From Desulforamulus ruminis DSM 2154 (GTDB lineage Bacteria > Bacillota > Desulfotomaculia > Desulfotomaculales > Desulfotomaculaceae), in contig NC_015589.1 of NCBI RefSeq assembly GCF_000215085.1, positions 2,368,120 to 2,432,119 on the forward strand: a stretch of 64,000 nucleotides of DNA. Direction: 5' to 3'. Below, piece after piece: positions 1-64,000 of the stretch. The notes beneath the pieces were generated by a model. That model was not told the DNA's origin. It worked only from the letters and a program-made list of their open reading frames with translations, and ran no database searches. The stretch's first letter is position 1; the number at the start of each line of letters is the position of its first letter. A program made the translations under genes and the position numbers.

Positions 1-1145
1 TGAGGATCAATCAGGGTAATATCCGCCGGGGCTCCTTTTTCCAGTCTGCCTCCGGCCAGTCCCAGCACCTGTCTGGGGTGGCGGCTTAGTTTGGCCACCG
101 CCTGGGGTACGGTTAATATTCCCGGGTGCACCAATTCGGTGAACACCAGGCCCAAGGCGGTTTCCAGGCCCACCAGGCCGTTGGGGGCCAGTTGGAACTC
201 CACATCCTTCTCATGAAAGGCATGGGGCGCGTGGTCGGTGGCAATGACATCAATGGTGCCGTCCTTTAAACCTTCCTTTATGGCCTCCACGTCTTCCCGG
301 CTGCGCAGGGGCGGGTTTACTTTGGCGTTGGTATTAAAACCCAGCACTGCCTCTTCGGTCAAGGTAAAATGATGGGGGGTGGCCTCCGCCGTCACCTTAA
401 CGCCGCGTTCTTTGGCCTGCCGGAGCAGCCGCACCGAACCCCGGGTGCTGATATGGGCCAGATGCAGCTTACATCCGGTAGACTCCGCCAGCAGGATATC
501 CCGGGCCACCATGACCTCTTCGGCCGCGGCAGGAATTCCTTGCAGACCAAGCATGGAGGAAACCGCTCCCTCATGCATTTGCCCGCCGGCAGCCAGAGTT
601 AAATCCTCGCAGTGGGAGATTACCGTTAATCCCAGCATGGCTGCGTACTGCATAACCCGGCGCATCATCCCCGCATCCATGACCGGCATGCCGTCATCGG
701 AAAGGGCCACGGCGCCGGCCTTCTTTAAGTCCGCCATTTCGGTCAACTCCCGGCCTTTGGAGCCCTTGGTCAGGGCGCCGATGGGATAGACCTTGGCCGC
801 CCCCTCCCGGGCCTTTTCCAGGATATAACGGATGACCGTCGCATTATCCGCCACCGGGTCGCTGTTGGGCATGGAGGCCACCGCCGTAAACCCGCCCATG
901 GCGGCGGCCCGGGTGCCGCTGATAATATCCTCTTTGTATTCAAAGCCCGGCTCCCGCAGGTGAACATGCATGTCCACCAGTCCCGGGCATACATAGCAGC
1001 CGGAGGCCTCAACAATTTCCGCTCCCGGGGCCTGCAAACCTTTCCCCAGGTCAACAATCCTGCCTCCCTGCACCAATATATCGACCTGATCAAGGGTTTC
1101 CGCCACGGGATCCACCAGTTCGCCGCCCTTAATGAGCAATTGCAT
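1..1145 (-). CDS. pyrC: Dihydroorotase, 3' end outside the window
   Basis: This gene encodes dihydroorotase, the zinc amidohydrolase that cyclises carbamoyl-aspartate to dihydroorotate in cytoplasmic pyrimidine synthesis. The ATG is at 1145, and the frame stays open to base 1, giving about 381 visible residues; the C-terminus is cut off. The metal-binding motif [14 protein letters not shown] lies at residues 54-67, with His60 and His62 as metal ligands. Further on are the family motifs SHCED, HLAHIST and ATDHAPH. The start codon lies inside the end of pyrB (17-base overlap), so the two are probably translationally coupled under the pyr attenuators upstream. The identification is firm; only the missing C-terminus cannot be judged. 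Confidence 0.95.
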
Positions 1146-2067
1146 TGACTTCACCTCCGGTTAACAGGTATAAAAGCGCCATTCTTACGGCCACCCCGTT
1201 GGTTACCTGGTCTAAAATCACCGACCGACTGCCGTAGGCCACCTCGGCGCTGATCTCCACCCCCCGGTTAATGGGTCCCGGGTGCAGCACCAGGGCATCC
1301 GGGGCGGTAAGTTCCAGCCGTCTTTGATTCATCCCAAAGAGCCGGCTGTATTCCCGGATAGAAGGGAATAATCCCTGCTGCTGTCTTTCCAACTGTATGC
1401 GCAGCATGTTTACCACATCCGCCCCTTCCAGGGCGGCATCCAATTCTGAATAAACTTTAACGCCCATTTGTTCAATGTCCGGGGGCATCAGGGTGGACGG
1501 GCCGCTTACCCGTACCTCCGCCCCCATTTTGGTCAAGCCCCAGATGTTGGACCTGGCCACCCGGCTATGGAGAATATCGCCCACAATGGCTACCTTCAGT
1601 CCGGTCAGGGTTCCCTTTTTCTCCCGGATGGTAAACAGGTCCAGCAGGGCCTGGGTGGGGTGCTCATGGGTCCCGTCCCCGGCATTGATGACCGCAGCCG
1701 GAATGCACCGGGCCAGGTATTCGGCCGCCCCGCTGGCCGGATGGCGGATCACCACAACATCCACACCCATGGCATTTAAGGTTAAGCCGGTGTCCCGGAG
1801 GCTTTCGCCCTTGGCCACGGAACTGCTGGAAGCGCTGAGCCCCACGGTGTCCGCGCTTAAAAACTTGGCTGCCAGGTCAAAGGAGGATCGGGTCCGGGTA
1901 CTGTTCTCATAAAAGAGTGTAACCACACTCCGGCCTCTTAGAGTCGGTGTTTTCTTGATTTTTCTGCCGATAATTCCTTTCATGGGCACCGCAGTATCCA
2001 ATATCAGGCTTATTTCTTCCGCTGTCAGATCCCTGAGACCCAGAAGATCTTTTCTTTGCCAGCCCAT
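1129..2067 (-). CDS. pyrB: Aspartate carbamoyltransferase catalytic subunit
   Basis: The product condenses carbamoyl phosphate with aspartate, the committed step of pyrimidine synthesis. Its 312 residues are the normal length for a PyrB catalytic chain. The carbamoyl-phosphate-binding motif STRTRSSF begins at residue 56, HPTQALLDL begins at 136, and HPGPINRG begins at 262. No regulatory chain gene (pyrI) is visible nearby, as is usual in Firmicutes where PyrB is a plain trimer. The gene follows pyrR and an attenuator, and its end overlaps the pyrC start. Expression should therefore fall when UMP is plentiful, through PyrR-driven termination just upstream. Confidence 0.97.
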
Positions 2068-2080
2068 CCAATCCCCCCTT

Positions 2081-2122
2081 AAAATAATAAAACCTCAACC
2101 GGGCAGGGATGCCCGGCTGAGG
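2081..2122 (-). terminator. Intrinsic terminator of the pyrB attenuator
   Basis: On the minus strand, between pyrR and pyrB, a GC-rich hairpin (arms CCTCAGCCGGGC and GCCCGGTTGAGG, 2093-2122, one mismatch) is followed directly by a T-rich tract at 2081-2092. It ends 13 bases before the pyrB start, so it can only act by stopping transcription into pyrB and pyrC. Confidence 0.85.
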
Positions 2123-2207
2123 CCGGCAATTTTGCAATGGGGCCCTGAAACGGACCTTCCTTGCGCCTGAATCCCTTTCGGGATAACCTTGCCGGCCTCT
2201 CTGGACC
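2119..2207 (-). promoter_or_regulatory. PyrR-binding site and antiterminator of the pyrB leader
   Basis: The minus-strand leader contains GTCCAGAGAGGCCGGCAAGG at about 2187-2207, which fits the PyrR-binding loop consensus (ARUCCNGNGAGGYU). Its GAGGCCGGCAA part (2189-2199) is perfectly complementary over 11 bases to TTGCCGGCCTC at 2119-2129, which overlaps the 5' arm of the terminator. The two pairings are mutually exclusive: antiterminator when PyrR is free, terminator when UMP-loaded PyrR holds the upstream loop. This is the known Bacillus-type PyrR mechanism, and the pairing is visible directly in the sequence. Confidence 0.85.
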
Positions 2208-2236
2208 GCTTTTAAAGGTGTCGTTCAGGAACCTAT

Positions 2237-2837
<601 letters not shown>

Positions 2838-2852
<15 letters not shown>

Positions 2853-2908
2853 GGCATAGTTTAACCCATATAAAGCGGTTCTATGTCCCTTACCGGCCTC
2901 CCAGGACC
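2838..2908 (-). promoter_or_regulatory. PyrR-binding site and antiterminator of the pyrR leader
   Basis: GGTCCTGGGAGGCCGGTAAG at about 2888-2908 (minus strand) matches the PyrR-binding consensus and closely resembles the second site before pyrB. Its CGGTAAG end can pair with CTTACCG in the 5' arm of the downstream terminator (2844-2850 region), giving the competing antiterminator. The operon thus has two serial attenuators, one before pyrR and one before pyrB. Confidence 0.8.
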
Positions 2909-2930
2909 AAATTAAAGGTTTTCCTGTACA

Positions 2931-2960
2931 AGTTTACCATCGGCCCCTTGGACTTGTCAA
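2931..2960 (-). promoter_or_regulatory. Probable promoter of the pyr operon
   Basis: The minus strand shows TTGACA (2955-2960), an 18-base spacer and TAAACT (2931-2936), a good sigma-A-type promoter. It lies about 25 bases before the PyrR-binding loop, which is where a start for the attenuated leader is expected. Confidence 0.7.
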
Positions 2961-3008
2961 CCCCGATCGACTCGGCGTTGATTTACTCAGCGGATGCTAA
3001 AAAAATAT

Positions 3009-3182
3009 AATGGAACGCGGATTTTGCGGATTTACGCGGATCTTCACGGATTTTTATTTGTAAATATAATTCAGTTAAGCTGCTTTCCTGTATGGGTTAT
3101 TTTCGTAAAGTCATGCTGTTCCTTTTTTATAACGCCCATAAATCCGCGTTAATCCGCCTAATCCGTAAAATCCGTGTTCTAT
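3009..3182. repeat. Dispersed palindromic repeat, copy A
   Basis: Two inverted arms, AATGGAACGCGGATT... (3009-3056) and ...AAATCCGTGTTCTATT (about 3139-3182), are each built of reiterated CGGATT units and separated by about 80 bases of unrelated AT-rich sequence. The same arms recur at four other intergenic places in this window. This copy lies between the pyr promoter region and yqhV and has the longest loop. Confidence 0.8.
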
Positions 3183-3208
3183 TTATTTTTATTCGTTTTA
3201 TGGTTTAG

Positions 3209-3484
3209 TCAGGATTTATTAACGCCATAAAAAATCAGGACCACCCCGGAAAAAATAATCGCAATTTTGCTGATGGAAACTTTTCCCGCTAAACCTGCCA
3301 AGCCCAGGACGGTCACCAGAATCATCACTGAAGGCCCCACCAAGGCCAGAACGGCATTTATTTTCAGAGCGGTTTCCACTCTGCCAAATTTTAGCATTAA
3401 AAAGGCTGCCGTAAGCTCGATGCTGGCGGATACACAGCGAAGCATGGCCATGGCAAAGACAATTTTATCCGTAACAAAAAACAT
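3209..3484 (-). CDS. yqhV: YqhV-like small membrane protein (DUF2619)
   Basis: A 91-residue hydrophobic protein with three likely membrane segments (about 8-32, 42-64 and 70-88). The pattern RCVSASIELTAAFLMLKFG, then NAVLALVGP and a final FSGVVLIFYGVNK resembles Bacillus YqhV, a sporulation-associated protein of unknown function encoded near spoIIIA genes in that genus. Here it stands alone, divergent from the MFS gene. A clear GGAGG ribosome site precedes the ATG at 3484. The family assignment rests on remembered sequence similarity; the function is unknown. Confidence 0.7.
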   Translation of the reverse strand: MFFVTDKIVFAMAMLRCVSASIELTAAFLMLKFGRVETALKINAVLALVGPSVMILVTVLGLAGLAGKVSISKIAIIFSGVVLIFYGVNKS

Positions 3485-3604
3485 ATTCTCCCTCCGCTTC
3501 CAGTTCCTAATCTTTAAATATGCCGGATTAAAGAATTAAATGCATACCGGAAGGTCTACCGAGAGAAAATACATTTTGCCGAACCTATCAATGATAAGGA
3601 CGTG

Positions 3605-5056
3605 ATGATCTTGTCGCAAGCAGCCCCAGCAGGCAACAATGAAAATAAGGTGAACAAATTTACCCTGGCCGCACTCGCCGGTGTGCCCCTGATTATGGTG
3701 CTGGGGAACTCCATGCTGATTCCTGTTCTGCCGCAAATGGCCAAGTCTTTACAGGTTTCTCAAATGCAAATCAGCTTAATTATTACCCTGTTTTCCGTTC
3801 CGGCCGGATTGGTGATTCCCTTTGCGGGGTTCCTTTCCGACCGCTTTGGACGAAAAAAGATTATTTTGCCCGGCCTTTTCCTTTATGGCCTGGGAGGTCT
3901 TTTGGCCGGCGTGGCAGCACTCTTTTTTAAAGAAAATGCCTTTCCCTGGATTTTGGGCAGCCGAGTGCTGCAGGGCATCGGGGCCGCCGGTACCGCGCCC
4001 ATTGCCATGGCCTTCTGCGGCGACCTCTGGAAAGGCAAGGAAAGGGCCAAATCTTTGGGTGTCATTGAAGCTTCCAACGGCATGGGCAAAGTCAGCAGCC
4101 CCATTCTGGGAGCGCTGGTGGGTCTGATTGCTTGGTGGGCCATTTTTTTCTTTTTTCCTATTGTCATTACCCTGGTTATCCTGGCAGTCTGGTTTCTCAC
4201 CAAAGAACCCGAAACTCAGAAAAAAACTCAAAAAGTCAGCGAATATGTAGGGTCCATAAAAAAAGTATTCAAGAAAAAGGCGCCGCTGCTGCTTACCAGT
4301 TTTTTTGCCGGTTCTGCCGCCCTGCTCATTTTGTTTGGCGTGCTCTTCTATTTATCCGACTTCCTGGAAAAAAAATATGGCCTGGATGGCGTTTTAAAAG
4401 GCGCCGCCCTGGCCATTCCGGTACTCTTTATGAGCACCACTTCTTATATCACCGGAGCGCTGATCAAGAAAAAAGTGAAATTAATGAAATGGCTGGTGGT
4501 TATAGGTCATGCATTAATTGCCATTTCACTGGTCACCCTGCCCTTGTTTAATAACGTGTACATTTTTTTTGCCGGCATTTCCGTGGCGGGAATTGGCACC
4601 GGTCTGGTGCTTCCCTGCCTGAATACCTTGATTACCGGTGCTACGGATAAAGACGAACGGGGTTTGGTTACTTCCCTGTACGGAAGTGTACGCTTCCTCG
4701 GGGTAGCAGCCGGTCCTCCCCTCTTTGGCTGGCTGGTGGGTATTGGCCCGGACGCCATGTTCTGGGCCTCGGCAGGGCTGGCGGCGGTGGCGGCGGTCCT
4801 GGCCTTTATCTTTATTAAAGTCAAAGCCATCCAGTCATCCCAGCAGGAGGCTCCCCAGGGGGAACCTTCTACCGGGGACAAAAAGCAGCCGTCCCAGGTG
4901 GTTATCCAAGCCGCCGGTCAACCGGCTTTCTTTTACAAAAGTCTGGCCTGGCGCCCCACGGGACAGGTGATTCCGGCAGCCCGCAAGCCCATGCCGGGGG
5001 TTCATCGGGCCAAGCAGGAAGGACAGGTAAATAATGGTGATCAGCAAAACCGGTGA
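3605..5056 (+). CDS. Major facilitator superfamily transporter, probable drug exporter
   Basis: A polytopic membrane protein of about 483 residues with roughly 12 hydrophobic segments. The MFS motif A is clear as GFLSDRFGRKKIILPGL near residue 80, and an antiporter-type motif C-like stretch (GSRVLQGIGAAGTAPIAMAF) follows near 120. These features place it among proton-coupled drug exporters, though the substrate cannot be read. The last 60 or so residues form an unusual hydrophilic tail rich in Gln, Pro and Lys, beyond the final membrane helix. An AAGGA site lies before GTG 3602 and ATG 3605; the latter has the better spacing. It is a single gene, divergent from yqhV. Confidence 0.85.
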   Translation: MILSQAAPAGNNENKVNKFTLAALAGVPLIMVLGNSMLIPVLPQMAKSLQVSQMQISLIITLFSVPAGLVIPFAGFLSDRFGRKKIILPGLFLYGLGGLLAGVAALFFKENAFPWILGSRVLQGIGAAGTAPIAMAFCGDLWKGKERAKSLGVIEASNGMGKVSSPILGALVGLIAWWAIFFFFPIVITLVILAVWFLTKEPETQKKTQKVSEYVGSIKKVFKKKAPLLLTSFFAGSAALLILFGVLFYLSDFLEKKYGLDGVLKGAALAIPVLFMSTTSYITGALIKKKVKLMKWLVVIGHALIAISLVTLPLFNNVYIFFAGISVAGIGTGLVLPCLNTLITGATDKDERGLVTSLYGSVRFLGVAAGPPLFGWLVGIGPDAMFWASAGLAAVAAVLAFIFIKVKAIQSSQQEAPQGEPSTGDKKQPSQVVIQAAGQPAFFYKSLAWRPTGQVIPAARKPMPGVHRAKQEGQVNNGDQQNR

Positions 5057-5180
5057 CCACCTTTTTCCTTATCGCATATGTTAACTCATGGAACGCAGCA
5101 ATCCAAACACGGGAAATGGACGGAGGTGTCAGACGGAACCCGTTTTTCCACCGGGACCCGTGAAAGGAGATGTCAGTTTT

Positions 5181-5990
5181 ATGAATAACAGCAGTAAAAA
5201 AACGTGGCAGGAACTGCTGCGTTTCCCTCTGGGCGATCGCTGCCAGAAACCCCGGAACACCGGTCTAACCATGATTATTGATAAAGGCCTGGGGTTAGGC
5301 CAAACCAAAGATCTGCTCAATCTGGCCGGAGATTATATTGACTTCTTAAAACTTGGCTTTGGAACGTCCGCTCTTTATTACAATGAGGTATTGGAAGAGA
5401 AGATTCATCTGGTACGTTCCCACGGGGTGGATATTTACCCCGGAGGCACTTTTCTGGAAGTAGCGATTCTTCAGGACAAGCTCAGGGAATATCTGGTAAT
5501 GGCTCGAGATTTTGGTTTTTCCGCTGTTGAAGTTTCCGACGGAACCATTGATTTGGATCCGGAAATCCGTACCCGGGCCATTACTCTTGCTGCTGAGATG
5601 GGTTTTAAGGTTTTGACCGAGGTGGGCAAAAAAGACCCTCAGGATGAGTTTGAAATTAAGCAAATTATTCAGTTGGTTAGCAGGGATATTGCCAACGGCG
5701 CTGCCCACGTTATTGTGGAAGGTCGGGAATCCGGTAAAGCAGTGGGGCTTTATGATCAAGACGGAAACCTGATTGTATCGGATTTGGAGGAACTGGTTCA
5801 CGGCTTGGAACAACCCGATAAGCTCATATGGGAAGCACCTTTGAAGGAACAGCAACAGGAATTGATTTTGCGTTTTGGCCCCAATGTCAGCATTGGCAAC
5901 GTGAATGCTCATGAAATCCTGGCTCTGGAGGCCTTACGGGTTGGCTTAAGGGCCGACACTTTAAAGGCAGTCCTACAAAGACAAAACTAA
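5181..5990 (+). CDS. comA: Phosphosulfolactate synthase
   Basis: The 269-residue product matches the ComA/YitD family, a TIM-barrel enzyme that adds sulfite to phosphoenolpyruvate to give phosphosulfolactate. Family landmarks seen are TMIIDKGLGL, DFLKLGFGTSALY, the DIYPGGTFLEVA stretch, GFSAVEVSDGTI and HVIVEGRESG. In archaea the reaction starts coenzyme M synthesis; in Bacillus the product leads to sulfolactate, which accumulates in spores, the more likely role here. ATG 5181 was chosen over an upstream in-frame ATG at 5088 because AAAGGAGATG precedes it at ideal spacing and homologues begin here. A terminator follows, so it is probably monocistronic. Confidence 0.92.
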   Translation: MNNSSKKTWQELLRFPLGDRCQKPRNTGLTMIIDKGLGLGQTKDLLNLAGDYIDFLKLGFGTSALYYNEVLEEKIHLVRSHGVDIYPGGTFLEVAILQDKLREYLVMARDFGFSAVEVSDGTIDLDPEIRTRAITLAAEMGFKVLTEVGKKDPQDEFEIKQIIQLVSRDIANGAAHVIVEGRESGKAVGLYDQDGNLIVSDLEELVHGLEQPDKLIWEAPLKEQQQELILRFGPNVSIGNVNAHEILALEALRVGLRADTLKAVLQRQN

Positions 5991-5997
5991 AGTCCCG

Positions 5998-6036
5998 CTC
6001 CTTGGCTGGAACCTTCCTTCCGGCAAGGAGTTTTTT
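5998..6036 (+). terminator. Terminator after comA
   Basis: CTCCTTG (5998-6004) pairs with CAAGGAG (6024-6030), followed by TTTTTTATT. It starts eight bases after the comA stop codon. Confidence 0.8.
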
Positions 6037-6197
6037 ATTAACCGGATCCTGTATCTTTTTTATATAGAAAAATTCCATTGGCCTTTGCCAACCCTTGGGA
6101 CAAGGGATGGCAGAGGCGTTTATCCGGCTGCCATTTAATGATGCCGGGATACATTTTAATAATATCCATTGCAACTGTCCAAGTTTTTTACAAATGC

Positions 6198-6226
6198 TTG
6201 ACAATTTTTCAAAAGGGAATTAATAT
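6198..6226 (+). promoter_or_regulatory. Promoter of the TetR-ABC operon
   Basis: TTGACA (6198-6203), a 17-base spacer and TAATAT (6221-6226) make an almost consensus sigma-A promoter 45 bases before the tetR-family gene. The -10 box overlaps the first of two palindromes, which suggests tight repression. Confidence 0.85.
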
Positions 6227-6252
6227 AACAGTGTTATATAACTCTGTTATAT
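6223..6252 (+). promoter_or_regulatory. Two overlapping palindromic operators
   Basis: ATATAACA-G-TGTTATAT (6223-6239) and ATATAAC-TCT-GTTATAT (6236-6252) are both perfect 17-base palindromes that share the four bases ATAT at 6236-6239. They cover the -10 box and the transcription start. Palindromes of this size and place are typical TetR-family operators, so the regulator encoded 19 bases downstream probably binds here as two dimers and represses itself and the ABC genes. Confidence 0.8.
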
Positions 6253-6270
6253 CGAATTGGAGGATTCTGT

Positions 6271-6891
6271 ATGAACCAGGAGGAACAAACAACGCAGCAG
6301 CGCATTTTACAGGCTGCCAAAGAGGAATTTCTGCGCTTGGGCTTCCAGGGGGCTTCCCTGCGCTCCATTGTGAAGGCGGCCGGTGTGACAACCGGGGCTT
6401 TGTACGGCTATTATTCCGACAAAAACGCGCTCTTTGACGCCCTGGTGCGGGAGGCTGCGGAAACACTGTACGAAATATACCTGCGGGCCCACGAGGAATT
6501 TGAAGCGCTGCCGCCTGAGCGGCAGGTTTCAGAGATGGTACAGTCTGCTCAGGCGGGCGTATGGGCGTGCTTTGAGTATATTTATGTACATTTTGACATC
6601 TTCAAGCTGCTTATCTGCCATGCCGAAGGCACATCTTACGAGCATTATCTGCATCGCCTGGCGGAGATTGAAGAAAAAAGCTCCTATTCTTTTTTCGGCT
6701 GTATGGAAGAGACGGGACACACTGTCCCTTTCATTTCAAAGGATCTCAACCATATGCTGGCCAGCGCTTACCTGTCGGGCTTTTTTGAAATTGTGGCCCA
6801 TGACATGCCAAAAAAAGAGGCACAGGAATATGTCCGACAGCTTACGGATTTTTTTAGCGCCGGTTGGAAAAACCTCTTGGGGCTTAGTTAG
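6271..6891 (+). CDS. TetR/AcrR-family transcriptional regulator
   Basis: A 206-residue regulator with the N-terminal TetR helix-turn-helix: QRILQAAKEEFLRLGFQGAS, then SIVKAAGVTTGALYGYYSDK, within residues 10-56. The C-terminal ligand domain is not recognisable by eye. The gene has a GGAGG site and is followed after 50 bases by two ABC transporter genes on the same strand. Together with the double operator, this implies an autorepressor that releases the exporter genes when it binds a ligand, probably a drug or metabolite. The ligand is unknown. Confidence 0.92.
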   Translation: MNQEEQTTQQRILQAAKEEFLRLGFQGASLRSIVKAAGVTTGALYGYYSDKNALFDALVREAAETLYEIYLRAHEEFEALPPERQVSEMVQSAQAGVWACFEYIYVHFDIFKLLICHAEGTSYEHYLHRLAEIEEKSSYSFFGCMEETGHTVPFISKDLNHMLASAYLSGFFEIVAHDMPKKEAQEYVRQLTDFFSAGWKNLLGLS

Positions 6892-6944
6892 TCCCCAAAT
6901 TTTTACACAAGTTAGCAGTATCCAACTACCAAGGAGGTGTCATG

Positions 6945-8687
6945 ATGGAGCAATCCAAAAAAACGGGGACCATCACCCGGCTTAAAGAATTTGCGGGTCC
7001 CCACCGGAAGAACTATCTGCTCTCGGTATTGTTGGCGGTGCTGGGGGTGCTGTGCAGTATGGTTCCCTATTTCGCGGTCTCCCAGATGATTCTGCGGCTG
7101 ATTGAAGGCGGGCGGGATTTTACTTGGTATTTGAGCTGGTGCGCGGTTGCCGCCGCAGGTTTTCTGGGCAGGAGTATGCTGCACAATCTGTCCACCAGCC
7201 TGTCCCACAAAGCAACCTTTGCCGTTATTTCCGAAGTCCGGCGCCGCATTGCCCAAAAGCTGACCCGCGTTCCCATGGGCTATGTGCTGAATACTCCCTC
7301 GGGCAAATTTAAAAACACCATGGTGGAGAAGGTTGACAGCATCGAGCCCACCCTGGCCCATGTGCTGCCGGAAATGACCTCCAACCTGCTGGTGCCCCTG
7401 GCCATCATCGCCTATCTCTTTATTTTGGACTGGCGTATGGCGCTGGTTTCCCTCATCACGCTGCCCATCGGCGCTCTCTGCTATATGGGCATGATGAAGG
7501 ACTACGAGCGCCGCTATGCCGAGTATGTGGGGGTGAGCCGGCACATGAACGCCACGGCGGTGGAATATACCAAGGGCATTGAGGTCATCAAGGCCTTCGG
7601 TCAGTCCGCTACCTCATACCAAAAATTTTCCGATGCGGTGCATCGCAATGCCACCTACGGCCTGGATTGGATGCGGGATGTTCAGTTGTACTTTTCCATG
7701 GGCATCGGCATCTGGCCCGCCGTCCTCATCGGCGTGCTGCCCGTTGGTTGCATCTTCTATGGAAACGGCTCCCTGACCGGCGCCGACTTTATCACCATTA
7801 TGATTCTAGCGCTGGGGATCATGGCGCCGCTGCTCTCGGCCATGTATTACACCGATGACTTGGCCAAGATAAGGATTATTGTGGGTGAAATCGGGGCTAT
7901 TCTTGATGAACCGGAACAGATACGCCCCACCCAGCCGGCCCAGCTTAGCAGTACGGACATCGAGCTGCGCGGCGTCACCTTTGGCTACGGTGAAAGCGAA
8001 GTCCTGCATGGCGTCGACCTGAACATCCCGGCGGGTTCGCTCACCGCACTGGTGGGACCCTCCGGCAGCGGCAAGTCCACCATCGCCAAACTCATCGCTT
8101 CTTTTTGGGACGTATCCGGCGGTTCGGTGTCCATCGGCGGCGTGGATGTGCGAAAGATCCCGGCCCATCAGCTAATGGATACCATTGCCTATGTGGCACA
8201 GGACAATTATCTGTTTGATCAGAGCATATTGGAAAACATCCGCCTGGGCCGCCCCTCCGCCACCGATCAGGAGGTCAAAGCAGCGGCCCAGGCAGCCGGT
8301 TGCCATGAATTTATCATGGGGCTGGAAAAAGGGTACGATACTGTGGCCGGTGGAGCCGGCGGACATCTCTCCGGCGGGGAGCGGCAGCGCATCACCATTG
8401 CCCGGGCCATGCTCAAAGATGCGCCCATTGTGATTCTGGATGAAGCCACCGCCTATACCGACCCGGAAAACGAGGCGGTAATCCAGAGTGCCGTGGCCAA
8501 GCTGGTGAAGGGAAAAACCCTCATTGTAATTGCCCACCGCCTTTCCACCATCATTGATTCCGATCAAATTGCCCTTATCGCCAAGGGACGTGTGGCGGCC
8601 GTCGGCACCCACAGTGAGCTTTTGGACAACAGCCCGCTGTACAAAGAATTATGGCAGGCGCATATCAGCGCCAAAGACGCCGCCTAA
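6945..8687 (+). CDS. ABC exporter half-transporter, first of a pair
   Basis: A permease-ATPase fusion of about 580 residues: a six-helix type IV exporter domain (about 15-310), then a nucleotide-binding domain. Walker A GPSGSGKST is at about 372, the signature LSGGERQR near 475, and Walker B VILDEATA near 497. The residue after Walker B Glu is intact, so the site looks catalytic. It is followed after 13 bases by a second half-transporter, and the two probably form a heterodimer. The layout (TetR, ABC, ABC) is common for multidrug or peptide efflux; relatedness to siderophore-importing YbtPQ/IrtAB-type pairs cannot be excluded. ATG 6942 and ATG 6945 are both possible; the second has better spacing from AAGGAGG. 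Confidence 0.9.
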   Translation: MEQSKKTGTITRLKEFAGPHRKNYLLSVLLAVLGVLCSMVPYFAVSQMILRLIEGGRDFTWYLSWCAVAAAGFLGRSMLHNLSTSLSHKATFAVISEVRRRIAQKLTRVPMGYVLNTPSGKFKNTMVEKVDSIEPTLAHVLPEMTSNLLVPLAIIAYLFILDWRMALVSLITLPIGALCYMGMMKDYERRYAEYVGVSRHMNATAVEYTKGIEVIKAFGQSATSYQKFSDAVHRNATYGLDWMRDVQLYFSMGIGIWPAVLIGVLPVGCIFYGNGSLTGADFITIMILALGIMAPLLSAMYYTDDLAKIRIIVGEIGAILDEPEQIRPTQPAQLSSTDIELRGVTFGYGESEVLHGVDLNIPAGSLTALVGPSGSGKSTIAKLIASFWDVSGGSVSIGGVDVRKIPAHQLMDTIAYVAQDNYLFDQSILENIRLGRPSATDQEVKAAAQAAGCHEFIMGLEKGYDTVAGGAGGHLSGGERQRITIARAMLKDAPIVILDEATAYTDPENEAVIQSAVAKLVKGKTLIVIAHRLSTIIDSDQIALIAKGRVAAVGTHSELLDNSPLYKELWQAHISAKDAA

Positions 8688-8700
8688 AGGAGGAAATCCT

Positions 8701-10434
8701 ATGCTGGAAACCATTCGCAAGTTTTTCGCCTTTGCGGGAAGGCATGGTCGCCTCATGAAAAAGGGCATCATCATCACCCTGATTAATTCCATTTTTCAGG
8801 CCCTGCAGATTTTGGCGCTGGCAGTGGTGCTGCAGGCCATGGTGGATGGAAATGTGACGGCTGAAACCGCCTGGACCTCCTTCGGTATTATGTTTGTCAG
8901 TATGCTGGGCGCTATCCTCACCCGGCAACGGGCCACCATGGCCCAAGCCGAGGGAAGCTTCATGATGTGCGCCGACAAGCGTACCGAAATCGGCGACCGT
9001 ATGAAATATATGCCCATGGGCTATTTCAATGACAACAGTCTGGGAGCCATCACCGCCGCCATTACCACTACCATGGAGGATGTACAGGACATTGCTCCCC
9101 GGGTGATGGATAAAATCATTCACGGTTATGTTCACGCAGGGGTGATCACCCTGATGCTGCTGATTTTTGACTGGCGCATCGGGTTGATCATTATGGCAGG
9201 AATCCTTCTATTTATGGCCGCGAATTCACTGATGCAGCAAAAATCCCGCCAAATTTCTCCGGCACGGGTGGCGGCCCAGACTTCTCTGGTGGGTGCGGTG
9301 CTGGAATATGTGCAGGGAATCAGTGTGGTGCGCGCATTCAATCTGGAGAGAGCAGCCGGCAATACCCTTGACCGAGCCATTGCTGAATGTGAAAAAAACA
9401 ACATTAAACTGGAAATGGCTTTTCTCCCCTTTATGCTTGTGCAAACCCTGATTCTTAAATTTACCAGCGTTCTGATAATCCTCGCCTCCATTGCCTTTTT
9501 CCTTGGCGGCACCATGACGCTGACCACTTGCCTGCTGATGCTCATTTCCGCTTTCATCATTTTTAGTCAGTTGGAAACCGCGGGTAGCATGTCCGCCCTG
9601 CTGCGGTCCATCGACGTGTCCATCGACCGGGTGGCGGCCATCCATCATACCCCGGTCATGGATGAACAGGGCCGGGACATCCGCCCGCAAAATTATACCA
9701 TTGAAGGCCGTCAGGTAAGTTTCTCCTATGACCAACGGAAAATCCTGGACAATGTTTCCTTTACCATCCCCGCCGGCAGCACCACCGCCATCGTGGGCCC
9801 TTCCGGCGGCGGGAAAACCACGCTGTGCAATCTGATCACCCGGTTCTGGGACGTGGACAGCGGCTCCATTACGCTGGGCGGCGTAGATGTACGGGAATAT
9901 ACCCTGGACAGTCTGCTGGCCAATTTCAGCATGGTGTTTCAGAGCGTGTACCTGTTTAACGATACCCTCTTCAACAATATTAAATTTGGAAAACCGGAGG
10001 CAAGTCTGGAAGAGGTGCGTGCCGCCGCGCAAAAGGCCCGCTGCGACGACTTTATCATGGCGCTGCCCCAAGGCTATGACACTATCATCGGCGAAGGGGG
10101 CGCCACCCTTTCAGGCGGCGAACGCCAGCGCATCGCCATTGCCCGGGCCATACTGAAGGATGCGCCCATTGTCATTCTGGACGAGGCCACCGCCAACGTG
10201 GATCCTGAAAACGAAAGCCATCTGCTGGAAGCCATTGAAGAAATGACCCGCAATAAGACCATTATCATGATCGCCCACCGGTTGAAAACCGTGCGCAGCG
10301 CCGACCAGATCTTAGTTCTGGACGGAGGAAAGATCATTCAGCGAGGCAACCACCAGCAGCTATTGTCCCAAGGAGGCCTGTATGCCGACTTCGTCGGCAT
10401 GCGGCAGGCGGCCATCGGCTGGAAGCTGGGCTAG
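8701..10434 (+). CDS. ABC exporter half-transporter, second of a pair
   Basis: The 577-residue partner of the preceding gene has the same order of domains: a membrane domain in about 1-300, Walker A GPSGGGKTT near 366, signature LSGGERQR near 470 and Walker B VILDEATA near 490. ATG 8701 is preceded by AAAGGAGG at good spacing; the frame also runs upstream into the previous gene, but that part is not a plausible N-terminus. Both ATPase sites keep the catalytic Glu, so the heterodimer may have two working sites. Its GC content looks higher than that of the AT-rich patch following it. A terminator lies about 100 bases downstream. Confidence 0.9.
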   Translation: MLETIRKFFAFAGRHGRLMKKGIIITLINSIFQALQILALAVVLQAMVDGNVTAETAWTSFGIMFVSMLGAILTRQRATMAQAEGSFMMCADKRTEIGDRMKYMPMGYFNDNSLGAITAAITTTMEDVQDIAPRVMDKIIHGYVHAGVITLMLLIFDWRIGLIIMAGILLFMAANSLMQQKSRQISPARVAAQTSLVGAVLEYVQGISVVRAFNLERAAGNTLDRAIAECEKNNIKLEMAFLPFMLVQTLILKFTSVLIILASIAFFLGGTMTLTTCLLMLISAFIIFSQLETAGSMSALLRSIDVSIDRVAAIHHTPVMDEQGRDIRPQNYTIEGRQVSFSYDQRKILDNVSFTIPAGSTTAIVGPSGGGKTTLCNLITRFWDVDSGSITLGGVDVREYTLDSLLANFSMVFQSVYLFNDTLFNNIKFGKPEASLEEVRAAAQKARCDDFIMALPQGYDTIIGEGGATLSGGERQRIAIARAILKDAPIVILDEATANVDPENESHLLEAIEEMTRNKTIIMIAHRLKTVRSADQILVLDGGKIIQRGNHQQLLSQGGLYADFVGMRQAAIGWKLG

Positions 10435-10540
10435 CCCCTCCAAATCAGACCTAAGGCATAGAAAAACGCTCCGCTATTTTCTAGATGTCAAGGGAGTAGG
10501 CAAAAATAAAGCAGGAGTATACTGTTGACGGCTAAACCAA

Positions 10541-10577
10541 GAAAGGACAGGCCTCTCATGGCCTGCCCTTTCTTTAA
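10541..10577 (+). terminator. Terminator after the ABC operon
   Basis: GAAAGGACAGGC (10541-10552) pairs with GCCTGCCCTTTC (10561-10572), with one A-C mismatch and an 8-base loop. A short T-rich tail follows. No other gene lies between it and the ABC pair. Confidence 0.6.
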
Positions 10578-10713
10578 ATCTCCGTTTAAAATCTGACACA
10601 AAAAAGTGAGGCTGCCGACACTCTTGCTCTCCTTTGATGCAATACGGTAGGGAAAGAGAACGGAAGCCTTTTTGTTTATTTTTTTCAGTTAATTAGCTGA
10701 TTAAAATATTGGT

Positions 10714-10965
10714 TTACTTAAACACCAGCAATTGGCTAGGATCAACATCAAGAGCTTTAGCAATTCTGTAAAGGGCAATGACCGATAAACCATAGACAGA
10801 CGTGCTTTCCAGGTGGCTGATGGTTGTATAACTTAAATCTGCTTTTTCGGCAAGCTCATTTTGGCTGAGACCTCGCTGCTTCCGAAAAAATTGAATCTTA
10901 AATCCTATATTCTTAAGAAACTGCTTTTCCTCCTTTGTGTAAGATTTTTTGTTAATTGGGGGCAT
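10714..10965 (-). CDS. XRE-family helix-turn-helix regulator
   Basis: An 83-residue protein that is essentially one Cro/CI-type DNA-binding domain: IGFKIQFFRKQRGLSQNELA, then ADLSYTTISHLES in the turn and recognition helices, and ALYRIAKALDVDPSQLL at the end. ATG 10965 was chosen because GGAGG stands ten bases before it; an in-frame TTG further up (10995) is less likely. It is AT-rich like its neighbours and diverges from an unknown gene at 11110. A shared promoter region with a large palindrome lies between them, so it probably controls that gene and itself. Confidence 0.85.
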   Translation of the reverse strand: MPPINKKSYTKEEKQFLKNIGFKIQFFRKQRGLSQNELAEKADLSYTTISHLESTSVYGLSVIALYRIAKALDVDPSQLLVFK

Positions 10966-11002
10966 AGCATTTTTTCCTCCATTTATGTAAAGCAAAGTAT
11001 GT

Positions 11003-11056
11003 AGTATAATTTTATATAATATACAATTGCAAATATACGTTGTAAAAAGGTATAAT
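11003..11056. promoter_or_regulatory. Back-to-back divergent promoters sharing one -35 box
   Basis: The self-complementary hexamer TTGCAA at 11027-11032 can serve as -35 on both strands. To the right, TATAAT at 11051-11056 gives an 18-base spacer for the gene at 11110. To the left, on the minus strand, TATACT at 11003-11008 also gives 18 bases, for the XRE gene. This is read directly from the sequence; activity is inferred. Confidence 0.6.
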
Positions 11057-11080
11057 ATTGTTGTATAACAACAATATTAT
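11052..11080. repeat. Perfect 29-base palindrome over a promoter
   Basis: ATAATATTGTTGT and ACAACAATATTAT form perfect 13-base arms around ATA. The element overlaps the -10 box of the rightward promoter and is followed by a run of T. It is either the operator for the divergent XRE regulator or an early terminator/hairpin in the leader of the gene at 11110. Its position over the start site favours an operator. Confidence 0.75.
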
Positions 11081-11109
11081 TTTTTAATTACCAGATGAAA
11101 GGTCAAGCA

Positions 11110-11628
11110 ATGTCCAATAATAAACAACAAAGAGTAATGACAAATGTAATTATTCTTTCGGACCGCCTCATGGGTGAGGCGAAGAAACTATCATCTTTCA
11201 TCTACTCCTGTGCCGATAATATGAATGTACTTGGTATTGCTGCAAACAGCCAGGAAGTTATGCAGCTTGCAAAAAATCACTTTGTTGATTTTCTAATTAT
11301 TGTGGGTTATCTAAGAGATGAAAAAAGCTATGGCGTGGTTCAAGAGCTTTACGAGCAGAATAAGAATTATACTCCGGTCCATTATGCCATGCTTGATTCC
11401 TTAATTTTTGATCTGTGCGAACAATATAATATCTCGTTACGTTTTGACCGCACCTTGCCAAAAGCAGAATTTATTGATTACCTGGAAAAATATAAGAATT
11501 ATAAATATCAACGTGATTTAAAAACACAAAAAAAAATGACCACTTCTTTAAAAAACAAAAAGCCAGGTAATCCATGGCCTGGCTTTTTCAGTAAATTTTT
11601 AAAGTTATTTTTAAATTTTTTACCGTGA
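11110..11628 (+). CDS. Unknown protein, possibly receiver-like fold
   Basis: I do not recognise this 172-residue AT-rich protein. The N-terminal part reads like alternating strands and helices (NVIILSDRLMGEAKKLSSFI, then MNVLGIAANSQEVMQLAKN, then VDFLIIVGYL), a pattern reminiscent of a response-regulator receiver, but without a clear phospho-acceptor Asp pair. The C-terminus is Lys- and Phe-rich and is partly encoded by a terminator hairpin. ATG 11110 follows AAAGGT at six bases; ATG 11095 lacks a site. It diverges from the XRE regulator and is likely its target. Confidence 0.6.
   Translation: MSNNKQQRVMTNVIILSDRLMGEAKKLSSFIYSCADNMNVLGIAANSQEVMQLAKNHFVDFLIIVGYLRDEKSYGVVQELYEQNKNYTPVHYAMLDSLIFDLCEQYNISLRFDRTLPKAEFIDYLEKYKNYKYQRDLKTQKKMTTSLKNKKPGNPWPGFFSKFLKLFLNFLP
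11557..11588 (+). terminator. Terminator-like hairpin inside the 3' end of the coding region
   Basis: AAAAAGCCAGG and CCTGGCTTTTT form a perfect 11-base stem with a 10-base loop, ending in a T run. It lies 40 bases before the stop codon of the gene at 11110, so the last residues are encoded by the terminator itself. Confidence 0.75.
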
Positions 11629-11672
11629 ATTAAGCTGTTTCGGAAAAGGGAGTCATTTTTAAACAGGATAAA

Positions 11673-11740
11673 ACAAGGGGATAGGCATGTGTTTTTTCAA
11701 CGTATTACCTTTTAAAACAGAATGCCTGTCCCCTCTTGTG
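11673..11740 (-). terminator. Long stem-loop, possible terminator of the cupin gene
   Basis: GGGGATAGGCAT (11677-11688) pairs with ATGCCTGTCCCC (11722-11733) with one wobble, with further flanking pairs ACAA/TTGT. It lies just past the cupin stop codon on the minus strand. The loop is long (33 bases) and the T tract weak, so the role is uncertain. Confidence 0.4.
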
Positions 11741-11746
11741 TTGCTG

Positions 11747-12106
11747 TTAAATTTTTTCAGGCTCTTTGACGGTTCTTTCATTGATAACATCCCCGGTATT
11801 TAACGTTGTCTTTGCCTCAATTAGCATCACATGTGTTTCAACTTCAGCCACCGGCATATGTTCAATTCCTTTTGGAATAATCAAAAATTCTCCTTCATTT
11901 AAAAAGATATCCCTGTCCCGGAATCGAATTGTCAGCCGACCTTTTATAACAAAAAACATTTCATCTTCATCTTTATGGCTATGCCATAAAAATTCACCCT
12001 TTAGTTTAACTACTTTCACATAGGATTCATTAACTTCATCTACTATTTTGGGGCTCCAGTACTCATTAAAATCATTCAGCTTTTCATAAATATTAACTTT
12101 ATCCAT
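11747..12106 (-). CDS. Small cupin-domain protein
   Basis: A 119-residue single-domain cupin. The first cupin motif is plain as HSHKDEDEMFFVIKGRL (about residues 42-58, with His42, His44 and Glu48 as the expected metal ligands). The second is GEFLIIPKGIEHMPVAE (about 72-88, with His83). Such proteins bind a metal and act as isomerases, dioxygenases or sensors, and the substrate cannot be told. The ribosome site GGAGG lies within what looks like the decayed end of a recombinase gene, so this gene may have been brought in next to a lost mobile element. Confidence 0.85.
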   Translation of the reverse strand: MDKVNIYEKLNDFNEYWSPKIVDEVNESYVKVVKLKGEFLWHSHKDEDEMFFVIKGRLTIRFRDRDIFLNEGEFLIIPKGIEHMPVAEVETHVMLIEAKTTLNTGDVINERTVKEPEKI

Positions 12107-12109
12107 GGC

Positions 12110-12345
12110 TATTCCTCCAAAATTGCTTAGATTTATCTACCCGCCGCGTCCTTCTCTGTTCAGGTTCATGGACAACGATTTTCTCTACAAACTCATTAAG
12201 CATGGGTGTGTTAAGCCGTTGAAATCCGTATACCTTTCTACCAATTCCAAAAATTTATCAGACCCACGCTGTATTTCTCGAAGCTGTACATTCGCTGTGG
12301 CTTGCTCTAATTCCTTCTACTCCCGCTCATACCCGCGGAAGGCTT
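12110..12345 (-). pseudogene. Remnant of a large serine recombinase, C-terminal part
   Basis: Reading the minus strand gives KELEQATANVQLREIQRG, FLELVERYTDFNGLTH and, after one frameshift, MLNEFVEKIVVHEPEQ and RRTRRVD. This succession (Tyr-Thr-Asp, then the FVEKIVVHE core, then a basic tail) is characteristic of the C-terminal domain of transposon- and phage-type large serine recombinases (TnpX-like, DUF4368). An in-frame stop lies just upstream and no catalytic domain is present, so it is dead. The identification is from memory of the family and is moderately secure. Confidence 0.65.
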
Positions 12346-12420
12346 TTAAAACCGTTTTTTCTGTTTTTATATTCTTTGCGACAACCGCTATACGATGATT
12401 GAAGTTGAAATTTAGTAAGC

Positions 12421-13147
12421 TCATTTGTTAGAAGACAATTGTATATCTGCGGATTCATTTTTTCCCATGGACAGTGCTGGAATGAGTGCAATAGTGCCAA
12501 AGCCAATGGACCACCAAAAGGCAGTATTGTATGCGCTTGCAACCGTTTGAATATTGGCTGCGGAACCACTGGAAAGCTGATGCTGGACGATGGTTGCCAG
12601 TATGGCCGTTCCGAATGCTCCGCCAATCTGCTGTAAAATCCTGCTGGCAATACTGGCATGAGGAACTTGCTCTCTGCTTAATCCTTCATATACGGAAGCC
12701 ATGATGGGAATGGTCACTCCACCGAGACCCGCTCCCCGTATCAGCAGTGCCGCTGCCATAAAAGGTGATTGGTATCGGAACCGGCAAAAGCAAAGGGTAA
12801 CGAACCAACTAGCGTAACCATAAGGCTGACCACAACGATTATACGGGGACCTATGCGGTCGGTTAGGCTTCCGAACCAGCTTCTGGTCAATAACATGCCC
12901 ACCCCTTGTGGAATCAACAAAAGGCCGGTAACCAGAACGTTTTCACCCTGGACCTGCTGGTAGTATAATGGTAGAAGAAGCATGGCTCCAGAAGTGACGA
13001 TGCCGGCAGGAAAAGCAAAATAATTGAAGCAGAAAAATTACGGGATTGAAACAAATGCAAGTCAATCACCGGCGCATTTTTTGTTCGTAAGACGTAGACA
13101 ATAAAGGCTACCGCCAGGAGCAAGCCGATCCCCAGCGGAACCATCAC
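12421..13147 (-). pseudogene. Broken DHA2-type MFS exporter, C-terminal half
   Basis: Three overlapping frames on the minus strand together read as the second half of a 14-helix DHA2 (EmrB-like) exporter: VPLGIGLLLAVAFIVYVL and PVIDLHLFQSRNFSAS, then LLPLYYQQVQGENVLVTG and SWFGSLTDRIGPR, then VPHASIASRILQQIGGAFGT up to the stop at 12421. Two frameshifts (near 12970 and 12750) separate the pieces and no single frame spans them. The missing N-terminal half is partly found, inverted, immediately beside it. The region is a pseudogene rather than several small genes. Confidence 0.85.
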
Positions 13148-13344
13148 TGGGGCCGATTCTTGGCCCCATGCTGGGTGGCATTATTGTAAACGGCTTAAAC
13201 AGGCGTTGGACTTTTTATGTCAATATTCCCATTTGTATGGTGGCATTATTGCTGGCCTGGCGGGGATTACCGACGGATAAACCTACAAGCTTATGGGCAT
13301 CGGCGTGCTTAAATAAGTGTTCTTTGGGGGACAACCGGAAGTGA
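13147..13344 (+). pseudogene. Inverted fragment of the same DHA2 exporter (motif C)
   Basis: In the plus strand, a frame from 13150 reads GPILGPMLGGIIVNGLN, RRWTFYVNIPICMVALLL and AWRGLPTDK. This is motif C and helix 5-6 of a DHA2 exporter, the part that should directly precede VPLGIG of the neighbouring minus-strand fragment. The segment is thus flipped relative to the rest of its gene. The junction is framed by a 6-base inverted repeat, CCCCAG (13130-13135) and CTGGGG (13147-13152). No start codon or helices 1-4 are present. Confidence 0.75.
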
Positions 13345-13419
13345 TTTTGGCAGGATGATTTATAAAAGTCTGCTTCTTTGTGTATAATGAGAAGCAAAAT
13401 AACACCAAGGAGAGCTACC

Positions 13420-13809
13420 ATGGAGACGAATAAGACGGAGTTCAAAACCATTGACGATTACATTGCCAGTACCCCTCCTGAGATTCAGGAAAAACTCCAT
13501 GGGTTAAGAACTCTGATTAAAAAAGAAGTTCCCGAAGCACAAGAAAAAATGAGCTGGCAAATGCCAACTTTTTATCTGCATGGAAACCTGGTTCATTTTT
13601 TTGCTCATAAGCACCACATCGGATTTTATCCCGGCGCCAGCGGAGTGGCAGCTTTTCAGGATGAACTGACAAACTACAAAACTTCAAAGGGCGGGATACA
13701 ATTGCCCCTGTCTCAGCCATTGCCTTTTGACTTGATTCGGCGGATTGTACAGTTCAGAGTTGCTGAAAACATTGAAAACGCTCGGCAGAAAGCAAAAAAG
13801 AAAAAGTGA
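13420..13809 (+). CDS. DUF1801 / YdhG-like protein
   Basis: A 129-residue soluble protein. Features such as TIDDYIASTPPEIQEKLHGL at the start, KMSWQMPTFYLHGNLVHF near residue 45, and HHIGFYPGASGV followed by a Lys-rich end fit the DUF1801 (YdhG) family; the Bacillus relatives have been discussed as frataxin-like iron chaperones. ATG 13420 has AAGGAGA before it; the frame extends to 13378 without a ribosome site. It is a lone gene just after the broken exporter. Confidence 0.85.
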   Translation: METNKTEFKTIDDYIASTPPEIQEKLHGLRTLIKKEVPEAQEKMSWQMPTFYLHGNLVHFFAHKHHIGFYPGASGVAAFQDELTNYKTSKGGIQLPLSQPLPFDLIRRIVQFRVAENIENARQKAKKKK

Positions 13810-13859
13810 TGGCAAATTCCTGCCTGTGGCTCCTTTCTGCCCATAACGCCGATCACATA

Positions 13860-14759
13860 CTAAACAACCTTATTTCTACCATTGTATTTTGCTTTATATA
13901 ATTTTTTATCCGCAAGTTCAACCACTTCACGGGCGGTTATTTTATGTTTTTTACCACATAGGGTCTCAACACCAAAGCTGCAAGTGATATGCAGGACTTT
14001 CTCGCCAATTTGAAACTCCTCTTGCATAATGGCTTTCCTCAGGCGTTCCGCTATTTGCAGGGCGGTTTTACAATCGATTCCAGGAAGGCATATAAGGAAT
14101 TCTTCCCCACCGTATCTGGCCACCCAACTCTCTTCGCTGCGCACATTCTCCTGAAATACTTTTCCAACACCGCATAATACCTGGTCTCCCACCACATGCC
14201 CGTAAGCATCATTGACGCTTTTAAAAAAATCCAGATCGGCATAAATTACCGACAAAGGCTCGCCGGATTTGTGCATTTCCTCCAATGCACCAGGGAGTCT
14301 TTCATCAATAAAACGACGGTTATATAAGCCCGTTAATTCATCTCTGGTAAGCAGGTATTCGATATGCTTGGAGATAGACGTCATCAGCAAATTAGGATCG
14401 TTGCAAGTTTCTCCCGTTTCAAAACACAAATTGCCTGTTACATCTTGGATAAGTTCCATTACCAATCTTCTGTCAGCGATAAGCACAGGTACTGCGGTCA
14501 CTGCATAGATCCCTCTGCTCTTGCCGGCAATTTTAATGGCCGTGCCATTGCCATTTAGCGCACGCATGGAAATGCAGTTTTCACAAATTCTCCCGGTATC
14601 CCAAAATTGATAGCATAAGGGAAGCTTCGCTGTTGGCGATTGGTGCAGCACATCTACCGCCGCTTTACTTTTAGGATCAACAATGCGTATACCGATATAT
14701 AAATTCTTCAACATCTTTATTTTCTCTGCAGCGTCATCCATGCTGGCAAATTTCATCAT
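13860..14759 (-). CDS. Diguanylate cyclase with Cys-containing sensor domain
   Basis: The C-terminal 165 residues are a GGDEF domain (TRDELTGLYNRRF, then DLDFFKSVNDAYGH), with an active GGEEF signature at residues 217-221, so it should make cyclic di-GMP. The inhibitory-site RxxD is not seen (RSEE at 207-210). The N-terminal 130 residues look like a PAS/PocR-type sensor containing Cys49, Cys59 and Cys62 (CENC core), which might hold a metal cluster or react to redox state; this is inference. ATG 14759 follows GGAGG by six bases; two codons (14759, 14756) are possible. It is an isolated gene. Confidence 0.88.
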   Translation of the reverse strand: MMKFASMDDAAEKIKMLKNLYIGIRIVDPKSKAAVDVLHQSPTAKLPLCYQFWDTGRICENCISMRALNGNGTAIKIAGKSRGIYAVTAVPVLIADRRLVMELIQDVTGNLCFETGETCNDPNLLMTSISKHIEYLLTRDELTGLYNRRFIDERLPGALEEMHKSGEPLSVIYADLDFFKSVNDAYGHVVGDQVLCGVGKVFQENVRSEESWVARYGGEEFLICLPGIDCKTALQIAERLRKAIMQEEFQIGEKVLHITCSFGVETLCGKKHKITAREVVELADKKLYKAKYNGRNKVV

Positions 14760-14933
14760 CGGGTTCCTCCACCTTTGTTCTTCCAATTATCACTACAAAA
14801 TGGCCCGGTTATACCTTGGGTCTATTGATATTTTATTTGCCTAATGGCCTTCCATGATGTCGTTCGTCCTCGATACTTAGTTTTTTGTTCCCAATAACAG
14901 CCTCCATTCACTCTAAATAAAATAGGATCAACA

Positions 14934-14968
14934 GCAAAAAAACCATGGGCTGCTTCGTTCCATGGTTT
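14934..14968 (-). terminator. Terminator-like hairpin facing away from the ger operon
   Basis: AAACCATGG (14940-14948) and CCATGGTTT (14960-14968) form a perfect 9-base stem. Only the minus strand has a T tract after it (seven T, 14936-14942). It would stop leftward transcription, that is antisense RNA from the ger region, before it reached the cyclase gene. No leftward gene feeds into it. Confidence 0.55.
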
Positions 14969-15053
14969 ACTTTACTTGCTCAAGATAAGCGTAAAGGACG
15001 GCATACACATTCCATGGGTAATATGGATAATCCTGCAAAAAAGTGGAAGAATA

Positions 15054-16169
15054 ATGGCCAAGGACGTTGATGCAGCTATGATCTCCAACCGGCAATTTAC
15101 CTTTATATTGATTCTTTTTATAACTTCCACGGCGGATGTTTTTCTTCCTTCCATCTCCGTCCAGTTGGCCGGACGGGATACCTGGCTTGCGGTAATGGTT
15201 GCAGCCTTCATCGCCAGTGGCATTGTCTTGATCCAGGCCGAACTGGCGCAAAGGTTTCCGGGCCAGCCCCCTAGTGCTTATGCCGGTAAATTGCTGGGGC
15301 CGCTGGGGGGAGCTTTGTTCATTTTCTGCTACCTGTTCTTTCTATTCTATCTTACCGCTGTGGTCATCGGGGAACTGGTACAGATAACCAACTCTATTTT
15401 TTTTAGCAATACACCCAATATACTCATTGTCTTATTGCTTACTCTTGCGGCAGGCTACGCAGCACTACTGGGGCTTGAAGTGGTGGCCCGGGTGATTGAG
15501 TTTGTCTTTCCCCTGGGCCTCTTGATACGCATACTGATTGTGGCTTTTGCACTGAGCGACCTGGAAATGATCCGGTTTATGCCGGTTCTGGAGCATGGCG
15601 TCGGTCCGGTTCTCCAGTCTTCCATGCGCATTACCGCATGGCTGGGCGAAGGGGTCATTTTATTGTTCCTGGCACAATTTATTAAATCCCCGGCAGCCTA
15701 CAAAAAGTCCATGTTAGCGGCCATTTGGACGGTTGCCTTTTTGCTCCTGCTGAGTTCCTTATCCGTTGGCTTGTTCGGTTCCCAGCAGGCTGCAGATATT
15801 ACTTTTTCACTTTTTGAAATCATTCGTATTTTAGAGTTTGGCGGGAGTCGTGGTTTTGAGGCCATCCTAATGGTTTTCTGGTATTCGGCGACCTTTTTCA
15901 AAGTATCCATTTTAATGATTATCCTGTTTACAACCCTGCAGAAAATCACCCGGGCTGAAGCCACCCGCACTTTACTGTTGCCCCTGATTCTGTTGGTTAC
16001 CATTCTGCCGCTATTTTTATCTTCGGAAGTGAGCAAAACCCTGCTTATTCTTAAAAATACCTGGCCGGGCCTGGCCCTGACCTTTGAATTGCTGCTTCCG
16101 GCCCTATTGCTGATGATTGGCCTTCTGAAAAAAAAGAACAACCGGGGTGGGTCGCAAAATGAAAGCTGA
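15054..16169 (+). CDS. Spore germination permease, GerB family (first copy)
   Basis: A 371-residue protein with about ten membrane helices, of the GerB/GerKB group in the amino acid-polyamine transporter superfamily. It starts ISNRQFTFILILFITSTADV, the usual family N-terminus, and has PSAYAGKLLG near residue 75. In a Ger receptor the B subunit sits in the spore inner membrane and binds the germinant. It is the first gene of a B-B-A-C cluster; a second B gene overlaps its end. The start at ATG 15054 rests on a weak GGAAG; ATG 15078 is possible. Confidence 0.9.
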   Translation: MAKDVDAAMISNRQFTFILILFITSTADVFLPSISVQLAGRDTWLAVMVAAFIASGIVLIQAELAQRFPGQPPSAYAGKLLGPLGGALFIFCYLFFLFYLTAVVIGELVQITNSIFFSNTPNILIVLLLTLAAGYAALLGLEVVARVIEFVFPLGLLIRILIVAFALSDLEMIRFMPVLEHGVGPVLQSSMRITAWLGEGVILLFLAQFIKSPAAYKKSMLAAIWTVAFLLLLSSLSVGLFGSQQAADITFSLFEIIRILEFGGSRGFEAILMVFWYSATFFKVSILMIILFTTLQKITRAEATRTLLLPLILLVTILPLFLSSEVSKTLLILKNTWPGLALTFELLLPALLLMIGLLKKKNNRGGSQNES

Positions 16170-17259
16170 AGCTCAAATTTCCTCTTGGCAGGCAACCGCC
16201 TATATCGTGATCCTGATCCTTCCCACCGCCATTTTATTTGTCCCAGCCACTACTGCCGCCTCAGCCGGTCCGGATGCTTGGCTGTCCCTGCTGGCGGCCT
16301 TGGTTTTCGGACTTCTGGTAGCAGGAATCGCCTCGGCCCTGGCCTCCCGCTTTCCCCAGGAAACACCGGTGGAATACGCACCCAGGCTGCTGGGCCGATA
16401 TCTGGGTAAGCTGGTGGGTTTGATCTTCGCCTGTTACTTTTATTACGTGGCCTACTTTGTACAGAGGCAGTTCACGGAACTAATGTCCACTACCTATTTA
16501 TTCAATACGCCGGTTTTAGTCAATATCGGCTTGTTAACGCTTATTGCCTGTTACGCCCTGTACCTGGGCATGGAACCGCTGGCCCGTACCAATACCGTGA
16601 TTACCTGTTTTTTTCTGATCAGTATCGTGGTCATATTTTTACTCATCCTAAAACACATTCGGCTGGAAAATTTTACACCGTTATTGGCCACTCCTCCGGG
16701 TAAAATCCTCTTTGGAGCGCTCTCTCCAGGCAGTTGGTTCGGGGAGTGTGCGGTCATTTTGATGCTGGCGCCTTTTCTGGCGGATAAAAAAAAGATTGCC
16801 CGGATTACCTTCGGGGCTGTCCTTATCGTTTTTTTCAGCATGGTTTTGGTCACCATCGGCGCCGTAGGACTTTTCGGACCCGAGACCACTTCCAGGCTGG
16901 TGTTCCCTACTTTCTCCCTGGCCCGCTACACCATGATCGAAACCTTTATGTCCCTGGATCGTGTGGATGTTTTGTTTATGGCCGTCTGGGTAGCCGGTAT
17001 GGCCTTTAAATTAACCACCTTTTTTTATGCCGGTACCCTGGCCTTTGCCCAGTTATTTGGACTTAAATCCTACCGGCCGTTGATCATTCCCGGAGGAATC
17101 CTGTTAACGGTTTTATCTTTGAACTCCTGGACCAATATTGCGGAATTGATGGAGTTTTCCGCCCAGGTGTTCCCACCTTCCGTTTCCTTTGTTAACTTTT
17201 TTCTTACTTTTTTACTTTACTTAATTTCATTTAAAGAACCATCACCAGGGGGCCAATGA
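16159..17259 (+). CDS. Spore germination permease, GerB family (second copy)
   Basis: A second GerB-type protein, 366 residues and about ten helices: ISSWQATAYIVILILPTAIL at the N-terminus, then TPVEYAPRLLGRYLGKLVGL and an SPGSWFGECAVILMLAPFL stretch like the first copy. The two are clearly related but far from identical, so the duplication is old. Its ATG (16159) lies eleven bases inside the first copy, implying coupled translation. Two B subunits in one operon suggest that the receptor can be assembled with either, widening the range of germinants. Confidence 0.9.
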   Translation: MKAEAQISSWQATAYIVILILPTAILFVPATTAASAGPDAWLSLLAALVFGLLVAGIASALASRFPQETPVEYAPRLLGRYLGKLVGLIFACYFYYVAYFVQRQFTELMSTTYLFNTPVLVNIGLLTLIACYALYLGMEPLARTNTVITCFFLISIVVIFLLILKHIRLENFTPLLATPPGKILFGALSPGSWFGECAVILMLAPFLADKKKIARITFGAVLIVFFSMVLVTIGAVGLFGPETTSRLVFPTFSLARYTMIETFMSLDRVDVLFMAVWVAGMAFKLTTFFYAGTLAFAQLFGLKSYRPLIIPGGILLTVLSLNSWTNIAELMEFSAQVFPPSVSFVNFFLTFLLYLISFKEPSPGGQ

Positions 17260-17263
17260 AAGA

Positions 17264-18904
17264 ATGATTAAATTTCTAAAAAAAATGACCCGGGTTCGCC
17301 AAAATAAAAATAAGTTTAAATCAGAGAAATCCGCCGGTCTCTCCGCAGAGGATAACCCTAAGATTTATACCGGAAAAGAACTAAGAAACACCCTCATTCT
17401 CCCGTCTTTGAAAAAAAATCTGGATTTTCTTAAAGAAATGTTGGGCGCCAATGTGGATCTGGTTATCCGGGATATTCAGATTGGCCGCAGCGAGATTAGA
17501 CCTGCCGCCCTGCTCTATTTTGACAACCTTACGGACTCCTCCCTGCTGGATCAGCATGTTTTGCGCCCTCTGGTTTTAGAAGTCTATGCCACCGGCCTGC
17601 GCACCGGTCCGGAAATCATTGATCAATTGGAAGCCGGCAACCTGATCACCCGGGCCGAGTTAAAAAAGGTGGAAAACTTTGACGCCCTGCTGGACGGTTT
17701 GCTGATCGGTGAAGTGGCGCTCCTTATTGACGGGTTCCCCTACGCTGTGTCCATCAGCATTAAAGGCTATAAATCCAGAAATGTGGCGGAACCCGATTCG
17801 GAACCGGTGGTCCGAGGGCCCAGGGATTCCTTTGTGGAAACCCTGAGCACCAACATCTCCTTAATTCGCAGAAGATTGCAGAGTCCCAACCTGGTCTTTG
17901 AACCCATAACCCTTGGCTATATTACCAAAACGAAGGTTTCCATGGCTTATCTGCGGGGGGTTTGTTCCCCGGATTTGGTCCGTGAAGTCCGCACCCGTTT
18001 AAAAAGAATTCATATCGACGGCGTGCTGGAAAGCGGTTACCTGGAAGAATTAATCCAGGATCACCCTTATTCGCCCTTTCCCCAGGTGGGTGTCACCGAG
18101 CGCCCGGACCGTGCCGCAGCCGGCCTTTTAGAGGGACGTGTGGTCATTCTTACGGACAATACGCCCATGGCCCTGTTGGCACCGGGGGAGTTTTTTTCTT
18201 TAATGCAGGCGGCGGAAGATTATTACAACCGCTATATTTTTTCAACTTTAATCCGCTTCTTTCGCTATACCGCCTTTATCATGGCTCTGCTGCTGCCTGC
18301 CGCTTACATTGCCATCACCACTTATCACCAGGAGATGATCCCCACCCAACTGCTGGTCAGCATCATGGCCGCCCGGCTGGGGGTTCCCTTTCCGGCCTTT
18401 TTGGAAGCTCTGCTGATGGAATTTTCCTTTGAACTGCTGCGGGAAGCCGGAGTCCGACTGCCCAGACCGGTGGGCCAGGCCGTCAGCATTGTAGGCGCTC
18501 TGGTGATCGGACAGGCTGCGGTGCAGGCTTCCCTGGTATCCCCTTTGATGGTAATTGTGGTGGCTGTAACTGGGATTGCCAATTTCACCATTCCCCAGTT
18601 CAATATTTCCGTGGCCATACGAACCCTGCGCTTTCCCTTAATGCTTTTAGCCGCCTTTCTGGGTCTGTACGGTGTAATGACCGGCGTGCTACTTCTATTG
18701 CTGCACATGTTTTCTTTAAGAAGCTTTGGGGTTCCTTACCTTTCCCCGCTGTCTCCCTTTAAACCCGGGGATTTGAAGGATGTGGCTGTGCGGGCTCCCT
18801 GGTGGACCTTAACCCGCCGCCCCTCGGAAACCGCCGATGCTTCCCTCAGAATGACTCCCGGTCAGATACCCCATCCTCCTAAAAAAGGAAGTGATCCCTC
18901 ATGA
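17264..18904 (+). CDS. Spore germination receptor subunit, GerA family
   Basis: A 546-residue protein of the GerA/GerKA/SpoVAF family. The large hydrophilic N-terminal domain (about 1-320) contains VDLVIRDIQIGRSEIR and QDHPYSPFPQVGVTERPDR; the C-terminal part has about five membrane helices, with PFPAFLEALLMEFSFELLRE and VGQAVSIVGALVIGQAAV as family hallmarks. It is the scaffold subunit of the receptor in the spore inner membrane. It starts five bases after the second gerB and its stop overlaps the gerC start (ATGA), so all are co-transcribed. Expression is expected in the forespore (sigma-G), but no such promoter was verified. Confidence 0.95.
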   Translation: MIKFLKKMTRVRQNKNKFKSEKSAGLSAEDNPKIYTGKELRNTLILPSLKKNLDFLKEMLGANVDLVIRDIQIGRSEIRPAALLYFDNLTDSSLLDQHVLRPLVLEVYATGLRTGPEIIDQLEAGNLITRAELKKVENFDALLDGLLIGEVALLIDGFPYAVSISIKGYKSRNVAEPDSEPVVRGPRDSFVETLSTNISLIRRRLQSPNLVFEPITLGYITKTKVSMAYLRGVCSPDLVREVRTRLKRIHIDGVLESGYLEELIQDHPYSPFPQVGVTERPDRAAAGLLEGRVVILTDNTPMALLAPGEFFSLMQAAEDYYNRYIFSTLIRFFRYTAFIMALLLPAAYIAITTYHQEMIPTQLLVSIMAARLGVPFPAFLEALLMEFSFELLREAGVRLPRPVGQAVSIVGALVIGQAAVQASLVSPLMVIVVAVTGIANFTIPQFNISVAIRTLRFPLMLLAAFLGLYGVMTGVLLLLLHMFSLRSFGVPYLSPLSPFKPGDLKDVAVRAPWWTLTRRPSETADASLRMTPGQIPHPPKKGSDPS

Positions 18905-20109
18905 TGAAGAAAGTCATCATTCTGCTGGTGATTTGTCTTTTTCTTCCCGGCTGCTGGGATTTAACGGAACCAGAAAAACTGGGTCTGGTTATGGCCCTGG
19001 GAGTGGACCTGGCCGAGAACAATCAAATTGAGCTGATTTGCGCCGAAGTAAATGTGCGTGCGGTAGCCGGCGGGGGTATGGGAAGCAACGGCGCTACCGT
19101 TGAACCCCCCTTCCATATTCACTCCGGCACCGGCATCACCATTTTTGACGCCATTCGAAGAATGTCCAGGGAAGCCGCCTACCGGTTGTTTTTCGGACAT
19201 ATTCAAGCCATCATTCTTTCCGAAGAACTGGCAACCACCCGGGGTATTCGACCGGTTATTGATTTTTTTGAACGGGATCCCGAAATGCGGCGGGGCACTT
19301 GGCTGCTGATCGCCAAAAAGGGGCAACTGACCAAGGTGCTTACCTCAGATATGCCGATCAAGGACAGTAAAGGCCAGTTTTTGGCAGGCATCATTAAACA
19401 CCGGGAAAGAAGTTCCTTTTATGCGCCCAACCGGCTGGGGGATTTTGTAGAATTTTTTACGGAGCAGGGTCATGAAACCTATACCGCCGGAGTCATTGTA
19501 ACCTCCGTCCCCTCCGAAGAGAATCCTGCCTCTACCGGTAATCCCTCCAAACCCCAAACCGCTGATTTAGCTGTTCTGGATACCGCTATTTTTAAAAACG
19601 ATAAAATGGTTGGCTGGTTTAATGACAGGGAGAGCCGGGGATTGTTGTGGGTCAAGGGACAGGTACGGGGCGGGGTGATCAACGCCCCCTGGAAGGATCA
19701 GCAAATTGCCTTGGAAATTTTATCCTCCCAGGCCCAGGTGAAGCCGGTCATTGTGGATGGAAAAATTCAATTCAATATTCATATCAAGGTAAAGTCCAAT
19801 ATTGGAGAAAGTCAAACTGATTTAGACTTCAGCCAAACCAAAGTGATTGAAGAAATTCAAAAATTGCAGTCTCAAGAGGTGAAAAAAGAAATTGTCATGG
19901 CTTTTAACAAATCCAAGGAATTGGAAAGCGACCCCTTCGGATTTGGTCGACACTTCTATGCCAGCTTCCCGCAGCAATGGAATCAAATCAAGGAACAATG
20001 GTATGAATACTATCCCAATATCGCCTTAAATATTACCGTTGATTCGGAAATCAGCCGTATTGGGATTATCTCTAAAACCGCCAGAAAATCCGACGGAAAA
20101 GAGGAGTGA
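18901..20109 (+). CDS. Spore germination lipoprotein, Ger(x)C family
   Basis: A 402-residue lipoprotein subunit of the germination receptor. The N-terminus has a short basic and hydrophobic signal and a lipobox (LPGC, Cys18), followed by WDLTEPEKLGLVMALGVD, as in GerC/GerKC proteins. The central domain has the family's PFHIHSGTGITIFDAIRRM and HIQAIILSEELA stretches. It is anchored outside the spore inner membrane. Its ATG overlaps the gerA stop. No catalytic function is expected. Confidence 0.95.
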   Translation: MMKKVIILLVICLFLPGCWDLTEPEKLGLVMALGVDLAENNQIELICAEVNVRAVAGGGMGSNGATVEPPFHIHSGTGITIFDAIRRMSREAAYRLFFGHIQAIILSEELATTRGIRPVIDFFERDPEMRRGTWLLIAKKGQLTKVLTSDMPIKDSKGQFLAGIIKHRERSSFYAPNRLGDFVEFFTEQGHETYTAGVIVTSVPSEENPASTGNPSKPQTADLAVLDTAIFKNDKMVGWFNDRESRGLLWVKGQVRGGVINAPWKDQQIALEILSSQAQVKPVIVDGKIQFNIHIKVKSNIGESQTDLDFSQTKVIEEIQKLQSQEVKKEIVMAFNKSKELESDPFGFGRHFYASFPQQWNQIKEQWYEYYPNIALNITVDSEISRIGIISKTARKSDGKEE

Positions 20110-20116
20110 GAAGGTC

Positions 20117-20347
20117 ATGCCTGCGGTGCTGTTAACCTGCTTTTTTGCGGTGGTTTTATGGATACAACTGCCTTCTTTAATCAAAAGAAAAAACTTCCGG
20201 GAAATCATTGCCTATTCTCTGATGATGATAATGGGTATGGTCTATAGTTACGCTTATCTTTGGGATATTAAACTGCCCAATCCCACCCATGCCGTTGATG
20301 CGGTATTTCGACCCATAACGAAGTTTTTGGACCATCTGCTGGTGTAA
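20117..20347 (+). CDS. Small membrane protein at the end of the ger operon
   Basis: A 76-residue protein with two likely membrane segments (about 2-16 and 29-48) and an outward tail ending HAVDAVFRPITKFLDHLLV. It begins eight bases after gerC stops, behind GAGAAGG, so it belongs to the operon. Similar short proteins ('GerD-unrelated' small membrane ORFs) follow ger operons in some clostridia, and a role as accessory subunit of the receptor is possible but unproven. I do not recognise a named family. Confidence 0.7.
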   Translation: MPAVLLTCFFAVVLWIQLPSLIKRKNFREIIAYSLMMIMGMVYSYAYLWDIKLPNPTHAVDAVFRPITKFLDHLLV

Positions 20348-20357
20348 AGAACCCTGT

Positions 20358-21779
20358 TTAAAATTTAGGGTAGTATTTTCTAACTTTTCTTTTCGGTTCA
20401 TGATAACCTAACTGGATGCCCGCAATCTCCGCCACCTCTTTGTCAATGGCAAAGAGGTCTTCCTTGGAAACCTCCCGGATGGAGGTTTTGCCAAGGGCCT
20501 TAACCCCTTCTTCCATTTCGTAAACCGTGGCGTGCAGGAACCGGGCCAGGCTTTTAGCCCCCTCCTCCACCTTAAATTTGTTTTTATATTTGCCATTTTC
20601 CCAGGCCAATTGCGTGGGAGGCTCAAAGGGAACCACTTTTAAAACCTGGGTATGGGTTGTGGCAAAGAGTACCGCCGTACCCAGGTATACGGCGTCGGCT
20701 CCCAGAGCCAGCATCTTCAGGCAGTCACCGGGAGTGGAAAGTCCACCGCCTACCAGCAGGCTCACTTTTCCCCGCAAATGATGTTTCTCCCAAAACTTGG
20801 CGGCTCTGGCAGCGGCAATAAAGGTAGGTACGCCAAAGTCATCCTCCAATAGGGGCAGAGAGCCATGGGTGCCCCCCTCAGCCCCATCAACACTGACAAA
20901 ATCCGCTCCGGCCCCCACAATGATCTTTAAGTCCTCTTCCAGATCCTTGCCCGCCCCGATTTTGACCCCTACCGGGACTCCACCGGTCACCTTGCGCAGA
21001 TATTCAATCAGCTCCTTTAAATCCTCCTGGCTGGCCACACCTTCCAGCCGGTTATGGATGACCGCATCCTGTCCCCTGCGGAGACCCAGCCGTTTTCTAA
21101 GCAACCCGCTCATATGCTCGGCCTTCAGTGTTTTTCCCGTTCCGGCATTGGCTCCGTGGCCAAATTGAATCTCAATGGCGTCACTTTGTTTCAGGTATTT
21201 CTCATCCCGGTTCCAGGATATGCGCGAAAACTGCAGAATGAGGTGTCGGGCCGCTTTTCTTTCTGCCTCCAGCCAAGGTCCCAGACCGGTGTTGGTGGCG
21301 GTTCCGGCCCTGGCCGAGCCCTTGGCAAAGGCAATTTTATATGCCTCGGAAAGGGCCAGACCGTAAGCCATCCCTGCCACTAACAGGGGAATTTTTAACC
21401 GTAAGGGTTTTCTTGCTTGGGGGCCAATGGTTACGCCGGTATCGATATTGGTCTCCCTTTTAGTGGGCAGCTTATGAAGCTGGGCAATGTTAAACAGGAT
21501 TTTATCCAAATAATTGAAAGTACGCGGACCTCCAATGGGTCTTTCAATGAAACTGTCGGTACCTGCCCGCAGTTCCGTCTGAATAAGTTTATTGACATCG
21601 TAGCGCTGGATGGAGGTGGCCAGCATCCACAGGTTCTTTTCATGTTGATCCTGAATAAGCGGATAGGTAATCCAATCGGCGATATAATCCACAATCTTGC
21701 GGGTGGCCAGGATTCCTCCGAAGGTCAGCAAACCAGCCGCCCCAAGCCTTTTAATCAGAGACATCTTTCTTTCTGACAC
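20358..21779 (-). CDS. FMN-binding glutamate synthase-like protein
   Basis: A 473-residue protein dominated by the FMN-binding barrel of glutamate synthase (GltB central domain): GPWLEAERKAARHLILQFSR, EIQFGHGANAGTGKTLKAEH, then VPVGVKIGAGKDLEEDLKII, DFVSVDGAEGGTHGS, and LLVGGGLSTPGDCLKMLALG with ADAVYLGTA. Glutaminase and the Cys residues of the 3Fe-4S site are lacking, so it cannot be a complete glutamate synthase. An N-terminal hydrophobic stretch (about 8-30) may hold it to the membrane. Stand-alone members are common in anaerobes; the substrate is uncertain. It converges on the ger operon with only ten bases between. Confidence 0.85.
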   Translation of the reverse strand: MSERKMSLIKRLGAAGLLTFGGILATRKIVDYIADWITYPLIQDQHEKNLWMLATSIQRYDVNKLIQTELRAGTDSFIERPIGGPRTFNYLDKILFNIAQLHKLPTKRETNIDTGVTIGPQARKPLRLKIPLLVAGMAYGLALSEAYKIAFAKGSARAGTATNTGLGPWLEAERKAARHLILQFSRISWNRDEKYLKQSDAIEIQFGHGANAGTGKTLKAEHMSGLLRKRLGLRRGQDAVIHNRLEGVASQEDLKELIEYLRKVTGGVPVGVKIGAGKDLEEDLKIIVGAGADFVSVDGAEGGTHGSLPLLEDDFGVPTFIAAARAAKFWEKHHLRGKVSLLVGGGLSTPGDCLKMLALGADAVYLGTAVLFATTHTQVLKVVPFEPPTQLAWENGKYKNKFKVEEGAKSLARFLHATVYEMEEGVKALGKTSIREVSKEDLFAIDKEVAEIAGIQLGYHEPKRKVRKYYPKF

Positions 21780-21918
21780 TGCATCATCCTCCCGCTGTTA
21801 ACGGATTCCTGTAGATTGCAATTTCACATTCGTTTTTAAAGGGTTGTCCGGTTTTCGTGCTAGCTTGTTCCACGAAGGCATATATTTTATCAACATCCAT
21901 TGTAAAGGGGTTCTGGCC

Positions 21919-22374
21919 ATGCACTCCGGGGAAATCATCATGGTTATTTTATTAATTATTGGTTTGGTAGCCCGTTCCAATCTTATTTCCGTCTGTGCCT
22001 GCATTTTGCTCTTCCTTCAGTTCAGTAAACTGGATTTTCTCTTCCCTTATTTAGAAACTCACGGACTGGAGCTGGGCCTGTTGTTTTTATTGCTGTCCAT
22101 CCTGGTTCCCATCGCCACTGAAAGGGTTACCGGCCGGGACCTGCTTTACAATGTCACCTCGCTGCCCGGTATTTTGGCCATTGTCGGCGGAGTCATGGCC
22201 ACGCACCTTAACAGCGAGGGATTAAAATTAATGCAAATTGATCCCGGCATTATTTTTGGTCTCATTGTAGGTTCCGTTATTGGCATTCTTTTTTTTAACG
22301 GACAACCGGTGGGCCCCCTTATGGCCGCAGGCGTTGCCTCCCTCTTTCTGGAGGTTTTAAGCTGGTTTAGCTAA
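21919..22374 (+). CDS. DUF441 membrane protein
   Basis: A 152-residue integral membrane protein of the DUF441 family (YeaL/YtwI). It has four to five helices and the conserved stretches LVPIATERVTGRDLLYNVTS and PGIIFGLIVGSVIGILFFNG. The function of the family is unknown. ATG 21919 has AAAGGGG before it; the frame runs on upstream without a ribosome site. It ends four bases inside the convergent DUF5665 gene. Confidence 0.85.
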   Translation: MHSGEIIMVILLIIGLVARSNLISVCACILLFLQFSKLDFLFPYLETHGLELGLLFLLLSILVPIATERVTGRDLLYNVTSLPGILAIVGGVMATHLNSEGLKLMQIDPGIIFGLIVGSVIGILFFNGQPVGPLMAAGVASLFLEVLSWFS

Positions 22375-22664
22375 TACATCTTAATTTGCACCATCTGCAC
22401 CACCTGGGCAATAAAACCTCCAATAACCGGTAGATTAAGCACCACCAGCTTTCTTAACAGGTAAAGCAGCACTGCGCCCAAAATGGTAAAACCCACGGCA
22501 ATGCCCAGTCCTCTGGCAATTCCGGAAATGAAATTGACCCATAACAACCGGCGGGTATCGCCTAGAAGCTCTACGTATTCCGCCAGTTTCATTTTTTCCA
22601 TATTTTCAGCCAGCCGGTCAATCCTTCCTTGTAAGGAAGTGACTCCTTTTTTAACCTGTTCCAT
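22371..22664 (-). CDS. DUF5665 small membrane protein
   Basis: A 97-residue protein: an amphipathic N-terminus (LQGRIDRLAENMEKMKLAEY), then two hydrophobic segments (about 42-70 and 76-92). It resembles the DUF5665 family of spore-forming Firmicutes, with no known function. ATG 22664 is seven bases after AGGAGG, better than the GTG/ATG upstream. Its 3' end overlaps the DUF441 gene by four bases, so the two transcripts are antisense there. Confidence 0.75.
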   Translation of the reverse strand: MEQVKKGVTSLQGRIDRLAENMEKMKLAEYVELLGDTRRLLWVNFISGIARGLGIAVGFTILGAVLLYLLRKLVVLNLPVIGGFIAQVVQMVQIKMY

Positions 22665-22792
22665 CACCATTCCTCCTGCCGCTATTTTTTCCAGAGAAGG
22701 CCTTTTTATCTCGCAAGAATTAAAGCCATTTGCTGGTACTGACTTTGGAGAAATTGAAAACGATCTGGAGCTGCTCTAAACGGGCCAATTAG

Positions 22793-22868
22793 AATAGACC
22801 ACGGATTAATCATCCAATATTTTAAAATCCGCGCAAATCCGTAAAATCCGTTCAATCCGCGTTCTATT
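22793..22868. repeat. Dispersed palindromic repeat, copy B
   Basis: AATAGACCACGGATTAA at the left and AATCCGCGTTCTATT at the right bracket AAATCCG units. The left arm is short and eroded, the right arm (22824-22868) well kept. It lies between the DUF5665 gene and the end of the hydrogenase operon. Confidence 0.75.
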
Positions 22869-22946
22869 GCTTTTTAAAAAAGAAGGAGCTGCGCATTAAC
22901 CTTGTCAGGTTCTTTTTGCCTCAGCTCCCTCTATATCTATTAAATT

Positions 22947-23615
22947 CTAGGCCGGTTTTTCCACGGTATTTTTCCCTCTCAGCCATTCTATCCAGGAAAG
23001 GCAGCCTTCTCCTGTAACAGCCGAAAGCTCCAAAACCGGAACCGCCGGATGAATCTTTTTAATATTGTCTATGAGCTGTTGGGTATCTGCCTGCAGCCTA
23101 TTTTTGAGATCCATTTTATTAATGACCACCAGATCCGCCCCCCGGAACATTACCGGATATTTCAAGGGCTTTTCCGGTCCTTCTGTCAGGCTGGTAACCA
23201 CCACCCGTTGATGTTCTCCCAGGTTAAAAGCTGCCGGGCAGATGAGATTGCCAATGTTTTCAATAAATAGTAAATCCAGACCCTTTAAATGGATATGGGT
23301 CAGGGCACTGGCAATCATCCTGGCGTTTAGGTGACAACTGCCGCCAAAGGTTTCGGTAGCAATTTGCACCGCCTGAATGCCAAACTTGGCCAGCCGCTCA
23401 GCATCATAGGTGCTGGCAACATCTCCTTCAATTACCGCGGTTTGCAAGTCTCCGGCCAACAGTTCCAGGGTTTTCTCCAACAAAGCCGTCTTTCCACAGC
23501 CGGGAGAACCCATCAGATTCACCGCGCGGATGCCGTGCTCCTCAAAAAGCTGCCGGTTCTCTTCGGCCATATTCTCATTGGCCTCCAAGAGCTGTTTTAA
23601 AAGAGTTATCTTCAT
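22947..23615 (-). CDS. hypB: Hydrogenase nickel incorporation GTPase
   Basis: HypB hydrolyses GTP to drive nickel delivery to the [NiFe] hydrogenase large subunit, together with HypA. The 222-residue chain has the P-loop GSPGCGKTA (36-44), metal-site residues Cys94-His95 in GGSCHLNARM, the IENIGNLICPAAF stretch and the guanine motif NKMD. It lacks the N-terminal His-rich or CxxCGC extension found in some species, so it probably does not store nickel. It is the last gene of the ten-gene operon, and its start overlaps hypA by 41 bases. Confidence 0.96.
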   Translation of the reverse strand: MKITLLKQLLEANENMAEENRQLFEEHGIRAVNLMGSPGCGKTALLEKTLELLAGDLQTAVIEGDVASTYDAERLAKFGIQAVQIATETFGGSCHLNARMIASALTHIHLKGLDLLFIENIGNLICPAAFNLGEHQRVVVTSLTEGPEKPLKYPVMFRGADLVVINKMDLKNRLQADTQQLIDNIKKIHPAVPVLELSAVTGEGCLSWIEWLRGKNTVEKPA

Positions 23616-23985
23616 CTTGCGTCATTCCCTCCTTTTCTGCCTCTTCCACCTGGATGAAATCAATGATCATTTCTCCCCCTGCCACCATTTCCACATCTTC
23701 ACTGGAACAATCGGGGCAATGAAACCGGGGCGTTTCCAGGTTTTTTTGCCTCAGACAACGGCGGCAGCGGATCACCAGCGGTATTTCCTCAATTATTAGC
23801 CTGGTTCCCGCGAATGAGGTATTTTGCACCAGCAACTCATAACAGAAACCCAGTGTTTCCGGAACAACCGATGTAAATTTACCGACTTTAAGATGGACCT
23901 CTTTGATCTGCCGACCGCTTCCCAGCTCCTCTTGGTATTCACCAAGGATTTTTAACAAATCCTGGGCCATGGATAATTCATGCAA
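23575..23985 (-). CDS. hypA: Hydrogenase nickel incorporation protein
   Basis: HypA is the small nickel- and zinc-binding chaperone that works with HypB. The N-terminus MHELS holds the nickel ligand His2, and the zinc site is Cys74, Cys77, Cys90 and Cys93. At 136 residues it is somewhat longer than usual, with an acidic C-terminal tail (VEEAEKEGMTQDEDN) that overlaps the hypB start. Belonging to the [NiFe] maturation operon is clear from order and strand. Confidence 0.95.
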   Translation of the reverse strand: MHELSMAQDLLKILGEYQEELGSGRQIKEVHLKVGKFTSVVPETLGFCYELLVQNTSFAGTRLIIEEIPLVIRCRRCLRQKNLETPRFHCPDCSSEDVEMVAGGEMIIDFIQVEEAEKEGMTQDEDNSFKTALGGQ

Positions 23986-24014
23986 GATGACGGCTCCTTT
24001 ATACTAACATTGAT

Positions 24015-25034
24015 TCAACAAATCCTCGGCAGTTGGTCTGCCGCCAGGGTGTCTACCAGACGCTTTCCCCCCGTCGCGGTGTGCAGCAAAACCCTGCCGG
24101 CAGGCCCTGAGGTTACCTCGCCGATGATCCGGCTTTCCCTGCCCTGGGGGTGGCTGCGCATGGTCTTCAGTAAAAGATCCGCATCCTCCCGGGCTGCAAT
24201 CACCACCACTTTGCCTTCATTGGCCACATACAGGGGATCAAAACCAATCAGCCGGCACAGAGTAAGGATTTCTTTGCTTACAGGCAGGGCTTCTTCCTCC
24301 AGGGTCAAACCAAAATTCATGCCCCGAACCAGTTCATTCAGTGTGGTGGCCAGTCCGCCCCGGGTGGGATCACGCATGATTTTAATTTGATCCGACACTT
24401 CCAGCATCCCGGCAATCAAGGAGTGCAGCGGGGCCGCGTCACTTTGTATGGCTGTTTCAAAATGAAGTTTCTCCCGGGCGGAAAGAACCGCTATACCATG
24501 ATCCCCAATGGTTCCGTTAATCAACACCTTGTCTCCCACGCGAATTTTCTCCTGGCCCAAAGAAATCCCCTCCTTGACCATTCCCAGCCCGGACATATGA
24601 ATAAACAACCCGTCCGCCTCGCCTCGGCCCACCACTTTGGTATCTCCTGTCACCACTTCAACCCCTGCCAGCCGGGCCGTTTGACCCATGGAGCAAACAA
24701 CCCTTTCCAGCGTATCCATGGTCAGCCCCTCCTCCATGATCAGCCCGCAGGAAAGATACATCGGTGCCGCCCCCATTACCGCCAGATCATTGATCGTCCC
24801 GCAGACCGCCAGCTTTCCGATGTCTCCCCCGGGAAAGAAAAGGGGTTTTATGACATAGGCATCAGTGGTAAAGGCCCATGATGCTTCCTTCAGGTCAACC
24901 ACCGCCGCATCCGCTAAAGGCGCCAGCCTGGGATTGTTAAAACGGGGCAGCAGCAGGCGGTCAATTAAACCGGAGGTCAGCCTTCCGCCGCTGCCATGAG
25001 CCAACAGGATTGTTTCGGTCTTTTGCTCAGAAAT
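24015..25034 (-). CDS. hypE: Carbamoyl-dehydratase HypE; probable ATT start
   Basis: HypE dehydrates the thiocarbamate made by HypF to a thiocyanate, giving the CN ligands of the active-site iron. The chain has LAHGSGGRLTSGLIDRLLLP at the N-terminus, the DAAVVDLKEASWAFTTDAYV segment, RDPTRGGLATTLNEL, and the C-terminal tail ending LPRIC with the essential final Cys. No ATG or GTG lies upstream of the conserved ETILLAHG; the frame is closed by a stop just above. An ATT at 25034, placed five bases after AGGGGTGAT and one base after hypD stops, is the best-supported start; TTG 25004 would lose the first strand. Confidence 0.85.
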   Translation of the reverse strand: MSEQKTETILLAHGSGGRLTSGLIDRLLLPRFNNPRLAPLADAAVVDLKEASWAFTTDAYVIKPLFFPGGDIGKLAVCGTINDLAVMGAAPMYLSCGLIMEEGLTMDTLERVVCSMGQTARLAGVEVVTGDTKVVGRGEADGLFIHMSGLGMVKEGISLGQEKIRVGDKVLINGTIGDHGIAVLSAREKLHFETAIQSDAAPLHSLIAGMLEVSDQIKIMRDPTRGGLATTLNELVRGMNFGLTLEEEALPVSKEILTLCRLIGFDPLYVANEGKVVVIAAREDADLLLKTMRSHPQGRESRIIGEVTSGPAGRVLLHTATGGKRLVDTLAADQLPRIC

Positions 25035-25035
25035 G

Positions 25036-26139
25036 TCAGATCACCCCTCGGTATTTTAAATGGGTTGCGCAGGTTCCCTCGGAAGAAACCATGCAGGGAC
25101 CCGCCGGGTTATCCGGAGTGCAGGATACAGCAAATAAAGAACAATCGCCGGGTGTATTGAGTCCCCGCAAAATCCTGCCGCAAAGACACCCGGGCCTTTC
25201 CCGGGAAGAAACGGCTGCCATGGGAAAAGCGGCCTGGGCATCGTAGAACCGGTATTTTTCTCTGAGCTTGAGCCCGCTGCGGGGAATGGTTCCCAAACCG
25301 CGCCATTCCGTATCCGCCGGTTCAAAAACACTGTACAGGGTCTTTAAAGCCTTGGGGTTTCCCTCTGGCCGGACCGCTCTAAGGTATTGATTGATCACCC
25401 GCGGTTTCTTCCTTATAATCTGTGCTGCCAGAAGAGCAATGGATTCCAGTATATCCGCCGCTTCAAAGCCTGCCACCACACAGGGAAGGGCAAAATCCCG
25501 GGGCAAAAATTGGTATATTTCTGTTCCGGCAACCGCACTGACATGCCCTGGACAAAGGATGCCGTCGATATTGACTTCTCCGCCTGCCACCAGGGCGTGC
25601 AGCACCGGAGGCATTTGTTTACAAAGACTGTACAGGTAAAAATTCTTCAGCCGCATTTTTTCGGCCATAAGTATGGCTGCTGCCACCGTAGGGGCGGTGG
25701 TTTCGAAACCTGCTGCCCAAAAGATGACCCGTTTCTGTGGATGATCCGCCGCCAGTTGCAATGGGTCCATGGCGGAAAGGACTATGCGTACATCACATCC
25801 CTTGGCCTTTTCCTCCAGCAGACTGGATTGGGAACCGGGGATTTTCATCATATCGCCGTAAGTTGCCAGAATGGTGTCGGGCTGCCGGGCATAAACAACA
25901 GCTTGGTCAATGGCGGAAACCGGTGTCACGCACACGGGACAGCCGGGCCCGGAAACCAGCCGGATGTTGGGAGGGAGGATGCTTTTTAACCCGTGCCGGA
26001 AAACAGCAACGGCATGGGTGCCGCAAACCTCCATCACGGTAAGGGACCTGCCCCCGGAAATTTTTTCAATCAGCTTGACCAGTTGATCTATTTTTTCCCG
26101 TTCCCGGTATTCAGCCCTTTGCCCCATGCACCAACTCAC
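25036..26139 (-). CDS. hypD: Hydrogenase iron-cofactor assembly protein
   Basis: HypD is the iron-sulfur scaffold on which, with HypC, the Fe(CN)2CO unit is assembled. The 367-residue chain shows the signature CGTHAVAVFRHG (Cys39, His42) and PGCPVCVTP (Cys67, Cys70), plus the conserved FWAAGFETTAPTVAAA and ILCPGHVSAVAG stretches and Cys residues near the C-terminus for the [4Fe-4S] cluster. The start overlaps the hypC stop (ATGA), and hypE begins two bases after its own stop. Confidence 0.97.
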   Translation of the reverse strand: MSWCMGQRAEYREREKIDQLVKLIEKISGGRSLTVMEVCGTHAVAVFRHGLKSILPPNIRLVSGPGCPVCVTPVSAIDQAVVYARQPDTILATYGDMMKIPGSQSSLLEEKAKGCDVRIVLSAMDPLQLAADHPQKRVIFWAAGFETTAPTVAAAILMAEKMRLKNFYLYSLCKQMPPVLHALVAGGEVNIDGILCPGHVSAVAGTEIYQFLPRDFALPCVVAGFEAADILESIALLAAQIIRKKPRVINQYLRAVRPEGNPKALKTLYSVFEPADTEWRGLGTIPRSGLKLREKYRFYDAQAAFPMAAVSSRERPGCLCGRILRGLNTPGDCSLFAVSCTPDNPAGPCMVSSEGTCATHLKYRGVI

Positions 26140-26372
26140 CCCTTTGCGGTATCTGCTTCAGCAGCGTCGATGCCTGACAACATCTCCAAAATTTCCAACG
26201 CTTCCGTCTCTTTCATTTCCTGAATGGCAAAACCGGCATGAATTAAAACATAGCTATTGAGGGAAGCCTGTTCCAACAACTGCAGATTCACCCGCTGGCG
26301 AACCCCCGCCAATTCAGCGATGCCCCACTGGCCGGTGATCTCCGTTATTTTCATGGGCACTGCAAGGCACAT
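26136..26372 (-). CDS. hypC: Hydrogenase maturation chaperone
   Basis: HypC carries the iron unit from HypD to the large subunit. It is 78 residues long when begun at ATG 26372, which leaves the essential Cys2 (MCLAVPMKI) right after Met. A GTG three codons earlier is in frame, but starting there would bury this Cys, and GAGAGGTGG is placed for the ATG. It overlaps the end of hypF by 22 bases and the start of hypD by four. Confidence 0.95.
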   Translation of the reverse strand: MCLAVPMKITEITGQWGIAELAGVRQRVNLQLLEQASLNSYVLIHAGFAIQEMKETEALEILEMLSGIDAAEADTAKG

Positions 26373-28648
26373 TTTTTCCACCTCTCATTGGCAATGGCCA
26401 CCTGGCCCAGAGCAATGCCGCCATCGTTGGCAGGAATTTCTTTATGGGTATAAACGGAAAATCCTCTCTTGGCCAGGACTCCATGGGATCGTTCCAGAAG
26501 ATAGAGATTTTGAAAAACCCCCCCGGTAAGTACCACGGAATTGATTCCCTGGCGAGCCCGTATCTCTTCACAGGTGCTCCCGATTACTTCCACCAGACTG
26601 TTATGGAACTTGGCCGCGATGATGGGTAAGGGAATGCCTGTCTCCACATCCTTGACAATCCCGTCAAGCACAGGGGCCAAGTCAAATTTCAAAGACTTCA
26701 GCCTCTGAAGGGAGAAATCGTATCTTTGGCCGCAGTTCTTATCCGCAATGGCTTCCAATTCAAGGGCCGCCTGTCCTTCATAGGTTACTTTCATGCGCAG
26801 GCCCAGCAGGGCGGCAACCAGATCAAAGTAGCGGCCCACCCCACAGGCCTCAGGACAGTTGATCCCGGTCTGCAGCAGGGCCTCCAGCAGGGCCCATTCC
26901 TTTCCATTTAAACCCTCTATCAAGGGAATCTTTAAGCCTCCGAAATTTTTACCATACATTTGCTTCAGACAGGCCGCGGCAATCCGCCAGGGTTCCCGCA
27001 GGGCCTGTTCCCCCCCGGGCAAAAAGAGATAGGGAAAATGGGCCAACCGCTGATAACCGGCCAAGTCCGCCAGAAAGAATTCCCCGCCCCACAGCTTGCC
27101 GTCCTCGCCATATCCGGTGCCGTCAAAAACCACACCGATCACCGGGCTGCTCAAACGGTTTTCAACCATGCAACTGGCCACATGAGCGTGGTGATGCTGT
27201 ACTCCCAGGGTTTTCACCCGGGGCAGCGATAAGGCATAGCGGGTGGAAAGATATTCGGGATGCAGGTCATGAGCCACCAGTTCCGGCTGGATGGAAAAAA
27301 GCCGCTGAAAATGAAGAATGGTTTTTTCAAAAAAATCCATCACATCCGCATGATCCAGGTCTCCAATGTGCTGGCTTAAAAAAACCCTGTCGTCCCTGGC
27401 CAGGGCAAAAACACATTTTTGTTGCGCGCCGCAGGCCAGGATATGCTTCTCCAGTTTATAAGCCAATGAAATGGGCCGGGGAACATAACCCCGGGCCCGG
27501 CGGAGGACATACTCCTGATCCCGGTATAGTTTAACCACCGAATCATCACAACGGATGTGAATGGGCCGGTTATGGACCAAAAAATAATCCGCCGCCCCGG
27601 ACAAACTCTCCAGGGCCAAAGAATCCTGGAAAACAATGGGTTCCTCAGAGAGATTTCCGCTGGTAGCCACCAATACCAGTCCGGAGTCTTTAAGCAATAA
27701 ATGATGGATGGGCGTGTAGGGAAGCATCACGCCAAAATATCGTTGCCCCGGGGCTACGCCGGAGGATATCCTGTTAGGTTGCCGTTTCTCCAGCAGCACA
27801 ATGGGCCGCCTGTAATCACAGAGGTATTTTTCTGTCCCTTTGTCCAGCCGGCAAAAAGCTGCCACCGCTTTCTGATCTTCCGCCATCAGGGCAAAGGGTT
27901 TATCCGGTCTGTTTTTTTGTTGGCGCAAACGGCTTACAGCTAAATCATCCGCCGCGTTGCAAACCAGATGATAACCGCCAATCCCTTTAATGGCTAAAAT
28001 CTTCCCCTCTCGCAGTAAACCGGCAGCCTCCCGGACCTCATCTTCACAGGAAATCCGCCTTCCTTTACGGTCCCGGAGTTGCATCTCCGGACCGCAACGG
28101 CAACAGGCATTGGGCTGGGCATGAAACCTTCGGTCCAATGGATTCTCATATTCATGCAGGCAGTGATCACACATGGCAAAGGCCTTCATGGTGGTTTTGT
28201 CCCGGTCGTAGGGCAGGCCCTCCACCAGGGTAAAGCGGGGACCGCAGTGGGTGCAGTTAATCAGGGGGTAGCGGTAACGAGGGTTGTCCGGGTCCATTAA
28301 TTCCTGCAGGCAGTCTGGACAAGTGGCCAGATCCGGGCAAATATAAGGAAGAGGTTCACCCATTCCCTGACTAGATAAAATAATAAAGTTTTTATCCCTC
28401 TTGCTTGGAATTTCCCGGCAGGATACCTCTTTAACCAAAGCCCTGGGGGGTGCCTGAAGGGGCAACTGGGTTAAAAAGCTCTTTAACTTTTCCGGCGCTC
28501 CTTCCACTTCCGCCAACACCCCACCGGGATCATTCAGAACAAAACCGCTTAACCCACATCCTTTAGCCAGTCTAAAAAGATAGGGCCGGAAGCCCACTCC
28601 CTGCACAATACCCCCGACTCTTATTTCCCAGCGCAATGCATCCGTCAC
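26351..28648 (-). CDS. hypF: Carbamoyltransferase HypF
   Basis: HypF converts carbamoyl phosphate to a carbamoyl-adenylate and passes it to the C-terminal Cys of HypE. All parts are present in 765 residues: acylphosphatase domain (GGIVQGVGFRPY, 12-23), two zinc fingers (Cys110, 113, 132, 135 and Cys160, 163, 182, 185), the YrdC-like domain (about 200-380) and the Kae1-like domain with HHHAHVAS near 484. The CX2CX18CX2C spacing is exact in both fingers. It lies directly after the protease gene. Confidence 0.97.
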   Translation of the reverse strand: MTDALRWEIRVGGIVQGVGFRPYLFRLAKGCGLSGFVLNDPGGVLAEVEGAPEKLKSFLTQLPLQAPPRALVKEVSCREIPSKRDKNFIILSSQGMGEPLPYICPDLATCPDCLQELMDPDNPRYRYPLINCTHCGPRFTLVEGLPYDRDKTTMKAFAMCDHCLHEYENPLDRRFHAQPNACCRCGPEMQLRDRKGRRISCEDEVREAAGLLREGKILAIKGIGGYHLVCNAADDLAVSRLRQQKNRPDKPFALMAEDQKAVAAFCRLDKGTEKYLCDYRRPIVLLEKRQPNRISSGVAPGQRYFGVMLPYTPIHHLLLKDSGLVLVATSGNLSEEPIVFQDSLALESLSGAADYFLVHNRPIHIRCDDSVVKLYRDQEYVLRRARGYVPRPISLAYKLEKHILACGAQQKCVFALARDDRVFLSQHIGDLDHADVMDFFEKTILHFQRLFSIQPELVAHDLHPEYLSTRYALSLPRVKTLGVQHHHAHVASCMVENRLSSPVIGVVFDGTGYGEDGKLWGGEFFLADLAGYQRLAHFPYLFLPGGEQALREPWRIAAACLKQMYGKNFGGLKIPLIEGLNGKEWALLEALLQTGINCPEACGVGRYFDLVAALLGLRMKVTYEGQAALELEAIADKNCGQRYDFSLQRLKSLKFDLAPVLDGIVKDVETGIPLPIIAAKFHNSLVEVIGSTCEEIRARQGINSVVLTGGVFQNLYLLERSHGVLAKRGFSVYTHKEIPANDGGIALGQVAIANERWKKCALQCP

Positions 28649-28664
28649 TTCCCGGCAATAAAAT

Positions 28665-29165
28665 CTATGATAAGTTTTCCAGTTTTGACAAATTTTTATT
28701 CAGTTTATCCGGATATAGCAACTGATCACAAAGATCCCTTATCTTTTGAATCACCCGGGGAAGGATGCTTAAAATTTCAGGAGATAGCCCATAGCCTAAA
28801 GTAATCTCCTTTGGTTCAACACCCAGAATGGTAACTGCCGGCGATAGACCAAAAAATTTCATAATCTCAACCACGCTTAAAAAGTCGTCTTCATGTTTTA
28901 ACAGGACCGGGGCCCTTGGCAGCATCTCCTCCGGTTTAAGCAAATAAAGGGTGCCCGGAGCATGCCCCCCCTGCAGGGCGTCCAGCGCAATAATATGCCG
29001 GCAAGCAGCAAAGGCGTCCCAGTAATGATAAAAGGAACCCCCTGCGTTATAAGCCTCCACACCGGCTGGCAGTCCGCTTTTCAGAAGTTCCTCAACAATC
29101 CGGGGGCCAATGCCGTCATCTTTCCATAAGGGATTGCCAATGCCCAGGATGGTGATTTCCGGCAG
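28665..29165 (-). CDS. [NiFe] hydrogenase maturation protease; probable CTG start
   Basis: The product is a HyaD/HybD-type endopeptidase that clips the large-subunit C-terminus after nickel is inserted. The 166-residue frame begins PEITILGIGNPLWKDDGIGP, the family's N-terminus, with the nickel-sensing acidic residue in DDGIG; ALDALQGGHAPGTLY and the GVEPKEITLGYGLSP stretch follow, with His near the third metal site. No ATG, GTG or TTG precedes the conserved start: the frame is closed at the cytochrome b stop codon. CTG 29165, six bases after GGGAGGGG, gives MPEITILG and fits the family exactly. A GTG at 29060 would remove the catalytic N-terminus. Confidence 0.88.
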   Translation of the reverse strand: MPEITILGIGNPLWKDDGIGPRIVEELLKSGLPAGVEAYNAGGSFYHYWDAFAACRHIIALDALQGGHAPGTLYLLKPEEMLPRAPVLLKHEDDFLSVVEIMKFFGLSPAVTILGVEPKEITLGYGLSPEILSILPRVIQKIRDLCDQLLYPDKLNKNLSKLENLS

Positions 29166-29198
29166 ATTAAGCCCCTCCCTTCCATCTACTTTTTTGGA

Positions 29199-29783
29199 TC
29201 ACTTTTTGCCGGTAAAGATCGACTTGAGTTTTCTCAAATTATCCGTCAGTGCAAAATAAATATGTCCGGAAATCATGGAAGTAGTTAACAAGGCGATGAA
29301 ATAATGCAATTTGCGGATGGGATTCAGGCCGCCAAAGATCTTTCGAGTCTTCATCCACCGGCCGGAGGCATAAAGAGGCAGCCCGGTGGCGATTTGAGCG
29401 GTGAGCAAAACGCCCAGCCCGGTAAATAAAATTTTCTGGATGGGATTATACTTTTTATATTGCGGTTTATTTGGGGTTAAAAACAATTGATATTTTAAGT
29501 ATTTAGGCAAGCTGTGGATATCTTTCCTTTGCAGGCTGAAATCTTTATAATTTTTGCTTTTGTAACCGTAACAAAGGCGGCCTAAAAAGGAGGCCAAAAA
29601 AATCTGTTGGGCCACGAAATGGGTTTTCTGGGCTGAACGCATATCTTTAAATCCGAGCTTACGATTCGGATCGTTGATATAAAAGCCGCTGAAGATGCAA
29701 GCCAGTACCGCCGACGCATAGCTCCAGTGAAACAGCCTGTTTGGCAGGGAATGACGCGGTTTGGACCTATTTTTAAAAATCAT
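29199..29783 (-). CDS. [NiFe] hydrogenase cytochrome b-type subunit
   Basis: A 194-residue membrane protein of the cytochrome b561-like hydrogenase group. It has four hydrophobic segments and well-placed His residues: RLFHWSYA near 20, THFVAQQ near 55, and LHYFIALL plus SGHIYFA near 160 and 172. In related enzymes it takes electrons from the small subunit and passes them to menaquinone. It lies between the large subunit (22 bases upstream) and the protease. Whether it still meets the hydrogenase across the membrane is open, since the small subunit lacks a working Tat signal. Confidence 0.85.
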   Translation of the reverse strand: MIFKNRSKPRHSLPNRLFHWSYASAVLACIFSGFYINDPNRKLGFKDMRSAQKTHFVAQQIFLASFLGRLCYGYKSKNYKDFSLQRKDIHSLPKYLKYQLFLTPNKPQYKKYNPIQKILFTGLGVLLTAQIATGLPLYASGRWMKTRKIFGGLNPIRKLHYFIALLTTSMISGHIYFALTDNLRKLKSIFTGKK

Positions 29784-29805
29784 TCGGTGCTGCCCTCCGT
29801 AACAG

Positions 29806-31215
29806 TTATGGCATGATCATCATTTTTTTTACCGGTTTTCCCGCTACCATCACATGGGCGGAGCAGGAGGAACAAAGGTCAAAGGCACGAATCACCCGGC
29901 AGATTTCCACCGGTTCCTGCTCGTTCTCCACCTGGACGCCCAGCAAGGACTCTTCCACCGGCCCCGGTTGTCCCCGGTTGTCCTTGGGAGAAAAGTTCCA
30001 GGCAGTGGGCGTTACAATATCGTAATTGACGATTCTCCCTTTTTCAATCCGTACCCAGTGCCCCAAAGGACCTCGCATGGCGTCCGTAAGCCCTGCCCCT
30101 ACCCCTTTGCGGGGTGCCTGGTAAGGAAAATATATCGGCTCGGTGAATTTAAGCTCCCGCAGCCACCCCAGCATCAAGAGGCCGATTTCTTGGGCCTCCA
30201 ATGCCCTGGCCAGCAAACGATCCATGGTGGAGATGCCCCGGCAGTCTCCTTTGATCCACATCCGGGCCAAAGGTCCTCCCTCCAGGGCCTGTCCCTGATA
30301 GCGGGGAGCCTTAATCCAGGAATAGGCCCCTTTCTTTTCCCGGTCCGGTTCGCCGGGTATTTGTCCGGGGCTTTTTACTCCCTCCCCATCCTGAGCATAC
30401 CAGGAACGACTGACGTCCTCACGAATAAAAGAAGCATGGAAATTCCGGGCCTGCCCGTCTATGAGAACTCCTTTAGGAAAATACCGTTCTTGATCGTCTT
30501 CATCCACCGGAAATAAGCCGAAAGACAAAAAATTAATTTTTCTTACCCCCATGTGATAGTAGTCCTCATAGACCTTAGCCAGGGTATAAACATCCGGGAT
30601 CATGACCTGGGTGATAAAATGATTGATTTTCTCCAATTTGACCTTAAAATCCCCGATGATCTCCGGGGACGGAGGGACGGTACCGCCGCCGGCCAAAACA
30701 CCATGATTAAAGGGGGTTTTGCCGCCCAGCAATATGATTAATTCATTGGCCAGCCGGCTAAATTCCACCGCCATAAAATAATGCTTCACCATGGCTTGAT
30801 TAACTTTGCGGGACAACCGCAAATCCTGATTAAACCCGTTGGTCAACGGCCCTAAATTGGGCATCCGAACATAATCCGGCATAGAAAAAAGGTAGATTTG
30901 CCGGATATGGTTTTGCAGTATATCGGCGCCAAAAATTAAATTTCTTAAAATAATCCCGTTACGGGGCGGCTTTACACCGGCGGCTTGCTCCAGGGCCATG
31001 GAGGATGCAACACTATGGGCTGAAGAGCAAATACCGCAAATCCGCCCGGTAAGATAAGGAGCATCCCGGGGATCCCTGCCCCGGAGAATGAACTCAAAGC
31101 CCCTGAAAGAATCTCCGATGATCCGGGCGTCAACAACCTTTTTATTTTCTACCATCACTTCCACAGAGGTGGGTGAGTGAACCCTTTGCAGCGGGCTGAC
31201 GGTGATTTTTTTCAA
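29806..31215 (-). CDS. [NiFe] hydrogenase large subunit
   Basis: The catalytic subunit carries the Ni-Fe site. It has 469 residues, slightly short for group 1. N-terminal nickel ligands lie in RICGICSSAH (Cys60, Cys63) and the C-terminal pair in DLCSSCSAH (Cys448, Cys451). The usual Pro after Asp is Leu here. The protease should cut after His454 and release a 15-residue tail. All four ligands are Cys, so it is not a selenoenzyme. It is encoded four bases after the small subunit and is matured by the hyp genes of the same operon. Confidence 0.95.
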   Translation of the reverse strand: MKKITVSPLQRVHSPTSVEVMVENKKVVDARIIGDSFRGFEFILRGRDPRDAPYLTGRICGICSSAHSVASSMALEQAAGVKPPRNGIILRNLIFGADILQNHIRQIYLFSMPDYVRMPNLGPLTNGFNQDLRLSRKVNQAMVKHYFMAVEFSRLANELIILLGGKTPFNHGVLAGGGTVPPSPEIIGDFKVKLEKINHFITQVMIPDVYTLAKVYEDYYHMGVRKINFLSFGLFPVDEDDQERYFPKGVLIDGQARNFHASFIREDVSRSWYAQDGEGVKSPGQIPGEPDREKKGAYSWIKAPRYQGQALEGGPLARMWIKGDCRGISTMDRLLARALEAQEIGLLMLGWLRELKFTEPIYFPYQAPRKGVGAGLTDAMRGPLGHWVRIEKGRIVNYDIVTPTAWNFSPKDNRGQPGPVEESLLGVQVENEQEPVEICRVIRAFDLCSSCSAHVMVAGKPVKKMMIMP

Positions 31216-31219
31216 GCCA

Positions 31220-32350
31220 TCATCCCTTCCTTTTATTCTTTAAAAGGCCTTGCAACCGCATTAAAGTACCGTGCTTCTGATCCTTAAAACCCTTTCGTAG
31301 GTTCCGGGAAAGTCTGCCGGTAACAATGTTGCCGGCCAGGTGCGTCCCGATGCCCAGGGCGCTTATCAGACCGGCGGCCCGGCCCAATTCCTTGGCGGAT
31401 AACCGGATTCCCGGCCATTGAAAATCCGGTAAGTGCTCAAAGAAAGGCATATCATCATCCGGAAATTCCGGACTGGTACATCCGATGCAGGGTGTGTTTG
31501 CCTTTACCGGCCAGCTTATCGGGTCGCCGCTCCACTGGCGGCGGGGACAATCGGCATAGGTGACCGGGCCTTTGCACCCCAGCTTATACATGCACCAAGG
31601 CTCCCCCAACTGCTTGGAGAAGACTCCCTCTTCAAAATAAGGCCGTCTTTCACAAAGTTCGTGAATGGTTTGCCCGTAAAACATGGTAGGACGATGATAA
31701 GCGTCCAGCTCCGGTATGCCATACCAAACCAGATGAGCCAGGGTACCCATTAACCAGTCCGGATGGATCGGGCAGCCGGGTACATTAATGACCGGCCTCT
31801 CCAGAATGGCCTGAACCGGTTTGCTTTGCGACGGATTGGGCGCGGCGGAATAGGGTCCGCCAAAAGAAGCGCAGGTCCCCGCAGCCACCACGTATTTTGC
31901 CTTTGCTCCCAATTCTTGCACGGTCTGTAAAGAGGTGAGGGGTTGGCCGTTTTTCTTCCTGCCCATGACGGAATATAAACCATTGGAGCGGGTGGCAATA
32001 CTTCCTTCAACGATTAAAATGTACTGACCCGGGGCCTCATCCATCACCTGGTACAGACACCGGGTTGCCCGCTCTCCCTCCGCAGCCATCAGCAAATAAG
32101 AGAAGCGGAAATCAATTAAATCCTCGATCATTTTCTGATAACCGGGATCCAGGGAATTTAATAAAGAGAGGTGATCCCCGGAACAGGTATTGGTTCCCAG
32201 CCAAATGACCGGAGGTTTGAAATTGTTTTTAGTCTTAGTTAACCGGGAAAGCAGTTGTGGAGTAAAATCTTCTCTTTGCCTTTTATCCCGGCACCATTTT
32301 ACAAACTGGTCCCTTGAAAAGCGGCTTTTTCCGGTGAAAAAATGACTCAT
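31220..32350 (-). CDS. [NiFe] hydrogenase small subunit with CxGD proximal site
   Basis: A 376-residue iron-sulfur subunit that carries electrons from the Ni-Fe site. The expected ligands are seen for the distal cluster (His230, Cys233, Cys253, Cys259) and the medial cluster (Cys268, Cys288, Cys291). The proximal cluster has Cys56, Cys160 and Cys193, but the second position of the CxGC motif is Asp59 (NTCSGDHLSLL). A 3Cys-1Asp proximal cluster is known in actinobacterial-type (group 1h) enzymes. At residues 12-18, SRDQFVK looks like a Tat motif SRRxFLK with the second Arg lost, and no hydrophobic segment follows, so export is doubtful. It is the first gene of the operon. Confidence 0.93.
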   Translation of the reverse strand: MSHFFTGKSRFSRDQFVKWCRDKRQREDFTPQLLSRLTKTKNNFKPPVIWLGTNTCSGDHLSLLNSLDPGYQKMIEDLIDFRFSYLLMAAEGERATRCLYQVMDEAPGQYILIVEGSIATRSNGLYSVMGRKKNGQPLTSLQTVQELGAKAKYVVAAGTCASFGGPYSAAPNPSQSKPVQAILERPVINVPGCPIHPDWLMGTLAHLVWYGIPELDAYHRPTMFYGQTIHELCERRPYFEEGVFSKQLGEPWCMYKLGCKGPVTYADCPRRQWSGDPISWPVKANTPCIGCTSPEFPDDDMPFFEHLPDFQWPGIRLSAKELGRAAGLISALGIGTHLAGNIVTGRLSRNLRKGFKDQKHGTLMRLQGLLKNKRKG

Positions 32351-32582
32351 CCTGCTTCTCCTCTGATTATCACAATTTTTCCCTCTGAAATATTTGCCTC
32401 CGCTTATCCAAAGGACCTATAATCCCTATTTTCCCCATCATTTGCCAGTCTATGTAAAACCCTCGGCAATCTTTTTCATCCTTCGCTGTGATCTCATGGA
32501 TTTATAGTGTTGCAAACAAAAAAGGGGTTGATGCAAAAACAACCCGGACAGTTCCAAATGCGCACCCCTTATTAATAAAAAG
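32351..32582. other. Leader region of the hydrogenase operon
   Basis: About 230 bases upstream of the small-subunit gene. It carries the ribosome site AGAGGAG near 32360 but no promoter that I would call with confidence. No coding frame or strong hairpin was found. Confidence 0.4.
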
Positions 32583-32668
32583 AATGGAACGCGGATTGAA
32601 CGGATTTCCACGGATTTTATAAAAAAATTTAAAAATCCGTGAGAATCCGTGGAAATCCGCGTTCCATT
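32583..32668. repeat. Dispersed palindromic repeat, copy C
   Basis: The most perfect copy: AATGGAACGCGGATT at the left and AATCCGCGTTCCATT at the right are exact reverse complements, with three further CGGATT/AATCCG units on each side and a short A-rich centre. The RNA would fold as one long hairpin. It separates the hydrogenase operon from rluD. Confidence 0.85.
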
Positions 32669-32733
32669 ATCTTTAACCGGTTGTTCGTTGTGTTATCTCG
32701 CCTGTTTTTTGGCGCACTATAATAAAGTTCCCT

Positions 32734-33663
32734 TTAAAAATCAAGGGATTCCTGGGTTCTTAACTGTTCCAGAATTTTTTCAAACACGTCGGGCAACGGG
32801 GCTGAAAAGGAAAGATAGGCGCCGGTGGAAGGATGAGTAAACCCCAGAACACCCGCATGCAGCAACTGACCGTCCAGGCCAAAATGGGCCTTAGCGGGAC
32901 CATACTTGGGATCGCCCACCAGCGGGTGCTTGATGTAGGCCATATGCACTCGGATCTGATGAGTCCGCCCGGTCTCCAGGCGACATTCCGCCAGCGTATA
33001 GTACTGAAAGCGTTCCAGGACACGGTAGTGCGTTACCGCGGACTTCGAGTTTTTTTCAACCACCGCCATGCGCTGCCTTTCCCGGGGGTCTCTGCCAATG
33101 GGCGCATCAATGGTTCCCTTTTCTTCCTTGATTACCCCGTGGGCGAGAGCGGTATACCTGCGGGTCACCGTCCTGTCCTTCAACTGCTGGGTCAGACACT
33201 GATGGGCATGATCATTCTTGGCCACCATGATCAGGCCCGAGGTATCCTTATCCAGCCGGTGCACAATGCCCGGCCGCAGGATCCCGTTGATTCCGGATAA
33301 ATCCCGGCAGTGATAGAGCAAGGCGTTCACCAGCGTTCCCGAGTGATTTCCTTCCGCCGGGTGCACCACCATGCCCCGGACTTTATTAACCACCACCACA
33401 TCGGCATCCTCGTAATAAATATCCAGGGGTATTTTTTCCGGCTCTACCCGCAATTCCTCCGCAGGGGGAACCTCCAGTTGTACCCGGTCCCCGGCCCGGA
33501 GCTTATAATTGGCCTTGCTTGGATTGTCGTTGACGGTCACCCGGCCCTCTTCAATGAGTTTTTGCACATAGGACCGGCTCAGTTCCGCACATTGACCGGT
33601 AATAAAAATATCCAGCCTGCACTTTGCCCTTTCCCCATCGACAATAAAGGAATAACGGTTCAC
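32734..33663 (-). CDS. rluD: 23S rRNA pseudouridine synthase, RluD type
   Basis: A 309-residue RluA/RluD-family enzyme that converts uridines in 23S rRNA helix 69. The S4 RNA-binding domain occupies the first 80 residues (LSRSYVQKLIEEGRVTVNDN), and the catalytic Asp is in HRLDKDTSGLIMVAKN near 137. HAGVLGFTHPSTGAYLSFSA marks the usual end. It is a single gene bounded on both sides by palindromic repeats. RluD and its paralogues cannot be fully separated by eye. Confidence 0.9.
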   Translation of the reverse strand: MNRYSFIVDGERAKCRLDIFITGQCAELSRSYVQKLIEEGRVTVNDNPSKANYKLRAGDRVQLEVPPAEELRVEPEKIPLDIYYEDADVVVVNKVRGMVVHPAEGNHSGTLVNALLYHCRDLSGINGILRPGIVHRLDKDTSGLIMVAKNDHAHQCLTQQLKDRTVTRRYTALAHGVIKEEKGTIDAPIGRDPRERQRMAVVEKNSKSAVTHYRVLERFQYYTLAECRLETGRTHQIRVHMAYIKHPLVGDPKYGPAKAHFGLDGQLLHAGVLGFTHPSTGAYLSFSAPLPDVFEKILEQLRTQESLDF

Positions 33664-33729
33664 CTGTCACACCCCGTCTAAATGAATTCACTCCTTGGTG
33701 CACGTAGCAAAAGGATTACCCTAGAAAAG

Positions 33730-33830
33730 AATAAAACACAGATTAACGAATGATGCGGATTCACACGGATTTTATTTAGAATTTAAAAATCCGTGTGAAT
33801 CCGTGGAAATCCGTAAAATCCGTGTTCTAT
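33730..33830. repeat. Dispersed palindromic repeat, copy D
   Basis: The left arm (AATAAAACACAGATTAACG, then CGGATT units) is more decayed than the right arm (ATCCGTGTGAATCCGTGG, then GTAAAATCCGTGTTCTAT). The centre is TTTATTTAGAATTTAAA. It lies in the 170 bases between the DUF711 gene and rluD, and its right edge comes within seven bases of the DUF711 stop codon, so it may double as a transcript end. Confidence 0.8.
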
Positions 33831-33836
33831 AATTTT

Positions 33837-35222
33837 TTAGTTTTTTAAGCTTTGAATGGGCGCGGGAATGCGTCCTCCCCGGGCAACAAATTCCGCCGCC
33901 GCGGCCCCTTTTACCGGAATAATGGGGGCGTGACCTAATAAACCGCCAAACTCCACACTGTCCCCCACTTCTTTGCCCGGTGCCGGAATAATTCTTACCG
34001 CGGTGGTTTTAAAGTTTACCATGCCGATGGCCATTTCGTCCGCGATAATGGCGGCAATGGTTTCCGCGGAAGTAGAGCCGGGAATGGCAATCATATCCAA
34101 GCCCACGGAACAGACGCAAGTCATGGCTTCTAATTTTTCCAGGGTTAGTATGCCCCGTTCAGCGGCCCGGATCATTCCGGCATCTTCACTTAAGGGAATA
34201 AAGGCCCCGGAAAGACCGCCAACATAAGAGGAAGCCATAGCTCCGCCCTTCTTCACAGCATCGTTCAGCAAGGCCAGGGCCGCCGTGGTGCCGTGGGTGC
34301 CGCAACATTCCAGACCCATGGCTTCCAGCACCTCGGCCACACTGTCGCCCACCGCCGGAGTGGGTGCCAGGGAAAGATCCACGATTCCAAAGGGAACCCC
34401 CAGTTTTCCGGCTGCCGCCCGTCCCACCAGTTCACCCATGCGGGTAATCTTAAAGGCGGTCTTTTTTACGGTTTCCGCCAGGGTTCCAAAATCACTGCCC
34501 TTTACCTTCTGTACCGCATTTTTTACCACGCCGGGTCCGCTAACCCCAACATTAATCACACACTCCGGTTCGCCAATGCCGTGGAAGGCCCCTGCCATAA
34601 AGGGATTATCCTCCGGAACATTACAAAAGACAACCAGTTTGGCGCAGGCCAGACCGTCCTGATCGGCGGTTCGTTCGGCGCATTCCTTAACAATTTTTCC
34701 CATACGGTAGACTGCATCCATGTTGATGCCATCCTTGGTGCTGCCTACGTTTACTGAGGAACAGACCCTTTCGGTGGTGGATAAGGCCTCGGGGATGGAA
34801 TCTATCAAAATGCGATCGCCTTTGGTAAATCCCTTATGTACCAGAGCCGTAAAGCCGCCGATAAAATTGACTCCCACCTCTTTCGCCGCCCGGTCCATGG
34901 CCATGGCAAAAGCCGTATAGTTCTCGGCATTACTGCTTTCAGCCACCAGGGACATGGGAGTAACCGAAATACGCTTATTAATAATGGGAATGCCGTATTC
35001 CCGTTCAATTTCCTCCCCGCTTTTTACCAGATTTCCGGCTAGGGAGGTAATTTTATCATAAATCTTTTGGCAGGATTTTTTATAGTCCGCATCCGCACAA
35101 TCCCGTAAGCTGATACCCATGGTAATGGTACGAATGTCCAGGTTTTCCTCCTGCACCATGCGGATCGTTTCCAAAACTTCACTTAAACTGTACACCCTTA
35201 AACCTCCCGATTGCTTATTCAA
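33837..35222 (-). CDS. UPF0210/DUF711 family protein
   Basis: A 461-residue protein of the UPF0210 (DUF711, 'PFL family') group. Recognisable stretches are [67 protein letters not shown] and the Gly-rich C-terminus. Members are structurally related to glycyl-radical enzyme folds, but no function is established. As in most Firmicutes it directly follows an ACT-domain gene, here with two bases between, which suggests that the pair acts as an amino acid-sensing unit. Confidence 0.9.
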
Positions 35223-35224
35223 AC

Positions 35225-35530
35225 TTAAATACGGTGCATATAGCGGAAAACATCCTCGTGCTGGGCATCAATCTTAACGCCCAGTTCTTGACCCAGTTGG
35301 TTCAGTTTTTCCTTTAGCTTGCTCAGTTCGCTGGTACTTTTTTCAATATCCGCCACCAGCACCATGGAAAAAAAACCCTGCAAAATGGTCTGACTAATGT
35401 CAAGAATGTTTACCTTGTTTTCTGCCAGAACGCCGGAAACACCGGCAATGATGCCAACCCGGTCCTGACCGATCACGGTAATGATAACACGGTTGCCCGG
35501 CTTTTCCTTTACAATTTGATCCAACATCAC
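35225..35530 (-). CDS. ACT domain protein, UPF0237 type
   Basis: A 101-residue protein made of a single ACT domain: [20 protein letters not shown], then [20 protein letters not shown], the fold that binds amino acids in regulatory proteins. It is about ten residues longer at the N-terminus than most UPF0237 members; ATG 35527 could be the real start. Its constant partner, the DUF711 gene, follows two bases downstream, so the two are co-transcribed and probably form a complex. Confidence 0.9.
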
Positions 35531-35610
35531 ACTTTTACCTCCTTAAAAAATGAAAGAAACAGGGCAGGCGCCAACCCACAGACAGACAGCCGCCACATGT
35601 TTGCAACAGT

Positions 35611-35644
35611 GGAATAAAGCAGCGCGAGGAATTCCCCGCGCTGC
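35611..35644 (-). terminator. Hairpin after secF
   Basis: GCAGCGCG (35619-35626) and CGCGCTGC (35637-35644) form a strong GC stem that also contains GGAATTCC at its tip. On the minus strand it is followed by TTTATTCC. It begins 15 bases past the secF stop. Confidence 0.7.
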
Positions 35645-35658
35645 TATTGTATCCTGTA

Positions 35659-36534
35659 TTATGCTTGAGCCTTGGCAGCCTTTTTGCGGTTTTGCAACTG
35701 CCTTAAATCATACCACAGGGGGCCTGCGGTGAAGATTGAGGAATAAGCCCCGCAAACAATACCAATTAGCAGCAACGCTACAAAGCTGTGAATGGTGCTG
35801 CCTCCGAGAAGGAATAACGACAACAGCACAAACACAACGGTCAATACGGTGTTAATGGAACGGGCCATGGTCTGCCACAAAGATTTATTGATCAAGGTGG
35901 TCAGTTCTTCCTTCCGATTAATGCGCAGGTTCTCACGGATCCGGTCAAAGATAATGATGGAGTCGTGAATGGAATAACCAATCACTGTTAACACCGCCGC
36001 CACAAAGGAACTGTCAATTTCAATCTGGAATACCGAGGCCAGACCGACCATAATCAGGGCATCGTGCAGCAGTCCAATAAAAGCTGACACACCCTGCCAA
36101 AATTCAAAACGCCAGGAAATATAGATCAAAATCAAAACGGAAGCAACCGCCAAAGCCAGCAGCGCTTTTTGGGTCAGTTCCTTCCCCACCACCGGTCCCA
36201 CCAATTCATTGCGCAGGATGGTGGCTCCGCCCAGCTTTTCACCAATATTGCTAAAAGCCTTGTCGCTTTCTTCCTGGGACAGTACCCGGGTGCGAATAAA
36301 GAAGTCATTTTCCCCGCCGCTTTGAATCTGGCTGTCTTCCAGCTTATATTCCGCAAGGATGTTGCGAACATCTTCGGTGGTAGTGGGATTCTTAAACTTT
36401 AGTTCCACGATGTTGCCACCGGTAAAATCAATGCCTAAATTCAGTCCCTGAGTAGACAAGGAAACCACACTAATAACCACAAGTATCAGGGAGATGGCAT
36501 ACCAAATCTTACGTAGTTTAATAATATGAAACAT
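35659..36534 (-). CDS. secF: Protein translocase subunit SecF
   Basis: A 291-residue membrane subunit that helps the Sec channel by using proton flow. It has an N-terminal helix, the signature LGIDFTGGNIVELKF near residue 32, a periplasm-side domain and then five helices with GYSIHDSIIIFDRIRENLR, the family's helix-4/5 motif. It is encoded 13 bases after secD, and a strong hairpin ends the transcript. Confidence 0.97.
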   Translation of the reverse strand: MFHIIKLRKIWYAISLILVVISVVSLSTQGLNLGIDFTGGNIVELKFKNPTTTEDVRNILAEYKLEDSQIQSGGENDFFIRTRVLSQEESDKAFSNIGEKLGGATILRNELVGPVVGKELTQKALLALAVASVLILIYISWRFEFWQGVSAFIGLLHDALIMVGLASVFQIEIDSSFVAAVLTVIGYSIHDSIIIFDRIRENLRINRKEELTTLINKSLWQTMARSINTVLTVVFVLLSLFLLGGSTIHSFVALLLIGIVCGAYSSIFTAGPLWYDLRQLQNRKKAAKAQA

Positions 36535-36547
36535 TGTTTAACCTCCC

Positions 36548-37786
36548 TTACGCCCCGTAGAATTTCCGACCCTTAAGTCCGGTGTCGGCTGTGGTGTGCA
36601 GCATCCACCGGGTAAAGGAAATCGCGGTGATTAAGCTAACCAGAACACCGATGGCCAGGGAAACGGCAAAACTTTTGACCAGACCGGTGCCAAAATAAAA
36701 CAATACGGCCGTGGAAATCAACGTGGTGCAGTTGGAGTCAATGACGGCGGTGATGCCTCGTTTAAAACCGTCATCAATGGCGGATCTCAAGGGTTTACCG
36801 CTGCGCAGTTCTTCCTTTAAACGCTCAAAGATAATAATATTGGTGTCCACCGCCATACCCATGGAGAGTACAAAGGCGGCAATTCCCGGCAAAGTTAACA
36901 CTACATGCATGGCCGCAAAGATGGCCAGCACCGCTAAAGCGTAAACGATCAGAGCAAAGTTTGCCACTAAACCGGGCAGGCGGTAGTAAGCCAGCATGAA
37001 AAATAAAATAGCAGCCAAACCGATAATACCGGCCTTCACCGATTTATTCAAAGAATCCGCTCCCAGGGTGGGACCCACGGTCCGCTTCTCAATCACTTCG
37101 GTCTTCAGGGGCAGGGAGCCGGATTTTAACAGAACTGCAATGGTATGGGCTTCATTTAAATCGGCATACCCGGTAATGCGGGCCTGACCTCCGGTGATAG
37201 GTTCCTCCACGGTGGGGTTTTGCAGGACTTGTCCATCCAACAGGATGGCAATCTTTTTACCCACATTGGCGGCGGTGGCATCGGCAAATTTCTTGGTGCC
37301 TGCCTGGTTAAACTCCAGGGATACCTGTATCTGGCCGCTGGTGGGGTCCTTTCCTTCGGTAGCGTTCTTTAGATCCGCACCGGTTAAAATGGTATTGCCG
37401 TTTTCATCTTTAAATTCAAGAAAGGCTGTTTTCACAATATCCCGGACCGCCTGATCCGGGTCCTGGATGCCTGCTAATTCAACGATGATACGATCCTTGC
37501 CTTCCTGTTGAATAATCGGCTCGGATACGCCGAAAGCATTTACACGGCGTTCAATGGCTTCAATCAATTGGTTCATCCCATCCTGGGTGACCTTCGCCTC
37601 ATCCGTATCATGGGCCTGCACGGTTACGTGCACACCGCCCTGTAAGTCAAGCCCCAGCGGGATTGAATTAACCACTGGCAACCATTTCACATTCGGAAAG
37701 ATGGGCTGTACGCTAAATACCGCGATGACAGCAACGGCAACGATAACTGCGAACAGTCTAAGAACACTGCCCCATTTCATCTCCAT
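36548..37786 (-). CDS. secD: Protein translocase subunit SecD
   Basis: A 412-residue SecD, short compared with the 600-residue enterobacterial form but normal for Firmicutes. PLGLDLQGGVHVTV appears near residue 42, GKDRIIVELAGIQDPDQA follows in the extracytoplasmic domain, and GMAVDTNIIIFERLKEELRSG marks the transport domain. Forms a complex with SecF and YajC; yajC lies about 1 kb upstream on the same strand, separated by an HD-domain gene and a terminator. Confidence 0.97.
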   Translation of the reverse strand: MEMKWGSVLRLFAVIVAVAVIAVFSVQPIFPNVKWLPVVNSIPLGLDLQGGVHVTVQAHDTDEAKVTQDGMNQLIEAIERRVNAFGVSEPIIQQEGKDRIIVELAGIQDPDQAVRDIVKTAFLEFKDENGNTILTGADLKNATEGKDPTSGQIQVSLEFNQAGTKKFADATAANVGKKIAILLDGQVLQNPTVEEPITGGQARITGYADLNEAHTIAVLLKSGSLPLKTEVIEKRTVGPTLGADSLNKSVKAGIIGLAAILFFMLAYYRLPGLVANFALIVYALAVLAIFAAMHVVLTLPGIAAFVLSMGMAVDTNIIIFERLKEELRSGKPLRSAIDDGFKRGITAVIDSNCTTLISTAVLFYFGTGLVKSFAVSLAIGVLVSLITAISFTRWMLHTTADTGLKGRKFYGA

Positions 37787-37869
37787 ATTTCCCCCTTTTT
37801 ATACTGCAGGTAAACAAAATTAATTATATACCTGCAAAATTCCCCTGTCAATGAAGCGATTTCTTCACT

Positions 37870-38523
37870 TTACAGCAGTTTTGCGCCATTGATAACCAGC
37901 TCAAAATTGCAGCCGAGATAATTGGCTGCCCTGCGGCACAGCATCATTCTGGCCAGGAAGATTTCAAAATACTCCATGACCGGACAAATCTCAATATCAA
38001 TGTTTAATTCCATGGTGATGGTCTTTTGATCCTCATTGACAAACACAAAAGCATGAGAAGCCGCATAGTTTACCCGGTCATGAATGTCAAAAGTGGCAAA
38101 ATCCTGGTTCCGCACCCTGGAGCGGTGCACATCGGATTTATCGGCCACAATCAAAGCGGCAGCCACGGGATTGACCGGATAACCGTATTGCTCCTCATGA
38201 TTGGCAATGGCGGAAACCACCGTGCAAACTTCTTCCGGGGGCATACCCATATTTAATAAGAGGGGAAAGGCAATATTGGCTCCTGAAATGCCATGATCGT
38301 TCCGGCTGACCACATTGCCGATATCGTGAAGATAGCCTGCGATGGCTGCCAATTCACACTCTCTTTGAGGACGCCCCAGCTTCTCTAAAATATTCCGGGC
38401 GATACTGGAAACCAAATTGATATGGCGGTAGCTGTGTTCTGTAAAACCCATTACACCTAGATACTCGTTGCCCTTGCGGATACAGGCATCCACCACGGGG
38501 TTGGCTTTAACATCTTCAAGCAT
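37870..38523 (-). CDS. HD-domain phosphohydrolase-like protein
   Basis: A 217-residue protein with an HD domain: HSYRHINLVSSIARNILEKL (His near 29), then AIAGYLHDIGNVVSRNDHG, where His-Asp (HD) is the metal-binding pair, and ANHEEQYGYPVNPVAAALIV with a further His. The N-terminal start ATG 38523 was preferred to an upstream TTG lacking a ribosome site. The substrate is unknown; HD enzymes act on nucleotides or cyclic dinucleotides. It is always likely to be found between yajC and secD in this group, but its link to secretion is inferred only from position. Confidence 0.85.
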   Translation of the reverse strand: MLEDVKANPVVDACIRKGNEYLGVMGFTEHSYRHINLVSSIARNILEKLGRPQRECELAAIAGYLHDIGNVVSRNDHGISGANIAFPLLLNMGMPPEEVCTVVSAIANHEEQYGYPVNPVAAALIVADKSDVHRSRVRNQDFATFDIHDRVNYAASHAFVFVNEDQKTITMELNIDIEICPVMEYFEIFLARMMLCRRAANYLGCNFELVINGAKLL

Positions 38524-38575
38524 GATACCCAAATGCTTCACTCCCAAAGTAAGGATACAGTCTCAAGGCCTATGA

Positions 38576-38602
38576 TAAAAAGAGTAGGACTAAGCCTACT
38601 CT
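38576..38602 (-). terminator. Terminator between yajC and the HD-domain gene
   Basis: AGAGTAGG and CCTACTCT form a perfect 8-base stem at 38581-38602. On the minus strand it is followed by TTTTTATC. It should end the queuosine-yajC transcript. Confidence 0.8.
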
Positions 38603-38742
38603 GTTTCTCTTCCTTATCAATCCACCGGTTTATTGGGTTCGACTGTCAGACTTTGCAGTCTTCATCAAAAAAGACGAAAAAAAGATCATTTTGTTTCTGC
38701 TGATTTATATAAGGTCTCAGTCGAAAAAACTCTTTTTAACGT

Positions 38743-39033
38743 TTATTCTTCCGGGGACTTTTCGGTGACCTGGGAGATGGCCGTCTTGAGCAGTTCAATA
38801 TGCACTTTATCGGCAACCCTCACCATCACCGTATTATCCTTAATCTTAATCACAGAACCCACCATACCGCCCACGGTAATGATCTGGTCGCCCACCTTAA
38901 GAGCCTTAATCATGCTGGTGTGCTGCTTTTGACGCTTTTGCTGGGGCCGGATCATTAAAAAATAAAGAACGGCAAATAAAGCGACAATATAAATAATGGA
39001 ACCTGCAGTTTGTGAATTAAAAAAATTCAACAC
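38743..39033 (-). CDS. yajC: Preprotein translocase accessory subunit YajC
   Basis: A 96-residue single-span membrane protein. The N-terminal helix (about 12-30) contains IIYIVALFAVLYFLMIRPQQ, followed by the signature RPQQKRQKQHTSMIKALKVG and then GDQIITVGGMVGSVIKI. It is part of the SecDF-YajC complex. It lies 69 bases after tgt on the same strand, the order also seen in E. coli (queA-tgt-yajC-secDF). Confidence 0.95.
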   Translation of the reverse strand: MLNFFNSQTAGSIIYIVALFAVLYFLMIRPQQKRQKQHTSMIKALKVGDQIITVGGMVGSVIKIKDNTVMVRVADKVHIELLKTAISQVTEKSPEE

Positions 39034-39102
39034 GATACCTCCTTTTTTGGAATAGTTTAAAATTCTCCCTGCTGGCTTAAATTCCCTGCTTTGCAGGAAA
39101 AA

Positions 39103-40224
<1,122 letters not shown>

Positions 40225-41250
40225 CTAAATGATTAACATGGCATCGCCAAAACTAAAAAAGCGATACTTTTCTTCCACCGCCCGGTGATAAGCCTCCAGG
40301 ACTTTTTCCCGCCCCGCCAGGGCGCTAACCAGCATCAGCAGGGTGGATTTAGGCAGGTGAAAGTTGGTGATCAGTCCGTCGATCACTTTAAAAGAATACC
40401 CGGGATAAATAAAGATTTCCGTCATGCCCGAACCGGCTAGAACCTGTCCCTGTTCATTGGAAGAAGTCTCCAAACAGCGAACGCTGGTGGTGCCCACCGC
40501 AATCACCCTGCCGCCGGAGGCCTTGGCCCGGTTAATTTCTTCGGCGGACCGGTCGGTAATCTCGTAATATTCCTGGTGCATGGTATGCCGGGTCACATCC
40601 TCCACCTGAACCGGACGAAAGGTGCCTAGGCCCACATGAAGCAGGACATAGGCAATCTTTACACCCAAAGACTTTACTTCCGCCAAAAGCTCCGGGGTAA
40701 AATGAAGCCCGGCGGTGGGCGCTGCTGCCGACCCCTCCTGCCGGGCGTAAACCGTCTGGTAACGCTGCTGATCCACCAGTGGTTTTTTAATGTAAGGCGG
40801 TAACGGCATCGCTCCGATCCGTTCCAGCACTTGCAGAAAGGGTTCCCGGCAGCTAAATTCGATCACACGCCCGCCGGCATCGGTGTAATCCAATATTTTT
40901 CCCTGCATTTGTCCTGCACCGAAGTCCAATCGTTCCCCCACCCGGGCTTTTTTCCCGGGTTTAACCAGCACTTCCCAGCAGTTCTCCGCTACTTGCCTCA
41001 GTAAAAGCACTTCAATTTTGGCCCCGGTGGAAATCTTGATACCGTAAATGCGGGCCGGGATGACTTTGGTATCGTTCATTACCAGCACATCCCCCGACCG
41101 CAGATATTTCAGAAGATCTGTAAATTGTTGATGCTCAATGTTCTTATCTTTTTTATGTACAACCATTAACCGGGACTGGTCCCGTTTGGCAGCGGGCTCC
41201 TGAGCAATCAGCTCGTCCGGTAGTTCATAATCAAAGTCCGTTAACTGCAA
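40225..41250 (-). CDS. queA: S-adenosylmethionine:tRNA ribosyltransferase-isomerase
   Basis: QueA transfers and rearranges the ribose of S-adenosylmethionine onto preQ1 in tRNA, giving epoxyqueuosine. The 341-residue chain has the N-terminal [45 protein letters not shown] near residue 178 and [19 protein letters not shown] at the C-terminus. It is encoded just before tgt. QueH, its downstream enzyme, is encoded 0.3 kb upstream in the same direction. Confidence 0.97.
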
Positions 41251-41352
41251 ACTTCTGTCTCCTTCTAACTTATATCTGTAAAATAGTATTCCATTATTTG
41301 CCGTTGGCTATAAGGCTCCGGTCATCAGCCGGCTTTACTCCGCCCACTAACC

Positions 41353-41583
41353 CTAGCGCCGCAAGAAAAGGTTTAAAATCACGGTCAGAAGCAGGCTCAG
41401 CAGAATGGATGTAACCAGGGGAAAATAAAAGGTGAAGTTTCCCTTTTGCACAAAGATATCTCCAGGCAGCCTGCCAAGGCCGGGTATTTTTCCCGCCAGC
41501 AGCAGGATGCCCCCCAGGATGACCAGCATAAGCCCAAAAAAAATCAGCATTTTTGCCAAAGGCGCTAAGGACGGGCCCATCAT
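41353..41583 (-). CDS. DUF2905 membrane protein
   Basis: A 76-residue protein with two membrane helices (about 12-30 and 52-72) joined by GKIPGLGRLPGDIFVQKGN, the hallmark of the DUF2905 family. Its function is unknown. The start overlaps the queH stop codon (ATGA), so the two are coupled; the family often neighbours ruv and que genes in Firmicutes. Confidence 0.88.
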   Translation of the reverse strand: MMGPSLAPLAKMLIFFGLMLVILGGILLLAGKIPGLGRLPGDIFVQKGNFTFYFPLVTSILLSLLLTVILNLFLRR

Positions 41584-42146
41584 TGATCCCCCTTGCTTCG
41601 GTCCGGATTCTTTTCAGGACGGTAATACCGTTCCTTTTCACTGTAAATACAGCCGCAGTAGGACTGCCGGTACATTCCCATCTCCTTAGACTGCAGAGTG
41701 GCTTCTTTAAAACCCGGGCGAAAATCCTGATAATAAAAGGGGATGCCGTACTGCTCACCCAGATTTTCACCCATTTCTCGAATTAAATCATGTTTTTGAA
41801 AGGGACTGACCAGAAGGGTGGTGGAAAAGGCGTCAAAGTTGCCTTTTTTAGCGATCTGGGCGGTCTTTTCCAGCCGCATATGATAACATACCTGACAGCG
41901 CCGGGCTTCCCGGTGAACCACTTCCCGCAAATACTCTTCCAGCAGGTATTGATGTTCAAAAATAACTTTCCAGTTCTGTTGTCCGGCATAGTCCGCCAAC
42001 TGATCCTTGCGCTTTTTAAATTCCATATAGGGATGAATATTGGGATTATAAAAAAGTCCGTATACGTCAAAGTTCTTTTCCCGCAGGGTTTGCAGCGGGT
42101 GTATGGAGCAGGGGGCGCAGCAGGCGTGCAAAAGCAATTTTTTCAT
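41580..42146 (-). CDS. queH: Epoxyqueuosine reductase QueH
   Basis: QueH reduces epoxyqueuosine to queuosine in tRNA, in place of the cobalamin enzyme QueG. The 188-residue chain carries HACCAPCSIHPLQ (Cys9, 10, 13), YNPNIHPYMEFKKR, RRCQVCYHMRLEKTA (Cys84, 87) and YCGCIYSE (Cys164, 166): the Cys set that holds a [4Fe-4S] cluster plus an extra iron in this family. Queuosine synthesis genes for preQ1 are not in this window, so preQ1 must be made elsewhere or salvaged. Confidence 0.93.
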   Translation of the reverse strand: MKKLLLHACCAPCSIHPLQTLREKNFDVYGLFYNPNIHPYMEFKKRKDQLADYAGQQNWKVIFEHQYLLEEYLREVVHREARRCQVCYHMRLEKTAQIAKKGNFDAFSTTLLVSPFQKHDLIREMGENLGEQYGIPFYYQDFRPGFKEATLQSKEMGMYRQSYCGCIYSEKERYYRPEKNPDRSKGDQ

Positions 42147-42217
42147 AAACCGATCCTTATCCTATTCTTCAACATTTCAGACCCCTAAAATGATCCAACC
42201 TTCTCATGAGAAAATTT

Positions 42218-42718
42218 TTACAGTGAAAGTCTTTCTTTAATGGCAAAGATCTCTTTATCATGCTTGACCACCATACTAACGGCGTAATTGGCATTTAAGG
42301 CTACATCCGAGAGTTTTTCTGATAAGTCCTTAAAATATTCATCCAGCCGGGCGGATTGAGTAAACAGTTCTTCTCTAAAAATTTCCTGGTTTCTTATTAA
42401 TTCCCTAACATCGATTTTTAACTCCGATACGTCGCGTTTTAACGCCGATACATCCGATTTTAATTCCGCCACATCCAACTTTAACCCTGTCACATCGGTT
42501 TTTAATTCCGCCACATCGGTTTTTAACACCGATACATCCGACTTTAATTCCGTTACATCCAGCTTTAAACCTGCCACCTCAGTTTTTAAACCGGCTACCT
42601 CCGACTTAACCCCGTCCATATCCCCTTTTAAATCTTTGACTGCGGTGTTATTGGCTCCAACCATTTTCACTAAATCCAACAGTAAATTTTCCATCCGTTC
42701 CAGCCGTTCCTCACTCAT
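42218..42718 (-). CDS. Heptad-repeat coiled-coil protein
   Basis: A 166-residue soluble protein. Residues 27-108 are about eleven consecutive seven-residue repeats of the type D-V-x-x-L-K-x (for example VAGLKTE, VTELKSD, VSVLKTD), giving an almost ideal two- or three-stranded coiled coil. The flanks, ERLERMENLLLDLVKMV and a C-terminal EYFKDLSEKLSDVALNANYA segment, are helical too. No enzyme domain is seen. It lies alone between queH and ruvB. Such proteins are often spacers or filaments; I do not recognise a specific family. Confidence 0.75.
   Translation of the reverse strand: MSEERLERMENLLLDLVKMVGANNTAVKDLKGDMDGVKSEVAGLKTEVAGLKLDVTELKSDVSVLKTDVAELKTDVTGLKLDVAELKSDVSALKRDVSELKIDVRELIRNQEIFREELFTQSARLDEYFKDLSEKLSDVALNANYAVSMVVKHDKEIFAIKERLSL
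42395..42640 (-). repeat. Tandem 21-base coding repeat
   Basis: About eleven imperfect 21-base units, such as TTTTAACTCCGATACGTC on the plus strand, encode the heptads of the coiled-coil protein. Codon choice differs between units, so it is not a recent simple expansion, but the number of units is likely to vary between strains. Confidence 0.8.
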
Positions 42719-42775
42719 CCCCTTAAGCGCCCCCCTTTCCAGTGAATTTTTATTCCTTATTTTAACATACCGGCG

Positions 42776-43807
42776 CTAAAATAAACTCCCCTGAACCTTG
42801 CCGTTTTCGTCTTTTTTAACCGGCAGCCCCAGATGTTTATAGGCCTGGGGGGTCACCATTCTCCCCCGGGGAGTTCTGGTAATAAAGCCTAACTGCATTA
42901 AATAAGGTTCCAGAACATCCTCGACGGTATCCGCTTCCTCGCTGGTGGCGGCGGCAATGGTATCCAAACCCACCGGTCCCCCGTTAAACTTCTCAATCAT
43001 GGTTCTTAGCAAGTGTCTGTCCGTTTGGTCTAGTCCCAGGGGGTCCACTTCAAAAAACTCCAGGGCCTGGGCAGCAGCTTCCCAGGTTATATCTCCCTGA
43101 GCCTTTACCTGGGCGTAGTCACGAACCCGCTTTAACAGACGGTTGGCCACCCTGGGCGTACCCCGGGAACGGCGGGCAATTTCCTCTGCTCCTGCCTGGT
43201 CAATGGCTACGTTTAAGATCCGGGCCGCCCTTTGCACAATGACGGTGAGTTCCTCCACCGTATAAAACTCCAGGCGGCTGATAATACCAAAGCGGTCCCG
43301 GAGAGGTGAAGCCAGCATCCCTGCCCGGGTGGTGGCGCCAATCAGGGTAAATTTGGGCAGGTCCAGCCGGATGGAACGGGCGCCGGGCCCCTTGCCCAGT
43401 ACAATATCCAGGGCAAAATCTTCCATGGCCGGATATAAAATTTCTTCCACCGCCCGGCTGAGACGATGGATTTCATCAATAAAAAGAACATCTCCCTGGG
43501 CTAAATTGGTGAGTATGGCCGCCAGGTCCCCTTGCCTTTCAATGGCAGGGCCCGATGTGGTGCGGATGCTCACTCCCATCTCGTTGGCAATGATATTGCT
43601 GAGGGTGGTCTTTCCCAGTCCCGGAGGGCCGAACAACAGCACGTGGTCCAGGGCTTCTCCCCGTTGCCTGGCTGCTTCCACAAAAAGCGAAATGGTCTCT
43701 TTGGCTTTCTGCTGACCGATATATTCATTTAATTTTCTGGGACGTAATCCCGCTTCCAGTTCATTGTCTTCCATTTGCATCCCGGGGGATATGATTCTTT
43801 CCGTCAT
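42776..43807 (-). CDS. ruvB: Holliday junction helicase motor RuvB
   Basis: A 343-residue AAA+ ATPase that drives branch migration with RuvA. It shows [17 protein letters not shown], Walker [13 protein letters not shown] near residue 61, Walker [16 protein letters not shown], and sensor [17 protein letters not shown], followed by the winged-helix end [20 protein letters not shown]. It completes ruvC-ruvA-ruvB; spacing to ruvA is twelve bases. Confidence 0.98.
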
Positions 43808-43819
43808 GCTTACCTCCGG

Positions 43820-44428
43820 TTACTTGGCCGGGGCCAGTTCTTTAAGGGCGTATTTAATAATATGGGAAACATCCCCAGGGGCAGTTTTTTTACAGGCCTT
43901 ATCCACCGCCTGCCTGGCTTCCGCCTGACCGTAACCCAGGGATAAAAGGGCTGCCACCGCATCCTCTTCCGCTGCTGCCGTCTGCCCGGAGACCGGTCCA
44001 GCGGATTCCGAAAGATCGTTTCCTTCAAAAGGACCTTTCAGCTTATCCTTCAACTCCAGCAGAATGCGCTGGGCGGTCTTTTTGCCAACCCCCGGTACTT
44101 TAACTAACGGATTAACATCGCCGCCGGCCACAGCTAATCGTAAAGCCTCCGGTTGAAGAAAAGAAACCACGGCCAGAGCTACCTTGGGACCCACTCCGGC
44201 CACATCCAGGAGGGCTAAAAAACATTCCATCTGGTCCTCCCGGGAGAATCCATAAACTTGCAGGCCATCCTCCCGCACCACCATATGGGTATGAAATTTT
44301 ACCTCCTGACCGATTCCCGGCAAGGGGGTCATGGCTGGAATATGTAGGCGGTAACCGATCCCCTGCACTTCCACCACCACCCATCCCATGGCCACGGTCG
44401 CCAGTTTTCCGCGAATATATGCAAGCAT
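43820..44428 (-). CDS. ruvA: Holliday junction binding protein RuvA
   Basis: A 202-residue protein that binds the four-way junction and loads RuvB. The N-terminal OB fold (MLAYIRGKLATV, then FSREDQMECFLALLDVAGVG) is followed by two helix-hairpin-helix motifs (GVGPKVALAVVSFL and KVPGVGKKTAQRILLELKD), then a flexible linker and a small C-terminal domain that touches RuvB. The gene starts immediately after ruvC with no gap. Confidence 0.98.
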   Translation of the reverse strand: MLAYIRGKLATVAMGWVVVEVQGIGYRLHIPAMTPLPGIGQEVKFHTHMVVREDGLQVYGFSREDQMECFLALLDVAGVGPKVALAVVSFLQPEALRLAVAGGDVNPLVKVPGVGKKTAQRILLELKDKLKGPFEGNDLSESAGPVSGQTAAAEEDAVAALLSLGYGQAEARQAVDKACKKTAPGDVSHIIKYALKELAPAK

Positions 44429-44917
44429 TTACCTAAGACCTCCCGGGGCTGAACTCCAATGAGCGTGACAGATAGCCACTGCCAGGGCGTCGGCCACATC
44501 ATCCGGTTTGGGAACTTCCTTTAAAGAAAGAAGGGTTTTGACCATAAATTGCACCTGCTGTTTATCTGCTTTACCATATCCGGTAACCGCTTGCTTAACC
44601 TGCAGCGGCGTATACTCCGCCACAGGCAGGCCGTAATTGGCTCCGGCCAACAGGGCAATGCCCCGGGCATGTCCAACGGCAAGGGCGGTTTTCGCATTTT
44701 TATTAAAAAACAATTCTTCCACAGCCATATACCGGGGCTGATATTGCTCAATAATGCGGGTTATTTCCGTATACAATCTTTTTAAGCGCAAATCCAGCGT
44801 CAGTTGGGGACTTGTCCGCAGACATTCACAAGCAACCGGTGTATAACGGTTGCCCTTGTACTCCACCAAACCAACGCCGGTAATGGCCGTACCCGGGTCA
44901 ATACCCAGTATAATCAT
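44429..44917 (-). CDS. ruvC: Holliday junction endonuclease RuvC
   Basis: A 162-residue RNase H-like resolvase that cuts Holliday junctions. Acidic residues are in [12 protein letters not shown] (Asp7), VEELFFNKN (Glu about 67) and the C-terminal [18 protein letters not shown] 44917 is chosen because GGAGG lies five bases before it and family members begin MIILGIDPG; the upstream ATG codons (from 44935) contain that ribosome site. Confidence 0.97.
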
Positions 44918-44995
44918 CGTTACCTCCATCATCATACTGGGAATATTATACTACAAACCTCTGTTCTGTTGTTTGTGCTTTTAAAAATAATTCAA

Positions 44996-45613
44996 TTACT
45001 CCTGCATTTCATCCAAGTTTTCCAGCACGGCATTCATGGCATCCTCACTGGCAAATTCCAATTCATCTCTTAGATTGGTCTGGGTTTTGGGCGTCATATG
45101 CCAAAAATCCATGGACTGCTGGAGTTTTACTTGAAAATCTTCTGACAGACTGTTCAAAGGAAAGGACTCTTCTACCTTTAGTAATTTCTGATTATACCCC
45201 AAAGGTCCTTGATAAACGGCCAGTTTATCCTGATAGGCACCGAAATGCCTGAAGTTTTTATGATAAGTACAAAAATCTTTCACTCTTTTCTGGGCTACAA
45301 TTTCATCCTTATTTATCTGCAGGGTAAAATCCCTGGAGCCGTAATATTCCTTTAACTCTTTCTCCGTTGTTAATTTCGCCATCCCGGCGGTTTTCCTTCC
45401 CACCTCTTCAATATCGCCGCAGAGATAAACATTTTCTTCACGGATGATGATGTTTGGAGAAAGGGCCGGCCCTGCCTGCTGAGCAAATACCTCTAATATG
45501 GCCCAGCGGGCCTGCGCATCCTTGGCATCCATCTTGCCGCCAACCATAAACACAGTCACCAGGGCTACAACCAGCAAAGCCCCCAAACCCATCCAGAGTA
45601 TTTTTTTCAGCAT
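44996..45613 (-). CDS. BofC-like intermembrane protein
   Basis: A 205-residue protein with an N-terminal membrane anchor (about 5-25) and an extracytoplasmic part. The stretch RDFTLQINKDEIVAQKR, then FGAYQDKLAVYQGPLG and KVEESFPLNSL resembles the C-terminal domain of Bacillus BofC, the forespore-secreted inhibitor of SpoIVB signalling. Bacillus bofC also lies next to ruvAB, supporting this call. It is longer than BofC and the N-terminal part is different. ATG 45613 has AGGAGGGG upstream; the frame extends further without a better start. Confidence 0.6.
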   Translation of the reverse strand: MLKKILWMGLGALLVVALVTVFMVGGKMDAKDAQARWAILEVFAQQAGPALSPNIIIREENVYLCGDIEEVGRKTAGMAKLTTEKELKEYYGSRDFTLQINKDEIVAQKRVKDFCTYHKNFRHFGAYQDKLAVYQGPLGYNQKLLKVEESFPLNSLSEDFQVKLQQSMDFWHMTPKTQTNLRDELEFASEDAMNAVLENLDEMQE

Positions 45614-45713
45614 ACCAACCACCCCTCCTAGTTGGTTAGTATTGCCACTTGCTCCCATTCCCTATACATTCCCGGAAAAGAAAACTTACCTTGAGTCCTA
45701 TCCTAATTTAAGC

Positions 45714-45813
45714 AATAGAACACCGATTTAACGGATTCTACGGATTTACACGGAGATTTAGAGGGTATATAAAGATTTAAAAATCGTGGAATCTGTAAAG
45801 CTCCTGTTCTATT
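45714..45813. repeat. Dispersed palindromic repeat, copy E
   Basis: AATAGAACACCGATTTAACG at the left, CGGATT units in the middle, and ...CTCCTGTTCTATTG at the right. The right arm has decayed (AATCGTGGAATCTG rather than ATCCGTGGAATCCG). It lies between the bofC-like gene and yebC. Confidence 0.8.
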
Positions 45814-45820
45814 GTATTAT

Positions 45821-45850
45821 AAAAAGGTAAAAGCCGGAAACCCGGCTTTA
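45821..45850 (-). terminator. Terminator after yebC
   Basis: AAAGCCGG (45830-45837) and CCGGCTTT (45842-45849) pair around a 4-base loop. The minus strand continues TTTTACCTTTTT. It begins five bases beyond the yebC stop. Confidence 0.75.
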
Positions 45851-45854
45851 AAAG

Positions 45855-46586
45855 TTATTCTTCCATCTCAAAATTAGTATATACCGCCTGGACATCGTCG
45901 TTGTCTTCCAGCAGATCAATGATTTTGACCATTTTTTCCGCCTCGTCGCCCTGCAGCTTGACCATGGTTTGAGCAACCATGGATAATTCCGCGTCGGCCA
46001 GGGGGATCCCCTGCTGTTTCAAAGCCTCACAAACTTTTTCAAAATCCTCCGGTGCAGTGGTGATCTCAAAACTGTCCTCTTCGGTTTTAATATCTTCGGC
46101 ACCGGCCTCCAAAGCTGCCAGCATCAGATCGTCTTCGCTCATCTTGATTTGAGAACGATCCAAAATCAGAATTCCTTTTTCCTTAAACATCCAGTTGACA
46201 CAACCGGACTCCCCAAGGTTGCCCCCCTGTTTGGAAAGGATATGCCGAACCTCTGCGGCCGTGCGGTTTCGATTGTCGGTTGCGACATAAATTAAGACCG
46301 CCACGCCTCCGGGACCATATCCCTCATAGGCAAATTCCTCGAAATTAGCCCCTTCGCCTCCTCCGGCGCCCTTTTGGATGGCCCGCTGAATGTTGTCGTT
46401 GGGAATATTGGCTTCTCTGGCCTTCTCCACAGCGGTTTTCAGTCTCCTGTTCCCCGCAGGGTCCGGCCCGCCGTTTCTGGCGGCAATAATAATCTCCTTG
46501 GAAAGCCGGGTAAAAAGCTTACCCCTTTGGGCATCTATTTTCGCTTTTTTACGTTTAATGGTTGACCATTTGGAATGTCCGGACAT
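45855..46586 (-). CDS. yebC: YebC/PmpR-family regulator
   Basis: A 243-residue member of the YebC family. It begins SGHSKWSTIKRKKAKIDAQR and continues KLFTRLSKEIIIAARNGGPD, NRRLKTAVEKAREANIPNDN, a GGEGANFEEFAYEGYGPGGV stretch, and ends in the acidic VQAVYTNFEMEE. The family includes DNA-binding regulators (PmpR) and ribosome-associated factors that help translation through Pro-rich sequences. In many bacteria it adjoins ruvCAB, as here. Confidence 0.95.
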   Translation of the reverse strand: MSGHSKWSTIKRKKAKIDAQRGKLFTRLSKEIIIAARNGGPDPAGNRRLKTAVEKAREANIPNDNIQRAIQKGAGGGEGANFEEFAYEGYGPGGVAVLIYVATDNRNRTAAEVRHILSKQGGNLGESGCVNWMFKEKGILILDRSQIKMSEDDLMLAALEAGAEDIKTEEDSFEITTAPEDFEKVCEALKQQGIPLADAELSMVAQTMVKLQGDEAEKMVKIIDLLEDNDDVQAVYTNFEMEE

Positions 46587-46643
46587 ACTGTATGATCTCT
46601 CTCCTTAAAAGAAACTTGCTAATAAATTAATTTTTAACTGCCG

Positions 46644-46678
46644 AAAAAAAGCTTGGTTACACGGCAGTGTACCAGCTT
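46644..46678 (-). terminator. Terminator after nadE
   Basis: On the minus strand, AGCTGGTACAC pairs with GTGTAACCAAGCT with one bulge (46651-46677), and is followed by seven T residues (46644-46650). It lies between nadE and yebC. Confidence 0.75.
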
Positions 46679-46700
46679 TTCTAAAGACAAGCGATCCCTT

Positions 46701-47426
46701 TTAAAAAACCGGGGGAATGGGGGGAAGGAATTTTTTGTGCTCCCTTTTCCTTTCCAGGTTCTGAATAATTTCTTTAACCTCCTCGGGACCTTCCTCGGTT
46801 AAAATGTAATGATCCAGATCCTTATAGGTTACACCCATTTCTTTCTCGTCACAGTGATCAAACCACAGTCCCGCCGAAGGGGCTTTATCAATAATGCGTC
46901 GGGGAATCCCCAGTTCCTCCGCCAGTTCTTTCACCTGGCATTTAACCAGGTTGGCAATGGGCAGAAGATCAACGCCTCCATCGCCGTATTTCGTAAAATG
47001 ACCCACTACCAGTTCGGCTCTGTTGCCGGTTCCCACAACCAGATAATTGTGTCTAGCCGCCAAATGGTAAAGTGTTATCATTCTTAGCCTTGGCTTTATA
47101 TTGACAATGGACATATCACAACAGTGTACATCGTAATCTTGACCTGTAAAACGATGAACAAACCATTTAAAGGGTTCATCCAGGTTGACGGTTTCTATCG
47201 GGACACCCAGTGTTTCGGCAACCAGTCTGGCGTCTTTGGCATCCTGAGGATTGCTAAAACAGGGCATGATTACACCCAGGACATGATCAGGAAAAGCTCT
47301 TTTGCATAATGCAGCAGTCACAGCGGAATCAATTCCTCCACTTAAGCCAACCACAGCCCCAAGGGCACCGGCCTTTTGGATTTCAGCCTTTATCCACTGT
47401 GTCAGTTTGTCTGCTAAGTAGTCCAT
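46701..47426 (-). CDS. nadE: NAD synthetase
   Basis: A 241-residue enzyme that amidates deamido-NAD. The ATP-binding PP-loop is GAVVGLSGGIDSAVTAALC, and GTGNRAELVVGHFTKYGDGG follows. It has no N-terminal glutaminase domain, so ammonia is the likely nitrogen source. ATG 47426 is the best start (GGGGGGTTTG upstream); the frame extends 22 codons further without support. It diverges from the [FeFe] hydrogenase operons. Confidence 0.93.
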   Translation of the reverse strand: MDYLADKLTQWIKAEIQKAGALGAVVGLSGGIDSAVTAALCKRAFPDHVLGVIMPCFSNPQDAKDARLVAETLGVPIETVNLDEPFKWFVHRFTGQDYDVHCCDMSIVNIKPRLRMITLYHLAARHNYLVVGTGNRAELVVGHFTKYGDGGVDLLPIANLVKCQVKELAEELGIPRRIIDKAPSAGLWFDHCDEKEMGVTYKDLDHYILTEEGPEEVKEIIQNLERKREHKKFLPPIPPVF

Positions 47427-47583
47427 CACAATAGACAAACCCCCCCGGATTTTTGATAAATTCATCATAACATACCGAATCTTAAGGCGCAAACCATTAA
47501 AAAGAATGATCCTGACGCATCTTTTATTTCAAAATTTTCAATATTGACTGAATTGTTTCTGTATTATTTCTTGTTATTATTAT

Positions 47584-47599
47584 TAGATTGTTCAATCTA
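47584..47599. promoter_or_regulatory. Perfect 16-base palindrome, possible operator
   Basis: TAGATTG-TT-CAATCTA is a perfect inverted repeat 50 bases upstream of the -35 box of the hydrogenase promoter, a typical site for an activator. The binding protein is unknown; it does not fit the Rex consensus. Confidence 0.5.
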
Positions 47600-47648
47600 T
47601 TTGTTTAACTTATTAGACGGGTTTGTTTTGTTAAATGACATTCTTTAA

Positions 47649-47678
47649 TTGACAACCAAACATCACCATGCCTATAAT
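47649..47678 (+). promoter_or_regulatory. Promoter of the first [FeFe] hydrogenase operon
   Basis: TTGACA (47649-47654), an 18-base spacer and TATAAT (47673-47678): both hexamers are consensus sigma-A. It lies about 370 bases before the first gene, leaving a long untranslated leader. Confidence 0.8.
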
Positions 47679-47819
47679 ATATTCAGAATGTTTCACTTAT
47701 ATAAAAAATTATGTCAAACTTGGCTTTCGAAATTGTTGCAAGCCCTTATTTTATTTGGTTTTATAAACATCACCCCAGGAATGGCTTAATTTAAGGAAGT
47801 TTTAACTCAGCGCATCTTT

Positions 47820-47840
47820 ATTGTACAATAAATGTTCAAT
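47820..47840 (+). promoter_or_regulatory. Inverted repeat in the hydrogenase leader
   Basis: ATTGTACA-ATAAA-TGTTCAAT has 8-base arms with one mismatch. It is followed by TTTTTTG, so it might be a weak RNA hairpin or a protein-binding site. Role not established. Confidence 0.4.
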
Positions 47841-48045
47841 TTTTTGTAATACTTTTTCATCACAAAATTTACATATCTAAGCTGATTTAATTCAACATTT
47901 GATGAAACCGTTTGTCCTTACCTTATAAAAAATTAAAGAGGTGGTGGTTTGATTTTTCTATAAAGACAACAGGTGAGGATATTTAATTAGACAATTGGTT
48001 GAACCACGTTTTTTAGTGGGCTTTTCCCACACCAAAGGGGGGTTT

Positions 48046-48537
48046 ATGATGGAAAACAGAGATATAAAATTTTTAAAGTTACAACAAATTATTGATTCCC
48101 ATGAAGGAAAAGTGTCTCATCTTATCGCTATTTTGCAGGAAACTCAGACAGAATACGGTTACCTGCCCAAAGAAATCTTAACCTATATTGCTTCAGCCAT
48201 GGGGATCTCCCCTGCCACCGTGTTGGGTGTGGCTACCTTTTATGCTCAATTCTCCCTCATTCCCAAAGGAAAATATGTTATCCGTGTCTGTGACGGCACG
48301 GCCTGTCACGTACGGGGCTCAGAACCCATCATGATGGCTGTACGCAAAGAATTGTGCCTTACCCCTGACAAACCGACAACCGATGATTTAACTTTTACAA
48401 TAGAAACCGTCTCCTGCTTAGGGGCATGTGGTTTGGCTCCGGTGGTTGTGGCTGACGAAGAAGTACACGGTCAAATGACTCCGGATGCAATTTTAGAAGT
48501 AATTAAAAAATTGGCACCCACTGCCAGTGAGAACTAA
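48046..48537 (+). CDS. [FeFe] hydrogenase NuoE-like [2Fe-2S] subunit, cluster 1
   Basis: A 163-residue thioredoxin-fold ferredoxin subunit, the HydC/HndA part of an NAD-linked hydrogenase. The [2Fe-2S] ligands are Cys82, Cys87, Cys124 and Cys128 (C-x4-C-x36-C-x3-C), with EYGYLPKEIL and GVATFYAQFSLIPKG as family landmarks. ATG 48046 and ATG 48049 are both possible after AAAGGGGGG; an upstream GTG frame to 47995 looks untranslated. It is the first gene of the operon and 13 bases before the NuoF-like gene. Confidence 0.95.
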   Translation: MMENRDIKFLKLQQIIDSHEGKVSHLIAILQETQTEYGYLPKEILTYIASAMGISPATVLGVATFYAQFSLIPKGKYVIRVCDGTACHVRGSEPIMMAVRKELCLTPDKPTTDDLTFTIETVSCLGACGLAPVVVADEEVHGQMTPDAILEVIKKLAPTASEN

Positions 48538-48550
48538 GGGGGGACCACAG

Positions 48551-50431
48551 ATGCTAAAATCACGTAAAGATCTTTTGAACCTGCAGCAAAAAGCGAAAAC
48601 CGCCCTGGCTGATCAAAAAATGCGCATCTTGGTCTGTGCGGGTACCGGTTGCGTGGCCAACGGTTCGTTAAAGGTTTATGAAAGTTTAAAGAAGCTCATT
48701 GCCGAAAAGGGTTTACTGGCCGAAATTGATTTAGTCAAAGAAGTCTCTCACGAAGGCATTGGCGTCAACATCAGCGGCTGTCATGGTTTCTGCCAGATGG
48801 GTCCTCTGGTTCGCTTTGAACCTTCCGGACTCCTTTATGTTAAAGTAAAAGAAACCGATTGCGAAGAAATTGTTGAGTCCACCGTGGCCGCCAATACCAT
48901 TATTGAACGCCTATTGTATTCCGACCCCAATACCGGCGAAAAAGTAAAAACCCAAGATGAAAATCCGTTCTATAAGCGTCAGGTTCGCGTAACCCTGAAG
49001 GACTGCGGCCGGATTAATCCCGATGATATAAACGACTATATTGCTCATGGCGGTTATCAGGCCATTGCCAAAATTTTAACCGGTATGACCAATGAAGAGG
49101 TTATTAAGGAAGTACTGGATTCCGGCTTGCGCGGTCGTGGCGGCGGCGGTTTCCCCACCGGACGTAAATGGTCCTTTGCCGCAGTCCAGCCCGGTCCTAA
49201 GAAATACATCATCTGTAACGGCGACGAAGGTGACCCGGGCGCCTTTATGGATCGCTCCGTCATGGAAGGCAATCCTCACTCCGTCCTGGAAGGCATGATG
49301 ATTGCCGGTTTCGCCATTGGCGCCGATGAAGGTTATATTTATGCCCGTGCCGAGTATCCTCTGGCCATCAAACGGATACGCAAAGCCATTGTGGATGCCG
49401 AGGCCCTTGGGGTTTTAGGCAAAAATATTTTGGGCACTGACTTTAATTTTAAGATTAACGTTAAAGAAGGCGCCGGCGCTTTTGTGTGCGGCGAGGAAAC
49501 GGCCTTGATTGCTTCCATCGAAGGTGAGCGCGGTATGCCTCGTCCCCGTCCTCCTTTCCCGGCGGTAAAGGGTCTCTGGGCATGCCCCACCGTAATTAAT
49601 AACGTGGAAACCCTCGCCAACCTTCCTGCTATTATTCTGAACGGCGCCACCTGGTTTAAAGGATTCGGCACCGCTACCAGTGCCGGCACTAAAACCTTTG
49701 CCCTGGCCGGTCAAGTTGAAAATACCGGTCTGGTGGAGGTTCCCATGGGCATGACCCTGCGGGAAATCGTATTTGATATCGGCGGCGGCTTGCGGGAAGG
49801 CAAAAAATATAAATCGGTACAAATCGGCGGTCCTTCCGGTGGCTGTCTCACGGAAGAAAAACTGGATTTACCCCTGGATTATGACGAGCTCCTAAAGGTT
49901 GGCGCCATGATTGGCTCCGGCGGTCTGGTTGTTATGGGCGATGATACCTGTATGGTGGAAACCGCCAAATTCTTTATGGGCTTTGTGCAAAACGAATCCT
50001 GCGGCAAGTGTGTTCCCTGCCGCGAAGGTACCAAACAAATGCTGGCCATGCTAACCAAGATTACAGAAGGAAAGGGCACTGAACAAGACCTCGTGCTCCT
50101 GGAGGAATTGGCCCAGAATGTGAAGGACGGCTCACTCTGTGGTCTTGGTAAGACTGCTCCTAACCCGGTTCTTACCACTCTACGTTACTTCCGGGATGAA
50201 TATGTAGCCCATGTTCGGGATAAGAAGTGTCCTGCCGGTGCTTGTCAAGCATTGAAAGAATACTACATCGATCCTGAAAAATGCAAAGGCTGTACTCTCT
50301 GCTCCAGGGTTTGCCCCACCGGTGCCATTACCGGTGAAAAGAAACAACCCCATGTGATTAATGTGGAGCTTTGCATCAAGTGCGGTACCTGTGCAGAGAA
50401 GTGCAAGTTTGGCTCCATCGGTGTCCGGTAG
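48551..50431 (+). CDS. [FeFe] hydrogenase NuoF-like flavin subunit, cluster 1, with 2[4Fe-4S] tail
   Basis: The NAD(H)- and FMN-binding subunit (HydB/HndC type), 626 residues. Domains in order: N-terminal thioredoxin-like [2Fe-2S] domain (Cys29, 34, 77, 81), the NuoF core with GLRGRGGGGFPTGRKWSFA and YIICNGDEGDPGAFMDRS, a ubiquitin-like SLBB domain, the NESCGKCVPCREGT [4Fe-4S] site, and from residue 578 a bacterial ferredoxin domain with two CxxCxxCxxxC sets. This full set is that of electron-bifurcating HydABC/HndABCD enzymes, which couple NADH and reduced ferredoxin to hydrogen. ATG 48551 follows AAGGGGGG. Confidence 0.95.
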   Translation: MLKSRKDLLNLQQKAKTALADQKMRILVCAGTGCVANGSLKVYESLKKLIAEKGLLAEIDLVKEVSHEGIGVNISGCHGFCQMGPLVRFEPSGLLYVKVKETDCEEIVESTVAANTIIERLLYSDPNTGEKVKTQDENPFYKRQVRVTLKDCGRINPDDINDYIAHGGYQAIAKILTGMTNEEVIKEVLDSGLRGRGGGGFPTGRKWSFAAVQPGPKKYIICNGDEGDPGAFMDRSVMEGNPHSVLEGMMIAGFAIGADEGYIYARAEYPLAIKRIRKAIVDAEALGVLGKNILGTDFNFKINVKEGAGAFVCGEETALIASIEGERGMPRPRPPFPAVKGLWACPTVINNVETLANLPAIILNGATWFKGFGTATSAGTKTFALAGQVENTGLVEVPMGMTLREIVFDIGGGLREGKKYKSVQIGGPSGGCLTEEKLDLPLDYDELLKVGAMIGSGGLVVMGDDTCMVETAKFFMGFVQNESCGKCVPCREGTKQMLAMLTKITEGKGTEQDLVLLEELAQNVKDGSLCGLGKTAPNPVLTTLRYFRDEYVAHVRDKKCPAGACQALKEYYIDPEKCKGCTLCSRVCPTGAITGEKKQPHVINVELCIKCGTCAEKCKFGSIGVR

Positions 50432-50461
50432 TAGCCCATTATGGAGAAAGGGAGTGACAAG

Positions 50462-52435
50462 ATGAGTGGAAAAATAACCATTAACGGACAGATATTGGAA
50501 TTTACTGATGAAAAAAATATTCTTGAAGTTGCCCGTAAAGCCGGTTTTGATATTCCTACCCTGTGCTATCATCCTGAATTAACGGTCGTTGGTGCCTGTA
50601 GGCTATGCGTTGTGGAAATTGAACGCATGGGCATTCAGGCCTCCTGCTCTACCGCCCCTGCGGACGGTATGGTTGTATTTACCCACTCCGAGCGGGTAAA
50701 CAAAGTGCGCAAAATGGTTCTGGAACTGCTGCTGGCCAATCACGACCGCGAGTGCACCACCTGCGATGCCAGCGGTTCCTGCAAGCTGCAAACCTACTCC
50801 AATGATTATAATATTAAAAGACTGCGTTATCCCAGCCGTACGGAACAGGTTCCCTTGGACACCTCCAGCTTATCCGTGGTTCGGGACCCCAACAAATGTA
50901 TTCTGTGCGGTTTATGCGTACGGGTTTGTAAGGAAAAACAGGGAATTGGCGTGTGGGACTTTAAAAACCGTGGTTCCCGTACGCAGATCATTGCCGCCAT
51001 GGACCAGTCTCTGGCGGATTCCGCCTGCATTAACTGCGGTCAGTGTATTGCTGTTTGCCCTTGTGGCGCCCTGTCCAGCAACAGCTCGATAGCAGAAGTC
51101 TGGGCTGCCATCCGGGATCCTAAGAAAACCGTTGTTTGCCAGATCGCACCGGCTCCCCGGGCCGCTCTGGGCGAAATGTTCGGCCTGGGCTCGGTAGATG
51201 TAACCGGCAAGATTGTTACGGCCCTGCGGAAATCCGGTTTTGACAAAGTCTTTGATACAGTATTTACCGCAGACATGACTACCGTTGAAGAGTCCAACGA
51301 ATTTTTGGGCCGCCTGACCAGCGGCGGGAAATTGCCCCTCTTTACCTCTTGCTGCCCCGGCTGGGTAAAATACGCCGAGGAATTCCACCCGGAACTGCTG
51401 GAGAACTTGTCCACCTGCCGCTCTCCCCAGCAGATGTTCGGCTCTGTTCTGAAGAAGAAGTACGCCAAGGACCTGGGGATTACTCCGGAAGAGATGTTTG
51501 TGGTCTCCATCATGCCCTGTACCGCCAAAAAGTACGAGGCCAAGCGTCCGGAATTTATGACCGACGGCGTTTATGATGTGGATGCTGTTTTAACCACCGT
51601 AGAAGCCGCCCAGCTCTTTAAAGAAGCCGGTATTCTCTTTGATAACCTGGAAGAGGGTATTTTTGACCAGCCCATGGAACAAACCACCGGTTCCGGCGTT
51701 CTCTTTGGAACCACCGGTGGCGTTATGGAATCGGTTGTCCGTTATGTGGCCGGAAAACTGCTCAATGCCGAGGGACGCATTGACGTTGAGTTTACCCGGG
51801 GCCTGGACGATACCAAGATTGCCGACTTAAATGTAGGCGATACCAAGTTAACCCTGGCTATTGTGAACGGTCTGGCCGCTGCGGAGGAACTGATTAAGAA
51901 AATCCAATCCGGCGAACTGGAAGTTCATGCCGTTGAAGTGATGGCCTGCCCGGCCGGTTGTGTGGGCGGCGGCGGACAGCCTGCTCAAAACGATCGGAAA
52001 GCCCGTCAGTGCAGGTCCGATGAGATTTACAACATTGACTCCAAGATGGTTCTTCATAAAGCCCAGGACAACGAAGATCTGGATAAAATATTCCAGAAAT
52101 ACTGGGGCGGGTGCTGCAACCACGATACGCACCACGACCTCCACACCCATTACCATGCTAAAAAACGTATTTCCGGAAATGAGATTGTTATCAAAGACAG
52201 CGAAGGCCCGGAAATTGCCGTCTGCCTCCGTGAAAGCTGCATGAAGAACGGCGCCTTGGCTGTGGTTGAAAAACTGGCTGAACTGCCGGTCAAATTAAAA
52301 GGCGTATTTTTCCTGGAAGGCTGCGGCGAAGGAGTCTCCATCCAATTGAATGGTGAAATTCTGCATGTCACTGCCGATAATGTTTTAGACACCGTTAAAT
52401 CCAAGTGCGGCGGCCAGTGCAGTTGTTGCTCCTAG
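50462..52435 (+). CDS. [FeFe] hydrogenase catalytic subunit, cluster 1, with Cys-rich extension
   Basis: A 657-residue catalytic subunit (HydA/HndD type). An N-terminal [2Fe-2S] domain (Cys35, 46, 49, 62) is followed by a His-ligated cluster (His94, Cys98, 101, 107) and two [4Fe-4S] clusters (Cys146-156 and Cys189-199). H-cluster motifs: TSCCPGW (Cys297; proton-transfer Cys298), MPCTAK (Cys353) and EVMACPAGCVGGGGQP (Cys496, Cys500). Beyond the small-subunit domain comes a His-rich stretch (550-565) and a 75-residue extension like a thioredoxin-type [2Fe-2S] domain (Cys588, 593, 621; the fourth ligand is missing), ending CGGQCSCCS. ATG 50462 has AAAGGGAG before it. Confidence 0.95.
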   Translation: MSGKITINGQILEFTDEKNILEVARKAGFDIPTLCYHPELTVVGACRLCVVEIERMGIQASCSTAPADGMVVFTHSERVNKVRKMVLELLLANHDRECTTCDASGSCKLQTYSNDYNIKRLRYPSRTEQVPLDTSSLSVVRDPNKCILCGLCVRVCKEKQGIGVWDFKNRGSRTQIIAAMDQSLADSACINCGQCIAVCPCGALSSNSSIAEVWAAIRDPKKTVVCQIAPAPRAALGEMFGLGSVDVTGKIVTALRKSGFDKVFDTVFTADMTTVEESNEFLGRLTSGGKLPLFTSCCPGWVKYAEEFHPELLENLSTCRSPQQMFGSVLKKKYAKDLGITPEEMFVVSIMPCTAKKYEAKRPEFMTDGVYDVDAVLTTVEAAQLFKEAGILFDNLEEGIFDQPMEQTTGSGVLFGTTGGVMESVVRYVAGKLLNAEGRIDVEFTRGLDDTKIADLNVGDTKLTLAIVNGLAAAEELIKKIQSGELEVHAVEVMACPAGCVGGGGQPAQNDRKARQCRSDEIYNIDSKMVLHKAQDNEDLDKIFQKYWGGCCNHDTHHDLHTHYHAKKRISGNEIVIKDSEGPEIAVCLRESCMKNGALAVVEKLAELPVKLKGVFFLEGCGEGVSIQLNGEILHVTADNVLDTVKSKCGGQCSCCS

Positions 52436-52457
52436 TTTAAAATAAAATATATATTTA

Positions 52458-52489
52458 AGGCGCTGGCCTGGCTAGCGCCTGTTTTTTTA
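52458..52489 (+). terminator. Terminator of the first [FeFe] hydrogenase operon
   Basis: AGGCGCT (52458-52464) and AGCGCCT (52474-52480), with a 9-base loop, then GTTTTTTT. It sits 23 bases after the hydA stop. Confidence 0.85.
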
Positions 52490-52514
52490 TGATAAAATAA
52501 TTTTGGTGATGAAT

Positions 52515-52982
52515 ATGAGCGAAAAGCATCTTACTTTGTTAATTGGGCCCGCCAAGTATCCGGAAGATGACCGGCGGATGGTATCCATGTTCCTGGAAGA
52601 ACCGGGGAAAAAGATTATTTGCGGCTCCAGTGCGGCGAATATGGTTTCCAGCGTCCTTTCTCTCCAGAAAGAAACTCCCGATGCGGACTCCGTGCCGGGT
52701 CTGTGCCTGATTACAGACGGAACACTGATCCTGAGCCAGGTGCTGGAGATTCTTTTAGGAACCCATGAATCCCAGGAACCCCCTGCCACCTGGGACGCGA
52801 AAATGTTATCCTCTTCTTTACTGGAAGCCGAATCCATCTCTTTTCTCATCGGCATGGCCGTTAATAAATCACAGCGAAGTTTGAGCCTCCCGGCCAAGAC
52901 GGTGGTGAAGAGCCGTTTCGCCCGGGAACTTGTGGATTTACTCAAGGAAAAAGGAAAAAAGGTCATGGTGGAATATTTTTAA
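52515..52982 (+). CDS. Solo domain like the tail of hydrogenase-linked SpoIIE phosphatases
   Basis: A 155-residue protein: HLTLLIGPAKYPEDDRRMVS, then LEEPGKKIICGSSAANMVSS and ADSVPGLCLITDGTLILSQV. From memory this matches the C-terminal part of SpoIIE/PP2C-type phosphatases that accompany [FeFe] hydrogenase genes in clostridia (pattern IGPxxDPEDD...GKKxxCGGTTA). The phosphatase domain itself is absent here. The gene lies after the terminator of cluster 1, starts at a weak site (ATG 52515, TTTGGTGAT upstream) and its end is inside another terminator. Function unknown; a regulatory or sensing role tied to the hydrogenases is inferred from place only. Confidence 0.55.
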   Translation: MSEKHLTLLIGPAKYPEDDRRMVSMFLEEPGKKIICGSSAANMVSSVLSLQKETPDADSVPGLCLITDGTLILSQVLEILLGTHESQEPPATWDAKMLSSSLLEAESISFLIGMAVNKSQRSLSLPAKTVVKSRFARELVDLLKEKGKKVMVEYF

Positions 52983-52999
52983 CCACCATGACCTTTTTT
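52957..52999 (+). terminator. Strong terminator overlapping the 3' end of the solo-domain gene
   Basis: AAAGGTCATGGTGG and CCACCATGACCTTT form a perfect 14-base stem, followed by TTTT. The 5' arm encodes the last residues of the gene and the stop codon lies in the loop. Confidence 0.85.
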
Positions 53000-53127
53000 C
53001 TTCGCATTGCAGTTCTTTTGGGGGCGATTATCCTTTCTTATCGCTTCCCCGCCAGTGGATTTATTCATATTCTAATGACAGCGAAATATGGTCAAAATAT
53101 TATATAGAAAATTCCGGTCAAAAATAC

Positions 53128-53157
53128 TTGACGCTCGCGAATGTTCTAAGTTAGAAT
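53128..53157 (+). promoter_or_regulatory. Possible promoter of the second [FeFe] operon
   Basis: TTGACG (53128-53133), 18 bases, TAGAAT (53152-53157). It is the best match in the roughly 300-base gap after the terminator at 52999. It would give a leader of about 130 bases before a small ORF. Confidence 0.5.
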
Positions 53158-53295
53158 TAATGTAGTTGTAATTGTTTGAATATTTATAATGTTTTAATTA
53201 GTCAAATTCAATATACAATAATTGCAATTCTGTCGTATTCTGGACGGTTTTATGTTAAGAAAAGTCATAAAATAAATGAAATGGAGGTGTAACGG

Positions 53296-53499
53296 TTGAT
53301 TATTCAAGAGTTAGTCAACGGGAAAATGACCATTAAAACCCTTGCCAAATACTCTCTCCTCCCTTTAGAAAAATCTTCTGTAGCCAAATTCGAACCCTGC
53401 ATCGACAGCTATGAGCAGCTTATTTTTATTGAAACCCGGCCTTACCAACAATTAAATCCTTATTTTGACCATTATGGTCAACTGATTTGCATATCTTAA
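53296..53499 (+). CDS. Small unknown protein ahead of cluster 2
   Basis: A 67-residue ORF starting at TTG 53296, seven bases after a strong GGAGGT. It is not related to anything I know. The second half contains two near repeats: SYEQLIFIETRPYQQLNPYF and DHYGQLICIS share a YxQLIxI pattern. A good ribosome site makes translation likely despite the TTG. It stands between the putative promoter and the second hydrogenase operon, as if it were its first gene. Confidence 0.45.
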   Translation: MIIQELVNGKMTIKTLAKYSLLPLEKSSVAKFEPCIDSYEQLIFIETRPYQQLNPYFDHYGQLICIS

Positions 53500-53661
53500 A
53501 ACCCATTTATAACGGATTTCCATGCCACAAGCACTGGTTTCCAGTGTTTCTTGTTTGAACCCTTTAGACCCTCTGCTTCACACGGTCTGGAAATCAGTTA
53601 TTTTTATGAAAGGTGGTGGTACTAAAAAAGCTTACTGCTTAAGACAAAAAGGGGTTTTATT

Positions 53662-53745
53662 ATGGTGGCAAAAAATTTTTTTAGAGATGCCACTGGTTTG
53701 CAAGACACAAGAAGTACCGCTATCTTCAAGACGCATGTTCAATAA
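53662..53745 (+). CDS. Possible 27-residue small ORF
   Basis: ATG 53662 is seven bases after AAAAGGGG and opens a frame of 27 codons to a stop at 53743. It ends 30 bases before the hydC-like gene of cluster 2. It could be a leader peptide or chance; only the ribosome site supports it. Confidence 0.2.
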   Translation: MVAKNFFRDATGLQDTRSTAIFKTHVQ

Positions 53746-53775
53746 TGCGCTTCCGACGAAAGGAGGAACCCTTGC

Positions 53776-54258
53776 ATGGCTGCAGATTGTCAATGCAGTT
53801 GCGAATCCAATACTCAGAAACTGGACGAAATCTTCGCCCAATACCGGTGCAATCCTAACGGCCTGATTGTGGTTATGGCTGCCATTCAGGAGGCCCATGG
53901 TTATTTACCCAAAGACCTGCTGGTAAAAACAGCGGAGGAACTGAGTGTTCCGCTCAGTGACGTATACGGCGTGGCCACCTTCTACGCGGCCTTTAGCCTG
54001 CGCCCCAGGGGCAGGCATTCCGTAAATCTCTGCCTGGGAACTGCCTGTTATGTTAAAGGCGCTCCGGAGGTCCAGATAATGCTGGAAAAAGAAATGGGCA
54101 TTAAAGCCGGCAGCACCACGGAAGACCGCCGTTTTACCCTTGATTTGGTAAGATGTCTTGGCGCCTGTGGTATTGCTCCCGTTTTGACCGTCAACGGTGA
54201 AGTTTATCCCCGTATGACTGCGGATAAGGTATCCGAAGTATTAGCGAAATACGAATAA
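53776..54258 (+). CDS. [FeFe] hydrogenase NuoE-like [2Fe-2S] subunit, cluster 2
   Basis: A 160-residue counterpart of the cluster 1 subunit. Its [2Fe-2S] ligands are Cys86, Cys91, Cys127 and Cys131. The landmark HGYLPKDLL and GVATFYAAFSLRPRG stretches are preserved. The N-terminus carries extra Cys residues (MAADCQCSCESN), which the cluster 1 protein lacks. A textbook AAAGGAGG precedes ATG 53776. It is the first clear gene of the second operon. Confidence 0.95.
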   Translation: MAADCQCSCESNTQKLDEIFAQYRCNPNGLIVVMAAIQEAHGYLPKDLLVKTAEELSVPLSDVYGVATFYAAFSLRPRGRHSVNLCLGTACYVKGAPEVQIMLEKEMGIKAGSTTEDRRFTLDLVRCLGACGIAPVLTVNGEVYPRMTADKVSEVLAKYE

Positions 54259-54282
54259 CTTCCTCCAGGGAGGTGAATGGAT

Positions 54283-55992
54283 ATGAATTATGCTGAACTC
54301 GAATTATTAAGGGCAACCGCCAGAGAATCTATTAAAATCCGTTTAGGTGAAGACCCTTCCGATAACTTTAAATACCATGTGCTGGTTTGCGGCGGTACGG
54401 GATGTATCTCCATCGGCTGTCAGAATACCCTGCAGGCTTTGCAAAAATCCATTGAAAGTCATGGCTTACAGGATACGGTTAAGCTGGTGGTTACCGGCTG
54501 CATGGGCACCTGTGAAATGGGTCCGGTGATTACGGTATTCCCGGAAGGCTATTATTACTGCCGGGTTGAACCGGGCGATGTGGAGGAAATTGTTTCTTCT
54601 CATTTAAAAGAAGGAAAATATGTAGAACGTCTGTGCTATCACGCTGCAGATGCCACCGTACATCCTCGGAAAGCCGATATGGTATTTTTCAAGAAACAAA
54701 AACGAAATGCTCTGCGAAACTGCGGTATCATTAACCAAACTTCTTTGGAAGAATACATCGCCATGGACGGTTATAAAGCGCTGTCCAAGGTGCTGCAGGA
54801 AATGAGTTCCCAGCAGGTGGTCGACGAGATTAAAAAATCCGGTCTGCGCGGTCGTGGCGGCGCCGGTTTTCCCACCGGCGTAAAATGGCAGTTTGTGCTG
54901 GATCAGCAGTCCGACCAAAAGTATATTGTGTGCAACGGCGATGAGGGAGATCCGGGCGCCTTTATGGATCGTTCGGTTCTGGAGGATGATCCCTATTCGG
55001 TGATCGAAGCCATAACCATCGGCGGTTATGCCGTTGGGGCCAATAAAGGCTACGCCTATATCCGTCTGGAATATCCCCGGGCCATTGATCACTTTACCAA
55101 AGCCCTGAACCGCGCCAGGGAAGTGGGTTTACTGGGCAGTAACATCTTAGGCAGCGGTTTTAATTTTGATATTGAAATCCGCGTGGGCGCCGGCGCCTTT
55201 GTCTGCGGTGAAGAGACCGCCCTGCTGGCCTCCATTGAAGGCCGCCGGGGCGAACCCCGTCCGCGTCCCCCCTTCCCTGCGGTTTCCGGTTTATTCGGTA
55301 AACCCACTGTTATTAATAACGTTGAAACCTGGGCCAATATTTGTCCCATCCTGATCCATGGAGGAGATTGGTACGCCTCCATGGGTACGGAAAAAAGCAA
55401 AGGTACCAAGGTCTTTACACTGGCCGGCAAAATTACCAATACCGGGTTGGTTGAAGTGCCTCTGGGAATTACCCTGCGGGAGATGGTTGAAGATATCGGC
55501 GGCGGCGTGCCGGACGGTAAGGCCTTTAAGTCGGCCCAGACCGGCGGTCCTTCCGGCGGCTGTATTCCTGCAGCCTATCTGGATACGCCCATTGACTATG
55601 AAAATCTGGCGGCCCTGGGTTCCATTGTTGGTTCAGGCGGTATGATTATCCTGGATGAGGGAACCTGTATGGTGGACATCGCCAAGTTTTATCTGGGCTT
55701 TACCCAGGATGAATCCTGCGGCAAGTGCACCCCCTGCCGGATTGGCACCAAAAGAATGCTGGAGATTCTGGAACGCATTACCAAGGGACTGGGCAAGGAG
55801 GGTGATCTGGAACTGCTGATTGAACTGGCCAACTCCATTAAGGCTTCCGCCCTTTGTGGCCTGGGTCAGACGGCTCCTAACCCGATCCTCAGTACACTGC
55901 GTTACTTCCGTGATGAATATGAAGCGCACATCAAGGATAAAACCTGTCCGGCCGGTGTTTGTAAAATGCCCCGTAAAGGCCTAAAATCCTAA
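54283..55992 (+). CDS. [FeFe] hydrogenase NuoF-like flavin subunit, cluster 2, without ferredoxin tail
   Basis: A 569-residue NuoF-like subunit. It has the thioredoxin-like N-terminal domain (VCGGTGCISIGC, then GCMGTCEMG), the core GLRGRGGAGFPTGVKW, YIVCNGDEGDPGAFMDRS, and the DESCGKCTPCRIGT [4Fe-4S] site. It stops at CPAGVCKMPRKGLKS, so the C-terminal 2[4Fe-4S] domain of cluster 1 is missing. In syntrophic bacteria, subunits lacking this part belong to NADH-dependent hydrogenases that do not bifurcate; the same is possible here. ATG 54283 is preferred (nine bases after GGGAGG) to ATG 54277. Confidence 0.95.
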   Translation: MNYAELELLRATARESIKIRLGEDPSDNFKYHVLVCGGTGCISIGCQNTLQALQKSIESHGLQDTVKLVVTGCMGTCEMGPVITVFPEGYYYCRVEPGDVEEIVSSHLKEGKYVERLCYHAADATVHPRKADMVFFKKQKRNALRNCGIINQTSLEEYIAMDGYKALSKVLQEMSSQQVVDEIKKSGLRGRGGAGFPTGVKWQFVLDQQSDQKYIVCNGDEGDPGAFMDRSVLEDDPYSVIEAITIGGYAVGANKGYAYIRLEYPRAIDHFTKALNRAREVGLLGSNILGSGFNFDIEIRVGAGAFVCGEETALLASIEGRRGEPRPRPPFPAVSGLFGKPTVINNVETWANICPILIHGGDWYASMGTEKSKGTKVFTLAGKITNTGLVEVPLGITLREMVEDIGGGVPDGKAFKSAQTGGPSGGCIPAAYLDTPIDYENLAALGSIVGSGGMIILDEGTCMVDIAKFYLGFTQDESCGKCTPCRIGTKRMLEILERITKGLGKEGDLELLIELANSIKASALCGLGQTAPNPILSTLRYFRDEYEAHIKDKTCPAGVCKMPRKGLKS

Positions 55993-56013
55993 AGGTTAGG
56001 AGGGAAGAGGCAT

Positions 56014-57795
56014 ATGGCAACCGTAACACTAACCATTGACAATGTAAAACTTGAAGTTGAACAAGGTTCAACGATATTGGAAGCTGCTAAAAAAATAGGT
56101 ATCAATATCCCTACCCTTTGCTATATGAAAGAGATTAACGCCATCGGCGCTTGCCGTATTTGCGTAGTGGAAGTTCAGGGTGCCCGGGCCCTCCAGGCTG
56201 CCTGTGTGACTCCTGTAGCCGAAGGCATGGTTGTAAAAACCAATTCCGCCGTAGTTCGTGCTTCGCGCAAGATGACGCTGGAATTAATTCAATCCAATCA
56301 CCCGCAGGAATGCAACACCTGCTTGCGGAACAATAATTGCGAACTGCAATCCCTGTCTGAGGCAATGGGACTTAAGGAAATTCGTTTTGTAAGACCGGCC
56401 CAGAGCCATGGCAGGGACGACATTGATTCTTCGTCTCCTTCCATTATTCGCGACCCCCGTAAGTGCATCCTATGCCGCCGCTGCGTGGCGGTTTGTGAAA
56501 AAGTCCAGGGCATTAAGTGCATCAGCGCGGTTAACCGTGGTTTTGAGACCATTGTTGCTCCCCCCTTCAATCAGGGTCTGCTGGATGTTAACTGCGCCAT
56601 GTGCGGTCAATGCTCCCTGGTCTGTCCCACCGGCGCCATTACGGAAGTGGATGATACCGGGAAGGTTTGGCGCGCCCTGGATGATCCTAAAAAACACGTG
56701 TTGGTACAAACAGCCCCGGCGGTTCGTGTAGCCATTGCCGAGGAATTTGGCATGGAACCCGGCACGGTTAGCACCGGCAAACTGGTTGCCGCCCTGCGTC
56801 GTCTGGGGTTTGACAGTGTCATGGATACGGATTTCACCGCCGACCTTACCATTATTGAAGAAGGACATGAATTTATTCAACGGGTTACCAGCGGAGGCGT
56901 CCTGCCCATGATCACCTCCTGCAGTCCTGGCTGGATCAAATACATTGAAATGTATTACCCTGATTTATTGGCCCACCTTTCCACCTGTAAATCTCCGCAA
57001 CAGATGTTTGGCGCTCTGGCCAAAACCTTCTATGCGGAGAAAAAGGGCATCGACCCGGGCACCATTGTCAGTGTTTCTATCATGCCCTGCACGGCCAAGA
57101 AATTTGAAGCCCAGCGGGATGAATTAAAGGACAGCGGCCACCAGGATGTTGATATTGTACTTACTACCCGGGAACTGGCACGCATGCTTCGTGAAATTGG
57201 CATTGACTGGGATAGCCTTCCCGATGAAGAATACGATGCGCCCATGGGTCTTTCCACCGGCGCCGCCGTGATCTTCGGCGCCACCGGGGGCGTGATGGAA
57301 GCTGCGGTAAGAACGGTCTACGAGGTTCTCACCAAAGAACCCCTGCCGGACATTAACCTTACACCGGTCCGTGGTATGGAAGGAATCAAGGAAGCCACCC
57401 TTAAGGTGGGCGATCTGGATGTAAAAGTAGCCGTGGCCCATACTTTAGGCAACGCCCGTAAACTTTTGGATAAGATTCGGGCTGGAGAAGCCGATTATCA
57501 CTTTATCGAAGTGATGTGCTGCCCCGGCGGCTGCATTGGCGGCGGTGGCCAGCCCATCCCCACCAACCTGGAAGTCCGTCTCAAGCGCATTGCCGGAACC
57601 TATCAGGCCGACGAAGCCTTACCGCTCCGCAAATCCCATGAAAATCCGGCCATCACCGCCATTTATGAAGAATTCCTGGGTGAACCCCTGGGTGAAAGAT
57701 CCCATCATCTGCTGCACACCCATTATGTTCCCCGTGGGGTCTACCATAAACCGGAAGGTCTGCCGGAAAGAGTCCCCTGCGACGACCACCACTAG
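56014..57795 (+). CDS. [FeFe] hydrogenase catalytic subunit, cluster 2, TSCSPGW variant
   Basis: A 593-residue catalytic subunit. It carries the N-terminal [2Fe-2S] site (Cys36, 47, 50), His-ligated cluster (His96, Cys100, 103, 109), two [4Fe-4S] clusters (Cys151-161 and Cys194-204), and H-cluster motifs TSCSPGW (Cys303), MPCTAK (Cys359) and EVMCCPGGCIGGGGQP (Cys503, Cys507). The residue after Cys303 is Ser304, where most active [FeFe] hydrogenases have the Cys that passes protons. The tail ends HHLLHTHYVPRGV, then PCDDHH, without the extension of cluster 1. The start follows GGAGGG. Confidence 0.95.
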   Translation: MATVTLTIDNVKLEVEQGSTILEAAKKIGINIPTLCYMKEINAIGACRICVVEVQGARALQAACVTPVAEGMVVKTNSAVVRASRKMTLELIQSNHPQECNTCLRNNNCELQSLSEAMGLKEIRFVRPAQSHGRDDIDSSSPSIIRDPRKCILCRRCVAVCEKVQGIKCISAVNRGFETIVAPPFNQGLLDVNCAMCGQCSLVCPTGAITEVDDTGKVWRALDDPKKHVLVQTAPAVRVAIAEEFGMEPGTVSTGKLVAALRRLGFDSVMDTDFTADLTIIEEGHEFIQRVTSGGVLPMITSCSPGWIKYIEMYYPDLLAHLSTCKSPQQMFGALAKTFYAEKKGIDPGTIVSVSIMPCTAKKFEAQRDELKDSGHQDVDIVLTTRELARMLREIGIDWDSLPDEEYDAPMGLSTGAAVIFGATGGVMEAAVRTVYEVLTKEPLPDINLTPVRGMEGIKEATLKVGDLDVKVAVAHTLGNARKLLDKIRAGEADYHFIEVMCCPGGCIGGGGQPIPTNLEVRLKRIAGTYQADEALPLRKSHENPAITAIYEEFLGEPLGERSHHLLHTHYVPRGVYHKPEGLPERVPCDDHH

Positions 57796-57834
57796 GTTTC
57801 GCTCGGTCTGATTAAATGAAGTCTGTTGTGCAAT

Positions 57835-57876
57835 TAAGGAGGGCCTGCAGGATGCAGCCCTCCTTACTCTTTTTAT
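57835..57876 (+). terminator. Terminator of the second [FeFe] hydrogenase operon
   Basis: TAAGGAGGGC and GCCCTCCTTA form a perfect 10-base stem at 57835-57865, followed by CTCTTTTTATT. Confidence 0.85.
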
Positions 57877-57979
57877 TCAACCTTCTTTTCCGGACCAGTC
57901 TTTAAAGACACGCCCAAAAGAACTTCTACTCTAAGCAAAGCTCCTAATTTTCTATCCGTGGAAAGACCCTGAAGCAAGC

Positions 57980-58849
57980 TTATCGGCCCTGCAGCCATAT
58001 TTTTATTGTGCCGCTGCCGGACTCGGCCGGAACCAGGCGAAAACGAATGCGGACATACCGGGTAAAGAAAGTGCTTACTAAAATATACGACTGTCCCGGA
58101 GCCAGCTCAATCTCAGGCTCTTCGTCCATAAACAAAATATTGTCGGCACTATTTTGCAATTTGACCAGTATGTTCTTTGTCCCTATATTATGAATGATAT
58201 AGCTGTATCTTGAGTAATTCCAAACCTCCTGGGCTTCACTAAAGCCCGGCGTGCTTTGCACAACATAGGTCTCTTCCAGGTTCACTACCGGCCGGGTACA
58301 GCCGCCGGAAACCGTGCTGACCTCAAGCAGCGGATGCTTAGCGCTGTCGGGACTGTAGGAGCTATGAAAAAGCGCCACTCCCGGACTGTTAGCCGCTCCC
58401 AGGGCCAGTCCGTAATTAGTCCTTTGCCCCAAATGCCATTGCTTTATATATTTGGTAATATCCATGGAAACCATGGTTGTTTCGGAGGGCAGAGGCGCCG
58501 TGATTAAACTTTTCGCTAGGGCACAGGGTCTGTTGATAAAACTGGTGGTACACTCAGCAAAGGGTTCCCCGAGAACTCCCAGGGCGATGGCTCCAGGCAG
58601 GGCTCCTATAAAAGCAGGATCATACAAATGCAAAATTAGATCGGCGGAAACAATCCTCTCCTCCCTAGGGATGCCGGAAAGATCAAAAAAGATATAGGAA
58701 ATATAGCGGCTATAAAAAACGGACCCCACACTGGCTTTGCCAGTGGCCAGAAAGGATGGCCGGCACTGGGACTGACCCTTTCTTATGTTAGACACAAAAG
58801 TATCCCTCTCCGCGGGAATATTGATCATCGTCATCCTACCACACCCCAT
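57980..58849 (-). CDS. DNRLRE-type extracellular protein with DUF6385-like end
   Basis: A 289-residue protein without a clear signal peptide. The first 180 residues fit the DNRLRE (TGF-propeptide-like) fold of surface proteins: FLATGKASVGSVFYSRYISY, then LILHLYDPAFI, and HPLLEVSTV. The last 110 residues (EVWNYSRYSYIIHNIGTKNI, then ELAPGQSYILVSTFFTRYVR) look like DUF6385, often joined to spore or surface proteins in this group. It lies at the downstream end of the glycosyltransferase cluster and may be its target. Start uncertain among ATG 58849, 58834 and 58828. Confidence 0.6.
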   Translation of the reverse strand: MGCGRMTMINIPAERDTFVSNIRKGQSQCRPSFLATGKASVGSVFYSRYISYIFFDLSGIPREERIVSADLILHLYDPAFIGALPGAIALGVLGEPFAECTTSFINRPCALAKSLITAPLPSETTMVSMDITKYIKQWHLGQRTNYGLALGAANSPGVALFHSSYSPDSAKHPLLEVSTVSGGCTRPVVNLEETYVVQSTPGFSEAQEVWNYSRYSYIIHNIGTKNILVKLQNSADNILFMDEEPEIELAPGQSYILVSTFFTRYVRIRFRLVPAESGSGTIKIWLQGR

Positions 58850-58897
58850 GCCTTTTAAAAACTAGGTTAAACCTCCAGCACCAGCAGTACTTCATCT

Positions 58898-60454
58898 TTA
58901 TTTTTCCCGTGCCTCCCAGGGCACCAGACGGGGACAGGGGTCCAGAATGGAATCATATTGTTCCTGTATGCCGTAACGTCCCTGGGGATCCAATTCTTTG
59001 TAACGGTAATATTTACGAAGGCGATCCTCGGGCCTCATCCAGCCCAGATGTTTAACGCCTAAAGGATGATTTTTGCCCGGTGCGTCTCCAATATTGACAG
59101 GAAATCTTCCACAATGCAAAGGGGTTTGTTTCCACTGATAAGCAAACCCGGGGATATACCTTACCATAAAGGGGCGGTAGGTTTTGTGGGCATACCAGTA
59201 GCCGTCTTCCCGGAAATGATTCTCCGTCCACATGTCAAAAAGCCGAAAGGCATACCAGCAGACTTCCTTGGTCCGGGCCAGTTCTTTTAATGTTTCCGGA
59301 GCATGATCTTCAAAAATTTCATCGGCATCCAAGATCAAGATCCAGTCCGGATTGGTATCAATGGTCATTTGCCAGAGTTGCTTTCTTAAAGAAATTTCAT
59401 TGTTAAAACAAGAAGCTTCATTGGACTTTATGATTAGGGGAATTCCCTGCAAAAGGTCTTTGCACAGGGCTACGGTATGATCTTCGCTGGCATCGTCCAG
59501 AATGACCGCCTGATTGATGTATTCCCGGGCCTGCTGCAAAACTTTTGCCAAGTACCGGCCAGCCTCATTACGAACCAGCATAGCCAGGGTAATCCTGCTC
59601 CCCCGTTCCTCCTCTTCCTGGTTCAACGGGGCTTGCGGTCCGGGTGTTGTTGCCCCGGTCATGAGAACCTTCCCTTTATGTTCTTTAAGTGCTGCCAGCT
59701 CCGATTCCCGGTAAATATGAAAGGGCGGGAAATGTGTATCTGCATATAACTCTAATCCCAGAGCCACCGCCCGGATGCAAAAATGTCTGTCTTCCCCCCA
59801 CAAATGAAGGTTGTAGAGCTCACTGAAGGAAACGCCCAGGGCCAGACTTTTGCGGCTGATTAAGGTACAGGCTCCCAATCCCCCGACCTTATAAGTTCCG
59901 GGCCGGGATAACATTTCAAGAAACTCCAGGGTCCGCCGGCGAACTTCCTGTTCACTAAACTTCTGACCTCTGGGTGCATGGAACAACTGATATTGATCCG
60001 TTAGCCAAACCTGAGGCAAAGGAATGAACCCCGGGTCCCACCGGGTCCAAAATACTTCGGAAACAATGTCCTTTTGGAGAGATACTAAATGTACCAGGGT
60101 TTGGGGATGAAGATATAAATCCGAATCCACCAGAAACAAATAATCGTAACCTTCCTCATAAGCCATGGCAATAAACTTGTTTTTAAAATCAGCCACCCGC
60201 CAAATCAGTTCCTCACGCCAGTGGTGTGTTTTTTCATCCCGCAGATAAGGATTGTTTGACTCTGCTTTGATAATCCGAACAGCAGGGTTGGCCAGACGAA
60301 ATGCTTCCAGCAAATGATGATCGTTTTGGTCGTCTATAAATACGAAATCCACCAAAAGATTCTCTTGATGCAAATTACCCAGGGATTCCAGAAACTCTTT
60401 TAGGATCGCCTCTTTCTGCTTGACCGGGCTTGCCACCAGCACTCTTTTTTTCAT
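58898..60454 (-). CDS. Protein with two glycosyltransferase family 2-like domains
   Basis: A 518-residue protein with two GT-A-like halves. The N-terminal half (about 1-265) reads VLVASPVKQKEAILKEFLES and DYLFLVDSDLYLHPQTLVHL, the latter with a DxD-like metal site. The second half (about 280-510) starts ITLAMLVRNEAGRYLAKVLQ and has DWILILDADEIFEDHAPETL. It has no signal peptide, so it probably acts in the cytoplasm on a lipid or protein acceptor. ATG 60454 (AAGGGGTGACGGG upstream) is better than the TTG/ATG frame to 60508. It is encoded eleven bases after the next glycosyltransferase. Confidence 0.85.
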   Translation of the reverse strand: MKKRVLVASPVKQKEAILKEFLESLGNLHQENLLVDFVFIDDQNDHHLLEAFRLANPAVRIIKAESNNPYLRDEKTHHWREELIWRVADFKNKFIAMAYEEGYDYLFLVDSDLYLHPQTLVHLVSLQKDIVSEVFWTRWDPGFIPLPQVWLTDQYQLFHAPRGQKFSEQEVRRRTLEFLEMLSRPGTYKVGGLGACTLISRKSLALGVSFSELYNLHLWGEDRHFCIRAVALGLELYADTHFPPFHIYRESELAALKEHKGKVLMTGATTPGPQAPLNQEEEERGSRITLAMLVRNEAGRYLAKVLQQAREYINQAVILDDASEDHTVALCKDLLQGIPLIIKSNEASCFNNEISLRKQLWQMTIDTNPDWILILDADEIFEDHAPETLKELARTKEVCWYAFRLFDMWTENHFREDGYWYAHKTYRPFMVRYIPGFAYQWKQTPLHCGRFPVNIGDAPGKNHPLGVKHLGWMRPEDRLRKYYRYKELDPQGRYGIQEQYDSILDPCPRLVPWEAREK

Positions 60455-60465
60455 CCCGTCACCCC

Positions 60466-61974
60466 TTATGAACAAATAAAATCCATTACCAGGGGGCCAC
60501 TCCGCCACTCCGGGCAGCCTTTGCCAATAACCAGTAAAAGCAGTTGGTGAATTAAACTCCTCATCCGCTCCCCCGCTTGAAAATAAATGCCGTCATATCC
60601 TTTCTCCAGCATTGAGGAACAACTGTAAATTTCCCGGACAGCCAGGGCAGCCTCTTCCATAATCCGGGGATCAGCAGACCCTAGGGATACCTTTTTCATT
60701 AACTCCAAAAGTTCTCCGGTTAAGTCCGTCCTACTCACCCCGGATTCCGGCGTCAGCGTACCCTGGTAAATTTCCAGCAGTAAAACCGCCAGGGCCAGGG
60801 GCTTTTCCCCGGAGCCAGACAAAAACTGCCGAAAGGAATCTTTTTGCTGAACAGACCATCCTTGAATCAGGCTTTTACAATCCAAAAGGATGTTCCCTTT
60901 TTGTATGAGCCCCAGGATTTGAGCTAAAGGATAAGTAAAGTCCGTGCTTTTTTTTAGGGCTTGAAGATACATCTTTTCTGCTTGCAAAAAATCTCCGGAT
61001 AACCTGCAGGCGTCTCCAGCCAGACAAAATGCTTTGGCGTCGGAAAAGATCTTTTTGTCGGTTATTTTTATGACGGCCTGAAAAACCCGGGCTGCCTGGG
61101 AATATTTTTTTTGTTTCAGGCAGGCCAGCCCCTTCAGCAACAGCAGATCCCCTTGCACCGGCAGCATGGAGAGGGATTTATCCGTAAAGTTCAATAATTC
61201 CTCATAACGTCCCAAGGACCACAAGCCCATGGCCAGATGCACCAAAAGATCTGTAAAATATCCCTCTGCGCCACTCATTTTTACTAAAGCCTTTTCCAGG
61301 CACTCAACCCCTTGTTCTACCCGGTTGCCCTGGTAATATTCAAGGGCCAGGGAATATAAAAGGAAAGGATCGTCGGGGCTTCTTGCCAGTTCCCGGAAAA
61401 GGATGGAAGTATTACGGTTAAACTTATCTTTTTTTACTATTTCTTGTTCTAAATAGCCGTAATGAAAAACAACCAAAGGCGATACAGCCAGCCCGCTGCC
61501 GTTAACCTTTAAAATGGCAGGCGCCACCTGCTCGTGAATCGCCCCTGTAAAGCGGTATTCCGTTTTATTGCGAAACAGCCTTACCACCTTGTCAGCAGAA
61601 ACCGATGGTCCGCTCTCCTCAAAGAAATTCACAATATCCAGGAAATACCCCTCAACCTCCTCATTGGCCAGCAAGGAATAAAATTCTTTGACTCCGGTGG
61701 GTGCCAAAACTTCGTCGGCATCCAGCACCAAAATCCACTGACCGGTGGCTTGCTGCAGGGAAAAATTTCTGGCTTGGGAAAAGTCCCCGGTCCACGGAAA
61801 ATGAAACACCCTGAAACCTGAATCTCTTGCCAGGGAAACCGTACCATCGGAAGATCCGGTATCCACCACAATCACTTCATGCACCAGATCTTGCACGCTG
61901 TGAATACAGGATAAAATACAATGCTCCTCATTCTTGGTAATTAAGCATAAACTTACTTTTAACTCTTCACTCAT
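60466..61974 (-). CDS. Glycosyltransferase family 2 with TPR repeats
   Basis: A 502-residue protein. The N-terminal family 2 domain reads KVSLCLITKNEEHCILSCIH, VVDTGSSDGT and QWILVLDADEVLAP, the DAD motif being the metal site. From about residue 190 the chain is TPR-like helical repeats (FLLYSLALEYYQGNRVEQGV, then LLLLKGLACLKQKKYSQAAR). Such GT2-TPR fusions are common in clostridial surface- or flagellin-glycosylation clusters, where the repeats bind the protein acceptor. It overlaps the next gene upstream by eight bases. Confidence 0.88.
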   Translation of the reverse strand: MSEELKVSLCLITKNEEHCILSCIHSVQDLVHEVIVVDTGSSDGTVSLARDSGFRVFHFPWTGDFSQARNFSLQQATGQWILVLDADEVLAPTGVKEFYSLLANEEVEGYFLDIVNFFEESGPSVSADKVVRLFRNKTEYRFTGAIHEQVAPAILKVNGSGLAVSPLVVFHYGYLEQEIVKKDKFNRNTSILFRELARSPDDPFLLYSLALEYYQGNRVEQGVECLEKALVKMSGAEGYFTDLLVHLAMGLWSLGRYEELLNFTDKSLSMLPVQGDLLLLKGLACLKQKKYSQAARVFQAVIKITDKKIFSDAKAFCLAGDACRLSGDFLQAEKMYLQALKKSTDFTYPLAQILGLIQKGNILLDCKSLIQGWSVQQKDSFRQFLSGSGEKPLALAVLLLEIYQGTLTPESGVSRTDLTGELLELMKKVSLGSADPRIMEEAALAVREIYSCSSMLEKGYDGIYFQAGERMRSLIHQLLLLVIGKGCPEWRSGPLVMDFICS

Positions 61975-63715
61975 GGCGCCACTTCACCCATCCGAAGCGG
62001 GAGTGGAAACACTCTTGAATTCCCTGTATTTTATCCTTGTAATATTCATCCAGCCAAGATACACCCCCGGTCGCACCCAATAAGCGGTTCTGCAAAATCC
62101 CTGTCAGCTTCTTTAAATGATGGCAGCCGACAGCGGGAAGATCCGGTAAATAACGACCGCATAAATCAAAGAGAAGCGAAGCTTCTGTAAACTCCAGACC
62201 CTCCCGGTGTTCCTTGGGCTCCAGCGTCAAATCCTGCTGCAGGCGACTGCTTATCTCCAGCAGAACCTTGGCCAGGGGTCTTAATCCCGGGTTCTTCCAT
62301 AGGGTCAAAGCCAGTTCCCTGCCCTCCTGATAAGCTCCCGACAACCACAAAGCCAGCGCCTTATGCAGGTAAACCTTTTCTAAGAATATACTGTTTTCCG
62401 GCAGCAGATCGAAATAGATGAGTCCCCGTCGAAAATCGCCGCAATAAATATGGTACTTTCCCCGTTGGAATAAAATCTCCTCATAAGAATCAGTAGAAAC
62501 TTCTCCCTCCAGACATTCCCTGGCCATACCGGGACTTCCCAGGGCGAACAACATCTCTGCCAAGGTCAAAGCAATAGGAGGATGGTTAAAAAATTTCTCT
62601 CCTTTAAAATAATCAACCGCTCGGCGAGCTCCCTGGTTTCTCAGCAATAATAAGAATAAACTGCCCACGGGATAAAAAAACCGGTGATTTTCCCTGAGGG
62701 CCTTTTCGTAACAAGCCTTTGCTTCGGCCTCTTGACCCAACTTTTCATGACAATAGCCCTTATGGTAATAGGCCAAGAAACCTCCGCTGCCCTGCATATG
62801 GCTGTAATAAGCCGGCGGAACACCGCATTGGACGGACTGCTCAAGCCATTTAACCGCCAGCTTATACTCCTGCTTCTCGGACAAAGCCAGGCCCGTCAGG
62901 TAATAGATATCGGTGTAGTCCGGATAGGCCAGGGCGGCCTCCTGCCCGAGACAAATGGTTTGGTCAAAGCGCCCCATGGCGTTAAGGCAAAGTAATAGAT
63001 AGCGCAGGGCCGGAGCCCGGACAAGGATATGTTCATCGGTTAGATGACGGTAAGCCTTCTGCAGCAAAGGCAGAGCCCGCCGGGGTTTACCCAGACCAAG
63101 CCACTCCACCCCCAGGTAATATTGAAGAAAAGGGTCCTCCGGATTGGCCGCACAGGCTTTTTTTAAGGACGTTAAATTACGTCCTCTTTTACGGTTTCGT
63201 TCCTGAGCGGAAACCGGAGTGTGTTGAATGTGCAGGGAATCAACCTGGCCCACCGTCTCTTTTTTCTGAATGACTACTTGCTCATGAATGGGGCCGGTAA
63301 AAAAATACTCTTTTTTATTTTTAAACAGGCGAAGCACTAAAAAGCGATTGTACTCTCCCGTTTGCTCGTTAATTTGATAATCCAGCGGCAGCATGTAGGC
63401 CTCGATTCGGGGATCCCGGGAAAGAATTTCTTTTAAATGCCCTGTCGGGCAGACCAATCGCTCATCGGCATCCAAGGATAAAATCCATTCTCCTGTGGAC
63501 TGGCCAATGGCATAATTGCGGGCTTCACTAAAATTTCCCTGCCATGGAAAAGGATATATTTTGTCCGTGTAGCCCGCTGCAATATGCAGCGTGTGATCCG
63601 TTGAACCGGTGTCCACGATGACAATTTCATCAACATGATCCTTCACGCTGTCCAGGCAGGCCGCCAAATAATGGGCTTCATTCCTTACAATCATGGCTAA
63701 GGTAATGGTACTCAT
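61967..63715 (-). CDS. Glycosyltransferase family 2 with TPR repeats
   Basis: A 582-residue relative of the neighbouring gene: family 2 domain (STITLAMIVRNEAHYLAACL, VDTGSTDHTL, GEWILSLDADERL) in about 1-240, then roughly eight TPR-like helix pairs (PFLQYYLGVEWLGLGKPRRA, DIYYLTGLALSEKQEYKLAV, YYHKGYCHEKLGQEAEAKAC). The start ATG 63715 is ten bases after GGAGGAGG; the frame continues to a TTG at 63739. Its start overlaps the stop codon of the truncated gene upstream (ATGA), so the cluster is one operon. Confidence 0.88.
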   Translation of the reverse strand: MSTITLAMIVRNEAHYLAACLDSVKDHVDEIVIVDTGSTDHTLHIAAGYTDKIYPFPWQGNFSEARNYAIGQSTGEWILSLDADERLVCPTGHLKEILSRDPRIEAYMLPLDYQINEQTGEYNRFLVLRLFKNKKEYFFTGPIHEQVVIQKKETVGQVDSLHIQHTPVSAQERNRKRGRNLTSLKKACAANPEDPFLQYYLGVEWLGLGKPRRALPLLQKAYRHLTDEHILVRAPALRYLLLCLNAMGRFDQTICLGQEAALAYPDYTDIYYLTGLALSEKQEYKLAVKWLEQSVQCGVPPAYYSHMQGSGGFLAYYHKGYCHEKLGQEAEAKACYEKALRENHRFFYPVGSLFLLLLRNQGARRAVDYFKGEKFFNHPPIALTLAEMLFALGSPGMARECLEGEVSTDSYEEILFQRGKYHIYCGDFRRGLIYFDLLPENSIFLEKVYLHKALALWLSGAYQEGRELALTLWKNPGLRPLAKVLLEISSRLQQDLTLEPKEHREGLEFTEASLLFDLCGRYLPDLPAVGCHHLKKLTGILQNRLLGATGGVSWLDEYYKDKIQGIQECFHSRFGWVKWRHE

Positions 63716-64000
63716 GAAGGACAGACCTCCTCCGGGCAAAGAGTCATTTCACCCTGGTTCCCGTCATGTTCCTTCTTCAGCCTCTTCCTCCATTCTTCAT
63801 AAAGCTGAATTTGTTGAATATAATATGCCGGTTGGTCCGGGTCCTGCTCAATGGCATAACGGTAATGAAGTTCAGCTTCCGTGAAATTGCCCAGTTCCTG
63901 ATGGCTTTCCGCCAGAAGAAAATGAACCTCTCCGTTGCGTTTTTGGGTTAAATATTCTTCCGCAAGCTCCACGGCTTTCTCCAGGTAGCCATATTTGCGG
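63712..64000 (-). CDS. TPR-containing protein, 5' part outside the window
   Basis: The last 95 or so residues of a larger protein. KYGYLEKAVELAEEYLTQKR and FLLAESHQELGNFTEAELHY with AIEQDPDQPAYY are typical TPR helix pairs. Given the two genes that follow, it is probably another glycosyltransferase with TPR repeats, but its catalytic part is not in view. Confidence 0.75.
   Translation of the reverse strand, partial: RKYGYLEKAVELAEEYLTQKRNGEVHFLLAESHQELGNFTEAELHYRYAIEQDPDQPAYYIQQIQLYEEWRKRLKKEHDGNQGEMTLCPEEVCPS

Follow-up and report, generated by a model that had tools for sequence, protein, structure and literature searches.

An aspartate at the fourth proximal-cluster ligand position of a Desulforamulus ruminis [NiFe] hydrogenase, apparently fixed within a Bacillota enzyme branch

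The small subunit of a [NiFe] hydrogenase encoded by Desulforamulus ruminis DSM 2154 has aspartate (Asp59) at the fourth ligand position of its proximal iron-sulfur cluster, where cysteine is usual. The sequence comparisons described below suggest that the substitution has become fixed in an entire Bacillota enzyme branch and is neither an oddity of a single genome nor a sign of resistance to oxygen. The explanation that we consider probable is that the protein belongs to an uptake hydrogenase of a Bacillota branch in which the fourth proximal ligand position carries no thiolate and the electron relay has been retuned. The analysed stretch of DNA, called here the window, comprises 64,000 nucleotides (positions 2,368,120 to 2,432,119 of NC_015589.1) and is part of a single contig of 3,969,014 bases. 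The features on which the argument rests are the following, in window positions; published papers are cited throughout from those portions of their text that were available to us.

31220..32350, minus strand: [NiFe] hydrogenase small subunit, 376 aa (TIGR00391, PF01058 + PF14720)
32183..32185, minus strand: Cys56 codon TGT, first proximal ligand (from the sequence)
32174..32176, minus strand: Asp59 codon GAT (homologous column checked in alignments)
31871..31873, minus strand: Cys160, proximal ligand (Cys throughout the 228 rows counted)
31772..31774, minus strand: Cys193, proximal ligand (Cys throughout the 228 rows counted)
29806..31215, minus strand: [NiFe] hydrogenase large subunit, 469 aa (PF00374, motif table)
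29199..29783, minus strand: b-type cytochrome, 194 aa, membrane partner (PF01292, 94.5 bits, cut-off 30.1)
28665..29165, minus strand: hydrogenase maturation protease (PF01750, profile positions 1-127 of 130)
26351..28648, minus strand: hypF (TIGR00143, 780.4 bits)
26136..26381, minus strand: hypC-like ORF, 81 aa, MCLAVP start motif (ORF reading)
25036..26139, minus strand: hypD (PF01924, 471.7 bits)
24015..25004, minus strand: hypE, AIR synthase-like (PF00586/PF02769)
23575..23985, minus strand: hypA (PF01155)
22947..23615, minus strand: hypB (PF02492)

The reading frame of the small subunit opens with ATG, directly preceded by the Shine-Dalgarno-like GGAGAAGCAGG, and its product scored 251.1 bits against TIGR00391 (cut-off 179.5), with both the N-terminal and the C-terminal cluster domain present (PF01058 and PF14720). 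Residues 54-59 read N54-T55-C56-S57-G58-D59, and cysteines occur at positions 20, 56, 98, 160, 193, 233, 253, 259, 268, 288 and 291. In the alignment with the solved small subunit 3myr, C56-S-G-D59 falls on C-T-G-C; by this comparison Asp59 is at the fourth proximal-cluster ligand position, and what a sequence-only reading of the window had reported, namely an NTCSGD motif with Asp59 next to a retained Cys160 and Cys193, was confirmed. Two base changes separate the GAT codon from a Cys codon, and a sequencing error at this residue is unlikely because C-x-G-C was never found in the 23 orthologues of the same class. The genome contains one full-length match. An AlphaFold2 model (mean pLDDT 75.3, below 50 at residues 253-289, built without clusters) gave its best structural alignment with 1cc1_S (Z 27.2, where rows within 1 count as tied); the predicted model and the PDB comparison support the fold and nothing beyond the fold, and the absence of 5aa5 from the 50 rows listed carries no weight. 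The C-terminal stretch of residues 320-376 (31220-31393) ends in a very basic tail, and His337 was invariant in an alignment of 16 rows.

The hydrogenase operon is intact. The large subunit has the motifs RICGIC (L1) and DLCSSC (L2), so written with a Leu for which most close relatives have Val or Pro, and all four Cys of the Ni/Fe site are present. The first L2 position is a Cys codon in an open frame and not a selenocysteine (Sec) codon TGA, so that the Sec at L2 that defines a [NiFeSe] hydrogenase is absent from the window enzyme; the score against NF033181 was 480.8 bits, under the cut-off of 600. A search of the large subunit for a His column close to the proximal cluster led to no assignment. 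The cytochrome b partner named by the sequence-only reading proved to be present as well, with PF01292 above its cut-off and His19, His55, His160 and His174, which we take to be the haem-binding residues, in common with C. necator HoxZ and E. coli HyaC; TIGR02125 gave 88.6 bits, under its cut-off of 121.5. For the maturation protease, the start given in the ORF list, 29060, lies too far downstream. The seemingly truncated gene had raised the idea of a pseudogene, which was dropped because the frame continues without a stop as far as a likely CTG start codon near 29165. The N-terminal part of this protease lacks ATG, GTG and TTG, and ORF calling with the common starts truncates it. The 81-aa ORF at 26136..26381 is presumably HypC-like, a name that we derive from its MCLAVP start, and the gene at 24015..25004 is assumed to be hypE from its position. 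Between the small subunit gene and an RluA-family gene lies an imperfect palindrome of about 100 bp (32576-32675) with 66 matches in the same genome, itself and both strands counted, the others being 72-91% identical; it therefore belongs to a dispersed palindromic repeat family.

The distribution of the Asp was followed through three sets of genomes. A search of 113 genomes of the class returned 23 orthologous places (L038-L060, the window not counted) with 53-66% identity, three of which (L058-L060) are cut by a contig end. The motif was C-x-G-D in 17 of them, C-x-G-N in five and C-x-G-G in one (C-A-G-G in L059), and C-x-G-C in none. The gene was absent from all eight other genomes of the genus, one of which is 72% complete. 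A scan of named genome contigs, from which the best 80 of 559 loci were kept, revealed among these 80 a residue other than Cys in Desulfoscipio geothermicus, Desulfotruncus arcticus, Candidatus Desulfopertinax cowenii, Thermincola and Tepidanaerobacter, and likewise in Sporomusa, Candidatus Formimonas, Desulfosporosinus, Dethiobacter and Clostridium bovifaecis. At the level of the phylum, 398 genomes were searched and 119 had a match at E ≤ 1e-60; we used 110 places, the best ones down to E 1.4e-93, leaving out the weaker places and, within that range, G303:C1, G217:C91 and G019:C14 (identical to L077, which was already included). These 110 places contained C-x-G-C 39 times, C-x-G-D 34 times, C-x-G-N 27 times, a shifted motif eight times and C-x-G-E twice, counts that overlap with the earlier sets, since five places (L202-L206) are class places already counted or the window itself and others coincide with named loci (e.g., L233 and L148, L251 and L156, L254 and L158).

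For the phylogeny 43 of 279 rows were dropped as shorter than 220 residues or at least 93% alike, near-identical rows being merged. In the resulting 236-row tree of small subunits, calculated with the motif columns excluded, one branch of 133 non-redundant rows received an SH-aLRT support of 100; it is made up of rows from the class of the window, from the genomes of the phylum and from named contigs of Bacillota. None of the 133 rows has Cys at the fourth proximal ligand position, which is Asp in 57, Asn in 39, Glu in four, His in one and Gly in one, with a shifted motif in the remaining 31. The branch was recovered in trees of the small and large subunits together, with 59 rows and a support of 100 in a quick tree of 105 rows and with 18 rows and 100/100 in a careful tree of 42 rows. 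The forks within the 133-row branch are often weak. Three further genome groups, centred on L160, L181 and L188 and presumably from other phyla (296, 247 and 201 genomes searched, with matches in 63, 126 and 32), contributed 75 of their best places, one place that was unreadable at the motif having been dropped. When the 58 non-redundant rows from these groups were added in a FastTree of 294 rows, the 133 rows stayed together unchanged and none of the 58 fell inside the branch.

Over the 294 rows, the state of the position changed between Cys and non-Cys at least six times. Outside the branch the Cys has also been lost from candidate division WOR-3 and Sulfobacillus, from rows of the L181 and L188 genome groups, from a Huc-like row and from the 1h enzymes; all 25 places around the Actinomycetota record L160 have it. 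As judged from the alignments, the loss of the fourth proximal Cys is recurrent among hydrogenases and is common to one large branch in Bacillota, and its occurrence in lineages outside the branch means that it may have no single meaning. Searches of an open-access library, at the level of listings and text passages, yielded no description of a Bacillota branch lacking the proximal Cys; a replacement of this Cys by Asp or Asn is already in print for other groups.

Within the branch the residue is far from constant. Among the 102 rows with C-x-G-x, Asp, Asn, Glu, His and Gly replaced one another at least 23 times, and even the near neighbours L053 and L051 differ as Asp versus Asn. Judging by these sequences, such interchange would not be expected of a strictly required Asp ligand, and the number of changes argues for a retuned proximal cluster and not for oxygen insensitivity. 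At the same time, all 19 rows of the window's own sub-branch have Asp, and so the Asp may be in use there. The remaining cluster Cys columns are occupied by Cys in 97-100% of the 102 rows. Reaching a Cys codon from one for Asp, Asn or His takes two base changes, and for this reason the absence of Cys is by itself no proof of selection. A further peculiarity concerns the fourth position of the medial cluster. Within the branch it is occupied by Pro in 93 of 102 C-x-G-x rows and in all 31 shifted-motif rows, as compared with 22 of 95 rows that have C-x-G-C. The corresponding residue of the window protein is Pro281; read from the alignment, neither its proximal nor its medial site has a fourth thiolate.

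In group 1 enzymes of this kind, H2-derived electrons travel along three clusters, from the proximal through the medial to the distal one, and then by way of cytochrome b to menaquinone. The product of the window gene would be the subunit that transfers electrons in a [NiFe] uptake hydrogenase of group-1 type linked to cytochrome b. H2 would be split at the Ni-Fe site, and the electrons would be taken up by a proximal cluster of raised potential, which could be either a [4Fe-4S] cluster, to which Asp would be a weak and exchangeable ligand, or a [3Fe-4S] cluster. They would then move through a medial [3Fe-4S] cluster, with Pro at its fourth position, and a distal [4Fe-4S] cluster to cytochrome b and menaquinone. 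The ligand change would bias the relay towards H2 uptake, and the enzyme would face the cytoplasm. By analogy with known clusters, the proximal cluster should be retuned in favour of uptake with either cluster type; which of the two is present is not to be read off the sequence, given the reports of 4Fe4S clusters with Asn in the accessible portions of PMC4070099 and PMC5364354. Oxygen tolerance is not implied by the proximal change.

A different reason for the Asp had been put forward by the sequence-only reading, in which it was compared to the 3Cys-1Asp proximal cluster of actinobacterial-type enzymes with unusual oxygen insensitivity. Asp59 does share the alignment position of the Asp in HofK, and that part of the comparison stands; kinship with the actinobacterial type is unsupported by similarity, operon, medial ligand or trees. 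The 1h enzymes are thought to owe their O2 tolerance partly to this Asp (PMC7174314, in the portion available), and in an AU test the joining of 1h to the Bacillota branch was not rejected (p 0.40), so kinship with 1h and a shared origin of the Asp may still apply. We nevertheless regard it as very unlikely that a 3Cys-1Asp [4Fe-4S] cluster renders the D. ruminis enzyme insensitive to oxygen. The host, under the name Desulfotomaculum ruminis, is described as an obligately anaerobic sulfate reducer in its genome paper (PMC3569383), the consulted portions of which do not mention Asp59; this agrees with what the sequence-only reading had said about an obligate anaerobe of the Firmicutes. Moreover, the sequence of the window protein is distant from that of 1h, the medial Cys and the operon typical of 1h are missing, and Asp does not have the standing of a specially conserved residue, since Asp, Asn, Glu, His and Gly replace one another at least 23 times in the branch. 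The proposed oxygen insensitivity finds no support in these alignments. The sequence-only reading had also called an Asp in such a host notable. The anaerobic way of life is real, but the point is weakened because the Cys-to-Asp change has already been published for Geobacter metallireducens (PMC4070099) and Asn or Asp for group 1f (PMC5364354), as far as the available parts of the two papers go.

The retuned relay of the preferred explanation has a special case, in which Asp59 binds no iron, the site holds a [3Fe-4S] cluster and any residue other than Cys suffices. The occurrence of Asn, His and Gly, including C-A-G-G in L059, is consistent with it, as is the [3Fe-4S] cluster of Huc, a hydrogenase with Asn at this position. 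Yet Asp occurs more often than any other residue (57 of the 102 C-x-G-x rows), the uniform Asp of the window's sub-branch suggests that the carboxylate has some use there, and a 4Fe4S cluster has been reported or assumed for Asn proteins elsewhere; we therefore hold this special case to be tenable but rather short of an even chance. It is scarcely credible that the Asp reflects decay, with selection on the hydrogenase having been relaxed in D. ruminis. The end branch of the window row is admittedly long (0.57), the row has the highest count among 16 (15 private changes at columns that are invariant among its 15 close relatives), and the gene is missing from every other genome of the genus that was searched (8/8). 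Set against this, another relative, L125, has 14 private changes, and the window protein has no change at the 28 small-subunit and 29 large-subunit columns that are invariant in the other 58 branch rows. All Ni-Fe ligands and all other cluster ligands have been kept, the accessory genes including the protease are open, and the Asp is common to the relatives. The absence of a thiolate from the fourth proximal position, together with a retuned relay, remains our preferred explanation.

The predicted location of the enzyme follows from its N-terminus. A plain text search for the Tat motif RRxF found none in the window small subunit. In the 105-row tree the motif occurs in 21 of the 59 branch rows (L133-L139, L142-L149, L152, L155, L156, L158, L159 and L161) and in 34 of the 46 other rows; it is absent from the window's sub-branch altogether (the window, L118-L132 and the class rows L039-L056), and also from some rows outside it. 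A stricter Tat pattern with a hydrophobicity rule missed L149 and L161, both of which were found by the plain RRxF pattern. In the class members L052, L054, L057 and L060, no ATG, GTG or TTG is present farther upstream of the protein core than 14 codons. The N-terminus of the window protein contains the motif-like FSRDQFVK, which in our reading resembles the relic of a Tat motif. Depending on where the root of the branch lies, it is likely that the ancestor was exported and that a later move to the cytoplasm took place.

The 31 rows with a shifted motif form a sub-branch in which the motif lies one residue upstream and reads D-S-G-D in 29 rows, C-S-G-D in one (L276) and G-S-G-D in one (L074). 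The loci in question are 25 loci of the class (L061-L085) and L246, L252, L253, L256, L262, L267, L268 and L276. A gapless alignment gives the D-S-G-D rows Ser/Asn in both ligand columns. The shift by one residue is revealed by the sequence N-C-S-G-D-N-N of the intermediate L276, and in our judgement the rows are for this reason best labelled by the shifted reading. The first proximal Cys is thus also missing in 30 of the 31 rows, so that these enzymes keep two of the four proximal Cys, apart from one row that keeps three. The alignment columns contain none that is mostly Cys in the D-S-G-D rows and not in the others, and hence no compensating Cys; Cys20, in the N-terminal tail, is common to D-S-G-D and other rows. 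For the 25 class loci of this sub-branch, neither a Tat signal nor a cytochrome b was found in the stretch around each locus. We tentatively suggest, with some doubt, that a lineage of Bacillota gave up its proximal thiolates stepwise, the fourth Cys and then the first, so that the proximal cluster would now be bound by two Cys together with two Asp, or would be of another kind. We know of no hydrogenase with a proximal cluster of such a make-up, and this sub-branch would test the minimum number of thiolates that a proximal cluster needs. In L061, the large subunit (1683-3083) is broken by an in-frame TAG, which could point to a pseudogene or an assembly error.

A separate observation concerns nine hydrogenases of the same class that have canonical small subunits. 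Their large subunits (L086, at 3992-3994, L087, L088, L090, L094, L102, L105, L108 and L110) have an in-frame TGA at the second Cys of L1 (RICGV-TGA-PISHG), and L2 has Cys in eight of the nine, these being the eight in which the C-terminus was read. This makes the L1 position a candidate site of selenocysteine, instead of the usual L2 position. A literature search covering titles, the beginnings of abstracts and text passages returned nothing on selenocysteine at L1.

The proximal cluster is the first acceptor of electrons from the Ni-Fe site and has been tied both to catalytic bias and to the response to oxygen. In the published material available to us, a fourth ligand other than Cys is discussed mainly for aerobic, oxygen-insensitive or high-affinity enzymes, such as 1h and Huc. 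A large branch of anaerobes with this change, including close pairs that differ as Asp and Asn, offers natural tests of retuned potential or bias versus protection from oxygen.

Compared with known hydrogenases, the window protein would be a group 1 [NiFe] hydrogenase that is linked to cytochrome b but has neither a Tat signal nor the four-Cys proximal cluster of subgroups outside 1f and 1h. The closest parallel for the Asp itself is the 1h enzyme of C. necator, AH (HofKG, PDB 5aa5), with C-D-G-D and Asp at the same alignment position as Asp59. A 3Cys-1Asp cluster has reportedly been described from the HofK structure, along with mutagenesis, by Schaefer in 2016. Otherwise the two differ. Entry 5aa5 ranks only 41st among the 44 solved matches (E 3.8e-36, the best match having E 1.2e-62), the medial cluster of 1h has its fourth Cys (L034 and L035) where the window protein has Pro281, and the C. 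necator AH operon contains NifU-like and DUF5947 genes and no cytochrome b in a gene table that declares itself incomplete. In the 105-row and the 42-row trees 1h is placed elsewhere than the branch. By sequence, operon and medial ligand, the window enzyme fits other group 1 [NiFe] and [NiFeSe] enzymes better than 1h.

Huc of Mycobacterium smegmatis (PDB 7uur/7utd), which we assume to be a group 2a enzyme, resembles the branch in that its fourth proximal ligand is not Cys. Its motif is C-S-G-N, and Asn at this position is shared with 39 of the 102 C-x-G-x rows of the branch; at the medial fourth position the Huc-like row L037 has Lys, and not Cys. As described in the available text of PMC10017518, all three clusters of Huc are [3Fe-4S], an assignment that for the proximal one comes from cryo-EM and EPR. 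According to the authors of that paper, a [3Fe-4S] cluster generally lies about 250 mV above a [4Fe-4S] cluster, and the overpotential is probably tuned in this way. Huc differs from the window enzyme in its group and oligomer (with the HucM stalk, PMC10017518), in having Asn and not Asp, and in belonging to an aerobe that consumes atmospheric H2.

Other natural replacements are listed in the literature, here again from the portions available. Table 1 of PMC4070099 contains natural Cys-to-Asp or Cys-to-Asn cases from Geobacter metallireducens, in which this very ligand is Asp, and from Nostoc; PMC5364354 names Asn or Asp at this ligand for group 1f (Roseiflexus, Geobacter, Frankia) and the coordination of a 4Fe4S cluster by Asn for group 2a. 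These cases come from other lineages, and the portions consulted name neither Bacillota nor a whole branch devoid of the Cys. As cited by PMC4070099, expressed small subunits with unusual ligands kept the expected 4Fe4S clusters. In the screen of the same paper, C81D and C81N variants of an engineered A. macleodii parent kept measurable H2 evolution, their losses being ascribed largely to misprocessing; the activity of these variants indicates that the change is compatible with function.

The nearest relatives among solved structures are of another kind. The large subunit of the window matched 5jsu (D. vulgaris) best (E 1.1e-112), and the best matches of the small subunit were 3myr and then 1cc1 (D. 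baculatum). Group 1 enzymes of the 1cc1/5jsu type have four proximal Cys and are exported through Tat, and the [NiFeSe] members have a medial Cys and Sec at L2. The window enzyme, by comparison, lacks a Tat motif, carries Pro in the medial position and has Cys in L2. Group 1a of HydDB, which according to the available text of PMC5037454 is the group of sulfate, metal and organohalide respiration and includes the [NiFeSe] variants, would by sequence similarity be the likeliest label for the window enzyme.
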